DNA of 64,000 nt from positions 372,001-436,000 of the forward strand of contig NC_015416.1 of NCBI RefSeq assembly GCF_000204415.1. The letters are read 5' to 3'. The position numbers were made by a program, and so were the translations under genes. Shown here piece by piece: positions 1 to 64,000 of the stretch. The notes under the pieces are model-generated. The model worked only from the letters and a program-made list of their open reading frames with translations, was not told the origin of the DNA and ran no database searches. The DNA is from Methanothrix soehngenii GP6. GTDB lineage: Archaea; Halobacteriota; Methanosarcinia; Methanotrichales; Methanotrichaceae. Every line of letters begins with the position of its first letter. Within the stretch, counting starts at the first letter, position 1.

Positions 1-2
1 CT

Positions 3-212
3 TTCAAAACTCCTGGGGTGGCTGAGGTGGCAGGAGAGGGGGGAATGATCTATTCCAGCCCCGGGGAGCTGGGCGAGATGATACTCGAGCTGCATGAGAG
101 CCCGAACCTGAGGATGAACCTCGGCCGGAAGGGCAGAATGGCGGTGGAAGAGAAGTACTCCTGGCCGCGAGCCCTGGATATGATGGAGTCGGTCTACAGA
201 GAAGTGGCCTGA
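3..212 (+). CDS. Glycosyltransferase family 4, C-terminal fragment (cut by window edge)
   Basis: Only the last ~69 codons are in the window, and the frame is open from base 3. The residues PGVAEVAGEGG followed by a segment rich in Glu and Leu, then EKYSWPRAL near the end, match the C-terminal nucleotide-sugar site of GT-B (family 4) glycosyltransferases, where the Glu after GVAE contacts the sugar nucleotide. The enzyme would transfer a sugar to a lipid or polysaccharide acceptor at the cytoplasmic face of the membrane. A flippase-like membrane protein follows about 80 bp downstream, which fits a role in envelope glycoconjugate synthesis. The acceptor and sugar cannot be told from this fragment. 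Confidence 0.75.
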   Translation, partial: FKTPGVAEVAGEGGMIYSSPGELGEMILELHESPNLRMNLGRKGRMAVEEKYSWPRALDMMESVYREVA

Positions 213-292
213 GAGCGGTGTCCTGAGAGAGATGGTGTCCTGGGAGAGATCTTCGAGTCAATAAGTATTTACAGAATAGATCTACCTTCCAA

Positions 293-1273
293 TTGATGAA
301 TGAGAGATTGAAGGCCACATTGTTCGCAGCTCTGATGAGCCTGGCCTCCATTATCTTCATTCTCTATTATACCGATGCTGATATAAGTTGGGAGTTGATC
401 TCCCGGGTCAACGGGTGGTTCCTTCTTCTGGCGGTAGCCCTTCATGTGCTCTCCTGGATACTTTACTCTCTCAGGCTCAAGCTGCTTGCATCCATGGCCG
501 GTCACCAAATAACCTTCCCTCTCTCCTTCAGATGCACCCTGGCCTCGAACTTCCTTGCCGCTATCACTCCATCCTCTGCTGGAGGAGAGCCCCTGCGAAT
601 CAAGGTCCTGGCAGATGACGGCATGAGCTATGGTGCTGCGACGGCGGTGGTGATAAGCGAGAGGCTCCTTGATAGCATATTCTTCTTGACCTCACTGGCC
701 TTTTTCCTCATGGTCTCCGGCTTTTTCGCCGGCTTCGGCCTGAAGGTTGGAGCGATATTCCTGCTCTTTCTCCTGGCTTTCCTGGCATTTCTCAGGCAGC
801 TCATCATCCGGCCGAAGAGGGTTGCCCGTCTGATGGAGTGGATCAAGAAGAAGACCGGCAACCGAGCCATCGTCCTCACCATAGAGCGGGAGATATGGCT
901 ATTCAGGGACGCAGGAATTCAGCTTGCTAAAGAGACAATGCGTTGTTTGCCGGTACTGGTGGTGATGACGGCATTAATCTGGTTTAGCGATTTTCTGGTT
1001 CCCTCTGCCTTATTGGCGGGTATGGCTCAGGATCCCAGCATTCTTCTCTCAGTCACCGCCCAGAACATCCTGGCGATAGTGAGCCTCTTGCCGTTGACCC
1101 CTGGGGCCAGCGGCATAGCCGAGCTGGGAATGAGCTACCTTTATTCCACCTTTGTCTCTCCCGCCTTGCTGCTGCCTCTGATCGTCCTGTGGCGTTTGAT
1201 CACCTATTTCTTTAACATCGTCGTAGGTGCAGCTTTCGCCGGAGCGGCCATCAATGGAATGATTAAAAAATAG
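293..1273 (+). CDS. Flippase-like integral membrane protein (UPF0104/LPG synthase TM-domain family)
   Basis: 326 residues, almost wholly hydrophobic, with about eight predicted membrane segments. The family features visible are the PSSAGGEPLRIKVL stretch near residue 96 and a second conserved block SLLPLTPGASGIAELGMSY near residue 267, both typical of the lysylphosphatidylglycerol-synthase transmembrane domain (COG0392, UPF0104). Members are thought to flip lipid-linked substrates or support glycolipid synthesis; most archaeal ones are uncharacterised. It lies directly downstream of a glycosyltransferase on the same strand. A paralogue is encoded at 20571-21701 on the opposite strand. Family assignment is strong; substrate is unknown. 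Confidence 0.8.
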   Translation: MMNERLKATLFAALMSLASIIFILYYTDADISWELISRVNGWFLLLAVALHVLSWILYSLRLKLLASMAGHQITFPLSFRCTLASNFLAAITPSSAGGEPLRIKVLADDGMSYGAATAVVISERLLDSIFFLTSLAFFLMVSGFFAGFGLKVGAIFLLFLLAFLAFLRQLIIRPKRVARLMEWIKKKTGNRAIVLTIEREIWLFRDAGIQLAKETMRCLPVLVVMTALIWFSDFLVPSALLAGMAQDPSILLSVTAQNILAIVSLLPLTPGASGIAELGMSYLYSTFVSPALLLPLIVLWRLITYFFNIVVGAAFAGAAINGMIKK

Positions 1274-1349
1274 AGCAAAAATAATTGGCATGCAGACCAT
1301 CTTCCGGCCTGCAGCCGATAACCTCTCCTGATTCCACTTCTTTTTCCGT

Positions 1350-3029
1350 CTAGTGTGTGCCAAGGATGTAGCCTATGATTCTGCCATAGGCAGGCCTGGC
1401 CACCAGCGTTCCTAGGACCACTCCAATGATGATGATCAGGGCGAATCCGGTCAAGGCACCGAATCCCATATAGAGAAGCGGCAGCATGGCCACGATCGTC
1501 GTCGCTGCTGCGCCCAGGATTATGGCAAAGGCCCGGGACAGACGGCTCAAATAGATCTTGCTGGTGGTGGCGGCCACTTTGCCCACGCCCGCCTTATCCG
1601 CGGCCTCCGCCGCTCTCTCCTTTATGCTCCGGTCGGATGCAGCTGGCGCTGCTTCACCTCCTCGGATCACCTCATCGGTGATGATGACCAGCTGATCGAC
1701 GCCCGTCCCTATCACCATGATGATGCCGGCCAGGCTGGCCAGATCGAGCTGCCATTTGGCCAGGGACCAGACGCCCAGCATTATCGCCACCTCGCTCAGG
1801 GAGGTAAAGAGCATGGGCAGAACTATTCTCCTCTCACGGTAGCGGTAGTATATCATGCCCGCAACTGCGAGCAGAGCTATCAGACCGGCTATGACCATCT
1901 GGATCTTGAACTGCTTGCCCAGAGCGGCAGATACCTGGCCTGATCCCACGATCTCCACATTGACCGGCAGAGCGCCCTCTTGCAGGTGAATTTGAAGCTG
2001 TTTTGCATCCTGGGAGCCCTCATCTCCGGCGCCCACGCGCGCCTCCAACCCGCGAGAGGGAACCTTCTGCAGACTGCTCGCCAGCTCTGGGGATAAGGGT
2101 GCGCTGAAGACTGGATCCTTATCCAGGTACATGGTTATGGGGTGAGCTTCGGGATTCTTGACCGCGCCCGTATCTATGGCTGCTTTCTGGAAGGCTGCCG
2201 CCCCCTCCTCGGAGAGGGTGAAGGGCACTCCCCAATTGCCCTGCTGATCTCCTCTGGGGATATCCACAGACTCAACTGCATCTCCATAGATGACATGCAT
2301 GGTCTGGTTGTCCTCAGTCTGGATCCTGATCTCGAACTTGCCAGGCTTGCCCACAATATCCTGAGCTGAGGCCACATCCATTCCCGCAAGGTCGATGAGG
2401 ATGTACTTATTATCCACCATCCTCACTCTGATGTCCTGCAGCCCCAGGCGGTTGAGCTTGGAGTCAAGAACCCTTTTTGTCTCTTCCACAGTGTCCTGGG
2501 TCAGGCCCTCGATGAAGGTATCCTCGCCAGCGGGCACTTTTCCACCCACCGGTGCGAGGAGGGCGTCAAGGGATTCCCTGGTAACATTAGTCCTGATCTC
2601 ATACAGGACGGGGGCAAACTGCACTATCTTGACGTCAGCATCAAGGTTCTTTTGCAGGTAAGTGATGATTATCGTCTCGGGAGCAGCAGGTATGGTGATC
2701 TTAGTGGCGTTGGCAAGCGATGCTGTCTCTGCGCCCAAATATCCCAGGTCATCGGGTAGAGTCGGATCGATCTTGCCCGGCACAGTCACAATATAGCTGT
2801 CGCCATGCCTCTCGACAGTGTTGGTGGAAAACTGATACTCGAGAATGCTCTCAGGATCTGCATCCACCTGGACCATAGCCCCCTGCAGCTTGAGCTGAAG
2901 GTACGATCCGCCCTGAAGGTCCAGGCCGTACTTAAGGCCGAAGGCCCCCAAACAGATCAACGCCGCCGCTAGGAATAAGGCGAATAATAGTACCCTCTTG
3001 TCTTTAGACAGGTCTTCTATCAAGCTCAT
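1350..3029 (-). CDS. secD: Protein-export membrane protein SecD (archaeal)
   Basis: 559 residues. One N-terminal membrane helix (about residues 13-32) is followed by GLDLQGGSYLQL, the SecD signature, then a long extracytoplasmic domain and five more helices from about residue 375. The motif IGTGVDQLVIITDEVIRG in the helix-4 region is the conserved RND-type segment of SecD. The protein works with SecF at the SecYEG translocon to support late steps of export. Its ATG overlaps the secF stop as ATGA (3026-3029), so secF-secD form a translationally coupled pair with secF first. Confidence 0.96.
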   Translation of the reverse strand: MSLIEDLSKDKRVLLFALFLAAALICLGAFGLKYGLDLQGGSYLQLKLQGAMVQVDADPESILEYQFSTNTVERHGDSYIVTVPGKIDPTLPDDLGYLGAETASLANATKITIPAAPETIIITYLQKNLDADVKIVQFAPVLYEIRTNVTRESLDALLAPVGGKVPAGEDTFIEGLTQDTVEETKRVLDSKLNRLGLQDIRVRMVDNKYILIDLAGMDVASAQDIVGKPGKFEIRIQTEDNQTMHVIYGDAVESVDIPRGDQQGNWGVPFTLSEEGAAAFQKAAIDTGAVKNPEAHPITMYLDKDPVFSAPLSPELASSLQKVPSRGLEARVGAGDEGSQDAKQLQIHLQEGALPVNVEIVGSGQVSAALGKQFKIQMVIAGLIALLAVAGMIYYRYRERRIVLPMLFTSLSEVAIMLGVWSLAKWQLDLASLAGIIMVIGTGVDQLVIITDEVIRGGEAAPAASDRSIKERAAEAADKAGVGKVAATTSKIYLSRLSRAFAIILGAAATTIVAMLPLLYMGFGALTGFALIIIIGVVLGTLVARPAYGRIIGYILGTH

Positions 3030-3919
3030 CTCTTCTGCCCCCTTGCTGCCTTTCGTGGCCGGCTAAGGTACCATCTCAGCCCCTGAGCATTGGTGACCCA
3101 GGTGTTAAAGAGATCCGCTGCCAGGCCGAAGATGAGCACTGTCGACATATCGGCTATCACATCCATTCTGCTGAATGAGGGCAGTACGAGGTGAAGGAGG
3201 TTGGAGACCAAAATGAGCGATATCACAGCGGCAGCTGAGGTTCCCGCCATGGTTAGGCCTGTGCCCATTGCCCCCTTTATCTTATCGTCTGTATCCCCTT
3301 TGCGCTTCAAGACCCTCATGGTGAGCAGAATATCGGTATCAACAGAGTAGCCGATGAGCATGAGAAGCGCAGCCACAGTCCCCAGGGAGAGCTGGACTCC
3401 AGTCAGATTCATGGATGCCGCTGCCGTCAATATGTCAGCCAGGGCGCAGAGCACCACCAGCAATGAGACAAAGGCCTGCCTGAATACGATGAATACCACC
3501 AAGGCCATGAGGATGAACGAGAGTGGGAGGTACCTTATTACCTGGGCCTGAAGCTCCTGGCTGTATATGGGTCCCATATGTCTGATCTCAGCATTATCGC
3601 CGTACTTGGTAACGATCTGCTGAGCAAGTTCTGTATACTCCTCATCGCTCATGGGGCCGAACTGAATCATGTATCGGCTGCCCACGTCTCTCACATCTGC
3701 CAGAGGGTATTTATCATACTCTACGACCACGGCATCTTTAGATTCAGTAGCCGGCACTGTTGCTAATGTGCCTCCCGTGAACTCTATCCCCAGATTCACG
3801 GGCGATCCCGTGTTGAGATAGGTTACACCCAAGCTGATCAATGCTAAGATGATGACGATTATGGGAATCAGCATCATCTGCTTGGGCGGATACTTGGAAA
3901 TGATATCGTCCAGTTCCAT
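3026..3919 (-). CDS. secF: Protein-export membrane protein SecF (archaeal)
   Basis: 297 residues with six predicted membrane segments: one near residues 15-33, then five in the C-terminal half. IEFTGGTL near residue 45 and IGYSVDTDILLTMRVLKR near residue 190 are the SecF counterparts of the SecD signatures. SecF pairs with SecD in the archaeal translocon accessory complex. It is the first gene of the secF-secD pair. The 149 bp between it and the next gene upstream on the same strand (4069) are A/T-rich with a possible TATA-like tract near 4045, but that tract is better placed as the 3' region of the upstream gene than as the secF promoter. Confidence 0.95.
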   Translation of the reverse strand: MELDDIISKYPPKQMMLIPIIVIILALISLGVTYLNTGSPVNLGIEFTGGTLATVPATESKDAVVVEYDKYPLADVRDVGSRYMIQFGPMSDEEYTELAQQIVTKYGDNAEIRHMGPIYSQELQAQVIRYLPLSFILMALVVFIVFRQAFVSLLVVLCALADILTAAASMNLTGVQLSLGTVAALLMLIGYSVDTDILLTMRVLKRKGDTDDKIKGAMGTGLTMAGTSAAAVISLILVSNLLHLVLPSFSRMDVIADMSTVLIFGLAADLFNTWVTNAQGLRWYLSRPRKAARGQKR

Positions 3920-4068
3920 ATAATTCTCCTCGAAATCGATCTGATCAACCCACCGCTTGGTTTCTGTGGCTCTGGTTGGTGTCTGCTGGCCTATTAGCCG
4001 GCATCAAATGACTCATGATTAGCATCTTCTGGCCCTTTTTCAGAATATTTAAATCTATTTACAGCATG

Positions 4069-5334
4069 CTATCCGATTTTTTCCCATTTCTGCAGGCTTA
4101 CCACCTGAGATAGCGTCTTTCCCCGGCTGATCTCCTCAAAGAGCCTGTTTTCCGTCTTCTCGACCTCTTTTGCTCTTCTTGCGATCTCATATGCCCTCTC
4201 TTTGGGAATTACCACCACTCCGCTGTCATCGCCAACGATATAGTCGCCAGGCCGGACCGTCTGGCCGCCACAGACTATCTCAGAGTTGATCTCTCCCATA
4301 CCTTTTGGGTCCCCTGCATTGGGAACTACATCCGACGAGAAGAGCGGGTAGTCCATCGGCCTTATCTCCTGCAGGTCTCGCACTGCACCATCGACGACCA
4401 CGCCCTCAATCCCACGGATCTTGCAGCTCAGGGTGGCCAGTCCTCCCCAGGGGGCGATGCTGTTGCTTCCGTTGTAGATCACCAGCACATCACCGGGACC
4501 GGCCAGGTCTATGGCCTCGACGGGCTTTGCCCAGTCACCGGCGAAGGTCTGCACGGTTATCGCCTTTCCCACGATCTTCTTTCCCGGAATCAGGGGATGA
4601 ATTCCGCGCATGGCCCCTTTGCGGTGCATGGCATCGGAGATATTGGATGAAGAGACGCTGCGCAGCAGGGAGACGATCTCCTCTTCCAGGCTCATCTTGG
4701 GGGCGGTGCTGGCCTGGGCAACGTCGATAGATTCGCGAATCTTCCGGGCTGACTCGGTAACATTCGCGCTGCGCACTATGCTTCCGCCGACAATGACAAT
4801 GGCGGCACCGCTGGCCACGGCGTCAGCAGCGGAAGCCGCGTCCATTCCCCCTGCAGCAGCCACCGGGGTCTTTACCTCTTTGACGATCTGCTTGAGAAAA
4901 TCTATGGTGTCCTTGCCGGTCATCTGCTGGTCTATTCCCACATGAACGCAGATGTAGTCCACTCCCAGTTCTTCCAGCTCACGGGAACGGCCAACCGGAT
5001 CGGGAACCGTGAGCAGATCCATCATTATCTGCACGCCATACTTGCGCGCCGCCCGAAGTGCATCCTCGACGGTGGAGTTGTCGGATGCTGCGAGCAAGGC
5101 CACTATATCTGCCCCGGCCTTGGCCGCCATCTCCACCTCCATGGCACCGGTGTCGACGGTTTTCATATCCGCTACGATCTTCGTCCCGGGAAGGGCTTTC
5201 TTCATCTCGCGCACAGAGTCCATGCCCTCGCTCTTGATGAGGGGTGTTCCGGCCTCGATCCAGTCCGCTCCACCAAGGACGGCCTCTTTGGCTATTTGAA
5301 TCGATCTGTCTAGCTCCAGAAGATCCATTGCCAC
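4069..5334 (-). CDS. Bifunctional 3-hexulose-6-phosphate synthase / RraA-like protein
   Basis: 421 residues in two domains. Residues ~1-210 form an OMP-decarboxylase-fold (HUMPS) domain: [11 protein letters not shown] and [22 protein letters not shown] contain the Asp-x-Lys-x-x-Asp active site. The second domain (~220-400) is RraA-like, with [21 protein letters not shown] and [11 protein letters not shown]. In archaea lacking the oxidative pentose-phosphate pathway, hexulose-6-phosphate synthase run in reverse converts fructose-6-phosphate-derived hexulose to ribulose-5-phosphate plus formaldehyde, feeding ribose synthesis. The RraA-like domain has no firmly established role here; the family includes oxaloacetate decarboxylases and aldolases. 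The start is GTG 5334 or ATG 5328. Divergent from dapF across about 60 bp. Confidence 0.88.
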
Positions 5335-5396
5335 CTGTAGAATGGGTTTAATACCAAATCACCACCACAACATAACAAGCTAGAGAAAAAGGATGC

Positions 5397-6308
5397 ATGG
5401 TATATAAAATGAAGCTGGCAGAGATTTCTGAGGTAGAGCTCAAAGACGATCCCTTTCTACCACACAGCCTTGGCTTTGCCAAGCTGCATGGGAACGGCAA
5501 TGACTTCATTCTGGTGGATGAGATCTCAAGGGAGCTCGTGGCTGAGAGTGCGAAGAGTAGATTTGCAATCGCTTGCTGCCGTCGTAGCTTCGGCATAGGA
5601 GCAGATGGTGTCCTGTTTCTGGCAAGCAGCCAGCGTTCGGACCTGGGCATGAGGTTATTTCAGCCGGACGGCTCAGAGGCGGAGATGTGCGGCAATGGCA
5701 TACGCTGTCTTGCCAAGTACGCCTGGGAGTCGGGGTATGTGGGTCAATCCTTTGATGTGGAGACCTTAGCGGGCATCATACCGATTCAGGTCCGGGAGAG
5801 GGATGGCAGCTTCTGGGCCAGGGTGGATATGGGCGTTCCCAGGTTCAATCGTCCATCCATTCCCGCCTGCGGTTCTGGTGATCTCATGGACGAGCAGATG
5901 GGGGAATTCAGGGTCTGTGCAGTGAATACTGGTGTTCCTCATGCTGTTATCTTTGTGGATGACCTGGACATAGATATCTACGAGGCGGCACCACCAATAA
6001 GGCATTGCAGCGTTTTTCCGGAGGGAGCAAACGTCGATTTCGTCAAGCTGGGCTCATCACTGCAGATCAGAACATTCGAGCGAGGGGTAGAGGGCGAGAC
6101 ATTCTCCTGTGGAACCGGGGCGGTGGCCTCTGCCAGCGTTGCCCGCAGAATGGGGCTGGTCGGGGATGAGGTGCTGGTGGAGACGAAAGGTGGGCCGCTG
6201 ATCATTAACTTTGAGAAGGATAAGGCCTTCATGGAAGGGCCGGCAGTGACTGTCTATTCTGCAGAGATGGATGAAGAGTACTGGTGGAGCCTATTTAGGG
6301 AGATGTGA
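5397..6308 (+). CDS. dapF: Diaminopimelate epimerase
   Basis: 303 residues, normal for the family after a ~25-residue extension. It interconverts LL- and meso-diaminopimelate in lysine synthesis. The two catalytic cysteines are visible: EMCGNGIR (Cys ~98) and FSCGTGA (Cys ~238). GNGNDF near residue 32 and RTFERGVEGET near 227 are substrate-binding segments. The ATG at 5397 is preceded by AAAGGA about 7 nt upstream; ATG 5409 is an alternative. It is divergent from the HPS-RraA gene, and the ATATAAAA tract at the start could also act as a TATA element. No other lysine gene is in the window. Confidence 0.96.
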   Translation: MVYKMKLAEISEVELKDDPFLPHSLGFAKLHGNGNDFILVDEISRELVAESAKSRFAIACCRRSFGIGADGVLFLASSQRSDLGMRLFQPDGSEAEMCGNGIRCLAKYAWESGYVGQSFDVETLAGIIPIQVRERDGSFWARVDMGVPRFNRPSIPACGSGDLMDEQMGEFRVCAVNTGVPHAVIFVDDLDIDIYEAAPPIRHCSVFPEGANVDFVKLGSSLQIRTFERGVEGETFSCGTGAVASASVARRMGLVGDEVLVETKGGPLIINFEKDKAFMEGPAVTVYSAEMDEEYWWSLFREM

Positions 6309-6336
6309 TAATATCATAGCGACAAGAGGCCGGATC

Positions 6337-6777
6337 GTGGCGGGACTCTCCGGGTTGATGATTCTGCTTGTCCTCCTGGTTCCGATCAATGCAGATCATT
6401 ATTTGATGGAAATAGGCAGCAAGAGCAATCCCAATGCCCACCTCTTCTCCTATGACCAGAAGTTTCGCGAGAGCACAACAGTTAAAAATTATCCCCTGCA
6501 AATGACGGCGACCAAGGAGTTTACCGATGCCACCCGCCTCTCGACAAAGATGGAATTGCGAACAGAGGCCAATCTCACCGAGATAGCTATCGATGCGGAT
6601 TTCATTGGCATTGGACGCTTAGGCTATCTAGTTCTGGATCCAGAGAAGGGGGATTTGAAGCATGAGCAATCGCGGATCAACCACCTCTTCATAGGCAACT
6701 TCAGCATCGAGGAGCAGATAATAGTGGCCAAAGACCATATGAATGAGTGTGGTTATGGCTCTCTTCCCTGCGCATGA
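6337..6777 (+). CDS. Small secreted protein of unknown function
   Basis: Not recognised. From GTG 6337 (AGAGG lies about 8 nt upstream) the product is ~146 residues with an N-terminal hydrophobic stretch, GLSGLMILLVLLVPINA, ending at a plausible signal-peptidase site, then a polar Asp/Glu/Thr-rich body. The frame is open upstream into dapF (to 6271), but that part lacks a signal-peptide-like start. The body segment STTVKNYPLQM resembles VTTIKSYPVME in the other small secreted protein at 8262-8687 on the opposite side of recJ. The two may be distant relatives, but the alignment is short. Ends before a T-rich tract. Confidence 0.55.
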   Translation: MAGLSGLMILLVLLVPINADHYLMEIGSKSNPNAHLFSYDQKFRESTTVKNYPLQMTATKEFTDATRLSTKMELRTEANLTEIAIDADFIGIGRLGYLVLDPEKGDLKHEQSRINHLFIGNFSIEEQIIVAKDHMNECGYGSLPCA

Positions 6778-6797
6778 GTGTTAACTGAAAGAATTCG

Positions 6798-6828
6798 TCC
6801 TATATATTTTATTTTATATTATTTTTGC
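6798..6828 (+). terminator. T-rich transcription termination region between convergent genes
   Basis: Between the secreted-protein stop at 6777 and the recJ stop at 6809, the top strand is an almost pure A/T tract with runs of T, ending in TTTTTG. Oligo-T runs on the coding strand are the common archaeal terminator. It overlaps the last codons of recJ on the other strand. Confidence 0.4.
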
Positions 6829-8254
6829 AGGAAAGCTGCTCGGCCACGATGCGGTCCATCTTTTCCAGGAATTCCTGTTTTGCCTGCAGAGGAATGGTCG
6901 CTCCGGCGGCGACGTTATGGCCTCCGCCCACCCCTCCAACCGCCTGGGCGGAGAGGGATAGGGCATGTGCCAGGTCCAGGCCGGAGCGGACCAGATCCTG
7001 GGTACCCCGGGCAGATACCTTGAGATCCCCTTCCACATTCTGAGCAAAAGCGAGGATAGGCCGGCTGCGGTCTGCCATCTGGAAGCTCATGCCGGCCACG
7101 ATTCCTATTATCGTATCCAAAATCGCATCTCCGGCGTCGAAGTACTGGATGCTGTTCAATGGGGTGATTCCCCTCTTTGAAACCAGCTTCAAGCCAGCCA
7201 CCAGGTTCTGGCGGTGCTGGCCCAGGAGGGTATGGGCTTCATTGAAGGCCTTATCCCTATCTCCCAGGCAGACCTCCAGCCCCACCCCGGCATGACCATA
7301 ACGGGCGGTGGCGTTCAGCAGGGTGGAGTACTCAGAGGCGTCTCTGAGCTCGGTTCCCTCCCTCTCCTTCAGCAGGATATAGACCTCTCCGATCAGCCTT
7401 TCCAGCCTGATATTGGAAATGCCATTGCGCAGCCCTTTCTGAACGATGGCTGTGACCAATGAGGCCTTCTCCTCCTGGCTGAGATCTATCCAGCGCCTCC
7501 ACTTCTCTCCACCCAGGCTTATTCCCACCTCCTTAAGAAATGCAATGCAGGCGTCCTCTTTTCCTGAGAGGCCGGGAAGGTATGGATCCTGGGAGTACTC
7601 CAGCATCTTGTAGACCGGGCGGGTCTGTTTGCCAAAGAGCTTGATGTCTCTGGAGAAATGGACTGCTCCTGCTCTTGAGCCTATGTCCAGGATGTAGCGG
7701 TTCAGACCGATAAGCTGACCGCTGGCCATATCCTGCAGGTCTCCCACCGCCCCCACCACCGCTAAAGCTGCCAGATCGTCGTTAGCGCCAGGGCTGGATG
7801 CCAGGGCTCTGGCCAGGAGAAAAGCGCTACCGCTGCCGCTAAGCTGGTTTGCTCCATCTGCTCCCACCAGATGAGGGTTGATGTGGGCCAGGGGTTGTGC
7901 TGGGCAGGCTTTGGGCTTATGATGATCGGCTACGATGGCCTGCAGGTTCCTCTCCAGGATCTCCTGGATCATCCCGCTGCCCAGATCGGTGAATATGACC
8001 AGATCCGCACCCTGGTCGGCAACCTCCTCCAGAGCGTTCTCATCAAGCTGCCGGAAGAAGAGGGGCTTGTAGTCGATGTTATGCCTATCCAGGGCGGCGC
8101 ATATTATGGCAGCAGCGGTGAGCCCATCTGCATCCACATGGGAGACAACCAAAATCTCCTTTTGCCTGCAGATAGAATCAGTGCAGTCTTTGCATAGCTC
8201 CTTCAGCTTATCGAGCTTCAGGGATATGTCCATGGCATCTGCCCCTTTTGCCAT
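6809..8254 (-). CDS. DHH-family single-strand nuclease, archaeal RecJ-like (GAN type)
   Basis: 481 residues. The N-terminal DHH domain has HVDADG (Asp ~41, Asp ~43) and VADHHKPKA (Asp-His-His ~111-113), the manganese-binding residues of the DHH phosphoesterases. FTDLGSGM near 90 is the motif-II Asp region. A DHHA1 domain near the C-terminus shows GGVGGGHNVAAGATI, the substrate-binding glycine motif. Archaeal members bind GINS/CMG (GAN) or act in DNA repair and RNA decay. The start lies only 7 bp after the stop of the upstream secreted-protein gene, so the two are probably cotranscribed. Exact physiological role is not decidable here. Confidence 0.88.
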   Translation of the reverse strand: MAKGADAMDISLKLDKLKELCKDCTDSICRQKEILVVSHVDADGLTAAAIICAALDRHNIDYKPLFFRQLDENALEEVADQGADLVIFTDLGSGMIQEILERNLQAIVADHHKPKACPAQPLAHINPHLVGADGANQLSGSGSAFLLARALASSPGANDDLAALAVVGAVGDLQDMASGQLIGLNRYILDIGSRAGAVHFSRDIKLFGKQTRPVYKMLEYSQDPYLPGLSGKEDACIAFLKEVGISLGGEKWRRWIDLSQEEKASLVTAIVQKGLRNGISNIRLERLIGEVYILLKEREGTELRDASEYSTLLNATARYGHAGVGLEVCLGDRDKAFNEAHTLLGQHRQNLVAGLKLVSKRGITPLNSIQYFDAGDAILDTIIGIVAGMSFQMADRSRPILAFAQNVEGDLKVSARGTQDLVRSGLDLAHALSLSAQAVGGVGGGHNVAAGATIPLQAKQEFLEKMDRIVAEQLSCKNNIK

Positions 8255-8261
8255 ATCACTT

Positions 8262-8687
8262 TCAATTTGATGAATAATTTATAAGTCTTTGGCTCGGGGC
8301 GAAGATGATCTTCTCCGCATTGATTTGTCCCGACCAGCTCGTTCCCAGAAGCCTGAAGCTGCCCGGCATTCTCTCCATCACGGGATAGCTTTTAATGGTG
8401 GTAACATTGGATGGTTGTGCTTTTGTGAACAGGAATTGATCCAGAATGGTGATGTTCTCAGAGCTGTTGGTGGAGAATATGTACTTGTTCAATATCTCGC
8501 CTGTTCCATGAACCTCTCCAATGGCTTTGGTGTTCTCCGGAGAGCCCATCTCGAAATTGGTCATGACGGTGCCGGTTCCGGCAACGTTATGACTGTAGTC
8601 GATGTTCAAATTCGATGCTATAGCATCTCCCATAACCAGGATCAACAACGCTGCAACGATGATCTGGGAGGCTTTCTTTATCATCAT
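8262..8687 (-). CDS. Small secreted protein of unknown function
   Basis: 141 residues with a clear signal peptide: MMIKK, a hydrophobic core, then GDAIASN. The mature part is rich in Asn, Thr and Ser and contains several possible N-glycosylation sequons (NSS, NIT, NVT, NYS). No family is recognised. A GxGxV-type repetition (AGTGTVMTNFEMG, VHGTGEILNKY) suggests a small beta-rich domain. It is the promoter-proximal gene of a pair with recJ, 7 bp apart. The segment VTTIKSYPVME resembles part of the secreted protein at 6337-6777. Confidence 0.65.
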   Translation of the reverse strand: MMIKKASQIIVAALLILVMGDAIASNLNIDYSHNVAGTGTVMTNFEMGSPENTKAIGEVHGTGEILNKYIFSTNSSENITILDQFLFTKAQPSNVTTIKSYPVMERMPGSFRLLGTSWSGQINAEKIIFAPSQRLINYSSN

Positions 8688-8798
8688 GGTCTCCTTTGCG
8701 TTTTCTCTTTTCTTATTTAAGACCGGCGAGGAGCTGTCTGCTATTGACCATGCAGACTGGATGGGATATTATATGAGTTGAGATAGTAGGAGGCATTG

Positions 8799-9647
8799 AT
8801 GTTCATGACCACCACCGAATCAGAGCCGACTACCGAATCAGAGCGAACATTCAGCCAGCTCGATATAGCGCCCACTGTCGCTCGATTGCTGGGAATCCAG
8901 TTGCCTCTCAATGATGGCAGGGCAATCGATCTGGTGGAGGGCTGGGGCTGCAGGAATGCCGCAATCATAATAGTAGACAGCCTGGGATATGACCTGCTGA
9001 TGCATCTCTTGCCCTGTCTGAAGAATACATCTCGTCTAATAGATGATGGAATTCTTCTCAGAGCCAAAGCAGTCTCCAATCACACCACTCCTGCCATCGC
9101 CAGCATTCTGAGCGGCCTTGTGCCCGAGCATCATAAGATCTTTGATAAGGCAGGGGCAAAGGCCTCAAGCATCCTCAGCCTGCCTGAGATCGCCAGCGCT
9201 GCAGGTCTGCGATCTGCGGTGATAATGGAGACAAACGGAGCTGAGGTCTACGAGGGTCTGATCGAGATCATCCATGGAATATCGGACCGCATTCCTCCGG
9301 AGGAGTTTGATCGAGAGGCCTGCAGCATGACCCTGCAATCCCTGCGAGAGGGCCCCAGGCTTCTCGTCTCTTATTTTATTGGAATCGACAAAAGCGTGCA
9401 CATGGGTCGGGAATGGAGCGGCATTCGTAGCGCTGTTTTGCATATCGATCGCTGCATTGGCGATATCACAGAAGAGGCAGATGAAAAGACACTGCTGATT
9501 ATTTGCGGAGACCATCCTATTCATGCCGGGCCATTGAAGAGGAGCTCTGAGCCCTATTACGTTGCTCTGATCCTGGGGAGGGGAAGATCCAAGGATAATA
9601 AAGAGCAGAACATAGATTCGATAGGTTTAAATGTCGCAAGCGAATAA
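8799..9647 (+). CDS. Alkaline-phosphatase-superfamily hydrolase, apparently with permuted motif order
   Basis: About 282 residues. A GGAGG at 8789-8793 sets the start at ATG 8799. AAIIIVDSLGYD supplies the first metal-binding Asp, NHTTPAIASILSGLVPEHH the catalytic Thr region, and ICGDHPIHAG the C-terminal metal His/Asp cluster, as in nucleotide pyrophosphatase/phosphodiesterase and phosphoglycerate-mutase-like members. Unusually, QLDIAPTVARLLGI, which normally lies near the C-terminus of sulfatases and phosphatases after the last metal ligands, is here at the extreme N-terminus (about residues 22-35). The protein has no signal peptide, so it should be cytoplasmic. Substrate unknown. Confidence 0.72.
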   Translation: MFMTTTESEPTTESERTFSQLDIAPTVARLLGIQLPLNDGRAIDLVEGWGCRNAAIIIVDSLGYDLLMHLLPCLKNTSRLIDDGILLRAKAVSNHTTPAIASILSGLVPEHHKIFDKAGAKASSILSLPEIASAAGLRSAVIMETNGAEVYEGLIEIIHGISDRIPPEEFDREACSMTLQSLREGPRLLVSYFIGIDKSVHMGREWSGIRSAVLHIDRCIGDITEEADEKTLLIICGDHPIHAGPLKRSSEPYYVALILGRGRSKDNKEQNIDSIGLNVASE

Positions 9648-9656
9648 CATGATCTG

Positions 9657-9779
9657 ATGGACGAGGATCTCTCTGAAGTTTTTCAATTAATTGCTGAAGA
9701 TGAGCGAAGACGCAGATATCTTAAAGAGGTCGGAGACTGGTTGATAGATGAGTACTTCGAGCTCCACCAGGCGTCTTAG
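9657..9779 (+). CDS. Possible small acidic protein, 40 residues
   Basis: An ATG 10 bp after the phosphatase-like gene opens a 40-codon frame beginning MDEDLSEVFQLIAED and containing a cluster of four arginines, then an amphipathic acidic tail. Composition is protein-like (charged, helical), but there is no clear ribosome-binding site and no family is recognised. It could be a small protein co-expressed with its neighbour or chance. Confidence 0.35.
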   Translation: MDEDLSEVFQLIAEDERRRRYLKEVGDWLIDEYFELHQAS

Positions 9780-9937
9780 ACAATTCACAATATTTCACAT
9801 CATAAATCTCATCAATCATCTCCTATCACATTATCGCCTCTATGCCGCGCGTCCCGCGCGCATAACTTCTAAAAATTTTTTTAGCAAACCAATCGTCTCA
9901 TGTGTCTTCTTCTAAAATTTTCGATATTGGCTGCCAT

Positions 9938-9954
9938 TGTGAAATGGTTTCACA
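9938..9954. promoter_or_regulatory. Perfect inverted repeat TGTGAAA-TGG-TTTCACA
   Basis: Seven-bp arms with a 3-bp spacer. Half-site relatives occur downstream: TTTTCACAA near 10028 and TTGTGTGAAA near 10077. The cluster lies 100-280 bp upstream of the TATA-like element at 10174 and could bind a dimeric regulator. Confidence 0.4.
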
Positions 9955-10173
9955 GAGAATAAAAACCTCCGCGCAAAAAGACGATGCCTACTGATATCTG
10001 TTATGATAGTAGTAATCGCCTGAACACACTTTTCACAACCAGTTTTAACAAGATTTCTCGGTCATGTGGCCATTGTGTGAAATACTATTCTGACTACTAT
10101 TTTGGATTTATTCTCGAAAATAAGCTTTAATAGATGTTTTAAGCAACTTACTACAACTATCGACTATTGGAAA

Positions 10174-10185
10174 GTTTTATATACC
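10174..10185 (+). promoter_or_regulatory. TATA-box-like element
   Basis: The sequence GTTTTATATACC is a good archaeal box-A match. A start about 25 bp downstream would fall near 10205-10210, just before the ATG at 10214. Confidence 0.4.
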
Positions 10186-10213
10186 ACTAAAACCAGGTTT
10201 ACATTGTGCCAAA

Positions 10214-10312
10214 ATGGCCAGACAACCTGTCTCAATACATATTGACAGGGCGGATGGAGGGCTTATTCGTCTGAGGGGATGGATGAACCTTTGCAGTATA
10301 TCTGAGAAGTAG
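10214..10312 (+). CDS. Possible 32-residue peptide or truncated gene start
   Basis: Begins MARQPVSIHIDRADGG, ends at TAG 10310-10312, and sits immediately downstream of the TATA-like element, so its transcript would be almost leaderless. Not recognised. The coding-like N-terminus followed by frames broken by stops suggests the head of a degraded gene, but no homologue is identified. Confidence 0.3.
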   Translation: MARQPVSIHIDRADGGLIRLRGWMNLCSISEK

Positions 10313-11124
10313 AAGCAGTGTCGAGTGAGCATATCTGGGGCATCGGAGCGATTTGCTCCATCACAACAATTGTGGTAGGGCTAAAAGTTCTTGATGGCAA
10401 GCTCACCACAATCCGACTGGAACGTCTACCAATAGGGATGGCATCGGGAGTAGCAATGAAGGGGATATCGATGATCTCAAAATGGTCTTTCGATGGTTGT
10501 ATAATTGCTTCACAATTAGTCCGCTTCTCATATACAAATGGCACAAGGGGTAGCAAGAAGGAGTGCATAAGGATCCTGGTTGATCATCTTTCTGAATGAC
10601 TGTTCACAGCTGGGAAGGGACGGCTTGTGAACGGGCGATGGGATGATCCACTGCCTGGATAGATCAAGATGCTCGTGGCTGGAAAGGGACGGCAATGAGC
10701 AGCTGTTGGCAGAGCTGGGATCGAGGTGCAGCAAGGCAAGGTATGCGAGCAAGGGAAGTTTGGCCTTGTTTAAAGGGAGACCAGGCAAATGGTCTTGCTC
10801 AGCCTATCTGTCGGATGAAGGGATGGCACGAGAAGCTGTGGATCGGATCAGGAAGGTGAGCAATCTTGCTGATCCGGTCAAGTGACAGAGAGCGGAACGA
10901 AGCGAGATGGATTTGCGGAGGGGGATACAATTGAGAGGACAGATCAAGCTATTTACATTGCATATGAACCTGGAGAAATCTGATCAATCGAGGCTCTCCA
11001 GGATTAGAGACAGCAAGGGCATCAATCTCAAGCGGTATTGCTCCTCTGGGGAAGAATCAACCCTCCCAGCTTTCGAATTGATATCCTGATGGCAATACTA
11101 CTGGAAGGATAAGCGGAGGAGAGC

Positions 11125-11592
11125 ATGAGGATCCGGATTGAGATAGAAGATGGCGGATTCAAATCATCTCACGAATTTGAGTCGCAAAGCATAGATAAGG
11201 AGGCCTTAAGGGATAAGATCATAGGCTTTCTCTCAGCTTCCGGTATCTTCGATAGCAAAGATGAAAGGGGAGCAATAGCGACTGCACGTGATTACCGCAG
11301 CAGCGGCACTCTCATGGACCGCCTAGAGCACTTCATCAAATTCGAATTCTCCAATACCTGGTTTACATCTCAGGAGCTGAGGGAGCGGTATGAGACCGTA
11401 GCGGACGATATCAAGCTCAGCACAGTCTCTACTTATCTATCGCGAATGAACCGCGATGGTCTGCTGGAAAAAAGGGGAAACAGAAACAACAGGCAGTATA
11501 GACTGATTGAGATGATCGAGCCTGAATTGATACCAAGTCATAATTATCAGCGCCAAAACAGCTATGAGAAAAGAGGAGCAGAGGGTAGATAA
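11125..11592 (+). CDS. Winged-helix DNA-binding protein of unknown role
   Basis: 155 residues. GGAGGAGAGC just before the ATG decides the start. Residues 1-50 form a charged domain starting MRIRIEIEDGGFKSSHEF. Residues ~70-135 look like a winged helix: FIKFEFSNTWFTSQELRERYE, then a recognition-helix-like LSTVSTYLSRMNRDGLLEKRG and a basic wing NRNNRQYRL. It is probably a transcription regulator. It lies alone, downstream of the unexplained region at 9.8-11.1 kb and convergent with the TPR gene. No target is evident. Confidence 0.65.
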   Translation: MRIRIEIEDGGFKSSHEFESQSIDKEALRDKIIGFLSASGIFDSKDERGAIATARDYRSSGTLMDRLEHFIKFEFSNTWFTSQELRERYETVADDIKLSTVSTYLSRMNRDGLLEKRGNRNNRQYRLIEMIEPELIPSHNYQRQNSYEKRGAEGR

Positions 11593-11671
11593 AAAATATT
11601 GGCCGGAAGAGCATCAACCCTTTTCCACCGCCTCCGGGTTTCCACTGTAATTCCGGCCTTTCTGCTCTGAA

Positions 11672-13789
11672 TCAATAAAGCTGGCTACTGGTCACATTGA
11701 TGCTGTATTTAGCCAGATCGTTCTTTGGGTTTATCTCCAGCACTCTCTCGAAGGCCTGGAGTGCTTCCTGGAAACGGCCCTGCCCAGCAAGTGCCAGGGC
11801 CAGGGAGTATTGAGCGAATTCATTCTTTGGATCGAGGACGACGGCCCTCTGGAGGCTCTTTAGAGCCAGCTTAGCTTCTCCAGTCCTCTCCTGGGCCAGG
11901 CCCAGCTCCAGCCACAGAACGGGATCATCAGGAGATAGCCTGGTTGCATTCTCGAAGGCTTGCCTGGATTGGTTATGTCTGTCCATCAATCTGTACACCT
12001 GGCCCAGGTTGTACCAGATGTCCGCTGAGGATGAACTGATCCCAGCTGCTTTTTGCAGGCTTTCTCTTGCCTCATCGTATCTTCCCAAGGCAGCAAAAAT
12101 GCTCCCCCGATTAGACCAGGCGGCGGAGTCCTCCGGATTGAGGGAGACGATCTCATTAAAGCACTGCAGGGCTCCAGAGCTATTGCCTGTGGCTGCCAGA
12201 GCCAGCCCTTTTCCCATCAGGCTCTCGGTGTCACTTGGCTCTTGGCTGAGAGCACTTTCAAAGAGGGGAATGGATTGGCCGTACTCCCCCTGGGCGCAGA
12301 GGATGTTCCCCAGTCCTCTGTAGCCCCGGACGCTGGGCTCTTCTGCTATAGCGGCCTCATAGTAGCTGCGGGCTTCTTCAAGTCTTCCCTTTTGATGGAG
12401 AGCTTCTGCTAATCCCATGAGAGCGTCCGGATTTTGCGGCTCGATATCCAATGCTCTATTGAAGCTCTCTATAGCCGGATCTATATTCGTCTGCAATAGG
12501 AGAATCTCTCCTCTTCCTATCCAGGCGGCGGAGCTATTAGAATCGTGTCCAAGAAGCTCCTCATAAGACTGCAGGGCCTGGTCGAGGTCCCCGAGATCCA
12601 ACTGCGCTTTTGCCATTCCCAGCAGCGCTCTTGCGTTCTTCGGGTCCTGTCCCAGAATTAGGCCATAATGCTCTGCTGCTTGAATTGATTCATTCCTCTC
12701 CAGAAGGTCGTCTGCAATCTTCTGCAGGGCAATGATGTTGTCGGGCTCCAGCTCCAGGATCCGGCGATAGCACTTATTTGCCTCCTTTTCTCTGCCCAGA
12801 CTGCTAAGAGCCAGCCCTTTTCCGTAAAGGGCAGAGACGTTATCTTTCTTTAGCAGGAGGGCAGCGGAATAGCTCTCTAGAGCTGACGAAAAGTTCCCCC
12901 TGGCCAGGAGAAGATCGCCTTTGCCAAGAATCGTCTGGATATCATGGGGATTGATCTTCAGGGCCTGATCGAAGGCCTGGAGCGAGGAGCTGTAATCCTC
13001 AGTGGCATAGCGGACCATGCCCAGTCCCCGCCATGATTCGAAGTCCTCCGGGTTTTTCTCCAGTACCGTATAATAGTCCTCTTCTGCCCTATCGACCTGG
13101 CCGAGCTGGCGGTAGCATTCTGCTCTGCCCTTCAGGGCGAGAATGTCGCTCTTATTCTGTTCCAGCAGGAGGTTGAAGCTATTCAGGGCCTCAGGATAGC
13201 GAGCCAGGGTGAGGAACAGATCTCCCTGGTTGAACAGGATCTCTGTGTTGTTGGCCTCCAGGCTCAGCGCCTTCTTATAGCTTCTCAGGGCGTGATCGTA
13301 GTCCTCGAGCATCAACTGGGACTGAGCAAGGCGGTTATAGAGGGTCATGTTCCCGGGATCGAGGCGCAGGGCGCTGTCGAAGCATAGCTGGGCCATTCTG
13401 TACCTTCCTGTCTCCATCATTATCTCTCCTTTCAGGCTCCAGGCCTCATCGAGGGACTGATCTATCCTCAGAACCTGGTCGAGGGAGCGAATTGCTTCTT
13501 GAAGATACCCCAGCCCGAAGAGGATCCGTCCTTTGAGCAGCCATGCTTCGGCCAACTCGTCATCGATCTCCAGCGATAGGTTGATTCTCTCCAAGGCCAG
13601 GGGATATGAGCCATTCTGGCTGTAATTCATAGCCTCTCTCAAATAAAAGTCAGAGTTAGGGATGGAGGTACCGCCGGTGGTGGCTGAGGTAGGAGCGGAT
13701 TCGAAGAGGATCAAAGCACAGGTCAAGAGAAGGCAGATTGACAGGACCCCTGTCCAGAAGGAGCGTTTATCCATTGGCATCAGGATCAT
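11672..13789 (-). CDS. Secreted or membrane-anchored TPR-repeat protein
   Basis: 705 residues. An N-terminal signal sequence or anchor (FWTGVLSICLLLTCALILF) is followed by tandem 34-residue tetratricopeptide repeats filling the rest of the protein (about 18-19 units), with the usual W/G/Y/A/P pattern, for example LDEAWSLKGEIMMETGRYRM and AEAWLLKGRILFGLGYLQEA. Such proteins scaffold complexes on the extracytoplasmic face; large arrays are common in Methanothrix. Starts at M1, M4 or M6 are all possible. No partner is indicated by the neighbours. Confidence 0.85.
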   Translation of the reverse strand: MILMPMDKRSFWTGVLSICLLLTCALILFESAPTSATTGGTSIPNSDFYLREAMNYSQNGSYPLALERINLSLEIDDELAEAWLLKGRILFGLGYLQEAIRSLDQVLRIDQSLDEAWSLKGEIMMETGRYRMAQLCFDSALRLDPGNMTLYNRLAQSQLMLEDYDHALRSYKKALSLEANNTEILFNQGDLFLTLARYPEALNSFNLLLEQNKSDILALKGRAECYRQLGQVDRAEEDYYTVLEKNPEDFESWRGLGMVRYATEDYSSSLQAFDQALKINPHDIQTILGKGDLLLARGNFSSALESYSAALLLKKDNVSALYGKGLALSSLGREKEANKCYRRILELEPDNIIALQKIADDLLERNESIQAAEHYGLILGQDPKNARALLGMAKAQLDLGDLDQALQSYEELLGHDSNSSAAWIGRGEILLLQTNIDPAIESFNRALDIEPQNPDALMGLAEALHQKGRLEEARSYYEAAIAEEPSVRGYRGLGNILCAQGEYGQSIPLFESALSQEPSDTESLMGKGLALAATGNSSGALQCFNEIVSLNPEDSAAWSNRGSIFAALGRYDEARESLQKAAGISSSSADIWYNLGQVYRLMDRHNQSRQAFENATRLSPDDPVLWLELGLAQERTGEAKLALKSLQRAVVLDPKNEFAQYSLALALAGQGRFQEALQAFERVLEINPKNDLAKYSINVTSSQLY

Positions 13790-13850
13790 TTGTCATCGCT
13801 TATGGGATAAAATTAACCTTCAAAAGAGGAGTTTTTCCCCGCCATGAGTA

Positions 13851-14216
13851 TCATTGCAGTATCAGTTCCACTATATCGCCATCATCGAGCCTCAGCTCAT
13901 CCCGCAGCCGCAGGGGAGATATGATCTCCACCAGATCCGGAGGATAAGAGCTCCTGTCTGGCCGGATGATTGCCCCCTCCAGGCCATTTAATTTTATCTT
14001 ATAGCACCTGCATTCCCCAAAAGACCTCTCCTCCTCTCGAAATCCCTCTATGAGGATCTGATGAGGACCGGGATTGAAGGGCTCATCGAGCTTTATGTTA
14101 AGCGTGCCGGGAAAGGGCACAAATCCCAGCTTCTGGATGAACTGATGGCGATAGCCCTTTCGCGAGATATAGTACTGCCCCTGGCCCAGTCCGCCCACCA
14201 CTCTTCCCCGCATCAC
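13851..14216 (-). CDS. ribK: CTP-dependent riboflavin kinase (DUF120)
   Basis: 121 residues, matching the stand-alone archaeal RibK domain (~125-135). GRVVGGLGQGQYYIS is the nucleotide-binding loop, FVPFPGTLNIKL the conserved PGTLN segment, and EIISPLRLRDELRLDDGD the C-terminal motif. It phosphorylates riboflavin to FMN using CTP. Many archaea fuse an N-terminal HTH domain; that is absent here. The start is GTG 14216 or ATG 14213, after GGGGAG. It is the last gene of a leftward run with the PHP, aconitase-family and acl genes. Confidence 0.92.
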   Translation of the reverse strand: MMRGRVVGGLGQGQYYISRKGYRHQFIQKLGFVPFPGTLNIKLDEPFNPGPHQILIEGFREEERSFGECRCYKIKLNGLEGAIIRPDRSSYPPDLVEIISPLRLRDELRLDDGDIVELILQ

Positions 14217-14241
14217 CGTGGTTCTCTCCCCCGCAAAGAAT

Positions 14242-14907
14242 TTAGGCCTTTCTCCTTCGTCCTCCTCCCGTGGTCAGGATCAGGTATATCGACTTGAACG
14301 TATTCCCGATGAAGAACTTGGGAGGTGTTCTCTTGCCTATGATCCTTGTCCTTCCCGCCTGGATGGCCTCTATCGCCTCGAATGCATCTGCTGCCTCTAT
14401 CTCCGTGACTCCGAGGCCCACAGTGGCGGCAAAATGCGAGTCGCTCCCTGCGACTGCAGGAAGGTGGCGCCTCTTTGCTCCGATCAGCGCCCGGGCATTG
14501 GCTATGCCGAAGAGGTGCTTGGAGTTGTAGACCTCCACAGCATCGCACTCCGGTATGCGCCCGATGGCATGGCGGAAGGGGTGATATGGATGGGGGACTA
14601 TAGCGATCCCTCCCTGCTCGCGGGCCAGGTCTGTGGTCTCCTCCGGGCTGAGCCCTCTGGGAGGCAGATCCTCAATGCCCAGGACCAGCAGATGGCCTTC
14701 TGAGGTTGTGACCTCTGCTCCGGGGATGAGTATCAGATCCAGCTTATCCTCTTGGATGATCTTCATCGCCTGCTGGGATCCTCTCAATGTATCGTGATCG
14801 GTAATCGACAGGCCGTCGAGGTCCCGGCGAGCGGCAGCCCTCAGAATAGTCCTGACATCGTCCCGTCCATCTGAGCAGTTGGAATGGACGTGCAGATCAA
14901 ACCTCAT
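14242..14907 (-). CDS. PHP-domain phosphoesterase
   Basis: 221 residues. The start [16 protein letters not shown] carries the HxH of PHP motif I; SITDHDTL is motif [16 protein letters not shown] motif III, and [12 protein letters not shown] the C-terminal D-x-H ligand set. Stand-alone PHP enzymes hydrolyse phosphoesters such as 3',5'-bisnucleotides or 5' ends of short RNAs; which applies is unknown. Its ATG overlaps the stop of the aconitase-family gene as ATGA, so translation is probably coupled. Confidence 0.88.
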
Positions 14908-16151
14908 TTAGAAACCCCGGGCACGGCCAGACGGCCCTGGAGAGCGGAAGCGGCAACAGTAGCAGGGCTGGCCAGATAGACCAATCCTCCTTTTCCCATT
15001 CTTCCTGGGAAGTTCCGGTTGGAGGTGGAGACGCACACCTCTCCTTCTGCCAGGACCCCCATATGGGCTCCCAGGCAGGGACCGCATCCCGGAGGACCGA
15101 TCATGGCACCCGCTTCCACCAGAGTCTGGATGATTCCCCTCTTAAGCGCATCGAGCAGAACCTCTCTTGAAGCGGGTATTACCAGGGTTCTGGCTCGAAC
15201 CTTCTTCCCCTTCAGTATCCCGGCAGCCGCCTCCAGGTCTTCCAGTCTGCCATTGGTGCAGGTGCCTATGAAGGCCTGATCTATCTTTAGCCCCGCCAAT
15301 TCAGAGACCGGCCGGACGTTGTCCACCCGGAAGGGGGCCGCCACCTGGGGTTCAAGCTCAGCTATATCGTAATCATATTGCTGCTGGTATGAATCCGGAT
15401 CAGAGAAAACCTGAGTGTACGGCTGGCGCGCCCGGCCACGGAGCCACTCATCTGTCTTCTCATCCGGCGGGACGATGGCCGCCTTAGCCCCCATCTCCAC
15501 CCCCAGGTTGCAGAGGGTCATCCTTCCTGATATGCTCAGACCTTCAATGGCGGGACCGATATACTCGACCGCCTTGTAGGTAGCGCCATCTGCACCCAGA
15601 TCTCCTATCACCTGGAGAGCAATGTCCTTGGCAGAGACGAATGGAGCGAGTCTTCCCTCCACCTTTATTCCTATGGTCTCGGGCACCCTGAACCATAACC
15701 GGCCAGCGGAGTAGATCTCGGCCATGTCAGTTGCCCCAACGCCTGTGCCGAAGGCTCCAAAAGCGCCATAGGTACAGGAATGTGAGTCCGCTCCCACCAG
15801 CAGTGTGCCGGGAAGGGCGAAGCCCTGCTCTGGGAAGACCTGATGGCAGACCCCTGTGCCGCAGTCGAAGAAGTGGGAGATATTCTGCTCGCGGGCCCAG
15901 TTTCTCACCTCTCTTTGCAGATCGGCAGCGGTCTCATTGTTGGCCGGGACGATGTGATCGTATGGCACAACCACTCTATCCGGGTCCCAAACCTTTTCTG
16001 ACCCCATCTCCCGGAAGGATCTGATGGCCAGCACCGATGTCCCGTCATGAGACATGGCATAATCTATCTCCGCCTCCACGATCTCCCCAGGCTCTGCCAT
16101 CCCGTCATAGCCGGAGGCGCGGGAGAGTATCTTCTGGCTTATAGTCGCCAA
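14904..16151 (-). CDS. Aconitase-family dehydratase, large subunit (HacA/LeuC type)
   Basis: 415 residues, typical of the archaeal homoaconitase/isopropylmalate isomerase large subunit. Cluster-binding cysteines are in the CTNGRLED region and in [32 protein letters not shown] is the active-site segment. It binds a 4Fe-4S cluster and isomerises a tricarboxylic acid together with a separate small subunit, which is not in the window. HacA and LeuC cannot be separated by inspection. Being 67 bp downstream of aclA on the same strand suggests it may handle citrate or homocitrate. Product start [14 protein letters not shown] is the family's usual N-terminus. Confidence 0.85.
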
Positions 16152-16218
16152 GTCCCTTTCTCCACAGTGCTGCTTATGCTCTCATTCAATGGCGATCCTC
16201 CATTATCTCAGGCATCTG

Positions 16219-18087
16219 TTATCGATCTCTTTTGCACTGAATCTCTTCCTCCGAGGGCATCATATAGGCGATATCCTCTGCCGGGTGGCGGTAGAGCCGG
16301 GAGCCGAGTCGCTTCTGATCCAGGATATGACCTATCAGGCCGATGCTGCGGCCCAGAGCAAAGAGGCCGTTCAGATATCCCAGGCGCACCACCTCATCGA
16401 TCTCCTCTTTGCTGAAGGCGCCGCAGGAACTCATCAGGTCTATGAACAGAATACCGATGCACCCGTCGACATTCAGTATCAGGTTACCTTTCTTGGCGGT
16501 GGTGAGCTCCTCTACCTGCAGGGCATAGTTCAGAAGCTCGGTCGAGGGGAAGTTGGCCCGGGCATAGCTGATGAGCAGCTGGACTCTCTTGTCCGGGTTC
16601 TTTACGCTCTTGATCTTGTGGCCTATGCCAGGGATGTTAATACCCTTCTTTTTCATCTCGCCCACAAACTGCTCCGGGGCGAGGCCGGTCTCTTGTGCCC
16701 GCTTGAACTCCCGGGCGGCATCGTCGATTGCCCCCCCAAACCTGGGGCCGATGGTTAAAAGCCCGCTGCATAACGATGAGATCAGATCCTTTCCCGCACA
16801 GGAGGCAACTATGGCATTATGTGCTCCCGAGACCGCCGGGCCGTGGTCCGCCACGATCTGGATGACCAGCTCAATGAAGTGGGCGGCATATTCTGGGAGC
16901 TCTTTCTTGAACCATAACAGGCCGATGACCCCACCTATTCCCATCTTCCGGTCCAGGACATCGGATAGCTTCTTTCCTGCATACAGCAGCTCCTCGCCGC
17001 TGTCATCGGATATCGTGCAGATGAATGTGGTGGGCTTGCGGATATCGCCAGTGGCCAGAGCTTTGCTGTAGTCCGTGGGGATGCGGGGAACCTCAGGCTC
17101 ATCGAACTTCTGCACTATACCCCGAGTGAGGAGCATATCGTAGACCTGGCGCACCATTTCTCCATAGTCATCGAAAGACCTGGGCACATATGCTCCTGCC
17201 TGGCGGAAGGCATCGTTTTTAGCCTGAGCAGTCTCCTTTTCGGTGTTGGCCTTGGCACCGGCATGGCCAAACTGGACGCTGGCCGGAAGGTAGGGCGAGC
17301 AGGTGCCTGTGACCCAGGCCACCAGAGGTTTGGTGATCTTCTTCTCTTTGAGGGCCTGGATGATCATGTACTCGTCCTCACCGCCCAGCTCGCCCAGGCA
17401 GGCGATCATCTTGATGGCTGGATTTCTCTCATAGCGGAGGATGTGGTCGAGCATGTTCGATCCGGGATAACGGTCTCCTCCGATGGCCACTCCTTCATAG
17501 ATGCCATCGGAGTTTCTGGAGATTATATTGAATGCCTCATTGAGCATGCCACCCGATTTGGAGACGAAGCCCACGCATCCCGGTCGATATAGCTTGGAGG
17601 CGATGATGTTCTCGATGGTACCGGCGGTGTTCCCTATGCGGAAGGCACCTGCAGTCATCCCCCCCACCGTCGCCGGACCGATGACGATCTTGTCCAGTTT
17701 CCTAGCTGTGGCGGCCATCACCCTGGATTGCCTCTCAGGCACGCCTTCGGCGATGACGGCGACGATGCGAATGGTATCCTCCTTCAGCGCTTCCATGGTG
17801 GTCTCAAAAGCTGATCGGTGGCTGGCAAAGTTGACCATCACATCTGCCTCTGGATAGGCAAGAGCTGCCAGGGGGATGGTCTTGTACATGGGCAGGATTA
17901 TCTCTTTGGTTCCCCAAAATGCCTTATGGATCCCGGCTCTGCTTGGATTAATGATAGCCGAGATGCTGGGCGACGAGCGCTTGCAGACATAATCGAAGTC
18001 CAGCATGCGCTGGATGGCATTGGTCTGGTAGCCATAGACGAATGCTTTTGTATTTATGTCAAAGAGAACGTAATCTTTCCTGCTCAT
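16219..18087 (-). CDS. aclA: ATP-citrate lyase, large (citryl-CoA lyase) subunit
   Basis: 622 residues, close to bacterial AclA (~610). The N-terminal ~330 residues are succinyl-CoA-synthetase-alpha-like, with the phospho-His motif VQFGHAGAKANTEKETA (His ~275). The C-terminal ~270 residues are the citrate-synthase-like domain: DHGPAVSGAHN, IGHKIKSVKNPDKRVQ and LILNVDGCIGILF match the corresponding stretches of eukaryotic ACLY. It cleaves citrate with ATP and CoA to acetyl-CoA and oxaloacetate, or runs in reverse. Its ATG overlaps the aclB stop by 4 bp. No residue loss is obvious. Confidence 0.93.
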   Translation of the reverse strand: MSRKDYVLFDINTKAFVYGYQTNAIQRMLDFDYVCKRSSPSISAIINPSRAGIHKAFWGTKEIILPMYKTIPLAALAYPEADVMVNFASHRSAFETTMEALKEDTIRIVAVIAEGVPERQSRVMAATARKLDKIVIGPATVGGMTAGAFRIGNTAGTIENIIASKLYRPGCVGFVSKSGGMLNEAFNIISRNSDGIYEGVAIGGDRYPGSNMLDHILRYERNPAIKMIACLGELGGEDEYMIIQALKEKKITKPLVAWVTGTCSPYLPASVQFGHAGAKANTEKETAQAKNDAFRQAGAYVPRSFDDYGEMVRQVYDMLLTRGIVQKFDEPEVPRIPTDYSKALATGDIRKPTTFICTISDDSGEELLYAGKKLSDVLDRKMGIGGVIGLLWFKKELPEYAAHFIELVIQIVADHGPAVSGAHNAIVASCAGKDLISSLCSGLLTIGPRFGGAIDDAAREFKRAQETGLAPEQFVGEMKKKGINIPGIGHKIKSVKNPDKRVQLLISYARANFPSTELLNYALQVEELTTAKKGNLILNVDGCIGILFIDLMSSCGAFSKEEIDEVVRLGYLNGLFALGRSIGLIGHILDQKRLGSRLYRHPAEDIAYMMPSEEEIQCKRDR

Positions 18088-19349
18088 TGATTCTCCTCCA
18101 GTGCCAGGGGGACGATTCTCGTCATGTGGGTCTCCGGTCCGTGAACCTGGATGGGAACGCCAAGCCTTTTGCCCAGATCCCGCATGAGCTTCAAGCCCTG
18201 CTCGTAATTCGGCCCTCCCCGGCGCACATAGATCTCAATATCGGCCTCCTGCAGCTTCTGCTGGTACTCCTCCAGGGCCATGACCACTCCCTTGAAGGTC
18301 TTGGCCACATCGGTGAAGTTGGCAATGGCCCCGCCGATGAGGAGCACCTTCCCGTTGGGATTTTTGCTCCGGGTCATCAGGTCCAGGATGGTACAGGTGT
18401 AGTGGTAGGTCTCCTCGGTATTGGGATCACCGCTGTACTCACCATAATTGGCCATCTCATCGGCGTGACCCAAATCGCAGATGGTATCGGCATAGATCAC
18501 GCTCGCTCCGCCGCCGGCGACCATCGTCCAGACCCTTCCCTCCGGGTTGAGGATGGTGAGCTTCAGAGAGGCTCCGGTCTTGGAGTCGATCTCCTTGATG
18601 AAGAGCTCCTCCTTGGAAGGAGTCCTGCCGAATGGTTCAGGGAATGCCAGTTCCGACCATCTCTTCTTTTGCCAGTACTCTTCTGCGTCATCCAGCTTCG
18701 CCACCATATCCAGCGGGACGATTCCGCGGCCTGAGAATGTGAAGGGATTGATCTCCACGTAGGCAAAGCCGGTATCGCTATAAAACCGCCATAAGGCGGT
18801 GATGAATTCCTCCACCAGCGCTCTCTTATCTCCCAGCTCTGCCGGCAGCTTGGAGCCTACGTCCAGAGCATCGATTCCTTCCAAGGAGTCCACATGGATA
18901 GATATTACCTTCTCCCAGTTCTCCTCCACCCCGACGCCGCCATCCATTGAGAAGAAGATGTTGTCCCCTTCATAATCCGAGCTGATAGCCACATAGTACT
19001 CCTCTTTGTGGGGTGTGAAAGGCTCTATCAGGAAATAGGACAGCCTCCCGGTTATTCCTCCTATGGTAACCTCTAGGCCCATTTTCTCATTGAGGTATTC
19101 CTTTGCTTCCTCCCAGTCCGCATCCAGAAGAACAAGGCCCAGCTTCCCTCTCTTTCCAAAGAGCTGGTCAGGCTTGACCACAAGCCTGGTCGTCTTCAGC
19201 CACGGATTTTCTGCCTCAAGCCCTTCTATATCCGTCTCAGGACCAACTAATGCCAGGTTCCCTTTATATGAGAAATCATCGAGGTACTCGGGAAGGTATC
19301 TAGCTAGCAGATTCTTTGCGTCATATTCCCTGATGCCTCTTTGTGCCAT
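18084..19349 (-). CDS. aclB: ATP-citrate lyase, small (ATP-grasp) subunit
   Basis: About 421 residues from ATG 19349, which has AAGGTGG 8 nt upstream; an upstream in-frame GTG at 19361 is less likely. The N-terminal part is an ATP-grasp domain (KPDQLFGKRGKLGLV, then FAYVEINPFTFSG); the C-terminal part is a CoA/citrate-binding domain (TMVAGGGASVIYAD, YGEYSGDPNTEETYHY) as in the first half of ACLY. It activates citrate through the phospho-His of AclA. First gene of the acl operon, divergent from the methyltransferase-like gene at 19461; the 111 bp between them contain A/T-rich promoter-like tracts. Confidence 0.92.
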   Translation of the reverse strand: MAQRGIREYDAKNLLARYLPEYLDDFSYKGNLALVGPETDIEGLEAENPWLKTTRLVVKPDQLFGKRGKLGLVLLDADWEEAKEYLNEKMGLEVTIGGITGRLSYFLIEPFTPHKEEYYVAISSDYEGDNIFFSMDGGVGVEENWEKVISIHVDSLEGIDALDVGSKLPAELGDKRALVEEFITALWRFYSDTGFAYVEINPFTFSGRGIVPLDMVAKLDDAEEYWQKKRWSELAFPEPFGRTPSKEELFIKEIDSKTGASLKLTILNPEGRVWTMVAGGGASVIYADTICDLGHADEMANYGEYSGDPNTEETYHYTCTILDLMTRSKNPNGKVLLIGGAIANFTDVAKTFKGVVMALEEYQQKLQEADIEIYVRRGGPNYEQGLKLMRDLGKRLGVPIQVHGPETHMTRIVPLALEENQ

Positions 19350-19460
19350 GTCAAAAACCACCTTCGCCGCCCTAATGCTTTTCTTATTTACAAACTTTTC
19401 TCCGGGATAAGATATTTGTTTCGGGAAAATATTGAGATACTTCCAGGGGACTGGCCGAAC

Positions 19461-20459
19461 ATGAAGTATCCTGATTCCGAAAAAGCATTTGCTGAACCCG
19501 CGGCAGCGGTCTTAGCTAGTATTGATGAGAGGTATTTAGCCTGCCCCGACTGCCCGCCGGAGCCGAATCTGGACAAAACCCGGGGGTGCAGGGACCTGCC
19601 CGGAAGGGTAAAAAGGTGCTCCTCCTGCGGAAGAGCGACGCTGGATGCGGTGATGCTGGATGCCCTTCATGTCTTGCATGATTTCGGTCTGCGCGACGAG
19701 CGGGAAACGCTGAGAAGCGTCGGATCGCCGCTGGTGGTTGTGGGCTATCCCCTGGCCTACTCCCCCCGTCTGGGGCCGGACAGCCTGATCATCCAGGGAG
19801 AGAACATATCCCGTGAGGCTGCCCAGGCAATGGTGCAACGGATACCGGAGATCAGAGGGGTTATCCTCTTCCAGGGCGTTCCTGGAATGCATAAAAAAGG
19901 CACGGCGCCCCTGGAGAATGCACTATTAGCCGGATCCGATCTGAGGGCTGACGTCTGCCAGAGCCTCTTTGGCGAGCTTGTCATCTACAAGAGCCAGTCG
20001 AAGATTCATATCGAGTTCTCCAGGCAGAGCGCCCCCAAGATGAGGATCATAGAGCAACTCATGCTGCAGGGAAAGGCATCTCGGGTGGTGGATGGGCTGT
20101 GCGGTCCGGGAACGCTGGGGCTGATGTGCGCCCTGGCCGGCGCCAAGGAGGTAGTACTGAACGATGTCTGGCTGCCCGCGGTGCAAAACGTTCTCCTCAA
20201 CCTAAAAGCCAATCGAGATCTTCTGGGGATAGAGAGAATAGAGTATCCTCAGGTCTCCTCACAAGAGGTCGGAACGGAACCGGTGCTGGTAGGCCATGCC
20301 AGCGGTGCCTGCGATATACAGGTTTATCATGGCGATCTTGCCAGGCTCTTTGAGAGGGCCTCGCCCGCTGACCTCTGCCTGATCGATCATTTTCCGGGAA
20401 TGGATACCAGAGAGCTTGAGAAGGCCTGCATATGCTGCAAAAAAGTAGTGTTGATCTGA
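19461..20459 (+). CDS. Methyltransferase-like protein with N-terminal Cys-rich (zinc-ribbon-like) segment
   Basis: About 332 residues from ATG 19461. CPDCPPEPNLDKTRGC and CSSCGRA within the first ~65 residues could bind zinc. The middle third has no clear family. From about residue 205, VVDGLCGPGTLGLMCALAGAKEVVLNDVW is a Rossmann motif I/II typical of class-I SAM methyltransferases, with a DLCLIDHFPGMD motif-IV-like segment near the end, similar to tRNA methyltransferases of the Trm5/Trm1 type. The substrate is not known; RNA is my guess. It immediately precedes a tRNA gene on the opposite strand. The open frame extends upstream to 19341 but overlaps the acl promoter region. Confidence 0.65.
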   Translation: MKYPDSEKAFAEPAAAVLASIDERYLACPDCPPEPNLDKTRGCRDLPGRVKRCSSCGRATLDAVMLDALHVLHDFGLRDERETLRSVGSPLVVVGYPLAYSPRLGPDSLIIQGENISREAAQAMVQRIPEIRGVILFQGVPGMHKKGTAPLENALLAGSDLRADVCQSLFGELVIYKSQSKIHIEFSRQSAPKMRIIEQLMLQGKASRVVDGLCGPGTLGLMCALAGAKEVVLNDVWLPAVQNVLLNLKANRDLLGIERIEYPQVSSQEVGTEPVLVGHASGACDIQVYHGDLARLFERASPADLCLIDHFPGMDTRELEKACICCKKVVLI

Positions 20460-20465
20460 TTAAAT

Positions 20466-20539
20466 GGGACAGCGCGGATTCGAACCGCGGTCCAAGAGTC
20501 CCAAACCCTCGAGGATAGACCAGGCTACCCCACTGTCCC
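20466..20539 (-). tRNA. tRNA-Pro (anticodon UGG)
   Basis: On the minus strand the 74-nt sequence starts GGGACAGTGGGGTAGC and ends CTGTCCC, giving a 7-bp acceptor stem. The T arm is CCGCG GTTCGAA TCCGCG-like with the invariant GTTCGA. The anticodon stem GAGGG/CTCTT encloses loop TTTGGGA, which gives anticodon UGG. The 3' CCA is not encoded. No intron is seen. Confidence 0.93.
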
Positions 20540-20570
20540 AATAGCGAGTGCTCCTAGTGGTATGTTGTCT

Positions 20571-21701
20571 TTAAAAGCCTTTTGCTAACCTTTCTTCTGC
20601 CCTGGTGACAAGATTTTTTCGGTTGATCTTCTTGACCAGGTAGGCGGTGGCCAGCCCGCCAATGGCGGTGAGCATCCAGAGCTGAACGAGCCGGATGAGG
20701 ATGGTTGCCGCAACTGCAGTATGCACGGGGATTCCAATGGCAGTGAAAAGAGTGCTCATTACAATATCGACAAGCCCCACACCGCCGGGGAGGAATATGG
20801 GCAGCATCTGCAGGAATATCATGACCGAATATACTGCCAGAACTGCCCAGAATGAGACGATGACGCCCATCGACCGGAAGACCACAACTGCAACCGTGGT
20901 CATGCACAGCCAGCCTGCCAGTGCCCAGAAGGTGCTGATGAAAAGGGTCCTTTTATGCTCCGCCAGCAGCATCATGGAATGATGAAACCTGCCCAGTATG
21001 CGGCTGCATTGATTCTGGTCTATATGCACATGCAATATGCGCTCGGCGTGCTTGATGATGCTGAATGCAATTATCTCCAGCCAGTTGTCGGCAAAGCAGA
21101 TGCCAAAGAATGTGGCATTCAGGAGGAGCAGGACCAGGGCAATGGCATAGCATGTGGCCAGGGCCCAGGGAGGGGCATTTGTGACCAGGTCCAGATATGC
21201 GAGGCCAATGGCAGTTCCCAGGAAGAAGGGGATGGCGGTGATGATCCTGGTCGTGGCTACAGTGGCAGAGGACTGGTCGATACGGCATCCGCCATCAAGC
21301 TTTTCCAGGAAGTAGACCCGGGTCGTCTCCCCGGAGAAGCTGCCCGAGGGGATGAGATTGTTCATGAAGCCGCAGGACAGGTAAATCAGGAAGATGTCTT
21401 TGACGGGCACTTTATAGTTGAACTTGAGGGCAATGGCCCTCCAGGCCAGTGCATCGCATAATACCCCCAGCAGGGCGAGAACTACCGCCAGAGCAAAAAG
21501 GCTGATAGCCGCGCTCCTCAGAGTATCGATTGCATCCTGGTAGCCGGCATAGTAGAGATAAAGAGAGTAGATGAAAAGGCCTACAGCGATTAGAGCTATT
21601 GATTTTTTTGGATGGATTGTAGGAAGCTCTATATCGCTCTTCACCTGCAGGCTAACGGGAGGGATGGTTAAAAATATTCCGTTTGGACTACTGGGGCCCA
21701 A
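20571..21701 (-). CDS. Flippase-like integral membrane protein (UPF0104 family)
   Basis: 376 residues, eight or so membrane segments. Family blocks are NLIPSGSFSGETTRVYFLEK (near residue 115) and LPIFLPGGVGLVDIVMSTLF (near residue 310), the same two blocks as in the paralogue at 293-1273. It probably supports membrane-lipid or glycan flipping. The start is uncertain: the first ~20 residues before VKSDIELPTIHPKK look non-conserved, and a GTG at 21644 is an alternative, though neither has a good ribosome-binding site. Divergent from the small basic protein at 21750. Confidence 0.75.
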   Translation of the reverse strand: MGPSSPNGIFLTIPPVSLQVKSDIELPTIHPKKSIALIAVGLFIYSLYLYYAGYQDAIDTLRSAAISLFALAVVLALLGVLCDALAWRAIALKFNYKVPVKDIFLIYLSCGFMNNLIPSGSFSGETTRVYFLEKLDGGCRIDQSSATVATTRIITAIPFFLGTAIGLAYLDLVTNAPPWALATCYAIALVLLLLNATFFGICFADNWLEIIAFSIIKHAERILHVHIDQNQCSRILGRFHHSMMLLAEHKRTLFISTFWALAGWLCMTTVAVVVFRSMGVIVSFWAVLAVYSVMIFLQMLPIFLPGGVGLVDIVMSTLFTAIGIPVHTAVAATILIRLVQLWMLTAIGGLATAYLVKKINRKNLVTRAEERLAKGF

Positions 21702-21749
21702 TCGATCTAATCACAACCTTTTTAAATCCTGATCTGATAGGGTGATCCC

Positions 21750-21929
21750 ATGGGAAAGACAGGAAGCGTAGAATGGGTCAAGATCAAGGGCAGAAAGGGC
21801 CAGGTCAGGCAGGTAACCAAGGCCGAGACCACTTATAAGAAGCCCGGTCCGATGCAGAAATATACCGCCTCTGGTTCCAGAGTAAAGAAGATAAGGAGAT
21901 CAATAAAGGCCACTCAGATCAGAACATGA
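21750..21929 (+). CDS. Small lysine-rich protein (DUF5350-like), coupled to thiI
   Basis: 59 residues beginning MGKTGSVEWVKIKGRKGQV, very basic, with KKPGPMQKY in the middle. It resembles the methanogen-restricted DUF5350 family by its N-terminus and KPGP motif, recalled rather than searched. A GGTGATC directly before the ATG is a near-perfect archaeal Shine-Dalgarno. A TATA-like CTTTTTAAAT at 21718 is close to the ATG, so one of the two signals is probably not used. The stop TGA (21927-21929) overlaps the thiI ATG (21926) as ATGA. Its charge suggests nucleic-acid or ribosome binding; function is unknown. Confidence 0.75.
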   Translation: MGKTGSVEWVKIKGRKGQVRQVTKAETTYKKPGPMQKYTASGSRVKKIRRSIKATQIRT

Positions 21930-23125
21930 TTTCCCAGGACGTAGTGCTGGTACGCTACGGGGAAATCGCTCTCAAGGATAGCTGGACCAGGCAGAGCTGG
22001 GAGCGTATCTTAAAGAGCAATATAGCCTTTTGTTTGAATAAAGCCGGTGTGGATCACAGGATCTCCGGGAGCGAAGGCCGGATCTTCGTCCATACCCCAG
22101 ATGTGAGGGCGGCCGCGATTGCCTCCCAGGTTTTTGGAGTTGTCTCCGCGAGTCCTGCCCAAAGTGTGCCCTCCAACCTGGAGGATATAAGCCGGGCGGC
22201 AGTGGAGGTGGCGGCGAAGACGATGGAGAGGGCAATGCAGTCAGGCGCAGCCATCCAGACATTTGCCATCCGGCCCCGGAGGTTTGGGGTCCCGTTCTCC
22301 AGCGTAGAGATTGGACAGAAGGTGGGCGAAGCGGTTCGACTGGCCACTGGCGCATCTGTCAACCTCAGGGACCCTCAGATGGAGATATTCGTCGAGGCGA
22401 GAAGAGAGGGGACATACATCTTCACCGAGGTCACGCCGGGCCTGGGTGGCCTGCCCATAGGCTCTCAGGGGAGGATGCTGGCGATGATCTCCGGGGGGAT
22501 CGATTCGCCTGTGGCTGCCTGGATGATGATGAGAAGGGGCTGTACGGTCTCACTGCTGCATTTCGACTCCCGGCCTTATGCCGATTCCATAGATCAGTCC
22601 AAAAGATGCGTCCAGGTTCTGGCGGAGTGGACCTGCGGCCGGAAGATCAACTTCATCACCGTTCCCATAAAAAAGGGGATTGAGAAGATCCAGATGCATT
22701 ATCCCCGCGCCACCTGCATCCTCTGCCGGCGCCTGATGTACCGGATAGCGGCCCAGGTAATGGAGAAGGAGGGGGCGCTCGGAGTGGTCACCGGCTACTC
22801 CATGGGCCAGGTGGCCAGCCAGACAGCGGAGAACATCCTGGCAGAGCAGGCAGCTATCGGGGTCCCGATATATCATCCACTCATTGCCATGGACAAGTCG
22901 GAGATAATCGATCTGGCCCGGAAGATTGGCACCTATGAAGTAACCATGGTGACGAAGTCCTGCACTGCCGTTCCCAATAAGCCCATGACCAGGGCCAAGA
23001 AAGAGGAGATCCTTCAGGCGGAGGAGTATCTGGATCTGGTGAGCATGGCTCGGGCTTTAGCCTCCGAGATGACGGTGACGAGAATAGGGTATGAACTGGG
23101 TTCTGTTGTTAGGATCGATCAGTGA
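21926..23125 (+). CDS. thiI: tRNA 4-thiouridine sulfurtransferase
   Basis: 399 residues: an N-terminal ferredoxin-like plus THUMP region (1-170) and a PP-loop ATPase domain with SGGIDSPVAAWMMMRRG (near residue 190). It adenylates uridine 8 of tRNA for thiolation. The C-terminal rhodanese domain of enterobacterial ThiI is absent, as in methanogens, which use sulfide directly; the ATCILCRRLMYRIA motif holds the CxxC pair needed in that lineage. It is translationally coupled to the small basic protein upstream. Confidence 0.94.
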   Translation: MISQDVVLVRYGEIALKDSWTRQSWERILKSNIAFCLNKAGVDHRISGSEGRIFVHTPDVRAAAIASQVFGVVSASPAQSVPSNLEDISRAAVEVAAKTMERAMQSGAAIQTFAIRPRRFGVPFSSVEIGQKVGEAVRLATGASVNLRDPQMEIFVEARREGTYIFTEVTPGLGGLPIGSQGRMLAMISGGIDSPVAAWMMMRRGCTVSLLHFDSRPYADSIDQSKRCVQVLAEWTCGRKINFITVPIKKGIEKIQMHYPRATCILCRRLMYRIAAQVMEKEGALGVVTGYSMGQVASQTAENILAEQAAIGVPIYHPLIAMDKSEIIDLARKIGTYEVTMVTKSCTAVPNKPMTRAKKEEILQAEEYLDLVSMARALASEMTVTRIGYELGSVVRIDQ

Positions 23126-23135
23126 AGGCTCTGTG

Positions 23136-23425
23136 TTTGATTGGATTACAGATAACGGATTTTAACCACAAAGAGCACAAAGATCACAAAGGCCTCGCAA
23201 AGGTAATCCAGTTCTTGATAGCCCAATAATCCTTTGGTGCGGTCTTTGTGTCCTTTGTGCGCTTTGTGGTTTATGGCTCTTCGCTGAATTATTTGGGTGA
23301 GGTACGGCAGCGGTTATAACTCTGTTCCTCTGTGGTTGGGTCAGAGCATAGCGGTTCACCACAGGGGCAAAAGAATACAGAGAATTCGCGATTCAAGTTC
23401 CCCCATGCTACATAGCGAGGAGCCA
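23136..23425 (+). repeat. 290-bp dispersed repeat, copy 1
   Basis: Fills most of the intergenic space after thiI. It begins TTTGATTGGATTACAG, contains CACAAAG iterations (AACCACAAAGAGCACAAAG) and their complements, and ends near GAGGAGCCA. The reverse complement of 40213-40511 matches it over the whole length with roughly one difference in ten by eye. No coding frame is conserved. Confidence 0.88.
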
Positions 23426-23578
23426 GTTTGATTTATTGCCTCATGTGCATGACTTTCGACCAAAACATAAATATTTAAAGAAGTTCATGATGAGTGAATT
23501 GTCGCAAAGATAGAGAAAAGCGCCCAGAGCAGGAAGGAAGATCCCGTCCTGCAGTCAAATGAGCGGAGGTATGTTCTG

Positions 23579-23770
23579 TTGGAAGAGAAAGAGAGAAGGG
23601 AAAAGAAAGGAAAGGGCAGGATGACAGTGCAGGAGGCGGGGAGAAAAGGGGGTATGAAGACTGCCGAGACCCATGGCAGGGAGTTTTATGAAAAGATCGG
23701 CCATATGGGCGGCCAGAAGGTAAAGGAGCTGATTGAAGAGGGAAAGAAGGCCCTGGGCCGTTCTGGATAA
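23579..23770 (+). CDS. KGG-motif (stress-induced, Em-like) small protein
   Basis: 63 residues if started at TTG 23579, which has GGAGGT 8 nt upstream (23565-23570); an ATG at 23621 is an alternative. The core EAGRKGGMKTAETHGREFYEKIGHMGGQKV contains two KGG/GG repeats of the PF10685 type found in acid- or desiccation-induced small proteins. The N-terminal 14 residues are almost all Lys, Arg and Glu. A/T-rich TATA-like DNA (ATATTTAAAG near 23470) precedes it. Role is unknown; the family is thought to be stress-related and disordered. Confidence 0.75.
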   Translation: MEEKERREKKGKGRMTVQEAGRKGGMKTAETHGREFYEKIGHMGGQKVKELIEEGKKALGRSG

Positions 23771-23832
23771 ATTAATGTCTTTTTTATCTTTCTGTGGAGT
23801 GCTCTTTCGGGCTTTTTGTGGAGGAGATCTTC

Positions 23833-24345
23833 CTATGATTCCGCCTTCTCATCCCGCATCTTGACCAGGAGCCAGCCGCGTGGGGTCCTGGTGAGGGCGA
23901 AGCCGCCCTGCAGCCTTTTGCCCTTTAGCCAGAATGAGGCATGGCCGCCTTTCAGGGCCTGGGAGAGGGAGATTTCCTGGCCATCCTTATTTGAAAGGTT
24001 CTGGTATATGCCCCGATCCCAGATGGCCACTGTTCCTGCACCGTACTCGCCCTCGGGAATAGTGCCCTCAAACGAGGCGTATTCAATCGGATGGTCCTCG
24101 GTCTGGACTGCCAGGCGTTTGTCCTTTGGATTCATGGAGGGGCCCTTGGGAACGGCCCAGGATTTCAAAACCCCATCTACCTCCAGCCGAAAGTCGTAGT
24201 GCAACTGGCGGGAATGGTGCTCTTGCACCACAAAGATCTGGCTGCCCGAATTCGCTCTCTTATCGGCGATCTTTGGAGGATTGGGCTCAGAGGTAACAGC
24301 GAAGTTCCTCTTCTCTTGATAGCTTTTAAGCGCATCGGGGTTCAT
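23833..24345 (-). CDS. LigD-type 3'-phosphoesterase domain protein (stand-alone PE)
   Basis: 170 residues from ATG 24345, preceded by GGAAGGA. IFVVQEHHSRQLHYDFRLEVDGVLKSWAVPKGP contains the His-x-x-x-x-His/Arg metal site of the DNA polymerase/ligase N-terminal domain (PE), and SFEGTIPEGEYGAGTV is the second conserved block. The PE domain removes 3'-phosphate and 3'-ribonucleotide ends during end joining. No ligase or Ku gene is adjacent. Full domain length is present, so this is not a fragment. Confidence 0.92.
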   Translation of the reverse strand: MNPDALKSYQEKRNFAVTSEPNPPKIADKRANSGSQIFVVQEHHSRQLHYDFRLEVDGVLKSWAVPKGPSMNPKDKRLAVQTEDHPIEYASFEGTIPEGEYGAGTVAIWDRGIYQNLSNKDGQEISLSQALKGGHASFWLKGKRLQGGFALTRTPRGWLLVKMRDEKAES

Positions 24346-24518
24346 AGGAATCCTTCCATTATAGTTTGAGCAGTGCCAGCAGAGGAGCACCAGCATCAAC
24401 CCTTTCAGATGCATGCTTTGCAGATGTATAAATTCTATCTACTCACTATCCGAGGGGGCTTTTGATTGGAGTCCTCTATGATCCTTGTGCGCTTTCAGTG
24501 GCTCAATGCTTCATGCGA

Positions 24519-24716
24519 TTATTGTTTATCCAGCGCCAGCTCATCACCCACATTCAGGCCGTGCCCGGAGGGGGCCCTCATCTTGAGGAATAGATCCCCC
24601 TTATTTATGCCAGCATCGGGGATCTCCTCTTCGACGATGTTGCTTTCCAGGATCTCCAGGGCCCGGCAGTGCTCCTTGGCCAGGGCGCCTCGGATTGATA
24701 TATCCTTATAAAACAC
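24519..24716 (-). CDS. Hypothetical small protein
   Basis: 65 residues starting MFYKDISIRGALAKEHC and ending GHGLNVGDELALDKQ. The composition is protein-like, and NKGDLFLKM...GLNVGDEL suggests a small beta-barrel, but I do not recognise a family. The start is GTG 24716, abutting the 5' edge of the dppC remnant on the other strand. It may itself be the tail of a larger gene cut by the same event that truncated dppC. Confidence 0.4.
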   Translation of the reverse strand: MFYKDISIRGALAKEHCRALEILESNIVEEEIPDAGINKGDLFLKMRAPSGHGLNVGDELALDKQ

Positions 24717-25064
24717 ATCCTGCCCAATGTAGTCTCGCCGATTGTGTTGCTGGCGACCCTGAACATGGCCGGAGCGATCCTCTCCCTAGCCGGCCTGGGA
24801 TTCCTGAGTCTGGGAGCCCAGCCGCCCACTGCAGAGTGGGGCTCGATGCTCAGCGATTCCCAGGGGCTGATATTTTCTGCGCCCTACCTGATATTCATCC
24901 CCGGCATAGCTATTATGATCACAGTGCTGGCCTTCAACCTTCTTGGCGACGGACTGAGGGACGCCATTGACTCCAAGTCTGGAGGAATGGCGACGAGATG
25001 CGAGGGTAATGCAATACTGCCGAATTCAACCCAAATCCTTTTCTCTCAGGCGAACCTATTTTAG
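24711..25064 (+). pseudogene. Remnant of a dipeptide/nickel-type ABC permease (DppC-like), 5'-truncated
   Basis: The frame read from 24711 gives KHILPNVVSPIVLLATLNMAG, then LSLAGLGFLSLGAQPPTAEWG and IFIPGIAIMITVLAFNLLGDGLRDAIDSK. This is the last third of a DppC/OppC permease, including the EAA-loop end and final helices. Upstream the frame meets a stop at 24696 and the homology vanishes, so the first two-thirds are gone. About 25 unrelated residues follow the normal C-terminus. No sibling dpp genes adjoin it. It is a deletion relic; an expressed fragment is unlikely. Confidence 0.85.
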
Positions 25065-25070
25065 ACTTAG

Positions 25071-25715
25071 ATGAAGCTCAAGATCACAATCACTGGTCCG
25101 AAGGTTAATGACGTTGGCTACCGTTACTTCCTGTTAGGCATTGCCATGTCCAATAGGATCAGGATGTTTGAGGCTCACAATATGAGAAGCAGCGAGGGCC
25201 AGGCAGTCCTAGCCTTTGCTGATGGCGATGAGGAGGCGATTAAAGCCTTCTGCGCTCAGATTGAAACAGAGCGTCCCGCCCGTTCCGAGGTGTCAAATAT
25301 TGTCTTTGATGACTTTCAGGGAGAGGTCATGAGGATAGGAGAGTATGCTCAGTTCTGCGCTACGATCCAGTTGAATAAAGCCATCCCTGTGCTGCTTGAT
25401 ATGAGAGATGACTTGAGAGCAGTGCGAAAGAACACCGACTTGATACCTCAGATAAAGGAAAATACAGATGCCATACCTCAGATAAAGGCAAACACAGATG
25501 CTATTCCTCAGATAAAGGCAAACACAGATGCCATACCTCAAATAAAGGCAAATACGGATGCCATACCTCAGATAAAGGCAAATACAGACGCTATTCCTCA
25601 TGTCTTGGGTGAGATCAAGGGCTTGAGGGATGACATCCAGCCTGGATATGCGAACAACTTCAGGCAGGTACAGGCCGATGTCCGGGCGATAAAGGAACGC
25701 CTGGGCATGCAGTAA
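25071..25715 (+). CDS. Acylphosphatase-like protein with tandem 10-residue repeats
   Basis: 214 residues. Residues 1-95 start MKLKITITGPKVNDVGYRYF, an acylphosphatase-like ferredoxin fold; the family's Arg of VGFR appears as GYRY. A linker (IQLNKAIPVLLDMRDDLRAV) leads into six copies of a decapeptide, NTDAIPQIKA, at about residues 121-180, then a helical tail. The repeat probably forms a coiled or fibrous stalk. Catalytic activity is doubtful without a check of the Asn position. A second gene of the family, with the N-terminal domain only, is at 63764-63991. Function unknown. Confidence 0.75.
   Translation: MKLKITITGPKVNDVGYRYFLLGIAMSNRIRMFEAHNMRSSEGQAVLAFADGDEEAIKAFCAQIETERPARSEVSNIVFDDFQGEVMRIGEYAQFCATIQLNKAIPVLLDMRDDLRAVRKNTDLIPQIKENTDAIPQIKANTDAIPQIKANTDAIPQIKANTDAIPQIKANTDAIPHVLGEIKGLRDDIQPGYANNFRQVQADVRAIKERLGMQ
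25431..25610 (+). repeat. Six tandem 30-bp units inside the acylphosphatase-like gene
   Basis: Units read AA(C/T)AC(A/C)GA(T/C)GC, then CCTCAGATAAAGGCA, each encoding N-T-D-x-I-P-Q-I-K-x; the last has degenerated. Units differ mainly at third positions, so selection is on the protein. Not a CRISPR: there are no spacers. Confidence 0.93.
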
Positions 25716-25805
25716 ACTAGAATTTAATACATAGGGAGCGCGGAGGGGTCACGAATACCCCTTCTTCAGGTTGGGGATGAAGTGAACCCGGGCATCTGCT
25801 CGCCC

Positions 25806-27071
25806 TCACAATCGTTCCACCATCTCGGTAATTCTAAAGGATCCATTCAGAATCTCCTCTTTCAGCCTTTTTGCTAACCCCATCGCCCTTGCTCTATCCG
25901 ATTGGCGGAGCTGAATGGGAATTGTCCTCTCCCCCAGGCGGATGGCCCCCAGCCTCCCCTGGAATGCCCCGCCGCTGCACTGGGAGACGCACAGGCCGCA
26001 GTTGAAGCACTTTGTTTTATCGCGCAAAACCCGGCCATCCTCGATGCTTATCGCATTCATGGGACAGGCTGGCGCTGCAGTGCACCTGGTGCAGCCTTTG
26101 CACCTTTCCGGATCGAACTGTACCTCCAGGTCGACAGAATCCCAGACATCCCCGTAAGTCGACTTGCCGATCTTCTGGCGTACATTCACATCCATTATGG
26201 TGAGAGGGATATCCCTATCCTGAAGCAGTATGCTCCTTAAGATGTATTCATTCAGCACAGGGATTGGCACCGCCCAGGAACCTATGCACTCCGGGCCGGC
26301 TGAGGTCGCAAATCCGCCCATGTACTCCGGGTCCATATGGCGCATGTCCGCCATCCCGAGGAGGTTAGGCCTGGTGGGCATGGAGCGGGTCCCCGTCCCC
26401 ATCACAAATCCCTGCGCTCCATTGATGAGAATGCGGGTTCCAATGCCAATAGTTTCCAGGTGGGGATCATTCTTGATGGGATTGATCTGGCCGCATCCAG
26501 AGACCGTGGCTGCGGCAAAATGAGGCGGAAACTCCAGCCTGCTGAAGATGGTCTTCAGGGGGAGGCCTTTGGGATTGACGAAGGCCACATAGTTCTTGAA
26601 GGCATTGCGAGTGGAGAATATGCGGGCATAGGGGATCTCATCCAGGCAGATGTCCTTTTCCAGGAGGTCTCCATTTTCTGCCAGAACCTCCACCAGGACA
26701 TCCTTTCCTTCCACCAGCTCCCTTAAAAGGTGTCCTCCCCCGTAATCCGGCTGGCGTATGCTGTGCGCGGTGCCGTAGACCATCAGATCGATGATACCCA
26801 GTCGCTCATTGGGACACGGCCCTGGATAGGCAGGAACGCCGTTGATCCTGGCGCTGCTGGCGCGGATGAATGAGCCAGGGGCTGCCAGGGGAAAGGAGAG
26901 CACAGCATAGGTGCCGCTCATTATCGCCCGGGTGGCGGTGGTGACAACGTCCACATCCTTCAGGCCGATCTCTCCTTTCTCTTCTACCATCTCAGAGATC
27001 TCCTGCTGGGTGAGAACTGTTGCCTTTCCGCTCTTAATACTCCTTTTTATGTCCTCCACAGTTCGGCTCAT
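25806..27071 (-). CDS. Homocysteine biosynthesis protein: DUF39 with C-terminal 2x[4Fe-4S] ferredoxin
   Basis: About 421 residues from ATG 27071 (MSRTVEDIKRSIKSGKATVL); the open frame continues upstream to 27203 with atypical sequence. The DUF39 domain (1-340) has NGVPAYPGPCPNERLG, VSGCGQINPIKNDPHLETIG with the sulfur-carrying Cys, and GTGTRSMPTRPNLLGMADM. The C-terminal domain has CKGCTRCTAAPACP and CFNCGLCVSQCSGGAF, two 4Fe-4S sites. In methanogens this enzyme (MA1821 type) with a separate ferredoxin protein (MA1822) converts aspartate semialdehyde and sulfide to homocysteine; here both are one chain. Confidence 0.9.
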   Translation of the reverse strand: MSRTVEDIKRSIKSGKATVLTQQEISEMVEEKGEIGLKDVDVVTTATRAIMSGTYAVLSFPLAAPGSFIRASSARINGVPAYPGPCPNERLGIIDLMVYGTAHSIRQPDYGGGHLLRELVEGKDVLVEVLAENGDLLEKDICLDEIPYARIFSTRNAFKNYVAFVNPKGLPLKTIFSRLEFPPHFAAATVSGCGQINPIKNDPHLETIGIGTRILINGAQGFVMGTGTRSMPTRPNLLGMADMRHMDPEYMGGFATSAGPECIGSWAVPIPVLNEYILRSILLQDRDIPLTIMDVNVRQKIGKSTYGDVWDSVDLEVQFDPERCKGCTRCTAAPACPMNAISIEDGRVLRDKTKCFNCGLCVSQCSGGAFQGRLGAIRLGERTIPIQLRQSDRARAMGLAKRLKEEILNGSFRITEMVERL

Positions 27072-27385
27072 GGCTATCGCATTCAGCCCATCAGCATAAA
27101 GCAGCTGCGATCTATCTGGAAAAAAAGACGCCTTGCTAATCGTGATATTTTTCGCGGGGAGGGCCGGAGGGATGAGCCCTCCCCAAGGGCATAGTGATCC
27201 CACTCTCCTATACCAACAATATCCTTCTCCTGATAATTTAAAGCCCTATTTTTCATGTAGTTCTCATATTGAGATCACCTGAAAGAATTTCCCGCCCGCA
27301 TTCTGCCATAGTCTGGGTGACGGTCAGAGGAGATGTCGTCACCGTAAACCTCAAATCTTGGGACTCGGGCATGCTAATCATGGCC

Positions 27386-28294
27386 ATGAATGCGGAGCGT
27401 TTCATTGAGAACGCCATTGCAGAGATCAAGCGCGATATTAAGGGTCGCGCTATTATCGGTTTATCTGGGGGTGTAGACAGCTCGGTATGCGCTATGCTTG
27501 CTCATCGGGCATTGGGTGACCGGCTGGTTCCTGTCTATGTGGACTCCGGGCTGATGAGGCAGTCTGAGTCCGATCGAATTGAGGAGCTATTCAAGGATCT
27601 GGGCCTGGTGCGGGTCAATGCCCAGGACCGATTTCTAGAGGCTCTTAAAGGGGTTGTTGATCCTGAAGAGAAGAGGATGGTGGTGGGAGAGACATTCATC
27701 CGGGTCTTCGAGGAAGAGGCGCGCAGGATCGGCGGCGATTGCCTCATTCAGGGCACCATCTATCCAGACAGAATCGAATCGGACGGAGGCATCAAAGCCC
27801 ACCACAATGTAGGAGGCCTCCCCAGCCGGATCGAGTTCAAGAACATAGTTGAGCCTCTGCGCGACCTGTACAAGGACGAGGTTCGCCAGGTGGCAAGGGC
27901 TCTGAGCCTCTCCCCTGAGATCAGCGAAAGGATGCCTTTTCCCGGTCCTGGGCTGTCGGTCAGGATCGTAGGAGAGGTCACTCGGGACAAGCTGGATGTG
28001 GTCAGAAAGGCGAACGCCATTGTTGAGGAGGAGGTGGAAGAGTTTTCTCCCTGGCAGGCATTTGCCGCCATCCTGGGAATGGCGACCGGGGTCAAGGGAG
28101 ACAACCGGGTCTATGGATATGTGGTCGCCGTCCGGGCAGTCACCAGCCGCGATGCCATGACCGCAGAGGCGATGGAGCTTCCCTGGCAGGTCCTCAGACG
28201 CATCTCTGGCCGGATCACCGGGGAGATCCCGACAGTCTCCAGGGTGGTCTACGACCTGACCCCAAAACCGCCGGGCACTATAGAGTTTGAGTAA
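27386..28294 (+). CDS. guaA: GMP synthase, ATP-pyrophosphatase subunit (subunit B)
   Basis: 302 residues from ATG 27386 ([20 protein letters not shown]); in-frame ATGs at 27371 and 27380 are also possible. [19 protein letters not shown] is the PP-loop, and [17 protein letters not shown] and [17 protein letters not shown] are the dimerisation/XMP-binding C-terminal motifs. It aminates XMP to GMP. Archaea commonly encode the glutaminase as a separate subunit A; that is not in the window. Confidence 0.95.
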
Positions 28295-28313
28295 TCGAGC
28301 CTTAAGGAACGCT

Positions 28314-28622
28314 CTATTTCAGGCTCATAAGGGGATAGCACCTCTCCCGGTCGTACTCCAGCCGGGCGGAGATCACCTCCCCTTCATATTCTATCTCCAC
28401 CAGGGCCCAGATCATCCTCCCTTCCAGCTCGCCGTAGCCGAAGACATTTTCAGAGAGCATATCCCGGTCTATCCTCACCTCGACCCTCCGCACATAAGGC
28501 TGAAGGGAGATACTCTCTTCGATGGCCTTCTCAAGGCTGGATGCTGTCCTCATTCCCACTGGCGAGCCCACGAACTGGTGATAGAGTGCTCCCAGCTTTA
28601 TTCCTGCCTCAAAGGCTGCTAT
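28314..28622 (-). CDS. mptD: Archaeal dihydroneopterin aldolase (MptD, DUF372) with no conventional start codon
   Basis: Conserved sequence begins before the first in-frame GTG (28571): the bases read AAFEAGIKLGALYHQF, then VGSPVGMRTASSLEKAIEE, VRRVEVRIDRDMLSENVFGYGEL and a C-terminal RCYPLM. This matches the DUF372 dihydroneopterin aldolase of tetrahydromethanopterin synthesis. Upstream of 28571 I find no in-frame ATG, GTG or TTG. An ATA at 28622 overlaps the pssA stop as ATAG, mimicking the usual ATGA coupling, so I place the start there tentatively. About 102 residues. Last gene of the artA-asd-pssA-mptD run. Confidence 0.8.
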   Translation of the reverse strand: MAAFEAGIKLGALYHQFVGSPVGMRTASSLEKAIEESISLQPYVRRVEVRIDRDMLSENVFGYGELEGRMIWALVEIEYEGEVISARLEYDRERCYPLMSLK

Positions 28623-29290
28623 TTCCCTTTTTGTAGGCGTGAAATCACCACCGGACTTAACAAATACATGATTATCAGAGCGCCCAACAGGATCGCGGTA
28701 TAAATGGTATTGCTCTGAAAAAAGACCGCCCAGGCGGCAGCAATGGTGAAGAAGCCCAATATAGACAGGACTCTCTTGTCCCTTATCTTGGGATATGGTA
28801 TGCTGCTTATCATGAGCAAAGCCAAAATGAGCATGAGTGTAACGGCAAGCCCAGGCCGCCCCAATAGGACGCTGGCTGATAGAGCCATGCCTGCAGCAGG
28901 AATGGGCAGGCCCTCGAAGAGCTGATCGCTCTTGTTTGAGATATTGAACCTGGCCAGGCGGAGGGCTCCACAGATGACAAAGAAGATCGCTGCCGGCCAG
29001 ATCAGGAAGGGGAGGCTGAATGCCTGAACAACAAGAAAGGCCGGCGCTACACCAAAGGACACCAGGTCTGCCAGGGAGTCCAGGTTAGCTCCCAGGGGAC
29101 CGGATCCCCTCTTTCTGGCTACAAATCCGTCCAGTCCATCTGCTATCGCTGCTAATATTATGAGAACGACTGCTACCTTTAAGATATCCAAAGATTGTGA
29201 TTCGCAGATGACGAGGATGGCAGCAAATCCCAGAGCGATGTTCAACATGGTGAACAGGTCTGGCGGCCGGAGTGCGCGCAGGATATTCAT
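28619..29290 (-). CDS. pssA: CDP-archaeol--L-serine transferase (archaetidylserine synthase)
   Basis: 223 residues from ATG 29290 (MNILRALRPPDLFTMLNIAL), overlapping the asd stop as ATGA. The CDP-alcohol phosphotransferase signature D-G-x2-A-R-x8-G-x3-D-x3-D is present as ADGLDGFVARKRGSGPLGAN followed by LDSLAD. Seven or so membrane segments. It makes archaetidylserine, which the next gene's enzyme decarboxylates. In haloarchaea, PssA and PssD are needed for archaeosortase-dependent lipid anchoring, which matches their linkage to artA here. Confidence 0.92.
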   Translation of the reverse strand: MNILRALRPPDLFTMLNIALGFAAILVICESQSLDILKVAVVLIILAAIADGLDGFVARKRGSGPLGANLDSLADLVSFGVAPAFLVVQAFSLPFLIWPAAIFFVICGALRLARFNISNKSDQLFEGLPIPAAGMALSASVLLGRPGLAVTLMLILALLMISSIPYPKIRDKRVLSILGFFTIAAAWAVFFQSNTIYTAILLGALIIMYLLSPVVISRLQKGK

Positions 29291-29952
29291 GAAGTGACTC
29301 CTGGTGACCCAGAAGAGACTAGAACTCCTGATGAACCTGATGCCACTGGAACTCCTGGCAGCTCCGAGTTGCACTTGATGGCAAGAACCGTCTTCCCCGC
29401 CCGGACGCTATCTCCAATGGCCACTTGCAGCTTGTATCCCCTGGGAATGGTGGTCTCCACCCGCGAGCCAAAGCGGATCATGCCTATCCTCTCCCCCCGG
29501 AGGACGTGATCTCCGGGTTTGACATAACAGATGATCTCTCTTACAAAGGTCCCGGTGATCTGGCACAGCTGAATCTCTCCGTCCTCGGTATCGATTCTAA
29601 TTCTGTTTTGCTGGTTTTGGCACGAGCGGTTTAGAAAGGCTGGGAGGTGAGTGCCTTTCCTTTGCTCCACACTGATTATCGTCCCATCTAAAGGCGACCG
29701 GTTAACGTGCACATCGCCGAAGCCCATGAATACGGTGACCTTCTCAGGGGTGGCCTGAATGATCCTTCCGTCTGCTGGAGAGAGCATACCCTCGCTTTGC
29801 GGCAGACGGTCTGGGTCCCGGTGAAAGAATATCATGAACAGCAAACCCATAAAAGCGGCAGCCGATATGTACCAGTTCCCGGCAGCGGCCAGGGCAGCGG
29901 TCAGGATAATGGGCACCGATATCCATCCGCGGGAGTCTTTTGCCAGCTTCAA
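29287..29952 (-). CDS. asd: Archaetidylserine decarboxylase (phosphatidylserine decarboxylase family)
   Basis: 221 residues, the short soluble/one-anchor form. IGMIRFGSRVETTIPRGYKL holds the G-S self-cleavage site that yields the pyruvoyl cofactor; SPADGRIIQ is the conserved N-terminal block. It converts archaetidylserine to archaetidylethanolamine. The last ~20 residues (VPVASGSSGVLVSSGSPGV) are a low-complexity Ser/Gly/Val tail not typical of the family. ATGA overlaps on both sides (with artA and pssA) indicate tight coupling. Confidence 0.93.
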   Translation of the reverse strand: MKLAKDSRGWISVPIILTAALAAAGNWYISAAAFMGLLFMIFFHRDPDRLPQSEGMLSPADGRIIQATPEKVTVFMGFGDVHVNRSPLDGTIISVEQRKGTHLPAFLNRSCQNQQNRIRIDTEDGEIQLCQITGTFVREIICYVKPGDHVLRGERIGMIRFGSRVETTIPRGYKLQVAIGDSVRAGKTVLAIKCNSELPGVPVASGSSGVLVSSGSPGVTS

Positions 29953-30728
29953 GCGGCATCTCCTCTGGGGTGTCTTATGTCCGCTGCCAGCTCATCTATG
30001 ATCGAGAGGAGTTCGGGGAGGAGCAGGAATATCATATAGGATATCAGCAAGAGAGCAGCAACAGATCCTATCTTGGCGATCAGATTATGGGCAACCTCAA
30101 AGCTTGCGCTTCCAAACCAGCTCCAGCCGTAGGCCATGATCACGAATCCATTTCTCACTAGGTTCAGGATATAGATGGAGATGATAGAGACCACAAGAGC
30201 TGCCGCCCTCCGGCCGATTGGTGCTCGGACGGATATGATGAGTCCTGAAAAGAGGGCGATGCTCTCAATGGCGGTGCAGGCGAGGATGATCTCCACCGAC
30301 CTACCGTTCAGAGTCATGATATTCCAGCCGGGCATGACCACCGGAACAGATAGAGCCTGAAGGGCTTGCACAGTCATGAGGGTGGTAAACCCTATCAGTG
30401 CCTCTCTCAGGGGCTCGATCTCGGCGAATGGAAAATAGACCATTCCGCATACTGCAGCGGCATAGCTTGCCCAGAGCTGGGCTTTGGAGGGGCCGCTCCT
30501 TCTAGTCATTATCCAGGCCATATAAAAGCACATGAGACCGGCAGCAGTGAAGAGGATGGCATTGAAGTAGTCATTGATGGCCAGATAGTGCCCGGGCTGA
30601 GCCAGCCAGAATACGCCAAATAGGAGCCATCCGGACAGGGCGATGAGGCTCTTTTTGGTCAGGGATGATACAAGCAGCAGAAGCAAGCTGATCCAGAGCA
30701 GATAAGAAGCCAGCCAGTCCAACATCAT
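29949..30728 (-). CDS. artA: Archaeosortase A
   Basis: 259 residues, about eight membrane helices. The exosortase/archaeosortase catalytic triad is clear: ILACTAIESIALFSG (Cys ~151), NLVRNGFVI (Arg ~192) and EVAHNLIAKIGS (His ~214). ACTAIESIALF is characteristic of the ArtA branch. The enzyme cleaves the C-terminal PGF-CTERM helix of surface proteins and joins them to a lipid. It heads an operon with the archaetidylserine synthase and decarboxylase genes. No PGF-CTERM tail is seen in any protein encoded in this window, so its substrates lie elsewhere. Confidence 0.93.
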   Translation of the reverse strand: MMLDWLASYLLWISLLLLLVSSLTKKSLIALSGWLLFGVFWLAQPGHYLAINDYFNAILFTAAGLMCFYMAWIMTRRSGPSKAQLWASYAAAVCGMVYFPFAEIEPLREALIGFTTLMTVQALQALSVPVVMPGWNIMTLNGRSVEIILACTAIESIALFSGLIISVRAPIGRRAAALVVSIISIYILNLVRNGFVIMAYGWSWFGSASFEVAHNLIAKIGSVAALLLISYMIFLLLPELLSIIDELAADIRHPRGDAA

Positions 30729-30832
30729 TCACCTAAGAAGTACCACAGGTTTATTTAGCATTATCTACTTACATCGCGATGATATGAACTTGGTGGGGGC
30801 TGGATTCACACCATTTATGGGTTTGGTTGATC

Positions 30833-33800
30833 ATGGATCGAAATGCTTTTATTTTATTTTCTGCAGCGAGCGTGCTTCTCCTGGCCGTGGCCGGAGCGCA
30901 GATAGCCGAAGCAGGGTCATCTGATGCCGTCGGAAAGATAGATGCTGATCTGGCAGAGATGCTCGGTGGTGCGGGAGAGGAGAGGATACCTGTGATTGTG
31001 ATGCTGAAGGGCACCGAGGCTCTGGATATTGACGGCTTCGATGTCAAGTACAGCTATCAGCTCATCCCCGGCCTGGCTGGAGAGGCAAGCAGCACTACCA
31101 TCCGAGAGATGGCAGAGAGCGATAGAGTATCCGCTATCTATTTCGATGATCCTGCGAAGATATCGGCACCAGTCGAGGATATCGCATCTGCACCGGATAA
31201 TGCTCTGGTTTATGATAACTCTTCCGTCGATGGGCAGGATAACGATTCTGATGGCCCATCAGATGGTTACATCTCTCCCGCCCGGATCATCAAAGCGGAT
31301 AAGCTCTGGGAGATGGGGATCGATGGCCGGGGGATAAACGTTGCGGTGATCGATTCAGGCATCGACAAGAATCATCCCGATCTGATCGGCAAGGTGATCG
31401 CTGAGAAGAACTTCCTGGCCAATGAGATCACAGCAGACGATCTTTTGGGCCATGGCACAATGATCGCCGGGATCATCGCCGGCTCAGGTGCCAGCTCGGG
31501 CGGAAGATATGTGGGAATTGCCCCCGGGGCGAGCCTGATCAATGTCAAGGTGATCGACCAGAATGGCGATGGCAGGGTATCGGATATCATCGCCGGCATT
31601 GAGTGGGCCATCTACAATGGCGCTGATGTTCTGAGCCTCAGCCTGGGAGGGATAAACCTGGGCGAGACCAATCCCCCCATAACCATGGCCGCAGATAATG
31701 CCGCGGATCAGGGTGTGGTGGTATGTGTGGCTGCGGGAAACCGCAACAGCACTGAGAACGAGAATCAGCTGTCGGGAGCATCGTCCAGCCAGCTTCGAGG
31801 CTCTCCTGTCGAGCTCTCCCAGACGGAAGAGAGCAGCGGCAAGGACGTCTATTTCCTGTTTGTGCCCATCGTCTTCGCCCTGCCTCCGGGGCTGATAGAC
31901 TCGCCAGGCGACGGGGTGAATGTCATCACCCTGGGTTCAACCGATGCCGCGGGGCATATGGCCAGCTTCTCCGGTTCCGGGCCGACCAGGGACGACAGGA
32001 TCAAGCCGGATGTCGTCGCTCCGGGAATGGATATCATCTCCACAGTGCCCGCTGGCCTTGAGGGGCCGGAGTATGTTGATACTTATTATGCCCGGGAATC
32101 GGGGACAAGCCTCTCCACGCCCATTGCCGCAGGTCTCGCTGCCCTTCTCTTGCAGGAGTGGAGCAACCTAACTCCCGCAGGGATCAAGGGGGCGATGACC
32201 AGGGGAGCGGCCAAGCTCAATAACACCCATGGGGTGGCTTACGAGGCATACTATCAGGGAACTGGCCTGTTGGATGCTCTACATTCCTATCAGCTCCTGG
32301 AGGAGCTGGGAGATGGGATGAGCGGCGTTGTGCCTGATCTGTGGAAGCCGGGTCGGTGGGCATATCTGCCCTCAGGAGAAGGAGTCTATGTGGGCCTGGA
32401 TACAGGAGCAGACCGGCCGCAGAAGAAGATCTATGCCCTTGCCCCTGGAGACCGCGACTGGAATACCAGGTTCGTGTTCTTCAGCAACCGGGAGAGAGAT
32501 GGGATTTCCCTCTCCGCTCAGGGGGAGATAGCAGATTGGGTCAGCCTGCAGGCCCTTCCTGAGCATATATCATCCAACAGTCAGCATGTCTTTGCCGCAT
32601 CCATCCAGGTGCCGGAAGATGCGGATCCTGGAGATTATTCCGGGTCGCTTGATATCACCGACTCCGGAGAGACGGTCCTTGAGATACCGGTCAGCCTGAC
32701 GGTGGCAGAGCCCCTATCCATCTCCCTGGGAAAAGGAGGGAATTCCGGAAGCCTGACCGGGAACCAGTGGGATTACTATTATCTGGATTTGCCGGTGGGA
32801 TCGAGGGGGATTGAGGTCAGGCTGGACTGGAACTCCGAATCGGATTCCATTGATGCTGATCGAACTGATTCCAACTCAACGGCTTTTAGCTCCACCAACG
32901 CCAGCTCCACGGACCTTGGCTCCAGCCTGGACCTGTTCCTAATATCCCCCACCAGCGAGTACTATGCCGGAGGGCCGGAGGGCAGCTCCAAGAGGGTAGC
33001 AATCGAGAGCCCGCCTTCGGGAAGGTGGCTCGTGGCCGTGTATAGCGAGAATGCATCCGTTAATGCCAGCTATACCCTCCAGGTGGAGCAGGAGATGATA
33101 GAGCCCACTCCCAAGCGGTGGCACATAGACTCCGCCAATCCGGGAACGAATGCCAGCATCGAAATCCTGCTGGAGAATAGAGGTCTGGCGATGGAGAATC
33201 TGAGCTATGCGGCAGTTATCGAGAACGAAAGCCTGGTGGAGTATGAGGGCAGAGTGGGATTGAAGCAGATCTGGAACCAGACGGTGAATGTAACCGATGA
33301 GACCATAAGGCTCTCTGCAGAGCTTGCCACCATTGAGGGCAGCAGATACAGCGAGGTGGCCCTGGTCTTTGAGGATCCCGATGGAATGGCAAGCGAGGAG
33401 CATGCGGATTTGGGGTCGGGATATCTCGGTCCGGTGGAGGTCTCCAATCCCCAAGCTGGCAGGTGGGCGATCAACGTCTATGGGTATAATGTCCCCGAAA
33501 CCGGCCAGCCCTTCAGGCTCACTGTCAAACAATACAAAGAGGAGCCCTGGAGCTGGATCAGCATCAGCGGCCCTGACCGGCTGGAGGCAGGCAGCAACCA
33601 AACCCTAAGGGCCAGCCTTGCCTTGCCCCAGAATCCTGCCCAACACCAGCTGCAGGGATACTTAAAGATCTGGGCTAACAATAGCAGCATCCAGATCCCG
33701 GTGAGCATCTCGCTGGCCGGATCAGGGCTTGTCGGCCTGAGCTCGGAAAAGGTGCTGGACGAGGATGAAGATGGCAAGCATGACCAGCTGGTTTTGGGAT

Positions 33801-34540
33801 TCGGGGTGAATGTCACCATTCCAGGAAATTTCAGGCTGAATGGGGTGGTGAACGATTGCCTTGGGAATAGGATCGATGTGATAGATCAGAGCCAGAGGCT
33901 GGATGAGGATGGAGTTATCCATGTCAACGTCAGCGGCACCGATATCTGGAGAGCGGCCAAGTGCGGCCCCATCAGAATCGAGAACCTGGTCCTCTACGAT
34001 AATACTGGCAACTACCTTGATCGCTATGAAGAGGATATCCGCATAGATCGTGATCCCAAAGAGTTCCAGGCGCCTCCTGCCTACATCAGCGGATTTGTCA
34101 ATCAGACCACTATGGAGGTCATAGCCGTTGGGGTCAACCTATCGGTGACAAAGCCGGGAACCTATCGGATCGATGGGTTCATCCTGGATGATTCCGGGAA
34201 GGAGATCGGATACGAGAAGGTTGAAGAACGCCTTAATCCGGGCAACCACACCCTCAGCCTCGAGTTCAGTCCCTCAGATTTTATTATCCTGGAGGAGGTC
34301 TCCCGGGTTCGGCTGGTTGATCTGGTTCTGACCTCTGACGGGGAGGAGCTGGAGAATAGAGACCTGGCCTGGACCTCAGAGGAGATGGACCCCCTAGCAT
34401 TTAGAGCGGTGCCTGGGTCTGGGGAGGCCATGGCATCTCAGGAGTCGGTGGTCCCAGCAGGCTCTGACTCTAATCTTCCCTTTCCGGCAGCAGAGGGAGC
34501 GGTATTGAGACGGGAAAATGGTACGGTGGTCATATCCTGA
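30833..34540 (+). CDS. Large secreted subtilisin-like serine protease (S8)
   Basis: About 1235 residues. A signal peptide (VLLLAVAGAQIAEA) and an I9-like propeptide (IPVIVMLKG...) precede the catalytic domain: NVAVIDSGID (Asp ~174), GHGTMIAGIIAG (His ~207) and ESGTSLSTPIAAG (Ser ~426). The region after ~520 holds beta-sandwich domains, including two PPC-like parts near 680-770 and 850-920, and a dockerin-like acidic DEDEDGKHDQL near 980. No transmembrane or PGF-CTERM anchor is seen at the C-terminus (GTVVIS). An insertion at 305-345 is rich in Ser/Gln. Probably an extracellular protease or surface-protein processor. Confidence 0.92.
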   Translation: MDRNAFILFSAASVLLLAVAGAQIAEAGSSDAVGKIDADLAEMLGGAGEERIPVIVMLKGTEALDIDGFDVKYSYQLIPGLAGEASSTTIREMAESDRVSAIYFDDPAKISAPVEDIASAPDNALVYDNSSVDGQDNDSDGPSDGYISPARIIKADKLWEMGIDGRGINVAVIDSGIDKNHPDLIGKVIAEKNFLANEITADDLLGHGTMIAGIIAGSGASSGGRYVGIAPGASLINVKVIDQNGDGRVSDIIAGIEWAIYNGADVLSLSLGGINLGETNPPITMAADNAADQGVVVCVAAGNRNSTENENQLSGASSSQLRGSPVELSQTEESSGKDVYFLFVPIVFALPPGLIDSPGDGVNVITLGSTDAAGHMASFSGSGPTRDDRIKPDVVAPGMDIISTVPAGLEGPEYVDTYYARESGTSLSTPIAAGLAALLLQEWSNLTPAGIKGAMTRGAAKLNNTHGVAYEAYYQGTGLLDALHSYQLLEELGDGMSGVVPDLWKPGRWAYLPSGEGVYVGLDTGADRPQKKIYALAPGDRDWNTRFVFFSNRERDGISLSAQGEIADWVSLQALPEHISSNSQHVFAASIQVPEDADPGDYSGSLDITDSGETVLEIPVSLTVAEPLSISLGKGGNSGSLTGNQWDYYYLDLPVGSRGIEVRLDWNSESDSIDADRTDSNSTAFSSTNASSTDLGSSLDLFLISPTSEYYAGGPEGSSKRVAIESPPSGRWLVAVYSENASVNASYTLQVEQEMIEPTPKRWHIDSANPGTNASIEILLENRGLAMENLSYAAVIENESLVEYEGRVGLKQIWNQTVNVTDETIRLSAELATIEGSRYSEVALVFEDPDGMASEEHADLGSGYLGPVEVSNPQAGRWAINVYGYNVPETGQPFRLTVKQYKEEPWSWISISGPDRLEAGSNQTLRASLALPQNPAQHQLQGYLKIWANNSSIQIPVSISLAGSGLVGLSSEKVLDEDEDGKHDQLVLGFGVNVTIPGNFRLNGVVNDCLGNRIDVIDQSQRLDEDGVIHVNVSGTDIWRAAKCGPIRIENLVLYDNTGNYLDRYEEDIRIDRDPKEFQAPPAYISGFVNQTTMEVIAVGVNLSVTKPGTYRIDGFILDDSGKEIGYEKVEERLNPGNHTLSLEFSPSDFIILEEVSRVRLVDLVLTSDGEELENRDLAWTSEEMDPLAFRAVPGSGEAMASQESVVPAGSDSNLPFPAAEGAVLRRENGTVVIS

Positions 34541-34548
34541 TACCTTAA

Positions 34549-35544
34549 ATGTCTCTTTTTCATGTGACAAGAGAGTCGGACATACCGCTGGTGGGATGTC
34601 TGTACTTCGGAGTGGTGGATCGAGGGAGCAATCTCCTGCAGATAAGGCCGAGCTGCGGCTGCAACTTAAGCTGCCCCTTCTGCTCGGTTGATGCCGGTCC
34701 CAGCTCGAGGTCAAGGGTGACAGACTATCAGGTGGACCTGGACTATCTGATGGAGGCGGTTCGGGAGATAGCTCCCTTCAAGGAACCCGGGGTGGAGTGC
34801 CATATCGACTCCCCTGGGGAGCCTATGCTCTATCCGGATATCGTAGAGCTGGTAGGGAGGCTGAAGGGGATAGGAGAGGTCAGTGTCGTCTCCATGCAGA
34901 GCAATGGCACTCGTCTGGATGAGGAGATGATCAGATCTTTAGAGGAGGCGGGGCTGGACAGGATCAACCTCTCCATGCACGCTTTAGATCCGGAGCTGGC
35001 GGCGTATCTGGCGGGAAGGCCGGGATTTGATGTCCAGGGGCTTATAGAGACAGCAGAAAATATTGCCAAAAGCAGAATCGACCTATTGATCGCGCCGGTG
35101 TACATTCCGGGAATAAACGACCAAGAGATTCCAAAATTGATCGATTTTGCCATTAGATCAGGAGCGGGAAAGAGGTGGCCGCCCCTGGGGATTCAGAAGT
35201 TCGAGCACTACCGGCTGGGCCGATCGCCGCGGGGCGTTCGTGCGGAGAACTGGTGGCACTTTTATAACCGCAGCATGCCGCAGTGGGAGAAGGAGTTCTC
35301 TCTGCCCCTGAGGCTCAAGGCGCAGGATTTCGAAATTGAGAAGCGGCCCATGATCCCCACGGTCTTCAAGAGAAATGAGAAGACAAAAGTGGAGATAAGA
35401 GCTCCCGGCTGGGTAGAGGGAGAGCAGCTTGGAGTTGCAAAAAATCGGGTGGTATCGGTGGTGGACTGCCCGAAAAAAGAGGGGAGCGTGCGGGTGAAGA
35501 TAGTATCCAATAAGCACAATATCTATGTGGCTGTTCCAGCTTGA
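34549..35544 (+). CDS. Radical SAM protein with C-terminal TRAM-like segment
   Basis: 331 residues. RPSCGCNLSCPFCSVDAGP contains the 4Fe-4S ligands C-x3-C-x2-C (Cys 38, 42, 45). CHIDSPGEPMLYPD, SMQSNGTRL and RINLSMHALDPE are the SAM-binding and barrel motifs. The last ~65 residues, starting KVEIRAPGWVEGEQLGVA, resemble a small RNA-binding beta-barrel (TRAM-like). That combination suggests RNA or tRNA modification, but the reaction is unknown. It begins 8 bp after the subtilase stop, so cotranscription is possible despite no ribosome-binding site. Confidence 0.8.
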   Translation: MSLFHVTRESDIPLVGCLYFGVVDRGSNLLQIRPSCGCNLSCPFCSVDAGPSSRSRVTDYQVDLDYLMEAVREIAPFKEPGVECHIDSPGEPMLYPDIVELVGRLKGIGEVSVVSMQSNGTRLDEEMIRSLEEAGLDRINLSMHALDPELAAYLAGRPGFDVQGLIETAENIAKSRIDLLIAPVYIPGINDQEIPKLIDFAIRSGAGKRWPPLGIQKFEHYRLGRSPRGVRAENWWHFYNRSMPQWEKEFSLPLRLKAQDFEIEKRPMIPTVFKRNEKTKVEIRAPGWVEGEQLGVAKNRVVSVVDCPKKEGSVRVKIVSNKHNIYVAVPA

Positions 35545-35582
35545 AGATGGGCATTATCAGCTTTGCTGCACGCAAAATTGCT

Positions 35583-36248
35583 TTAAGGCGAATGCTCCTC
35601 GATCTCCTCCTCCAGATCTTTCAGATATCTTCTCAGCACCTCATTTCTCCTGCTGGCCATCTCTTTTCCTCTCCTGGTATGCATTCGGGATTCCAGCCTG
35701 AGGAGCTTTCTGTAAAAATGATCCAGATTCCATTTGCCGTCATCCGGCTCACGTCTCTTGCAGAAAGGATCCTGAGGGCTGTAGAATGCCCGGTTTATAG
35801 ACCCGCCGGTCATAAAGGCTCGGGCTATGCCGACAGCGCCCATGGCATCCAGCCGGTCGGCATCCTGAAGTATTTTTCCCTCCAGGGTTTCAGGCTCGAT
35901 TCCCTGGGAGAAGCGGTGCACCTCGATCGCATAGAACACCTTCGCTTTTTTCTCTTCAGGCAGATCGATTTTCTCCAGAAACTGGCACACTGCCTCCCGT
36001 CGCCTGACATCTTGATCCTGCTTTGCATCTAATGAGCCAAGAGAATGCTTAGATCCCTCTAAAGCATCATGCAGTAGAGCTGCCAGGAGAAGAACAGGCA
36101 TGTCCGCCCCCTCGGCCAGGCCGATCACTTTGGCATTATGATAAACCCTTAAGATATGAGAAAAGTCGTGCGCAGGGTCCGCATCCTTATACAGCCTCTC
36201 GACATCTTCCCGCAGTGATTGGGTGAAGATTTCTTCCTCAAAGCACAT
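35583..36248 (-). CDS. HD-domain phosphohydrolase
   Basis: 221 residues. HDFSHILRVYHNAKVIG gives the first His/Asp pair, LLAALLHDALEG the HD doublet, and LQDADRLDAMGAVGIARAF the downstream Asp, as in the uncharacterised HD family near YedJ/COG1418. It would hydrolyse phosphate esters or nucleotides with a bound metal. RNA or nucleotide substrates are typical, but none is indicated. Convergent with the radical SAM gene. Confidence 0.88.
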   Translation of the reverse strand: MCFEEEIFTQSLREDVERLYKDADPAHDFSHILRVYHNAKVIGLAEGADMPVLLLAALLHDALEGSKHSLGSLDAKQDQDVRRREAVCQFLEKIDLPEEKKAKVFYAIEVHRFSQGIEPETLEGKILQDADRLDAMGAVGIARAFMTGGSINRAFYSPQDPFCKRREPDDGKWNLDHFYRKLLRLESRMHTRRGKEMASRRNEVLRRYLKDLEEEIEEHSP

Positions 36249-36357
36249 CGATCTCGGGCTGCTTTCCAGCCTTAAATAATCTATCGATGGATCTTCATCG
36301 AATAGAAGCTCAGCCCAGCAACTTGATAAGAGAAAACATCATAGTGGGGAAAAAGAG

Positions 36358-37542
36358 GTGCCCGACCTGCCCAGCAATATCGTTTCCGCCTTCGAGCTGA
36401 CCGTCGCCATGAGGCATATCATCTATCGAAAGAGAGGAACCCTCCTCTCTGTAGCAGCCATAGCCCTGGCAGTATCCATCTCTCTCGTCTCTATATTCAT
36501 GATGGACGGCTTTAGGGATATGCTCTTCGATGTGATCATCGAGGACCTTCCTCATGTCACCGTCACCCCCAAAGAAGGCGACGATTACATCTACCTCTAT
36601 CACAGCCTCTCTGATCGCATTTGGGACATCCCAGGGGTGGTGGCTGTATCCGCCAGCCTGGGCACCAGTGCTACATTCACATATAAGGAAAATGTGGAGA
36701 ATGTAGCCATGTCAGGGGTTGATCCGGAGGACTTTGAAAGCATATACCATCTTGAGGAATATATGATCAAAGGGGACCTTATCTCCGTCCAGAGCGGCAA
36801 AAAGGTGATCTTGGGCAAAAAGCTCTCTGAACGGCTGAAGGTCAAGATGGGCCAGACCATCTATGCCAGCTTTCCCGATGCCAGGGGCACCAGCCTGATG
36901 GTTTCAGGCATCTTCGATCCGCCCGTCGGCTGGCCAGAAGACCTGGCCATCGTCTCCCTGGAAACCGCCAGGAGCTTTCTGAATGAAGGGGATGTGGCAT
37001 CTAATGTTGATATAAGGCTTGGGGATATCTACCAGGCAGATGCCGCTGCCAGATCTCTGCAGGATTACGGATACAAGGCGGATAGCTGGCAGAAGCTCTA
37101 CCCGGAGATCCTGGAGACCCTGGCTATAGAGACCTTCGAGAACAATCTGATAATGCTATTGATCCTGATCATCGCCTCCTTTGGAGTGGGAAGCGTCATG
37201 TACCTGCTGGTAAACGAGAAGACCAGCGAGATCGGCATGCTGATGGCCATGGGCGCGAAAAGGCAGAGCATAATGAATATATTCCTGATCGAGAGCGGCC
37301 TCTTGGGGCTGATGGGCGGAGCGGTGGGTGCAGTCCTGGGCCTCGCCCTTTCCCTTTATCTCGGTAATCTGGAGTTCTCAATGGAAGCCCCCGGCGGTCA
37401 GAAGATCACCTTGCCGGTTGTGATCAGCCTGGAAAGCTTCCTGGTGATAATAATCGCTGCAATTGCATTGAGCATCATCGCAGGCTCCTATCCCGCTTAC
37501 AAAGCATCGAGGCTTGATCCCACCCAGGCCATAAACGCATGA
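36358..37542 (+). CDS. ABC transporter permease, FtsX/MacB (LolC-E) type, copy A
   Basis: 394 residues with one N-terminal membrane helix, a ~220-residue extracytoplasmic MacB-like core domain, and three C-terminal helices (from about 265) containing NEKTSEIGMLMAMGAKRQSI and ending GSYPAYKASRLDPTQAINA. These are the FtsX-family hallmarks. The start is GTG 36358; ATG 36409 is possible. It is followed 19 bp later by a paralogue with the same layout. No ATP-binding gene adjoins them, so the ATPase is encoded elsewhere. Substrate unknown; lipoprotein/lipid transport or signalling is usual for the type. Confidence 0.88.
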   Translation: MPDLPSNIVSAFELTVAMRHIIYRKRGTLLSVAAIALAVSISLVSIFMMDGFRDMLFDVIIEDLPHVTVTPKEGDDYIYLYHSLSDRIWDIPGVVAVSASLGTSATFTYKENVENVAMSGVDPEDFESIYHLEEYMIKGDLISVQSGKKVILGKKLSERLKVKMGQTIYASFPDARGTSLMVSGIFDPPVGWPEDLAIVSLETARSFLNEGDVASNVDIRLGDIYQADAAARSLQDYGYKADSWQKLYPEILETLAIETFENNLIMLLILIIASFGVGSVMYLLVNEKTSEIGMLMAMGAKRQSIMNIFLIESGLLGLMGGAVGAVLGLALSLYLGNLEFSMEAPGGQKITLPVVISLESFLVIIIAAIALSIIAGSYPAYKASRLDPTQAINA

Positions 37543-37561
37543 AGAGATATTGAAGGAAAAA

Positions 37562-38725
37562 ATGATGTACGAGTTTTCCATCGCCCAAAGACATATCCTG
37601 AGAAATCCCAGGATGGCCCTGTTCACAGTTGCTGCGGTGACTCTGGCGGTGGCGATCATCGTTCTTTTCATGGGAATTATGAGCGGCTTTCAAGAGGAGA
37701 TCATTACCACGACGGTGGAGAACAATCCTCACATCTACATCCAGCCAAAGGAGGATGAGAACTATATCTATCTCTACAGAACCGTCTCTAATATTCTATG
37801 GGCATATCCCGGAGTAGAGGCGGTCTCGGCGAGGCTGGCAGGAAAAGGAGCCGCCAAATACAAAGACGAGGTTCGAGCAATCAGCTTCCTGGGGGTCAAT
37901 CCAGAGGACGAGGACCGGATGATGGATGTCAGAAGCGACATTATCTCCGGAGACTTTCAGGATTTGGAGCGCCGGAAGTATGCTGCCTTCATTGGAACCG
38001 GCCTGGCAGAGAAGCTGAAGATAGGTCAAGAGGATGACTTCACCCTGACGAGAGGAAACATATCCCTCCGAATAAAGGTTGCAGGCCTTTTTGAGACAGG
38101 CACTGCAGCAGACGATTCCCTGATATATATTCCTCTGATGCTGGCTCAGGATCTGATAGAAATGGGGGACGTGGTCTCAGAGGTCGACGCCAAGGTGGCT
38201 GACATCTATCAGGTCTCACTCATCACTACCGACCTCAACCGGCGATTTGCATACGATTCAAAATCCTGGCAGGACATGAATGCCGATATCCTTAATCTCA
38301 TTGAGACCCAGAGAGTATTCGCCTGGATATTTTATCTTCTGATCTTCGCCATAGCCGGTTTTGGAATAGCCAATACCATGATCATGATAGTCTCCCGCAG
38401 GACGCGGGAGATAGGCATTCTCATGGCTATGGGCGCCACTCGCCGGTCCATCCTCAAGGTATTTATCCTGGAGAGCCTGATCCTGGCCCCACCTTCTGCT
38501 CTGATGGGCGGGATTCTCGCTTATCTCTCAGCTCAGCTTATAATGTCCTATGAGATCGAGCTCCCCTCAGAGATCTACATGATATCTAAAATGACCATCT
38601 CCATGAAGCCGGAGTTCTTCGTCTGGGCGGTTGGCATTGCTCTTACGGTCAACTTCGTGGCCGGGCTCTATCCCGCCTGGAAGGCCTCCCGTATGGATCC
38701 AGTGGTAGCGATCGGCAGCGCATAG
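37562..38725 (+). CDS. ABC transporter permease, FtsX/MacB (LolC-E) type, copy B
   Basis: 387 residues; the start ATG 37562 has GAAGGA 8 nt upstream. Layout as copy A: N-terminal helix (MALFTVAAVTLAVAIIVLFM), a core domain with NPHIYIQPKEDENYIYLYRT matching the HVTVTPKEGDDYIYLYH of copy A, and C-terminal helices with SRRTREIGILMAMGATRRSI and LYPAWKASRMDPVVAIGSA. The two permeases probably form a heterodimer, as LolC and LolE do. Confidence 0.88.
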   Translation: MMYEFSIAQRHILRNPRMALFTVAAVTLAVAIIVLFMGIMSGFQEEIITTTVENNPHIYIQPKEDENYIYLYRTVSNILWAYPGVEAVSARLAGKGAAKYKDEVRAISFLGVNPEDEDRMMDVRSDIISGDFQDLERRKYAAFIGTGLAEKLKIGQEDDFTLTRGNISLRIKVAGLFETGTAADDSLIYIPLMLAQDLIEMGDVVSEVDAKVADIYQVSLITTDLNRRFAYDSKSWQDMNADILNLIETQRVFAWIFYLLIFAIAGFGIANTMIMIVSRRTREIGILMAMGATRRSILKVFILESLILAPPSALMGGILAYLSAQLIMSYEIELPSEIYMISKMTISMKPEFFVWAVGIALTVNFVAGLYPAWKASRMDPVVAIGSA

Positions 38726-38749
38726 AGATCATCGGAGATGGTATGAAGG

Positions 38750-39538
38750 CTATAATAGATGAAATTTAGATCCTCTTGAGAATACTTGATAGTAATGAGC
38801 CTGGCACTTCCTTTCCATAAGGCAAAGCGCAGCTTCCTGCAGCTCGTCCACCATATCAGCAGGGACGTATGCTTTCGGTGTCTGGGAACGAGCGATGCAG
38901 GCGAGCACTGGCGAAGAGATGCATTCCAGCAGGCTTTTTACCCTATCAAGCCTCTTCTCGATAGCTCCTTTTGCCAAATCCCTCTCATCGGTTGTACATA
39001 GTCCATCCAGGTCAAAGCCTATAACCACCGGAAGGCTGTTTTCCTCCAGATCGACTTCCAATGCATGAACTCCAATGCTCTGAGGGGCAGGGACCAGCTT
39101 TCCATTCTGCTTTCTCAATTTCGTACTTGCGCCATCCCATTCTATAAGGTCGATTCTCTTTTTACCGGCAGAAGAGGATCTTATTCTTGTTCTTGGCGCA
39201 TCCAAGAACTCCCCCCCAAAAACCCTTCCGTAGGCGTCTATTTTCTCCTTTCTCGGGTCAAAATGGTATAGAGATCCTAAGATTCCATAGTGAAAGGCGG
39301 GGCAGGTGAAGTTCCCCTCGTTCAGCCTTCTCTTAGCGTATTCATATATCTCTGGCATCATCCTATCAAAATAGTCGAATATGTTCCTTCCTTCCTTCGC
39401 CGGCAGCCGCGGGCAGTCAGAGAACATGTCATGGTGCCTGTCAATCCGGACCACAACTAAGGGCATCTTATGCCTGCAGTATTCTCTGATCCAATAGAGA
39501 AGGATCTCATTATGAGAGTCGATTATTACTGTCTGCAT
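38750..39538 (-). CDS. UPF0489 family protein (arginase-like fold)
   Basis: 262 residues. VVRIDRHHDMFSDCPRLPA near residue 30 and VVIGFDLDGLCTTDERD near 170 are the metal-site motifs of UPF0489, a family with predicted arginase/deacetylase-like fold and unknown reaction. FTCPAFHYGILGSLYHFDP is the third conserved block. No operon partner; divergent region to the right carries the promoter. Confidence 0.75.
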   Translation of the reverse strand: MQTVIIDSHNEILLYWIREYCRHKMPLVVVRIDRHHDMFSDCPRLPAKEGRNIFDYFDRMMPEIYEYAKRRLNEGNFTCPAFHYGILGSLYHFDPRKEKIDAYGRVFGGEFLDAPRTRIRSSSAGKKRIDLIEWDGASTKLRKQNGKLVPAPQSIGVHALEVDLEENSLPVVIGFDLDGLCTTDERDLAKGAIEKRLDRVKSLLECISSPVLACIARSQTPKAYVPADMVDELQEAALCLMERKCQAHYYQVFSRGSKFHLL

Positions 39539-39837
39539 GATGCATCTCCCGACAGTCAGGCTAAGCCATAATTATAACTATTAAACCTTTAATTATCTAA
39601 TCTAGATAAAGCTATCTGTATTGTATCCGAATAAAAGCTGAAATGCTCAAATCAAGCTTCGCAGCCATCACGCTCTCAGAGGCATTTTCATGCGCGTCGC
39701 ATCCAAGTCATTAGTGAGCAACAGAAAGCCTTGGTTCATCAATTGAATGCCAGAGAAGAAAAAGCATAGAATCGCTTCGTGCCAAGCCTATTGGTCGGAT
39801 ATTCACAACCCCATCCATCCGATGCAATAAGGGAAAA
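39539..39837. other. Intergenic region with A/T-rich promoter DNA
   Basis: About 300 bp. The first 70 bp are very A/T-rich (ATTATAACTATTAAACCTTT, then ATTATCTAATCTAG) and suit the leftward promoter of the UPF0489 gene. The remainder (39650-39837) is mixed composition with an open but start-less frame on the plus strand. No RNA gene or repeat is seen. Confidence 0.5.
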
Positions 39838-39873
39838 ATGGATCTAGTTGAAGCGAAAAACAAATATTTATGA
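39838..39873 (+). other. Possible 11-codon upstream ORF overlapping the next gene's ATG
   Basis: ATG 39838 opens MDLVEAKNKYL and ends at TGA 39871-39873, overlapping the ATG of the next gene (39870) as ATGA. AAGGG precedes it. The downstream gene has no Shine-Dalgarno of its own, so a coupling or leader-peptide role is possible. Confidence 0.35.
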
Positions 39874-40169
39874 GCAATAATGATGAGGATCTGTCTTCCT
39901 TTCTCATGGATTTTGGATTCACAGAGGATGAGCTCTTTGCGGTCACATATGAGCTGGACTCCTATCGGTCGATTCCCGGGACAACTGTGAAAAGGTACCT
40001 GAACAGGATACTTCAGAACATCAAAGAGGGGGATCGGGAGGCATTCTTGAAGGGAATTATGGTCGGGGTGGTGATCCGGAAGGCAGCGGATTCAATGGTG
40101 GAACCGGAGCTCACCGAGGAGGAGATTAGAGTGGCAAAGGAGATCGAAAGGCATAGATTCTCAGATTAA
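39870..40169 (+). CDS. Hypothetical acidic helical protein
   Basis: 99 residues, MSNNDEDLSSFLMDFGFTEDEL..., rich in Glu and helix-formers, without membrane segments. SIPGTTVKRYLNRILQNIKEGDREAFLKGIM looks like an amphipathic helical core. No family recognised. The ATG is preceded only by A/T-rich sequence (AAATATTT), so translation is leaderless, starts elsewhere, or depends on the short upstream frame. A dispersed repeat follows it. Confidence 0.6.
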   Translation: MSNNDEDLSSFLMDFGFTEDELFAVTYELDSYRSIPGTTVKRYLNRILQNIKEGDREAFLKGIMVGVVIRKAADSMVEPELTEEEIRVAKEIERHRFSD

Positions 40170-40212
40170 GTCCAATTAAGAATCTCATGCGGCCATGCCA
40201 AAAGGAAAAGAA

Positions 40213-40511
40213 TGGCTCCTGGCTATGTGGTGTGGTTGAACTTGAATCGGAAATCTCTGTGTCTCCGTGACTCTGTGGTGAAACGCTATGCTCTGACTCA
40301 ACCACAGAGGCGCAGAGGAGCAGAGGCTATAATCTCTGCCGTGCCTGACTCACATAATTCAGCGAAGAACAATTAACCACAAAGCTCACGAAGGACACAA
40401 AGACCGCGCCAAAGGATTATTGTGCTATCAAGAACCGGATTAACCTTTGCGAGGCCTTTGTGATCTTTGTGCTCTTTGTGGTTAAAATCCGTTATCTGTA
40501 ATCCAATCAAA
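40213..40511 (-). repeat. ~299-bp dispersed repeat, copy 2 (inverted relative to copy 1)
   Basis: Reverse complement of the element at 23136-23425. Landmarks shared in order are TTTGATTGGATTACAGATAA, AACCACAAAGAGCACAAAG, CTTCGCTGAATTAT, GAGTCAGAGCATAGCG, GATTCAAGTTC and AGGAGCCA. Alignments run to both ends. The copies differ by scattered substitutions and small indels and carry no conserved frame. Confidence 0.88.
40301..40369 (+). repeat. 69-bp sub-repeat, unit 1 (within copy 2)
   Basis: Starts ACCACAGAGGCGCAGAGG and ends ACATAATTCAGCGAAGA. A near-identical unit occurs at 40511-40579 and a partial one at 42541-42612. Confidence 0.85.
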
Positions 40512-40579
40512 CCACAGAGGCGCAGAGGAGCAGAGACTAGAATCGCTGCCGAGCCTGACCCACATAATTCAGCGAAGAG
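40511..40579 (+). repeat. 69-bp sub-repeat, unit 2
   Basis: Same unit as 40301-40369, about 210 bp away in the same orientation, with roughly seven differences. It lies just outside the copy-2 element, so the sub-repeat flanks a central CACAAAG-rich segment on both sides. The remaining 175 bp to 40755 have no recognisable gene. Confidence 0.85.
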
Positions 40580-40755
40580 CCAAAAAAATATAAAGAAGTA
40601 TCATGGCCTCGCCTGGTATATTGCCAAGAATCGCACTGGCGCTATCTTACTGAATGCTATCTTCCTTAAGGTTTTATCGATGTCGCAATTCCAAATCCAG
40701 GAAAACTAGAGAATTCAACAAAAAAAATGAGGCTGGAGCTATGCACATGCACAGC

Positions 40756-41847
40756 CTATAGCCCCAGAGTGGGATTGATGCCCAGCACAAACACCAGGAT
40801 GAAGTATATCGCATTCAATACCAGTCCCATGGGAATTCCCAGCTTGGCCCATTCGCTGCTGGTGATTCCCAGCTTTCCTGCAGAGATGATATTGGGGATG
40901 TTTCCTGGAATCAACATGCCGCCGGATATGAGCAGGCCATACAAAGCGGCATTAATCTGGCTCTGGCTCATCGCCGGAGAGATCTCCGCTGCAGTAAGGG
41001 TTGCATTATCCAGGATGGCAGAGACCATGTTCACCCAGAAGAGGACATAATCTGGAATCTTGGTGAAGTACTTGAATATGAGCACCTCCATACCTGCTCC
41101 CAGCAGGAAGAGAGCAGATACAAAAAGCCAGACCTTAGCTGCTCTGATGAATACCTCCTTCAAGCCACCCTCATCCGCTATCTCCTGTACCTCAACCCTT
41201 GCAGCTTTTCTTCCCACATAGAACGCACCGAAGAGAGCGCACCCTAAAACCCCCAGGACGATAAGTATGCCCAGCTGATCAGCCAGGTACCAGAAGGAGG
41301 CATTATAGGGAGGGCCCTGCAGCTTGGTGACGGCAATGGTCGATAGCGGCTCGCCCAGTGGAGTGAGAACTGCGCCCAGTCCGATGGCAAAACAGGCAAT
41401 GATTACCATCTTGATCTTATCGCTTCGTTCCATCGGCATGAGATTTGCGATCTCCACCAAAAACAAGGATGCAATTATAGCAGTGATTAAGCTTGAGGCC
41501 ATTCCCAAGACGAATATGACCACAGCCACAAAAACCGGCAATGGAACGGAATTGGTCAGGCCTCTGATCGCTCTGTTTATTGTGGCCTTTCCATAGAAGA
41601 ATATCAGCCCGGCAAAGAGCACTGCCGGGACTATGCCTTTTTCAACCGGCTCTCCTGCAGCCAGAGTTATTAGATCAATTCCCCATTTACTGGTAATGGT
41701 AACAGCTGTCGCCCCCATGATGAACAGGAATGCCTCCAGGTTCTTCTCGACTACTTTTATCTTGAAAGGCAAGGTCAGAACAAGCAAAAAAATTGCGAAC
41801 AAGCCTATATCAATTAATGTGACCGTCTCACCTGCAACTGTAAACAT
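40756..41847 (-). CDS. DUF1646 membrane protein, ion-transporter superfamily
   Basis: 363 residues with about ten hydrophobic helices. GLGAVLTPLGEPLSTIAVTK and NMVSAILDNATLTAAEISPAM are paired half-helix motifs like those of the NhaD/ArsB/CitT ion-transporter superfamily, and GNIPNIISAGKLGITSSEWA is the second repeat's signature. DUF1646 proteins occur widely in methanogens; their ion (possibly sodium) is not established. GGAGAT lies 6 nt before the ATG. Single-gene unit. Confidence 0.85.
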   Translation of the reverse strand: MFTVAGETVTLIDIGLFAIFLLVLTLPFKIKVVEKNLEAFLFIMGATAVTITSKWGIDLITLAAGEPVEKGIVPAVLFAGLIFFYGKATINRAIRGLTNSVPLPVFVAVVIFVLGMASSLITAIIASLFLVEIANLMPMERSDKIKMVIIACFAIGLGAVLTPLGEPLSTIAVTKLQGPPYNASFWYLADQLGILIVLGVLGCALFGAFYVGRKAARVEVQEIADEGGLKEVFIRAAKVWLFVSALFLLGAGMEVLIFKYFTKIPDYVLFWVNMVSAILDNATLTAAEISPAMSQSQINAALYGLLISGGMLIPGNIPNIISAGKLGITSSEWAKLGIPMGLVLNAIYFILVFVLGINPTLGL

Positions 41848-41927
41848 TCAATTATCTCCTATACAATTTAATTTTTATGGATTATATATTATTTATCTGA
41901 GCACCGGTATCTGTGGTCTGCCTCAAC

Positions 41928-42266
41928 TCAGTTCTTGATCTCACCCTGAAGCTCACTGCTCTTGCTTGCCAACTGGCAAATGGGGCAGATTTCTGGTTCC
42001 TCATCCAGATGGCTGGAGGCTGAGGATAGCACGCTGGCTGTGCAGAGGTTTCCTGCCATAAATACAGCTGCAGCGATCTGATCATCCGGAACGCCAAGCT
42101 TGGATGCTGTCCGGATATGCAGCCTCATACAGTGGCTGCATCTGATGGCCGCCGAGACCGCTATTGAAATGAGCTCAATTGTCCTTTCATCCAGCATATC
42201 CTGAGCGGTCTTCTCCTTGCCTTCCCTTAGGATGGCATCCAGATCAGCTTCATAGCTCATGATCAT
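41928..42266 (-). CDS. AhpD-like carboxymuconolactone-decarboxylase-family protein
   Basis: 112 residues. SAAIRCSHCMRLHIRTASKLG contains the CxxC and downstream His typical of AhpD/CMD peroxidase-type proteins, in the right helix. It probably acts in thiol/peroxide redox chemistry. An extra C-terminal CPICQ motif follows the domain and is unusual. The start is ATG 42266 or, with better spacing from GGAGAG, ATG 42260. Confidence 0.85.
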   Translation of the reverse strand: MIMSYEADLDAILREGKEKTAQDMLDERTIELISIAVSAAIRCSHCMRLHIRTASKLGVPDDQIAAAVFMAGNLCTASVLSSASSHLDEEPEICPICQLASKSSELQGEIKN

Positions 42267-42628
42267 TCTCTCCGCAAATCAGACGGGAAGATCGCACGCT
42301 CAAGATTCTAAAGCGATCTCCGTCGACGTTTTTGTATCCTGCAAGCCTAGAACTGATTTGCATTTTGAAAGCCCAAGATTGATTACTAGATTATTAATAT
42401 TGCGGTCTATAACAGATTAATTTTCAATTTAAGCTAAATTTAGGAAAATGAATTATTCAATTTAACGTTAAATGAACAAATTCCATTATTGGCATTTTTC
42501 CAAAAAAGGTAATTTTAGGCTTGAATCGCAAATCCTAGGCAGAGGCGATAATCTCTGCCAAGGACCTTAATATTATTCTCTGCCTGAACTCACCCACATA
42601 ATTCAGCGAAGAGCTTAAAAAAAGGAAG
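42267..42628. other. A/T-rich intergenic region with a partial repeat
   Basis: 362 bp. 42360-42500 is strongly A/T-rich (TTATTAATATTGC, TTTCAATTTAAGC) with short inverted tracts and suits the AhpD-like gene's promoter. 42541-42612 resembles the 69-bp sub-repeat seen at 40301 and 40511 (shared AGAGGC-ATAATCTCTGCC and CCACATAATTCAGCGAAGAG). No gene is seen. Confidence 0.6.
42541..42612 (+). repeat. Partial third unit of the 69-bp sub-repeat
   Basis: Matches the interior and 3' end of units 40301-40369 and 40511-40579, with a ~15-bp A/T insertion in the middle. Lies beside the uvrA 3' end. Confidence 0.65.
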
Positions 42629-45577
42629 TTATATCTTCACAGCCGCACAAACTGCCTTCTTCCTCCGCCCGTTGAGGCCGGCCCGACTGGCCACAGGGAC
42701 AGGCTCTATCTCTAGATTGAGCCTTGCTCTCAGGAATCGGCCGGTATGGCTCTCCATCACTTCAGCCACCTGTTCCGGAGTGCCGGTGGCCACAACCCGG
42801 CCGCCAGCGTTCCCTCCTTCCGGCCCCATATCTATGAGGTAGTCTGCGGATTTGATCACATCCAGGTTGTGCTCTATCACCACTACCGTGTTCCCCTTGG
42901 ATACCAGGTCGTCCAGGACATGGATTAATTTCTTCACATCATCGAAGTGCAGTCCGGTGGTAGGCTCATCTAAAAGGTAAATCGTCCTGCCCGTCCCCTT
43001 TTTGGCCAGCTCCCGCGTGAGCTTTATCCTCTGAGCCTCGCCGCCGGAGAGGGTGGTCGAGCTCTGGCCCAGCTTGATGTAGCCCAGCCCCACTCCCAGA
43101 AGGGTGTCCAGCTTGCTTCTTATGGCCGGAATGTTCTCGAAGTGCTCCCTTGCTTCCTCCACCGTCATATCCAGGGCCTCAGCAATGGACTTTCCCTTGT
43201 ACTTGACCTCCAGGGTCTCCTGGTTGTAGCGTCTCCCTTTACATTCTTCGCACTCGATATAGACATCGGGCAGGAAGTTCATCTCGATCTTGATCAGGCC
43301 ATCACCATGGCAGCTCTCGCACCTGCCGCCCTGTACATTGAATGAGAAGCGACCGCTCTTGTAGCCCCGAATCCTCGCCTCCTTGGTCTGGGCATATGCC
43401 TGGCGAATGGGATCGAAGACCTTGGTGTAGGTGGCGGGATTGGATCGGGGCGTCCTGCCGATGGGGCTCTGGTCGATGACGATCACCTTGTCCACCTCAG
43501 TGTCGAAGCGAATCCCATCATGCTCTCCCGGAGTCTCGCTTGAGTGGTAGATCCTCTTCATCAGCGCCCGGTAGAGGGTATCGTAGATCAGGGTGGACTT
43601 GCCCGATCCCGAGACGCCGGTGACCACTGTCAGAATCCCCAGGGGAATGTCAACATCGATCTCCTTGAGGTTGTTCTCCCGGCAGCCCATGAGATGGATG
43701 AACTTGTTGCTCTTCCTCCTCTTTGCCGGAACCTCGATCCTCTTTTTACCGGAGAGGTACTGGCCGGTCAGCGATTTTGGGTTGGCCTCGATCTCTTCAG
43801 GAGTGCCCTCGGCCACCACATAGCCGCCGTGAATTCCTGCTCCTGGGCCGATGTCCAGCACATGATCGGCACTGCGGATGGTATCCTCGTCATGCTCGAC
43901 TACAATCAGGGTGTTTCCCAGGTCTCTCAGCTTTTTCAGGGTCTCTATCAGCCGGGCATTGTCCCTCTGGTGCAGGCCTATGGAGGGCTCGTCCAGGACG
44001 TAGAGGACGCCGGTCAGGTTCGAGCCTATCTGGGTGGCCAGACGAATGCGTTGCGCCTCCCCACCGGAGAGGCTGCCTGCGTTTCTGGAGAGGGTCAGGT
44101 ATCCCAGGCCCACGTGCTCTAAAAATCCCAGGCGGGAGCGGATCTCCTTCAGAACCTGGCGGGCGATCTCTCCCTCCTTGACCGAGAGCTTCTCCTCTAA
44201 ATTCATGAAGAACTCATTGCATTCGCTCACCGAGAGGTTGGCCACATCAACAATAGATAAGTCCTGGATCCGGACCGCTAAGACCTTCTCTTTCAGCCTT
44301 TTTCCCTCGCAGGCCGGGCAGGGAAGGACCCGCATAAACTTCTCCAGCTCTTCCCGGCGGTACTCGGAGGCGGTCTGGCTGTAGAGGCGGATGCTCTGCG
44401 GTATCAGCCCCTCCCACTGGGAGTTATGCGACCAGTAAACGTCCCCATTTTTCATGCTCATATTCATCCGGATCTTCTCCTTCGAGCCGTACATCAGGGC
44501 ATCGTACTGCTCAGGGGTGAGATCCTTGATGGGGGTGAAGATGTCAAAGCTGAAATGCTTGGCCACTGCCGCCAGGTGCTGGCCCCGCCAGCCATCGATG
44601 ATATTACGGTAGAGGGCTACCGCTCCATCGGCGATGCATCGATCCCTGTCCGGTATGATCAGCTCGGGATCGAACTCCATTCTGAAACCCAGGCCGTTGC
44701 AGGACTCGCAGGCTCCAAAGGGGCTGTTGAAGGAGAACATCCGCGGCTGAAGCTCCTCGAAGACCAGGCCGCAGACGGGACAGGCCATCCTGGCGGAGTA
44801 GACCCGCTCCTCTCCGTTCTCATGCAGGACATAGACCAGGCCTTCCGTCTTTTTCAGGGCTTTTTCTATCGCCTCCACCAGCCGGGACTTGTCTTCTCTT
44901 GGGTCCAGCCGGTCGATGACCACATCGATATCATGCTTCTTGTAGCGGTCGAGCTCTATCTCCTCGTCCGTCCTCTGGATCTGGCCGTTCAGCCTCACCC
45001 GGGCATAGCCCTCGGCGTTCAGGTCCTTGAGAAGCTGGCCATAGGTTCCTTTCTTCTGGCGGATGACTGGGGCGAGGATGGTGATCATTCCTCCGTCCTC
45101 CCCTTTCATCTCTTTAGTCCCCTCAGTTCCCTCAGGCTCCTTGCCTTTGATCTCCTCCAGGATGCTGACGGCGATCCTCTCCGGCGACTGAGACTCGATG
45201 CGGGTTCCGTGCTCCGGGCAGTGGGGGATGCCTATTCTGGCAAAGAGCAGGCGGAGGTAGTCGTAGATCTCGGTCACCGTTCCCACAGTGCTGCGTGGGT
45301 TTTTGGAGGTAGTCTTCTGTTCGATGGAGATGGCGGGGGAGAGGCCGTCGATGGAGTCCACTTCGGGCTTGTCCATCTGGCCTAAGAACTGGCGGGCGTA
45401 GGCGGAGAGCGATTCCACATAGCGGCGCTGGCCCTCTGCGTAGATGGTATCGAAGGCCAGGGTGGATTTGCCCGAGCCGGAGACGCCGGTGATGACGATC
45501 AGGCTGTCACGGGGAAGCAGGACGTCGATGTTTTTCAGGTTGTGCTCGCGGGCGCCTTTTATTACAATTGATTTCAT
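42629..45577 (-). CDS. uvrA: Excinuclease ABC subunit A
   Basis: 982 residues from ATG 45577 ([19 protein letters not shown]); the frame is open to 45673 but then overlaps the neighbour's coding end. Two ABC modules: Walker [13 protein letters not shown] and [13 protein letters not shown], signatures [12 protein letters not shown] and [11 protein letters not shown]. Two zinc fingers are intact: CPVC...CESC and CESC...CEEC. The DNA-damage sensor for nucleotide excision repair with UvrB and UvrC, which are not in this window. A bacterial-type gene shared by many mesophilic methanogens. Confidence 0.97.
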
Positions 45578-45593
45578 ATTTATTTCATCTATT

Positions 45594-46235
45594 TTAGCCA
45601 ATCTTGCTGGCGATAGCAGTTCCATATCCGGCAAGAGCCCCATAGCGATATGCGGTGTACTTGGCTGGAACATTCAACCGGATGGTGTCAAGCGATATGG
45701 CATATAGCTCAGCACCGCTCTCTGGCAGGATGTCCAGGGTAATGCTGTTGCCTGATGCGGTTCCGCTGGCCAGGGCCATCTGGGTGGTGCTGCCGGAGGC
45801 GATGCTCCCCCGGCCAAAGAGCCTGTTTCCGGATTGATGCAGGTCCAGAGAGATGGTGTATCCTTCGGAGAGCTGCAAGGCCCATTTTCCTGATATGCCA
45901 GTTAAGCTGGCAGCAGGGGTAGTGGCTTGGGCTGGGGTCTGAGTCACAGGGGTGCTGGAGAAGGTCTTTGCCACCGGGGTGTTGGATGCGCTATATCTTC
46001 CCATTGTGGTCTTGCCGACGCTCGAGCCCAGAAGAGAGACTGGTTTAGATGTCTGAACGCTGCTGGGTGCAGATGTTGCGCCGGCGCCGACCTTCATCGT
46101 GAATATGGGGTCGGTAAAGTACTTGCCAGCGTCGCCGCTATAGCTTCCCACATAGCCGCCCTCCAGATAATCCTGAGCAGCGGAAGGCAGGGCCAATAAT
46201 GACAGAAGGGCCAGAATGCCGAGTATCCTTATCAT
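45594..46235 (-). CDS. Secreted protein with Ser/Thr-rich linker, unknown function
   Basis: 213 residues from ATG 46235 ([23 protein letters not shown], a clear signal peptide). A Ser/Thr/Pro-rich stretch (about 60-115) links it to a ~95-residue beta-rich domain beginning [23 protein letters not shown], which looks like a small lipocalin/calycin-type or 'ligand-binding' barrel common in secreted Methanothrix proteins. Not further recognised. It ends 16 bp before uvrA on the same strand. Confidence 0.7.
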
Positions 46236-46695
46236 ATCTAACTCACTGCGGTCAATGGCGTTCGTCAATTAACTTAAAGATAACCGTCGAATAATGAGGA
46301 TGACATCCGGAGGTGGATGGGTAGCAGAAGGCGGCTCGCGTCCATCTGGAGGGGCAGGGAGGACTGTAAAGGGGAGAGGAGACGGGTGGTGGATGTGACC
46401 CTGCTTGCGGATAAATGGGGCGAAGCATCTTGATTTTCTGGGCAAGATTGTATCCAAGCCTCCCCGGCGTTGAGGGGGCCAGAGCACTACCGCGCGTAAA
46501 ACCCGCGCGCGGCGTCCACTGAAAAGCAGCTTGCTAGAATTAATCTTGACCTTGATCCTGCTTGGTTTCAAGAGATCAACTATCCAATGAGAAAACTCCA
46601 GATAATTAGTCCATAAATCGATTCATACGGTTATTTGGGCTTCCCGGCTTAGAGGAGGGCAGGCGGATCCCTCAGATCCAAAAACAGCAAAAAGC

Positions 46696-46719
46696 ATTAC
46701 TGCATCTAGCTGCAGTAAT
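46696..46719. promoter_or_regulatory. NikR-like operator candidate: ATTAC-N14-GTAAT palindrome
   Basis: Nine-bp perfect arms, ATTACTGCA and TGCAGTAAT, separated by TCTAGC. Read as half-sites it is ATTAC-14 nt-GTAAT, the spacing reported for NikR sites of the GTGTTAC-N13/14-GTAACAC type. It is 316 bp upstream of the transporter start. A related site lies at 57850-57875. Confidence 0.5.
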
Positions 46720-46899
46720 TTGTAAAAAGCAGCCTGCTGCATATCAATAATGGTCGCAATACGGCTCTTGAGCCCATCTCACGATATAAGCCGCCCATAA
46801 ACCTGGGCAGCACAATTGGCCTGAGCTTTAACAGAAAGATCTCACCGCCTCTTCACCCGATCTCGCCTTTCAGCTAATCTCCCATTTAATTTCAAATTT

Positions 46900-46948
46900 T
46901 ATAAGCTAATTATAATTTGTAATAACGAAAAGTCTTAAGTATAAGCTA
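46900..46948 (+). promoter_or_regulatory. Promoter-like A/T tract with two TATAAGCTA repeats
   Basis: TATAAGCTA occurs at 46900 and 46940, the first followed by ATTATAATT. Box-A-like sequence 85-135 bp upstream of the operon's GTG. The exact duplication could be two promoters or a regulator's direct repeat. Confidence 0.4.
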
Positions 46949-47034
46949 GAATTTAACACGAATAAGATATCGATGCAGATTTAGGACAATGATGTGGTCC
47001 CGCGATCTGATTGCAAATAAATGGAGGAATAGAA

Positions 47035-48174
47035 GTGAGTAAAAGAAACCTTTGGAATAGATCGATAATAATATTATTTATATGCTCTATAATTTTCCTG
47101 AGCTCTACTGCCCTGGCATCATACCCCAAGACCTTTACCGACACCCAGGGCCGGGAGATCACTCTTGATGAATCCCCGCAGAGGATAATCACCAGAGCCC
47201 CGGACGAGGCCAGAATCGTGATCGCCCTGGGCTACGGAGACAAGCTAGTCGCCGGTGAGCAGGCTACCAAATCCTGCCTCTGCCCAATGACCTTTAGCAA
47301 CACCACCGAAGGTTGCCTGGAGTGCTATGAGAACATCATTGACGGCCGGATGCCCGACCTTCCCGAGATCAGCACCAGGTACGACATCTATTTCGAGGAG
47401 ATCGCCAGGCTGGAGCCCGACCTTATATTTTGCGGAAACCTGAAGGATGCAGAGGCCTTTGAGGACAAGATTGGCTGCCCGGTGGTAGTTCTTGGAGGAC
47501 AGGGCTGGAACTTCGGCGATGAGGGCTACTTCGATAGCATCCGCGTGGCCGGCGAGGCCCTGGATGCTCGGGATCAGGCAGATGAGCTCATCGCCTTTGC
47601 CAAGGGCAAGGTGGAAATGATCGAATCGGTGACAAAAGAGATAGATCCTGATGATCGGCCAAAGGTCTACTTCGCCTCCCGAGGTGCAAGCAATGCCTTT
47701 TATGATCCCAAAGAGGGAAGGGACTTCACCAGAACCGAACCCAAATACGATCCTCTGACCATCGCCGGCGGCAACAACATCGCCTCGGAGATCAACGGCT
47801 CTACAGTTAATGTGGCCCTGGAGCAGATCATAGCCTGGAACCCTGACTTCATATTCATATCCAACAGCAATGCGGGAAACAATACAGGCCTTGATTTCAT
47901 CAAGAACAGCCCTGAGCTGGCCTCCATCAACGCCATAAAGGAAGGCAACGTCTTCAACTGCTTCTATCCCCACTGCCGGGGCACTCCGCCTGACAGAAAC
48001 CTGTTTAACATGATGTACATGGCCAAGGTGATGTACCCGGAGGAGTTTGAGGATCTCGACCTGGAGAAAGAGGGCAATGAGATATTCAAGGCCTTCTTGG
48101 GAGTGGACGGCGTCTTCACCGAGTATGCCGACTACCTGGTCTGGCCAAGAGAGTACCTGGACAGCCTGAAATAG
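47035..48174 (+). CDS. ABC transporter substrate-binding protein, FecB/BtuF type, with Cys-rich insert
   Basis: 379 residues from GTG 47035, set by GGAGGA at 47024-47029. Signal peptide (IIILFICSIIFLSSTALA), then the periplasmic-binding type II fold: TFTDTQGREITLDESPQRIITR, ARLEPDLIFCG and IAWNPDFIFISNS are the usual landmarks of iron-siderophore/cobalamin-binding proteins. Unusual is KSCLCPMTFSNTTEGCLECY (near residue 82), four cysteines in CxC...CxxC where most relatives have none. First gene of a five-gene operon with a methyltransferase, slipin, permease and ATPase. Confidence 0.85.
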   Translation: MSKRNLWNRSIIILFICSIIFLSSTALASYPKTFTDTQGREITLDESPQRIITRAPDEARIVIALGYGDKLVAGEQATKSCLCPMTFSNTTEGCLECYENIIDGRMPDLPEISTRYDIYFEEIARLEPDLIFCGNLKDAEAFEDKIGCPVVVLGGQGWNFGDEGYFDSIRVAGEALDARDQADELIAFAKGKVEMIESVTKEIDPDDRPKVYFASRGASNAFYDPKEGRDFTRTEPKYDPLTIAGGNNIASEINGSTVNVALEQIIAWNPDFIFISNSNAGNNTGLDFIKNSPELASINAIKEGNVFNCFYPHCRGTPPDRNLFNMMYMAKVMYPEEFEDLDLEKEGNEIFKAFLGVDGVFTEYADYLVWPREYLDSLK

Positions 48175-48182
48175 GTGCTCTC

Positions 48183-49028
48183 ATGCCGGGAATCATTAAC
48201 TGGGACGAGCTGTGGAAGGCCACCCATGCAGGCGGGTTTCACCACCATGGCCGGGACGGCCAGGATCTGGCATCCCATTGGGATAGTAAGGCCCGAGGGT
48301 TCAACAAGAGGGTGATGAAGAATCCCGCAAGGGCAACAAATCAGGTGGCCACCCTCGGCCTCCTTTCTCATGAGACAGTACTGGATGTGGGCGCCGGCAC
48401 AGGAAGGCTGGCGATTCCCATGGCTCGAATAGCCAGGAGCGTAACAGCTCTTGATCAATCCAAGGGAATGCTGGCCTGCCTCGAGGAGAACATGGCTAAA
48501 GAGGGCATAGAGAACATCCGTACCATCCAGAAGAGCTGGGAGGAGCTGGCCGAGGGTGAGATCGAGCTGCACGACGTGGTCTTATCCTCCAACTCTTTGG
48601 GGGTGTTGAACCTAAGAGAGTCCCTGGCCAAGATGGACTCTATGGCCAAAAGGGCGGTCTATATCTTCACATTCGCCGATCGGAGGAGAGACGACGGCTT
48701 TGCAGACTTCCTGAGGGGAGGCAAAAGGGCCCGCCATCATTTCGGCGGCCCAGCTGACTACCTGGTGATATACAACCTCCTGGCGGATATGGGAATTTTC
48801 GCCGACATCAAGATCATGAACTGGCAGTCCTCCGAGCACTACTCAAGTCTTGATGAGGCGGTAGCTGAGTGGAAGGAGATGCACGAAATACCAGCGGAAA
48901 GAGAGCCCGAGCTGCGAGAGTTTCTATCCGGGAAGCTGACTGAAAGTGATCAAGGGCTGTGCATGCATCGCCACCACAAGCAGGCCATGATCTCCTGGCA
49001 GAAGGACCAGCCTGCGTCTGAGCATTAA
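48183..49028 (+). CDS. Class I SAM-dependent methyltransferase in an ABC transporter operon
   Basis: 281 residues. TVLDVGAGTGRLAIPMARIA (near residue 63) is the SAM motif I, VTALDQSKGML motif II, and HDVVLSSNSLGVL motif IV. The N-terminus NWDELWKATHAGGFHHHGRDG and the His-rich C-terminus (CMHRHHKQ) are distinctive and may bind metal. Gap of 8 bp to the binding-protein gene. By context it may methylate the transported chelate or cofactor, but that is inference; the reaction is unknown. Confidence 0.8.
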   Translation: MPGIINWDELWKATHAGGFHHHGRDGQDLASHWDSKARGFNKRVMKNPARATNQVATLGLLSHETVLDVGAGTGRLAIPMARIARSVTALDQSKGMLACLEENMAKEGIENIRTIQKSWEELAEGEIELHDVVLSSNSLGVLNLRESLAKMDSMAKRAVYIFTFADRRRDDGFADFLRGGKRARHHFGGPADYLVIYNLLADMGIFADIKIMNWQSSEHYSSLDEAVAEWKEMHEIPAEREPELREFLSGKLTESDQGLCMHRHHKQAMISWQKDQPASEH

Positions 49029-49048
49029 ATGCAGGGGAGGACAATACA

Positions 49049-49831
49049 ATGGTCTCCATTCCCATTCTGGCCGGATCGGCTCTGTTGATAGTAATACTGG
49101 CCTCGAGCATCCGGGTGGTGAGGCAATACGAGCGAGCGGTTATATTCCGCCTGGGCAAGATCAAGAAGGAGAGAGGTCCAGGCCTCTTTGCTCTCATTCC
49201 TCTGGCGGATAAGATGGTCCGGGTGGACATGAGGGTGCGAGAGCTTGATGTGCCCAAACAGACGGTGATCAGCAAGGACAATGTCACTCTAGAGGTGGAT
49301 GCGGTCATCTACTACAAGGTGATGGATGCCTCTCGGGCGATCATCGAGGTAGAGGACTTCGAGGCCGCCACCCTTCTTCTGGCTCAAACCACCCTGAGAG
49401 ATATCCTGGGACAGAATGAACTGGACACCATCCTCTCCGATCGGGACGATCTCAATAAGAGGATCAAGGAGATCCTGGACTCGACCACTGGCCCCTGGGG
49501 CATGCACGTGGTGATGGTCACCATGAGGGACGTATCATTGCCGGAGAACATGCTGCGCGCCATCGCCCGCCAGGCAGAGGCGGAGAGAGAGAAGAGAGCC
49601 CGGATCATCCTGGCAGAAGGAGAGTATCAGGCCTCAAAGATGATGAACCAGGCAGCGGATATGTACGAGGACAAGCCGAGCGCTCTGAAGCTGAGGGAGT
49701 ACCAGACCCTGACCGAGATTGCTAAAGAGAAGAACCTGATAGTGGTCTCCACCGGATCAGATGATGGTCACAGGAATTCGGACCTTCCCCTTTTCATGGG
49801 GCTGGCCAGGGCGGCTGTGAGCAATAAATGA
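49049..49831 (+). CDS. Slipin/stomatin-like SPFH protein
   Basis: 260 residues. N-terminal membrane helix (PILAGSALLIVILASSIRVV), then the SPFH domain: YERAVIFRLGKIKKERGPGLFALIP and VRELDVPKQTVISKDNVTLEVDAVIYYKV, then the heptad-rich REKRARIILAEGEYQAS. It would oligomerise in membrane microdomains. Archaeal slipins are usually paired with an NfeD protease; here it is within the transporter operon, overlapping the permease start by 4 bp, and no NfeD gene is nearby. Role inferred: membrane scaffold or quality control for the importer. Confidence 0.9.
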   Translation: MVSIPILAGSALLIVILASSIRVVRQYERAVIFRLGKIKKERGPGLFALIPLADKMVRVDMRVRELDVPKQTVISKDNVTLEVDAVIYYKVMDASRAIIEVEDFEAATLLLAQTTLRDILGQNELDTILSDRDDLNKRIKEILDSTTGPWGMHVVMVTMRDVSLPENMLRAIARQAEAEREKRARIILAEGEYQASKMMNQAADMYEDKPSALKLREYQTLTEIAKEKNLIVVSTGSDDGHRNSDLPLFMGLARAAVSNK

Positions 49832-50958
49832 CCAGCTTTCGGGCACTCTTCTTCCGGGGCAAGCCCGACGCTGGCTACTCTCGGGCGAAGAGGTCGGGCA
49901 AGAAGAGCAACCACGAGCTGGCCCATGAGAGATTCAAGTTCATCAGAATCTTATTCGTGCTGGGCATCGCCGGCCTTCTGGTCCTTCTCACCGGGCTCAT
50001 AATCACCCTCGGCCCCCTGGATATATCCGTGCTCGATTCTTATTCTGCCCTCCTGGCCCGCTTCTGGCCGGAGCACTTCTATGTGGACGAGCTCACCAGC
50101 CGGGTGGTCTGGAACATCCGCTTTCCCAGAATCATGGGAGGAATCATGGCCGGCTTTGGGCTGGGAATATGCGGCTGCGTGATGCAGGCGGTCCTAAAGA
50201 ACCCTCTCGCCAGCCCCTTCACCCTGGGAATCACTGCCGGTGCCCAGTTTGGCATATCCCTGGCCGCAGTCATCGGCTTTTCATTTCTTGCCGGTCCCTA
50301 TTTCATAATCGGTAATGCCTTCCTCTGCGCCCTCTTCTGCTCTCTGTTCATCATCGGCCTGGCCGCCATCAAAGGAGCAACCTCTGAGAACCTGGTCCTG
50401 GCAGGAATCGCCGTCAACTACTTCTTCACTGCGATCAGCCAGCTGCTCAAGTACTTCGCCACCGACGAGCAGCTTCGCCTCATGACAAACTGGGGAATGG
50501 GGGATCTCGCTGCCTTCTCCTGGACCAACTCCAGGATACTTTTGGCCATATTCGTCATCTGCATTCCTCTGCTCATGACCAAATGCTGGGACCTGAACAT
50601 CATGACGGCAGGAGACGAGACCGCCAAGAGCATCGGGGTCAATGCTGAGAGGACGCGCATCTTCATAATGGTGGTCAGCAGCCTGCTGGTCGCGACCATT
50701 GTCTCATTCATGGGGACCATCGCCTTTGTGGGGCTGGTCGCCCCTCACATGGCCCGGATGGTCATCGGCGGAGACCACCGTTTCCTCATCCCCGCCTCGG
50801 GAGTGCTGGGAGCACTGGTTTTAATGTCTGCCGATGCCGCGGGAATGAATCTGATCGCCCCCACCATCATACCCACAGGAATCATGACATCGATTGTTGG
50901 AGTCCCGTTCTTCATGTATCTGATGATGAAAGGAAAGAGAAAGGAGTTTTGGACATGA
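49828..50958 (+). CDS. FecCD-family ABC transporter permease
   Basis: 376 residues with about ten helices. A ~45-residue basic N-terminal extension (KRSGKKSNHELAHERFK) precedes the first helix. MGGIMAGFGLGICGCVMQAVLKNPLASPFTLGITAGAQFG and FVGLVAPHMARMVIGGDHR are the family's signature and the ATPase-coupling motif. Substrates in the family are ferric siderophores, heme, cobalamin and, in some bacteria, nickel. Overlaps its neighbours by 4 bp on both sides. Confidence 0.95.
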   Translation: MTSFRALFFRGKPDAGYSRAKRSGKKSNHELAHERFKFIRILFVLGIAGLLVLLTGLIITLGPLDISVLDSYSALLARFWPEHFYVDELTSRVVWNIRFPRIMGGIMAGFGLGICGCVMQAVLKNPLASPFTLGITAGAQFGISLAAVIGFSFLAGPYFIIGNAFLCALFCSLFIIGLAAIKGATSENLVLAGIAVNYFFTAISQLLKYFATDEQLRLMTNWGMGDLAAFSWTNSRILLAIFVICIPLLMTKCWDLNIMTAGDETAKSIGVNAERTRIFIMVVSSLLVATIVSFMGTIAFVGLVAPHMARMVIGGDHRFLIPASGVLGALVLMSADAAGMNLIAPTIIPTGIMTSIVGVPFFMYLMMKGKRKEFWT

Positions 50959-51743
50959 TGATCAAGCTTCAGGCCAAGGATATGGATTTTGGCTATAACA
51001 GCAGCAAGATACTTCAAAATGTGAACTTCGAGATCGCCCCTTCAAAGCTGGTCACCATCGTTGGGCCGAACGGCTCCGGCAAGTCAACATTGATCAAGTG
51101 CATAGACCGGATTCTTGCCCCTCAGGGGGGAAGCATCCTCATCGACCGGAAGGATGTGACCAGAATGACCCGGATGGATATGGCCAAATATCTCTCCTAT
51201 GTTCCCCAGAGCTCTGTGAGGATCTTTCCAACCAACGTCTTTGACACCATTCTGATGGGCAGGAGGCCCCATATCGGCTGGTTGGGCAGCGAGAGGGACG
51301 AGGATAAGGTCTGGGAGGTCCTGAGGCTTCTTGATATCGAGAGGCTGGCCATGAGCAACTTCAGTGAGCTCTCCGGCGGCCAGCAGCAGAAGGTCCTTAT
51401 CGCCCGAGCGTTGGTCCAGGAGGCAGAGGTGATGCTCCTGGATGAGCCCACCAGCAACCTGGATATCTGGCATCAGCTGGATGTGATGAACATCATTCGG
51501 GATGTGGTCAAGAAAAAGGAGATCACTGCCATCATGGCCCTGCATGATCTGAACCTCGCCTCCTACTACTCCGACCGGATCATCATGATGAATAGAGGCA
51601 AGATAATAGCCGCTGGCGATCCCCAATCGGTGATCACCGAGGAGAACATAGCAAAGGTCTATCGGGTGGAGGCGGCGGTGAGGAGCCTCTCCGACCGACC
51701 GGTAATAATGCCCTTGCGGCAGATCCGGGGAGCAAGGGCGTAG
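50955..51743 (+). CDS. ABC transporter ATP-binding protein, FepC/BtuD type
   Basis: 262 residues from ATG 50955, overlapping the permease stop (TGA 50956-50958) as ATGA. Walker [14 protein letters not shown]-loop VPQSSVRIFPTNVFDTILMGRRPH, signature LSGGQQQKVLIARALVQ, Walker B EVMLLDEPTSNLD and the H-loop MALHDLNLA are all intact. The energy-coupling subunit of the operon. The last gene of the rightward operon; the next gene (51795) is on the opposite strand. Confidence 0.96.
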   Translation: MMIKLQAKDMDFGYNSSKILQNVNFEIAPSKLVTIVGPNGSGKSTLIKCIDRILAPQGGSILIDRKDVTRMTRMDMAKYLSYVPQSSVRIFPTNVFDTILMGRRPHIGWLGSERDEDKVWEVLRLLDIERLAMSNFSELSGGQQQKVLIARALVQEAEVMLLDEPTSNLDIWHQLDVMNIIRDVVKKKEITAIMALHDLNLASYYSDRIIMMNRGKIIAAGDPQSVITEENIAKVYRVEAAVRSLSDRPVIMPLRQIRGARA

Positions 51744-51794
51744 CAGAAAATAGAACTTGCTCGTCGTCTCTTTTTTAGGAGCAGCGCCCGGCTA

Positions 51795-52394
51795 TCAACC
51801 TTTTCGCCGGGCAGCAGATGCTTGAAACATCTCCCTATACTCCGCATACCTGCCGGAAAAAGCCGGATAAGTGAAGCTCATGCCGTCTTTGCCCAGCATT
51901 ACTGACAGGGGCCTTGCCCTTTGAAAGTCCATGCTTCCATCAGCATCAAAGAACCGTTCATCAACCTCCAGGTGCACCACCTTGCCGATGATGAGAACGA
52001 ACTTCTCCCTGACCAGCTCCTCTTCTAAAACGCACTCCGCCCAGGCCAGGCAGCCCTCGATTCCAGGAGCCTTGACTTTTGTGGACGGGTGGGGCTCAAG
52101 TCCCGCTTCTAAGAACTCATCCACCCCGGGAGGATAGCTTCTGGCGCAGATCATAATCGCATCCTCCATGCCCATCTGCGGGATATTCACCACAAACTCT
52201 CCCGTCCGGCGGATGTTCTCCAGGGTGTCGCGCTTGATCCAGGAAGCGAGGATGACCTCCTCCAGAGGGCGCAAAATGGGCGTGAAATTTGACCAGGGAG
52301 CAGCATTCCTGATCCCCTGCGAGGAAACGGTGGTGATGAGGACTACCGGAAGAGGCAGGATCTGCTCCCTTTGATTCGGTTTTAGGATCATCAA
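51795..52394 (-). CDS. Flavin reductase-like FMN-binding protein (flavoredoxin)
   Basis: 199 residues. PLPVVLITTVSSQGIRNAAPWSNFTPILRPLEE is the FMN-binding N-terminus of the flavin reductase-like family, and RTGEFVVNIPQ and PGIEGCLAWAECVLEEELV are conserved. Flavoredoxins transfer electrons, e.g. from ferredoxin, in anaerobes. It is the last gene of the leftward run after cooC (24-bp gap), so a redox role in metal handling is conceivable. Confidence 0.9.
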   Translation of the reverse strand: MMILKPNQREQILPLPVVLITTVSSQGIRNAAPWSNFTPILRPLEEVILASWIKRDTLENIRRTGEFVVNIPQMGMEDAIMICARSYPPGVDEFLEAGLEPHPSTKVKAPGIEGCLAWAECVLEEELVREKFVLIIGKVVHLEVDERFFDADGSMDFQRARPLSVMLGKDGMSFTYPAFSGRYAEYREMFQASAARRKG

Positions 52395-52418
52395 TTTCCC
52401 TCGGAATTATCTCAAAAC

Positions 52419-53174
52419 TCAAGATTCCAGCAGCTTTTCTGCTATCTGCTCCATTTCCATGATTGGTGGAACTTTCTCGCCCTTCAAACAGGCCTTGAAG
52501 ACATCTTTGTCAAAGGGCATGGTGCCGATCACCTTATTCTTGTCCACTAGATCCGCCAACTCCTTTGAGTTCTCATCCATCCGGTTGAGAATAAAGAACA
52601 TCGGCTTTCCGATCTTCTCGCTCATCTCGGCGATCTTGCCGGACAGCTGGACGGATTCAAATGACGGGTCTATCACAACCACGATCTTGTCGCAACCGGC
52701 TTCAACGCCCCTGCCGAAGTGCTCGATGCCTGCATCCGTGTCCACCACTACGTGCTCTCCGTTGGTCTTTAACTTCTCCAGAAATTCCCTAGCCAGAGCA
52801 CCCATGGGACAGGCACAGCCCTCACCGAAACTATGAATCTTGCCGATGGCTATGAGCTTGATTTTGTCCTCGCCTACCACCAGCTCTTCTGGAATATCCT
52901 TTACCGTAAACTCCTCCAAGATCTGCAGCCGTTCTCTTTGCTCCGACCGGATGAATTTCATCAATTTCTCGGAGAGAGCTTTCTTGCCGCCTAAGGATTC
53001 CATGAAATCCTTGGGCTGCTCGAAGCCCAGTTGCTTGTAGAGGCCGAAGTTGGACTCATCTGTATCCACAACCAGAACCTCATTCCCTTTCTCTGCAATT
53101 TCTCTGGCCAGAAGCGCAGATATGGTGCTCTTTCCGCTTCCGCCTTTTCCGCAAATCACTATCTTCATTTCCAT
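52419..53174 (-). CDS. cooC: CooC-type nickel-insertion ATPase (MinD/ParA family)
   Basis: About 251 residues. MKIVICGKGGSGKSTISALL is the deviant Walker A (signature Lys); VLVVDTDESN is the Walker A' Asp and VVVDTDAGIEHFGRGVEAGCD the switch region. CACPMGALAREFL supplies the CxC pair that binds nickel at the CooC dimer interface. It loads nickel into carbon monoxide dehydrogenase/acetyl-CoA synthase, the central enzyme of aceticlastic methanogenesis. The start is ATG 53174 or 53168, with GGAG upstream of the former. CODH genes are not in the window. Confidence 0.88.
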   Translation of the reverse strand: MEMKIVICGKGGSGKSTISALLAREIAEKGNEVLVVDTDESNFGLYKQLGFEQPKDFMESLGGKKALSEKLMKFIRSEQRERLQILEEFTVKDIPEELVVGEDKIKLIAIGKIHSFGEGCACPMGALAREFLEKLKTNGEHVVVDTDAGIEHFGRGVEAGCDKIVVVIDPSFESVQLSGKIAEMSEKIGKPMFFILNRMDENSKELADLVDKNKVIGTMPFDKDVFKACLKGEKVPPIMEMEQIAEKLLES

Positions 53175-53246
53175 TTCTCCATTTAAAAGAAAGGCAAGCG
53201 AAGAATCTGCTCGCCTATATTTGCTCAAAAATACTTGCTAAAAATC

Positions 53247-54866
53247 TCATCTAACGAAAGATTGCTTATTGATGGCGATGGGTATGCCATTGGCAACTCC
53301 CTGCTTGGTGTAATAGGCATCCACCAGGCCATTATGAGCCCAGTAGGAGTCCGAATAGTAGAGAGGCAGCGCCGGCAAATCTTGGGCATAGACCTCCTGG
53401 ACCTCGTCTACCAGTTCCTTGCGCTTGGAAGCATCAGTCTCTGAGACCTCCTGGTCCAGGAGATCATTGAGCTTCTGATCAGCAGTGTAGCGAGCACTGT
53501 TGAAGAAATAGCCCTCGCCGATGATGCGGTTCAGAATCTCAGGGTCGCCGCCCATGCCACCATGGCTGTTCAGGGCCAGATCGAAGTTCCACTGTCCTAC
53601 AAGGCTGTCCAGAGTCTTTGCATCCACACTGCGCAAGTTTACCTTAAAACCAGCCTTTTCCAGTTGCTGCCGTATCATCTCTCCCACGCGCTCGGTTGCT
53701 GCAGTGACCAGCAACTCCAACACCAGGGGCTCACCACCTTTGGAGAAATACTGCCCGTCTTTGGCGTAGCCCAGCTCAGACATCAGCTCCGCTGTCTTGA
53801 TCGGATCATATTTGTATGGCTCCACATCAGGATTGTACCACTCACTATCCGGGGCAAAAAGTCCAGAGCTTGCGATGATGCCATAGCCACGCAGTGCAAC
53901 GTCCACTAGAGCCTGACGATCTATGGCGTAGTATAGCGCTTGCCTGAGCTTGGTGTCAGAAAGAGGCTCCTTATTATGGTTGATCATTATCTTGGTGATT
54001 CCATCGCGTGGTCCATCTAAAACCACAAAGTTCTCCTTCCTGAGTTTCTCTACCGTCTCTGCAGGCACAACGACTGCATCAACATCTCCTTTCTCAAGAG
54101 CGGCTGCAGCCATCTCATTGCTTATCTTCACGAACTTGAGCTGCTTTACTTTTGGAGCGCCCAGATAGTAGCCGTCATAGGCTTCGTAAAGATACGTCCC
54201 TTGAGTCTTGTCGTAATTCACGAGCTTGTAAGGACCTGTGCCGATGAGGGCCTTATCATCCTGGAACTCGGCCGGATTGCTGACACTTTTGTAGATATGC
54301 TCTGGAAGAATGGGGAGCGTGCCGACTACCATATCCAGAAAAGGAGCATAAGAATGGTTCAGGTAGATCTTCACGGTATTGTCATCCAGAGCTTCAGCCT
54401 TCTTAACTGGCTCGGAGTTGACCCACGGATAAGGGTGCTGCTTGATGTAGTCAATAGTAAAGACCACGTCATTGGCGGTGAACTTCTCGCCATCATTCCA
54501 CGTGACGTTTTTTCTCAAGCTGAAGACGTAGGCGTCGTTTCCTTCCATCTGCCAGCTCTCAGCTAGGGCAGGCACGTAGCCGTCTTGGTCCTTCCATACC
54601 AAAGTGTCGAAGATGAGGCTCATTCTGATGTAGCCGGGACCGCGAGAGTAGTGACCGTAGGGCGAAGGAAATCCCCAGTCACCTGTGGTATCGGCGATGG
54701 TGAGCACATCTATCGTTTCATCTGCTGCTATCGACGTGCTGCATAATAGTAGGAGCAGCAAGCCAGCAGATGCAAATCCAAGTGCAAGAAGGCATTTCAC
54801 AGGCAAAGCATCCTTTCGATAGTTACGCCATTTTTTCTTAGCAATCAACTTAGGCATATTTAACAT
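53247..54866 (-). CDS. ABC transporter solute-binding protein, family 5 (dipeptide/nickel type)
   Basis: 539 residues. Signal peptide (CLLALGFASAGLLLLLLCS) followed by the SBP_bac_5 fold: YVPALAESWQMEGNDAYVFSLRKNVTWNDG, LPILPEHIYKS, LRQALYYAIDRQALVD. Binds oligopeptides, nickel chelates or similar. No permease or ATPase is adjacent, and the only related gene in the window is the dppC remnant at 24711. Its position 73 bp upstream of cooC makes a nickel (NikA-like) role attractive but unproven. Start ATG 54866 (GGAGAT abutting) or 54857. Confidence 0.88.
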   Translation of the reverse strand: MLNMPKLIAKKKWRNYRKDALPVKCLLALGFASAGLLLLLLCSTSIAADETIDVLTIADTTGDWGFPSPYGHYSRGPGYIRMSLIFDTLVWKDQDGYVPALAESWQMEGNDAYVFSLRKNVTWNDGEKFTANDVVFTIDYIKQHPYPWVNSEPVKKAEALDDNTVKIYLNHSYAPFLDMVVGTLPILPEHIYKSVSNPAEFQDDKALIGTGPYKLVNYDKTQGTYLYEAYDGYYLGAPKVKQLKFVKISNEMAAAALEKGDVDAVVVPAETVEKLRKENFVVLDGPRDGITKIMINHNKEPLSDTKLRQALYYAIDRQALVDVALRGYGIIASSGLFAPDSEWYNPDVEPYKYDPIKTAELMSELGYAKDGQYFSKGGEPLVLELLVTAATERVGEMIRQQLEKAGFKVNLRSVDAKTLDSLVGQWNFDLALNSHGGMGGDPEILNRIIGEGYFFNSARYTADQKLNDLLDQEVSETDASKRKELVDEVQEVYAQDLPALPLYYSDSYWAHNGLVDAYYTKQGVANGIPIAINKQSFVR

Positions 54867-54901
54867 ATCTCCTAACGTTCAGCTTCATGATTGTGAGTTT
54901 T

Positions 54902-55447
54902 TTACTCCATTTTGCAGTCCCAATCATAAGGAACTATATCATTATCTATAGGATTAACTCGTCTTTCATCTACATTTTCAGGATCATAGAACAATGAAGG
55001 CATACCTATCACTACAGATATATCATTTCCTATATTTTTTGTGCCATGAAAGACTCCTGGTGGAATGTAAACTGCACGAGGACATTTTTCGCCCATGAAT
55101 ATTTCATTAAGAAATTTGTAGGTAGGTGAATCTTCCCTATAATCATATAAGGCAACTTTTACAATTCCGGTAACACATATGAGGTGATCTTCCTGTTTTG
55201 AATGAAGGTGCCATCCTTTGATCATGCCAGGATAAGAATATGAAGCGATTATCTGCTTGATATTCGATGCTTTCATCTCCTCGTCATCTAAGCGAATGAG
55301 CTCTGTCAAAAATCCTCTCTCGTCACTGAACAGTTTCATATCCTTTATAACAACACCTTCAATGAGTTCTTCACCATAAAAACCAGGTATACTTTGAACT
55401 CGTGGCTTTTCAAGTTTATCGAAGTCTTCCATGCTTTTTACTTGCAT
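54902..55447 (-). CDS. dTDP-4-dehydrorhamnose 3,5-epimerase-like cupin
   Basis: 181 residues. GGAGG 7 nt upstream sets ATG 55447 against the longer open frame to 55513. LFSDERGFLTELIRLDD, GWHLHSKQEDHLICVTGIVKVALYD and YIPPGVFHGTKNIGND are the RmlC-type cupin motifs, including a His of the active-site barrel. It may epimerise nucleotide-sugars; many relatives are functionally divergent sugar isomerases. Other rhamnose genes are absent here. It lies between a truncated metal-binding protein and the family-5 binding protein, so its role in this operon is unclear. Confidence 0.85.
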   Translation of the reverse strand: MQVKSMEDFDKLEKPRVQSIPGFYGEELIEGVVIKDMKLFSDERGFLTELIRLDDEEMKASNIKQIIASYSYPGMIKGWHLHSKQEDHLICVTGIVKVALYDYREDSPTYKFLNEIFMGEKCPRAVYIPPGVFHGTKNIGNDISVVIGMPSLFYDPENVDERRVNPIDNDIVPYDWDCKME

Positions 55448-55464
55448 TTTTATGCCTCCTTTTT

Positions 55465-55719
55465 TCATAAATCCATGATAATGGATTTTTGCCATCCTCG
55501 AACATAATCCCATAAGGTTCGTATTTTACCAATGTCTTTGATAGTGCAGGAATGCATTCCTATGTCTGATCCATTCATCATTAATGTGGAGATATCTATC
55601 GCGTTGACCTTATCGCCGCCTATATACTGTATAGGGTCCCATAGAACGCTCGTTGTCGATACGATGTCTATCTTATCGGACGCGGCACATACGGGCGCGG
55701 CCATAAATAAGATAGACAT
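55465..55719 (-). pseudogene. Truncated ZnuA/TroA-like metal-binding protein
   Basis: 84 residues: signal peptide (MSILFMAAPVCAAS), then DKIDIVSTTSVLWDPIQYIGGDKVNAI, the typical N-terminus of cluster-9 zinc/manganese-binding proteins. After about residue 42 the family likeness stops, and the remaining 40 residues (MMNGSDIGMHSCTIKDIG...) are unrelated. Family members are ~300 residues, so this is a 3'-deleted gene or a new join to a leftover sequence. It has an intact promoter (55771-55780) and an operator-like palindrome, and it heads the run of cupin, binding protein and cooC, so transcription may have been retained for them. Confidence 0.7.
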
Positions 55720-55754
55720 GATACAGATAGTAAACAGACGATTGACTTCATAAT

Positions 55755-55780
55755 TATTACGTAGTAATACTTTATATTTA
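55755..55780 (-). promoter_or_regulatory. TATA box with overlapping palindrome TATTAC-GTA-GTAATA
   Basis: The minus strand reads TAAATATAAA at 55780-55771, a good box A about 50 bp before the truncated gene's ATG (55719). The palindrome at 55755-55769 has 6-bp perfect arms around a 3-bp spacer and sits just downstream of box A, where a repressor would block initiation. The half-site (TATTAC/GTAATA) is related to those at 46696 and 57850. Confidence 0.55.
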
Positions 55781-55865
55781 AGATTTACGGTAAATTTGAT
55801 CTGTCATCAATTCTGCTATAGCATCTGTCTGAAATATCCATTTTTTATATCAGAGGTCTATAGCT

Positions 55866-57806
55866 TCAGACCTTCGGCCCGTATGCAATGAGCCTCATGG
55901 AATTCAATATCACCGGGATGGATGACAGCTCATGGAGTAGTGCTCCGGAGACGGGTGTCAGTATCCCCGGCACAGTCAGTGCAACTGCTACCGCCAGCAC
56001 CCCAAGGGAGAAGGCCAGGTTGTGCTTTATAGTCTTGATCGCCTTGCGTGAGACTTTGATTAGATGAGGCATCTTGGAGAGGTCATCAGAGAGAAGGCCT
56101 ATATCCGCCGTCTCCATGGCTACATCAGTTCCCGCAATGCCCATGGCTATGCCTACATCCGCCTGGGCCAGAGCCGGGCCATCGTTCACCCCCTCGCCAA
56201 CAAATGCCACTTTGCGTCCCTTGGATTGCAGCTCCTTTACTATCTGGACCTTCTCCTGCGGCATCTTCTCGAAAAATAGCTCCCTGACTCCAATTCTGCT
56301 GGCCACCCGCTCTGTAGACGCTCGATTGTCGCCGGTGACGATCACCACATCCAGACCCAACTCGTCCAGCTTCTGCACGACATTATGCGACTCTGGCCTC
56401 AGTTCGTCCTCGAATACGAATAGCCCCTCTGTCCGACCGCCTGCAGCCAAGAGTATAACGCTGCAGCCAGTAGCCTCCAGAGATTCAGCCCTCTCTTTAA
56501 TATCCTGGCCGACAAAAATCCCTTCTCGTTCCAGGCTGCTTGTCCTTCCCAGGAATATCTCCTGACCGTCTACATTGGCCCTTATTCCTAATCCCGGCAG
56601 AGGTTCAAAGAACTGGGGGTCGACAAGATCCAGATCCCTGCTTTTGGCCTCATCGACCATCGCTCTGCCCAGAGGGTGCTCGCTGAACTTCTCCCCCCTG
56701 GCAGCCTTCTCCAGAAGTTCATCCTGGGAATTATCTCCCAGAGCCTCGATCTGGAGAAGCTTCGGCTTTCCTGCCGTCAGCGTTCCCGTCTTGTCGAATA
56801 TCACTGTATCCACATTTGATAGAGCCTCGATGGTTGCCCCTTTCTTGATGAGGCTTCCTCTCATGGCGGCATTTCCAATGGCGGCAACGAGAGCCGTCGG
56901 CGTGGCCAGCACAATCACGCAGGGGCAGAAGACGATGAGCATGGTGATAGCCCTCATGATATCTCCGCTCCACCACCACAAAAGCGCTCCTGCGATGAGG
57001 GCTGTGGGCATATAGATCTTAGCGTAGCGGTTTAGTAGCCTCTCTATGGGCGGCTTATGGGCTTGAGCCTCCTCGATCAGAGTGCGGATCTGGCCAAGAG
57101 TGGTCTCGCTCCCTATGCCGGTGACGAGCACCTCAATGGCACCCACCTCCAGAAGGGTTCCGGCAAAGACCTTATCCCCTGCCTTCTTCTCAACCGCCAG
57201 GCTCTCCCCGGTTATGGCTGCCTGGCTGACAGAGGCAACGCCAGAGACAACCTCGCCATCCACAGCAATCCTCTCTCCGGACCGGACAAGAAGCATATCC
57301 CCTGCTCGAACCTCCTCCAGGCACACTGTCAGATCTCGGCCCTCTCTGCGCACGGTAACGCTATCGGGCAGGAGACAGGATAGGGACTCAAGCGATTGAT
57401 TAGCCCTAGCGGCGACGAATTCCTCGAGGAGGCCTCCTAAGAGGAGAAGGACGGCCACCACCGCAGCTGCTGCATACTCGCCAATGGTGATCGCCGCCAT
57501 TGTGGCAATGGATACGGGAATATCGGCTGTGAAGTCCCGTTCCCTTATGTCCTGCAAAGCAGACCACCAAATATAAGAGGAGCCGAGAAGGGCCGCGGCC
57601 AGATAGAGGATGCTTCCTCCTTCATGCACCTCACCATGATACAGGCCGCCCGGATCGCTGATGACAGCCAGAATCAGGAGAATGCCGCAGGATAAGGTGA
57701 TGAGAGTGCCGGGATCGACAAGAAAGCTCCTGTAGCGATGCAGCCAGTGACTGCTCTTGCAGGCAGCGGCTCCGGTGACCGTATCATTGTTATTATTGTC
57801 AGGCAT
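55866..57806 (-). CDS. Heavy-metal P1B-type ATPase
   Basis: 646 residues. No N-terminal metal-binding (HMA) domain; the start is polar and Asn-rich. MLIVFCPCVIVLATPTALVAA holds the CPC transport motif (Cys ~294, 296), VIFDKTGTLTAG the phosphorylated Asp (~338), and EHPLGRAMVDEA the HP motif; GEGVNDGPALAQADVGIAMG is the hinge. The last helix reads ALLHELSSIPVILNSMRL, whose HELSS differs from the usual copper (MxxSS), zinc (DxG) and cobalt (HEGG) motifs, so metal choice is uncertain. Probably an efflux pump. Preceded by a NikR-like palindrome. Confidence 0.93.
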   Translation of the reverse strand: MPDNNNNDTVTGAAACKSSHWLHRYRSFLVDPGTLITLSCGILLILAVISDPGGLYHGEVHEGGSILYLAAALLGSSYIWWSALQDIRERDFTADIPVSIATMAAITIGEYAAAAVVAVLLLLGGLLEEFVAARANQSLESLSCLLPDSVTVRREGRDLTVCLEEVRAGDMLLVRSGERIAVDGEVVSGVASVSQAAITGESLAVEKKAGDKVFAGTLLEVGAIEVLVTGIGSETTLGQIRTLIEEAQAHKPPIERLLNRYAKIYMPTALIAGALLWWWSGDIMRAITMLIVFCPCVIVLATPTALVAAIGNAAMRGSLIKKGATIEALSNVDTVIFDKTGTLTAGKPKLLQIEALGDNSQDELLEKAARGEKFSEHPLGRAMVDEAKSRDLDLVDPQFFEPLPGLGIRANVDGQEIFLGRTSSLEREGIFVGQDIKERAESLEATGCSVILLAAGGRTEGLFVFEDELRPESHNVVQKLDELGLDVVIVTGDNRASTERVASRIGVRELFFEKMPQEKVQIVKELQSKGRKVAFVGEGVNDGPALAQADVGIAMGIAGTDVAMETADIGLLSDDLSKMPHLIKVSRKAIKTIKHNLAFSLGVLAVAVALTVPGILTPVSGALLHELSSIPVILNSMRLIAYGPKV

Positions 57807-57849
57807 CTTATCTAAGGCTCCTAATTCCTCTGATTTCAGTAAGCTTTTA

Positions 57850-57875
57850 TGTTACATATATTGACTGCAGTAACA
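57850..57875. promoter_or_regulatory. NikR-like operator candidate: TGTTAC-N14-GTAACA
   Basis: Six-bp arms with a 14-nt spacer, 44 bp upstream of the P1B ATPase start. Same spacing as 46696-46719 and sharing ACTGCAGTAA. The right half differs from the reported GTAACAC only in its last base. Confidence 0.5.
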
Positions 57876-58007
57876 ATCAAACAGGAGAAGGCTAGATAAA
57901 TAGTTATCGAGATATATGGAAAAAAAAGTTAATAGATAAGCTGCTCATTGCTCATTAGAGTGAAAGAATTGTCTACTTGATCCAGCAGCCTTCTTTCATT
58001 ATGCAAA

Positions 58008-59075
58008 TTACATTACGCCCGCAACCTTCAGCGGATGCATTCCGGCGTTTTGCATCTGGGCGAGGGTGGCAGCATCCACCTTGAATTCCTTGAGGACGGT
58101 TATGAACACCTCTGGATTATCTTCATAGGGCATGAGGGCGATGTCCCAGTATATCATCGATCCCCAGGAAGGCCCGTTCCACTTTGGCAGATCTACAGCG
58201 CTGAAGTTGTAAGCCAGCACCAGTGCATCGCCCTCTTTGGCAGTATCATTCCAGCGGATGTAGATGCCGGCGACGTTGGGCACCGCCTTCTTCTCGGCAT
58301 CCGTCAGGGCCATCACAAACATTCCGCTCTTTCCGGGAGTGGCATCCCAGCGCATCTGGAACAGGTCGTCTTTGCACCACTGGGGACAGGCTATTACCTT
58401 ATAGCTCTCGCTGCTATTGGTTATCGGCAGCTTCTCCTCGACAAACTCAGCGATATGAAGGCCACTGGTGACCCCAGGGCAGAGATGGTCATGGAATGCA
58501 GTAGCCTGGAGGAAGTCATAGGATGCTCCCCTTGCCCAGACATTGGACATTGCCACAAGTCCGAACTCATTGCCGTTGAAGGCTTTATCGTTGAAGGTGA
58601 CATTGCCTTCATCTGTATGGTTCTGCAGATATTCTATATCCACGTTGGCTTTTGATATCTTGCTGAATACCTGATCGTCCGGCAAGTCAAGAAACTCATC
58701 GAGACTCTTGCTCAAGGCCTCGGAGTTTGCCTCCAGATACACTGCTTCGCCGGTGGATTTATCGAAGAAGTAGAACCAGAGGGGCTTCCAGTGAGCGCGC
58801 AGAGGCCTGAAAAGGTTTCCATCGCCGATGCTGTTTCCGCTTTCATTTGTGATTCCCTTGATCGCAGCCTGAGATGTCTGGCCATCGACGATGGCATGCC
58901 CGGCATCGGTTAAAGCCAGGACATTAGCATCTCCCTTCTCGAATCCCAGATCCTGCATCGCCTTCTGGGCGGCTTTGCCTCCCAGCGCTTCCATTAATGC
59001 ATTGTCCGCCATGGCCAATCCCGGAACCAGAGCCAGGAGAAGGACCATGGTTATGGTTTGATACTTCATTTTCAT
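58008..59075 (-). CDS. Secreted FmdE-family protein (formylmethanofuran dehydrogenase subunit E-like)
   Basis: 355 residues from ATG 59075 (AGAGG upstream). Signal peptide (MVLLLALVPGLAMA), a ~170-residue N-terminal part containing NALMEALGGKAAQKAMQDLG, and a C-terminal FmdE-type domain with the TAFHDHLCPGVTSGLHIAEF motif and ACPQWCKDDLFQMRW. The His/Cys set binds metal. Despite its name, the family is not a subunit of the dehydrogenase in most cases and is often linked to metal transport. Location outside the cell, beside a P1B ATPase, fits metal sensing or delivery; not demonstrated. Confidence 0.85.
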   Translation of the reverse strand: MKMKYQTITMVLLLALVPGLAMADNALMEALGGKAAQKAMQDLGFEKGDANVLALTDAGHAIVDGQTSQAAIKGITNESGNSIGDGNLFRPLRAHWKPLWFYFFDKSTGEAVYLEANSEALSKSLDEFLDLPDDQVFSKISKANVDIEYLQNHTDEGNVTFNDKAFNGNEFGLVAMSNVWARGASYDFLQATAFHDHLCPGVTSGLHIAEFVEEKLPITNSSESYKVIACPQWCKDDLFQMRWDATPGKSGMFVMALTDAEKKAVPNVAGIYIRWNDTAKEGDALVLAYNFSAVDLPKWNGPSWGSMIYWDIALMPYEDNPEVFITVLKEFKVDAATLAQMQNAGMHPLKVAGVM

Positions 59076-59409
59076 ACGAATTCCTCTGATCTTATGCAAT
59101 TGACATCAGTCTATTTAAGATTTTTCTTCAAATTTGTAGCATAAATAGCGTAATACTATGTATTGTCTATCCTTCATGGAGCTCGTGCAAGTCTTGGCTA
59201 AACAAATCACATAACCTACGATTATTTGTTGATACGTATTTGATATCATTTCCATATTTAAATCTATTTTCTTCAGAAAAGTTAATAAAGATTAAATCTA
59301 ATCCCTGATCTATTGTAGTGAAGCAATTACGATAGCAAATAATTGTAATAAATTGTAAAAAAATGGAATGTTCAAAAGAGGTTGAAAAGAAGAGAGAGAT
59401 GAAGATGAA
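59076..59409. other. A/T-rich intergenic region
   Basis: 334 bp between divergent genes. The left part holds the FmdE promoter (a TTTAAGATTTTT tract near 59115) and a palindrome at 59152-59164. The right part (59240-59390) is strongly A/T-rich. No gene or repeat is seen. Confidence 0.5.
59152..59164. promoter_or_regulatory. Palindrome AATAC-TAT-GTATT upstream of the FmdE gene
   Basis: Five-bp arms, 3-bp spacer, within GTAATACTATGTATTG. The GTAATACT portion matches the sequence at 55764-55771, inside the promoter palindrome of the truncated metal-binding gene. Confidence 0.4.
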
Positions 59410-60393
59410 GTGACAGCTGGAATTGATGTAAGAGGGCTTTCCAAGCTTTATAACGGCAAGATCAGAGCCTTGGACGGGGTCGATCTGAGGGTAGAGGCAG
59501 CCAGAGTCTTCGCCTTTCTCGGTCCAAATGGCTCTGGCAAGACCACCTTGATGAGAATACTGACCACCCAGATCAGGCCGACCTCGGGCCAAGCATCCAT
59601 CTTCGGCTTGGATGCGATTCGGAATGGTCAAGAAATCAGAAGGATCATCGGCTATGTGCCTCAGGAGACCAGCGTCTGGCTGGATATCAGCGGATACGAG
59701 AATCTGCTGGTCTATTCCAAGATCTATGGCGTTCCAGCTGGAATGAGGCAGAAGAGGATACAGGATGCACTGCAGAGCATGGGCATCGAGGAGATGGCGG
59801 ACAGGATGGTCAAGAGCTACTCCGGAGGGATGGTGCGGCGGCTGGAGATCGCCTGCGCCCTTCTGGTAGGGCCCAAGATTCTATTTCTGGATGAGCCGAC
59901 GATAGGCCTGGACCCGTCGGCAAGAAAGGCAGTCTGGGAGAACCTGATCTCATTCAAGAAGGAGTATGGGACCACAGTCTTCTTCAATACCCATTATATG
60001 GATGAGGCAGACCTCTACTCCGATGAGATAGCCATAATAAATAAGGGCAGCATTGTGAAATCCGGAACGGCAAGCGAGCTCAAGCAATCTTTAAGGAGCG
60101 AGATCATTCAGGTTTATCCAGATGGCAGGATCGATGGGCAGGTTCTGAAGAGCATCAGGGATTTGGCATTTGTCCGGGGTGCAATCAATAATAACTCCCA
60201 CCTGGAGATAGTGGTCGAGGACTCGGAGACCAAACTGCCTTTGATCCTGGATGTCTTGAGGAACGAGGGCGTATCCCTGAAGAGAATCTGCACTGCCAAG
60301 CCTACATTGGATGACGTATTCCTCAAATACGCCGGTGCAATCCGTTTCAAAGGCAAGGGAGAGGACTCGGCCGAAAAAGCACTGCAGGCATGA
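59410..60393 (+). CDS. ABC-2 exporter ATP-binding protein, DrrA type
   Basis: 327 residues. Walker A FLGPNGSGKTTLMRI, Q-loop GYVPQETSVWLDISGYENL, signature YSGGMVRRLEIACAL, Walker B ILFLDEPTIGLDPSA, H-loop NTHYMDEAD; the C-terminal ~90 residues match the DrrA regulatory tail. Start GTG 59410. It pairs with the permease gene at 60390 (ATGA overlap), which is interrupted. The ATPase itself looks intact. Substrate unknown; drug or lipid export is typical. Confidence 0.93.
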   Translation: MTAGIDVRGLSKLYNGKIRALDGVDLRVEAARVFAFLGPNGSGKTTLMRILTTQIRPTSGQASIFGLDAIRNGQEIRRIIGYVPQETSVWLDISGYENLLVYSKIYGVPAGMRQKRIQDALQSMGIEEMADRMVKSYSGGMVRRLEIACALLVGPKILFLDEPTIGLDPSARKAVWENLISFKKEYGTTVFFNTHYMDEADLYSDEIAIINKGSIVKSGTASELKQSLRSEIIQVYPDGRIDGQVLKSIRDLAFVRGAINNNSHLEIVVEDSETKLPLILDVLRNEGVSLKRICTAKPTLDDVFLKYAGAIRFKGKGEDSAEKALQA

Positions 60394-61633
60394 TTAATAT
60401 GGCTCTAGATGATTCGATCAGGGAGATGTTTGCCATGATTGAGCTGGAGATCAGAAGGCTCAGGCATGACCGCACCGAGATCTACACCCGGGCAGTGCAG
60501 CCCATACTGTGGCTGGGCGTCTTCGGAACGATCATGGGCCGGGTCAATGCCATACCCACCGGCGGGCTGCCCTATATCGATTACATCACGCCAGGTGTGC
60601 TGCTCCAGTCCACCATATTCGTCTCTGTATTCTATGGCCTGACCATCGTCTGGGAGAGGGAGACTGGAATTTTAAAGAGGCTTCTTGTGGCTCCCACCTC
60701 CATTTATGCCACGGTCGTCGGCCGATCGGCCGCCTCCGGGGTGCGAGCGGTAGTCCAGGCTTTGATAATATTCCCCGTGGCCATGCTGCTGGGGGGTGAA
60801 CTCCTCCCACGGCCTAAAGGCCGGGGCTTCCCTGCTGCTTCTTCGCTTTTACGCCGTCATAGCCCTCTGGCATCGGGGCGCGTTTCGCGGGAATTTTCGG
60901 TTTCCGTTTCATTGGCCCAAACTTACATCAGATTCGCGATGCAGAGGTTCAGATCTCATCGGACAGGTTCGGGGTGTTCCCTCCCTACTCTGTGGAATCG
61001 TCTGGCGAATCCAAAATCTCCCCGAGGGAGAAGTGATCGATCATCCAAGTAGCACTTGAAGCCTGCATGGAATCATGTCTTGGTTAAGTGGAGGGAACGA
61101 TGAGATATATAGTTGTTCTGCGCGGGACAAAAGTAATTGGGGCAAAGGACTCCGCTTTCATCCTGTTGCGACTTCGTCGCAACTCCCCAGGACTCGCAGT
61201 CCGGGAGATCCACCCTGAAGGATGGGGACTTCCCGCTTCGTCCTTCGCAATCCCACGAGTTAAATTCATAGCCAATCCATTTTACATAGCAGCAGCATTT
61301 CTGATCCTATTTCTGGTCTCGGGAGGATTTGCTGCCATCTCCATCCTGGTTGCCTCCATCATGAAGACCAGGGAGAGGTTCATGGGGCTGGGCCAGGCCC
61401 TGATCATGCCTCTTTTCTTTGCCAGCAATGCCCTCTACCCCATAGATATGATGCCCTCTGCTCTGCAGCTGTTCGCCGTGCTTAATCCCCTCACCTATGC
61501 AGTGGATGCGATAAGGGGCCTGATGATCAGCGGGGAGCTGGGCAACATTCTGGTAGATGTGCTGGCCATACTGGTCTTCGATATGGTGGTCTTCGCCCTT
61601 GCATCGTTGAGCTTCAGGAAGATTCTAGAATGA
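60390..61633 (+). pseudogene. ABC-2 exporter permease (DrrB type), split by an insertion
   Basis: The first part (to ~60793) reads MALDDSIREMF..., IYTRAVQPILWLGVFGTIMG, ETGILKRLLVAPTSIYATVV and ends VAMLLGG. The second part resumes at ~61261 with VKFIANPFYIAAAFLILFLV and GLGQALIMPLFFASNALYPIDMMP to the stop at 61633. The two halves join smoothly as one six-helix ABC-2 permease. They lie in different frames, separated by a ~465-bp insert, so the gene is broken unless the insert is removed. Residues read through the insert are unrelated to the family. Confidence 0.9.
60796..61259 (-). mobile_element. Non-autonomous IS200/IS605-like element inserted in the permease gene
   Basis: Length ~465 bp. 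Left end: ACTCCTCCCACGGCCTAAAG with a perfect hairpin CGGCCT-AA-AGGCCG (60810-60823), a pattern I associate with tnpB-side ends of IS200/IS605 elements. Right portion: perfect hairpins GTTGCGA-CTTCG-TCGCAAC (61165-61183) and GGACT-CGC-AGTCC (61190-61202), then CTTCGTCCTTCGCAATCCCACGAG. No transposase or TnpB frame survives. No direct target duplication is seen, as expected of the family. If so, its tnpB direction is the minus strand. Family call is by resemblance only. Confidence 0.65.
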
Positions 61634-61677
61634 GGGATGACAGAGTAGGAGGTGATAGAGTGAGAGGGGTGAGCTCA

Positions 61678-62661
61678 ATGATCGATAATAAAATTGAACC
61701 TAAAAATATCCTGATATACGGAGCAGGAGCGATAGGCTCCCTCATGGGTTATCTGCTCTCCGATGCGCATTCTTCAGATGGTGGCGGGGTGGAGAATATG
61801 GCTCTGCTGGGAAGAATGGGGCATATGGAGAGGATCAGCTCCGAGGGCCTGGAGGTGGAGGCTCCCGATGGCAAGACGCTGGTCTATTTCGGTCACCTGT
61901 TCACCGACCTTGAAGAGCTTGGCAGATCGGACTTTCATCCGGATTTGGTGGTGATATGCGTCAAGACCTATTCGCTGGAGAAGCTCTGCCAGGAGCTCGT
62001 CCAATCGGGCCTCCTCGATGGTAAGCTGAAAAACGCCCTTTTCCTCCTGCTGATGAACGGCATGGGAAACAGGGAGCTTTTCGAGTCTCAGGTCCCCCAA
62101 GCATCTGGAAGGATTATTGAGGGGATCACATCCAATGGGGTCAAGCTCGCCAGGGAGGGCAAAATTGAGCTGAAGGGCAAAGGTACGACGGTTATCGAAA
62201 AGAATCTCCCTCTGGAGTTGGAGCGGTTCATGAAAGCCCGGTTCGAAGACCGGGAATTTCAAATCGAGTTCTCAGGAGATTTCACGAGGCAGCAATGGAA
62301 TAAGCTCTTTATCAACTCAGTGATAAACCCCATCGCTGCCCTGGCCCGGCAAAAAAACGGCATCATCTTATCCGAGGTGCTGGGCGGCACAGTGGAGCGA
62401 GTGGTCAGAGAAGGGGTGGCAGTGGCCCAAGAGTTGGGAATGGACTTCGATCCCGATGCTGTCCTCGAGCTGGTCCTTTCCGTGGCCGAGAAGACGGGGG
62501 AGAACAGCTGCAGCATGCTCCAGGATGTCCTGAAAAACAAGACCACGGAGATCGATTCCATAAACGGCTATATCGTCCGCCTGGCCGAGGAGCATTCTAT
62601 CGCAGTTCCCGTGAACGGGGCATTATACAGCCTGATTAAAGCAACTGCCAGGGGCTCGTAA
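61678..62661 (+). CDS. panE: Ketopantoate reductase (2-dehydropantoate 2-reductase)
   Basis: 327 residues from ATG 61678, preceded by GAGGGGTGAG; an ATG at 61630 overlapping the permease stop is an alternative. NILIYGAGAIGSLMGYLLSD is the NADP-binding GxGxxG, LVVICVKTYSLEKL and ARNG-like LLLMNGMGNRELFES the conserved core, and WNKLFINSVINPIAALARQKNG the C-terminal catalytic Lys/Asn region. It makes pantoate for coenzyme A; some relatives act on other substrates. Confidence 0.88.
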   Translation: MIDNKIEPKNILIYGAGAIGSLMGYLLSDAHSSDGGGVENMALLGRMGHMERISSEGLEVEAPDGKTLVYFGHLFTDLEELGRSDFHPDLVVICVKTYSLEKLCQELVQSGLLDGKLKNALFLLLMNGMGNRELFESQVPQASGRIIEGITSNGVKLAREGKIELKGKGTTVIEKNLPLELERFMKARFEDREFQIEFSGDFTRQQWNKLFINSVINPIAALARQKNGIILSEVLGGTVERVVREGVAVAQELGMDFDPDAVLELVLSVAEKTGENSCSMLQDVLKNKTTEIDSINGYIVRLAEEHSIAVPVNGALYSLIKATARGS

Positions 62662-62717
62662 GATTTGAATCTAGATATGGGAAATCCATAACCCTTCCTC
62701 AGGCAGGAGAGATCCTC

Positions 62718-63623
62718 GTGGACTGGTTTGCATTCTCTATTGCTGGAGCCGCCTGCCTGGCGGTCACGGGGATCATAGACAAGTTCTACCTGGGAAGGTA
62801 TGTCCGCAATACCCTGGCATATCTATTCGTCCTGGTGGTGATTCAGCAGGTATTCCTCCTGCCCGTCTTTGCCTATGCCGGCCTGGAGTTCGTCTATCCT
62901 CAGAGCCTCTATGCCCTGTCCATCGGGGTGGTGCAGGTGATCCTCTGGGCGGCGTACCTGCGCGCCCTCAAGGTGGAGGAGACGAGCAGGATTGCCGGCC
63001 AGGTCTACGTATTTCCGGTATTCGTCTTCCTGGGGGAGTTCTTCCTTTTAGGCGAGACCCTCCAGCCCTCTGACTATGCGGGCGGTGCCCTGCTGGTCTT
63101 GGCCGCTCTGCTCATCTCCTACCGCCCGGCCTCCCATCCTGGAAGAATCGCCGGAGGAGGCAGGATCTCACCTGCTCTGAAGTACATGGCAGTCTTCTGG
63201 GTCTTCACTGCCGCATACTCTTTGGCCTCCAAGTACCTGCTCGACTACATGACCGAGTGGCATCTGATCGTCTGGTCGTCGCTCGGCAGCCTGGTAGCAG
63301 TCTTAGCCTTCCTGGCCAGAGGAGAGGTTCGAAGCGAGGTGGGGGGCTATTTCCGATCCGGTCCGAGGCTGATCTCGATTCTTTTCTTGAATGAGCTGTT
63401 CGACTTCCTGGGGAGGGGATCGCTCATATTTGCCTATGCCCTGGGGTCAGTGGCCCTGGTATCGAGCGTCTCCGCTCTGCAGCCCTTTATCACCCTGATC
63501 TATGTGCTGATTCTGGGCTTCTTCTTGCCCGGGATGCTGGTTGAGGACTCAGACGGCAGGACGATTGCGCTGAAGATCGGGGCGACGGTACTGATCGTTG
63601 CCGGGGTGTACCTGGTGTCTTGA
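62718..63623 (+). CDS. DMT-superfamily (EamA-like) transporter
   Basis: 301 residues with ten predicted helices in two five-helix halves. GAACLAVTGIIDKFYLGRYV opens the first; SRIAGQVYVFPVFVFLGEFFLLGE is the typical EamA end-of-repeat, and LVSSVSALQPFITLIYVLILGF the equivalent in the second half. It would export or import a small metabolite. Start GTG 62718 with AGGAGAGATC upstream. Substrate unknown. Confidence 0.8.
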   Translation: MDWFAFSIAGAACLAVTGIIDKFYLGRYVRNTLAYLFVLVVIQQVFLLPVFAYAGLEFVYPQSLYALSIGVVQVILWAAYLRALKVEETSRIAGQVYVFPVFVFLGEFFLLGETLQPSDYAGGALLVLAALLISYRPASHPGRIAGGGRISPALKYMAVFWVFTAAYSLASKYLLDYMTEWHLIVWSSLGSLVAVLAFLARGEVRSEVGGYFRSGPRLISILFLNELFDFLGRGSLIFAYALGSVALVSSVSALQPFITLIYVLILGFFLPGMLVEDSDGRTIALKIGATVLIVAGVYLVS

Positions 63624-63763
63624 CTGGCATGGGCTCGTGGTATTGAATGAGGAGGAACTCAGGCTTAGTCAGCCGTTCCGAAAAATCACAAGTACTTTTT
63701 GCAGCAGGAGCCAGAAGATTACACCCGAATCCTTTCATACCGGTGAGGACATAAGGATTGAAA

Positions 63764-63991
63764 ATGAAGCTCAAGATCACTCTCGCCGGTCCAAAGGTGC
63801 ATGATGTCGGCTACCGAGTGTTCTTGCTCAAGAACGCAATGAACACCGCCCTGCCAGGGCTTTCTACCTACAACTGGGAAGCAGACGGCAGGCAACAGGT
63901 AATTGCCCTGGTAGAAGGGGATGAGGTTCGAATCAAAGCATTCCTCAAAAAGATTGAGATGGATAGGCTAGAGCTTGCTCAAGTCACATAA
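63764..63991 (+). CDS. Acylphosphatase-like protein, short paralogue of the 25071 gene
   Basis: 75 residues from ATG 63764 (AAGGA upstream); MKLKITLAGPKVHDVGYRVF aligns directly with the N-terminus at 25071, and the first 40 bases are nearly the same. It stops at 63989-63991, at the point where the longer protein continues into its second half. Either a short form or a nonsense-truncated copy whose remains lie beyond the window. VGYR replaces the catalytic VGFR-type segment conservatively. Confidence 0.65.
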   Translation: MKLKITLAGPKVHDVGYRVFLLKNAMNTALPGLSTYNWEADGRQQVIALVEGDEVRIKAFLKKIEMDRLELAQVT

Positions 63992-64000
63992 ACACAGGCT

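What the first reader, a model, noticed from the sequence alone, without database searches (positions are those of the whole stretch)
47035..51743. Five-gene importer operon that includes a methyltransferase and a slipin
The binding protein, methyltransferase, SPFH protein, FecCD permease and ATPase are tightly spaced, with ATGA overlaps on both sides of the permease. A SAM methyltransferase and a membrane-scaffold protein are not standard parts of a BtuCDF-type importer. Inference: the methyltransferase may modify the imported metal chelate or tetrapyrrole, and the slipin may organise the importer in the membrane. The methyltransferase's His-rich ends (FHHHGRDG and MHRHHK) are compatible with metal contact.
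Basis: partly seen in the sequence, partly recalled or inferred. Interest (0 to 1): 0.66.

Follow-up and report, generated by a model that had tools for sequence, protein, structure and literature searches.

The report
Metal-chelate importer with dedicated slipin, methyltransferase
In acetate-using methane-producing archaea, a five-gene operon joins a metal-chelate importer to a methyltransferase and to its own membrane-scaffold (slipin) protein; the set is conserved across many species and points to an undescribed way of taking up a metal, perhaps nickel.

Summary
Five genes (binding protein, SAM methyltransferase, slipin, FecCD permease, ATPase) run from 47035 to 51743 with gaps of 8 and 20 bases and two ATGA overlaps. 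All are under purifying selection, and one promoter-like element is conserved upstream. The grouping is not accidental: of 33 copies of this slipin, all 32 testable ones sit directly before FecCD, and in 29 of 33 the methyltransferase sits directly before the slipin. The importer slipin is a clade of its own (99/99 support), distinct from the NfeD-partnered slipin that the genome also keeps. The methyltransferase family is wider: 50 of 83 members with usable flanks lie near a FecCD- or Nik/Dpp-type importer, 18 near a CooC-like (nickel-insertion type) ATPase. Some copies adjoin nitrogenase-like genes. The window carries CooC-like, NikA-like, FmdE and P-type ATPase genes next door. Best reading: a metal-chelate importer, possibly for nickel, with the methyltransferase acting on the ligand and the slipin organising the importer. 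Metal, ligand and reaction are not shown. The His-rich ends are not conserved, so that argument fails. New variant of a known kind.

The parts
46924..46941 (+). promoter-like element AACGAAAAGTCTTAAGTA (BRE/TATA-like)
   Evidence: conserved upstream of the PBP gene in ten Methanothrix sequences; only site with up to 2 mismatches in the genome
47035..48174 (+). class III substrate-binding protein with N-terminal membrane/signal helix and Cys-rich insert
   Evidence: PF01497; nearest solved structure 2etv; alignment
48183..49028 (+). class I SAM-dependent methyltransferase of an importer-associated archaeal family
   Evidence: PF13649; family and neighbourhoods; model pLDDT 84
49049..49831 (+). 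importer-dedicated slipin (SPFH)
   Evidence: PF01145; own clade 99/99; directly before FecCD in 32 of 32 testable copies
49828..50958 (+). FecCD permease
   Evidence: PF01032; ATGA overlap with the slipin gene
50955..51743 (+). ABC ATPase of the importer
   Evidence: PF00005; ATGA overlap with the permease gene
51795..52394 (-). flavin reductase-like protein, convergent neighbour that recurs with this gene set
   Evidence: PF01613; same FlavRed-CooC pairing next to MTase and FecCD in L127 and in L162
52419..53228 (-). CooC-like ATPase with CxC motif
   Evidence: best solved structure CooC 3kje, E 5.7e-17; recurs near 18 of 83 MTase genes
53247..54866 (-). NikA/Dpp-type substrate-binding protein
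   Evidence: PF00496; best NCBIfam model TIGR02294 NikA at 149.9 bits, below its cut-off of 393

Best explanation
The operon encodes a type II (FecCD/BtuCD-like) ABC importer for a chelated metal. The binding protein catches the complex outside the cell, and a FecCD dimer with two ATPases moves it in. The slipin is a duplicate of the housekeeping slipin that lost its NfeD partner and now assembles around or beside the importer. The methyltransferase methylates a small molecule linked to the cargo, most likely the ligand, helping to release the metal or to process the ligand. The metal is possibly nickel, passed on through the neighbouring CooC-like ATPase. Shown: gene content, conserved order, purifying selection, separate slipin clade, metal-related neighbours. 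Inferred: slipin-importer contact, methylation of the ligand, nickel. My estimates: one functional unit 0.95; metal-chelate importer 0.75; slipin acts on the importer 0.6; methyltransferase acts on the cargo ligand 0.4; nickel 0.4.
For: Order conserved around 33 slipin copies; slipin clade 99/99 and 64-100% identity band against 62% or lower for the canonical slipin; canonical slipin has NfeD, importer slipin does not. All genes under purifying selection. PBP nearest to iron/siderophore PBPs, with CeuE-Ni-His in the same list. CooC-like, NikA-like, FmdE and heavy-metal P-type ATPase genes adjoin. 50 of 83 MTase genes lie near importers, 18 near CooC-like genes. FecCD-type nickel importers are known (NiuBDE, PMC5140060).
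Against: No substrate, metal or reaction is shown. 31 of 83 family MTases have none of these neighbours. CbiM-type Ni/Co importers are present in every family genome searched, so nickel import does not depend on this operon. The slipin is absent from 22 of 50 family genomes (some are incomplete). NikA-like is below the NikA cut-off.
Confidence: 0.5

Rival explanations
1. Tetrapyrrole salvage: the importer brings in a corrinoid or a nickel or iron tetrapyrrole, and the methyltransferase, with nitrogenase-like reductases in some genomes, remodels it.
For: Nitrogenase-like NifD/NifD/NifH genes follow the ATPase in L148 and L149 and lie among MTase and FecCD genes in L061, L121 and L125; known members of that superfamily reduce tetrapyrroles, though others reduce sulfur compounds (PMC11423573). 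FecCD importers include vitamin B12 and heme carriers. ChlM and CbiT are among many methyltransferase fold matches.
Against: Permease and ATPase are below the cut-offs for BtuC, BtuD, heme and F420-0 models. The window operon has no adjacent nitrogenase-like gene. CooC-like and NikA-like neighbours fit metal better.
Confidence: 0.22
2. Self-made metallophore cycle: the methyltransferase helps to make a chelator, an ABC-2 exporter secretes it, and the FecCD importer brings the loaded form back.
For: An ABC-2 exporter pair stands directly upstream of the operon in L039, L040, L043-L045, L053 and L145 and next to the FlavRed-CooC-NikA trio in the own genome (L162). NikA-like also scores against CntA of the staphylopine system.
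Against: No backbone-forming biosynthetic enzyme was recognised; the exporter is not beside the operon in the window; the ABC-2 permease at 60390-61630 is interrupted.
Confidence: 0.13
3. Ordinary iron-siderophore importer; methyltransferase and slipin are passengers with unrelated roles such as membrane quality control.
For: PBP neighbours are iron/siderophore binders. The methyltransferase family also occurs away from importers (31 of 83).
Against: The slipin clade was never found away from FecCD in the sample, while a housekeeping slipin is kept elsewhere. Iron(II) rather than iron(III) is the predominant form in anoxic habitats (PMC9431491).
Confidence: 0.15

Closest known systems
FecCD/BtuCD-type (type II) ABC importers of siderophores, heme and vitamin B12
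   Same: PBP of PF01497, one FecCD permease, one ATPase
   Different: Adds a methyltransferase and a dedicated slipin; below cut-offs of all curated substrate-specific models tried
NiuBDE nickel importer of Helicobacter pylori (PMC5140060)
   Same: FecCD-type permease and ATPase with a class III binding protein of the CeuE kind; CeuE-Ni-His appears in the PBP fold matches
   Different: No methyltransferase or slipin is described with it; PBP identity to CeuE is only about 17%
Slipin-NfeD (stomatin operon) pair
   Same: Same slipin family; the own genome also has the NfeD-partnered pair
   Different: Importer slipin has no NfeD gene beside it and forms a separate clade
CpaM, corrinoid protein-associated methyltransferase (NF043040)
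   Same: Best curated match of the methyltransferase, over the SAM-binding half only
   Different: 51 bits against a cut-off of 180; 95 of 281 residues matched; partners are importer genes
CooC nickel-insertion ATPase
   Same: Neighbouring ATPase is nearest to CooC, CxC motif aligned
   Different: The own genome has another CooC-like gene inside its CODH/ACS operon (L165); this one goes with importer genes

Membership tests
FecCD/BtuCD-type (type II) ABC importer | FecCD permease, ABC ATPase and Peripla_BP_2 binding protein above Pfam cut-offs | tested here: met
   288.9, 118.1 and 105.5 bits against 26.5, 25 and 27.5
Vitamin B12 importer BtuCDF | curated BtuC/BtuD models above cut-off | tested here: not met
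   permease 207.4 of 461 and 193.4 of 334; ATPase 128.7 of 281
Heme ABC importer | NF010068 ATPase above cut-off | tested here: not met
   231.6 of 261 bits
Nickel importer of the NiuBDE kind | binds and transports nickel | not testable with these tools
   needs binding and uptake assays
Slipin / SPFH | Band_7 domain with N-terminal membrane segment | tested here: met
   PF01145 136.6 bits; hydrophobic N-terminus in all aligned copies except the short-called L146 ORF
Slipin-NfeD (stomatin operon) pair | adjacent NfeD gene | tested here: not met
   FecCD follows the slipin in 32 of 32 testable copies; NfeD found beside canonical slipins in L116 and L118
CpaM methyltransferase | NF043040 above cut-off | tested here: not met
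   51 of 180 bits
Class I SAM-dependent methyltransferase | SAM-binding motif and fold | tested here: met
   PF13649 48.3 of 27 bits; invariant D68, G70, G72, G74; fold matches
CooC (neighbour gene) | CooC as nearest relative with CxC motif | tested here: met
   3kje E 5.7e-17, CxC aligned
CooC (neighbour gene) | inserts nickel into CODH | not testable with these tools
   needs biochemistry; another CooC-like gene sits in the CODH/ACS operon
NikABCDE (NikA-like neighbour) | TIGR02294 above cut-off (393 bits) | tested here: not met
   149.9 bits, best model but below cut-off

The most novel reading that the evidence does not exclude
A nickel-acquisition system of methanogens not yet described: a nickel chelate is imported by a FecCD transporter held in a dedicated slipin assembly, a methyltransferase of an unnamed family acts on the chelator to free or trap the metal, and a CooC-like ATPase hands the metal on.
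Probability: 0.18. Interest if true: 0.8.

Novelty: new variant of a known kind. Interest (0 to 1): 0.52.

Why it matters
[quoted passage not shown] A slipin clade tied strictly to one ABC importer gives a clean genetic case for asking whether slipins scaffold transporters, a question that is hard to test with broadly acting slipins. The methyltransferase family is common in methanogens, had no match above the cut-off of a specific curated model in the best 25 shown, and can be tested directly against metal chelates.

Tried and rejected
His-rich ends as a metal site: rejected on conservation and model confidence. Filing the importer as a BtuCDF, heme or F420-0 transporter: below cut-offs. CpaM: below cut-off. 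This as the only nickel importer: rejected; CbiM genes are in all 50 family genomes and three times in the own genome, while NicO is over its cut-off in none of the 50. The window CooC-like protein as the CODH CooC: unlikely, since another CooC-like gene sits in the CODH/ACS operon (L165). Promoter element as a regulon marker: one copy in the genome, so no regulon could be drawn. The sigma-70 and terminator scan does not suit archaea and told nothing. Fold searches gave only generic class I methyltransferases, so the substrate cannot be read from them. Papers searched gave no report of this operon; the library lacks most subscription papers, so that absence is weak.

Full report
1. What is there. 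The window is G000:C1:372001-436000 of a 3.03 Mb genome whose nearest relatives in the named collection are Methanothrix. Five genes run on the + strand: PBP 47035-48174, methyltransferase (MTase) 48183-49028, slipin 49049-49831, FecCD 49828-50958, ATPase 50955-51743. The gaps (8 and 20 nt) and the two ATGA overlaps leave almost no intergenic space for inner promoters. Upstream, the element AACGAAAAGTCTTAARTA is conserved in ten Methanothrix sequences and occurs once in the genome. Against three orthologues, dN/dS is 0.04-0.14 for all five genes.

2. Is the grouping real? I searched the slipin in 295 genomes of the phylum and 50 of the family. Identity falls into two bands: 64-100%, and 62% or lower. 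The upper band has 11 copies in 10 genomes of the phylum sample and is present in 28 of 50 genomes of the family sample. I fetched neighbourhoods. Of 33 copies read, 32 could be tested and all 32 sit directly before FecCD (L042 ends at the contig edge). The MTase sits directly before the slipin in 29 of 33; in L056 a CooC-like gene lies between; in L114 the MTase is downstream of the ATPase; L113 and L148 have none adjacent. Some of the 33 are close strains, so they are not 33 independent events, but they span six families of the sample (f1, f5, f7, f14, f24, f29).

3. The slipin is a specialised duplicate. In a tree, the 31 distinct importer slipins form one group with 99/99 support against five canonical slipins. 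Canonical slipins have an adjacent NfeD gene in the two loci scanned (L116, in the own genome, and L118), and no importer gene near them in five loci. The own genome carries both kinds. The simplest reading is that a housekeeping slipin was kept and a copy became tied to the importer.

4. The methyltransferase. It belongs to a family found in 106 of 295 phylum genomes at E <= 1e-20, with the SAM motif intact and conserved W7, W11, W33, N111, S138, L139, K150, N198 and W272. Of 83 members with at least 4 kb on both sides, 50 lie within 6 kb of a FecCD-type or Nik/Dpp-type importer gene, 18 near a CooC-like gene, 18 near FmdE, 5 near nitrogenase-like genes, and 31 near none of these. The set was drawn from top matches and from slipin-led fetches (19 have the slipin near), so the share is biased upward. 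The link with importers is wider than the slipin: PBP-MTase-FecCD occurs in Bathyarchaeia (L046, L047), and PBP-MTase-FecCD-ATPase in L085, L123 and L124. The model (pLDDT 84) has a class I methyltransferase fold; its neighbours act on many kinds of substrate, so the substrate stays open. The His-rich ends are not conserved.

5. The cargo. The PBP is nearest to the iron/siderophore group (2etv, YiuA, 4hn9), and H. pylori CeuE with Ni-His stands lower in the same list. It has a conserved Cys-rich insert (C81, C83, C94, C97 in the window protein) and a stretch RGAxxxFYDPKEGRDFTRT; the latter is shared by operon PBPs and by PBPs of L087 and L123, which lack the slipin. The insert is modelled with low confidence. 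Beside the operon, on the other strand, lie a flavin reductase, a CooC-like ATPase, a NikA-like binding protein, a heavy-metal P-type ATPase with a CPC motif and an FmdE-like protein. The trio FlavRed-CooC-NikA has a second copy in the genome next to an ABC-2 exporter pair (L162), and close relatives of that pair stand directly upstream of the importer operon in L039, L040, L043-L045, L053 and L145. These exchanges suggest that the modules serve one process. CooC and NikA point to nickel, but by homology only; the NikA-like protein is below the NikA cut-off, and CbiM genes of the ordinary Ni/Co importer type are also present. FecCD-type nickel importers are known (NiuBDE, PMC5140060).

6. Mechanism. 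Most likely the importer takes up a metal chelate, the slipin organises the importer in the membrane, and the MTase modifies the ligand in the cytoplasm. The first clause rests on protein families, the second on strict genetic linkage and the missing NfeD partner, the third on linkage alone. Rivals are tetrapyrrole salvage, suggested by the nitrogenase-like genes in L148, L149 and elsewhere; a self-made metallophore cycle, suggested by the ABC-2 exporter; and an ordinary iron importer with passenger genes, against which the strict slipin linkage speaks.

7. Verdict. Observation confirmed; interpretation partly supported; new variant of a known kind. The strongest new fact is the importer-only slipin clade. 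The weakest link is the identity of ligand and metal.

Noticed in passing
window 60390-61630 (+): An ABC-2 permease gene is split in two halves by a repeat element of about 470 bp that has near-complete copies elsewhere in the genome (95-98% identity).
   Followed up: partly
window 55866-57806 (-) and 58008-59099 (-): A heavy-metal P-type ATPase with a CPC motif and an FmdE-domain protein lie close to the importer operon; the FmdE relative stands next to the operon in several other Methanothrix loci.
   Followed up: partly
L149:6502-13582; L148; L121; L125; L061; L057: Nitrogenase-like NifD/NifH genes lie directly beside MTase, PBP or FecCD genes; in L149 the order is MTase-slipin-FecCD-ATPase-NifD-NifD-NifH. 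Function unknown.
   Followed up: partly
L162:7378-12533 (own genome, near G000:C1:2034000): Second copy of the trio flavin reductase, CooC-like ATPase and NikA-like protein, here next to an ABC-2 exporter pair.
   Followed up: partly
window 46696-46719: Near-perfect 24-bp inverted repeat ATTACTGCATCT/AGCTGCAGTAAT between the operon and the divergent gene upstream.
   Followed up: no
window 47275-47328 (PBP residues 81-98): Cys-rich insert CxCP...CxxC in an extracellular binding protein, conserved in the Methanothrix operon PBPs; disulfides or a metal site.
   Followed up: partly
window 48609-48611 (MTase residue 143): The family has D here in 91% of members and the operon clade in 95%; the window protein has N.
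   Followed up: no
L057:1-10427: Eight binding-protein genes or fragments of the same family stand in a row before a nitrogenase-like gene and the MTase.
   Followed up: no
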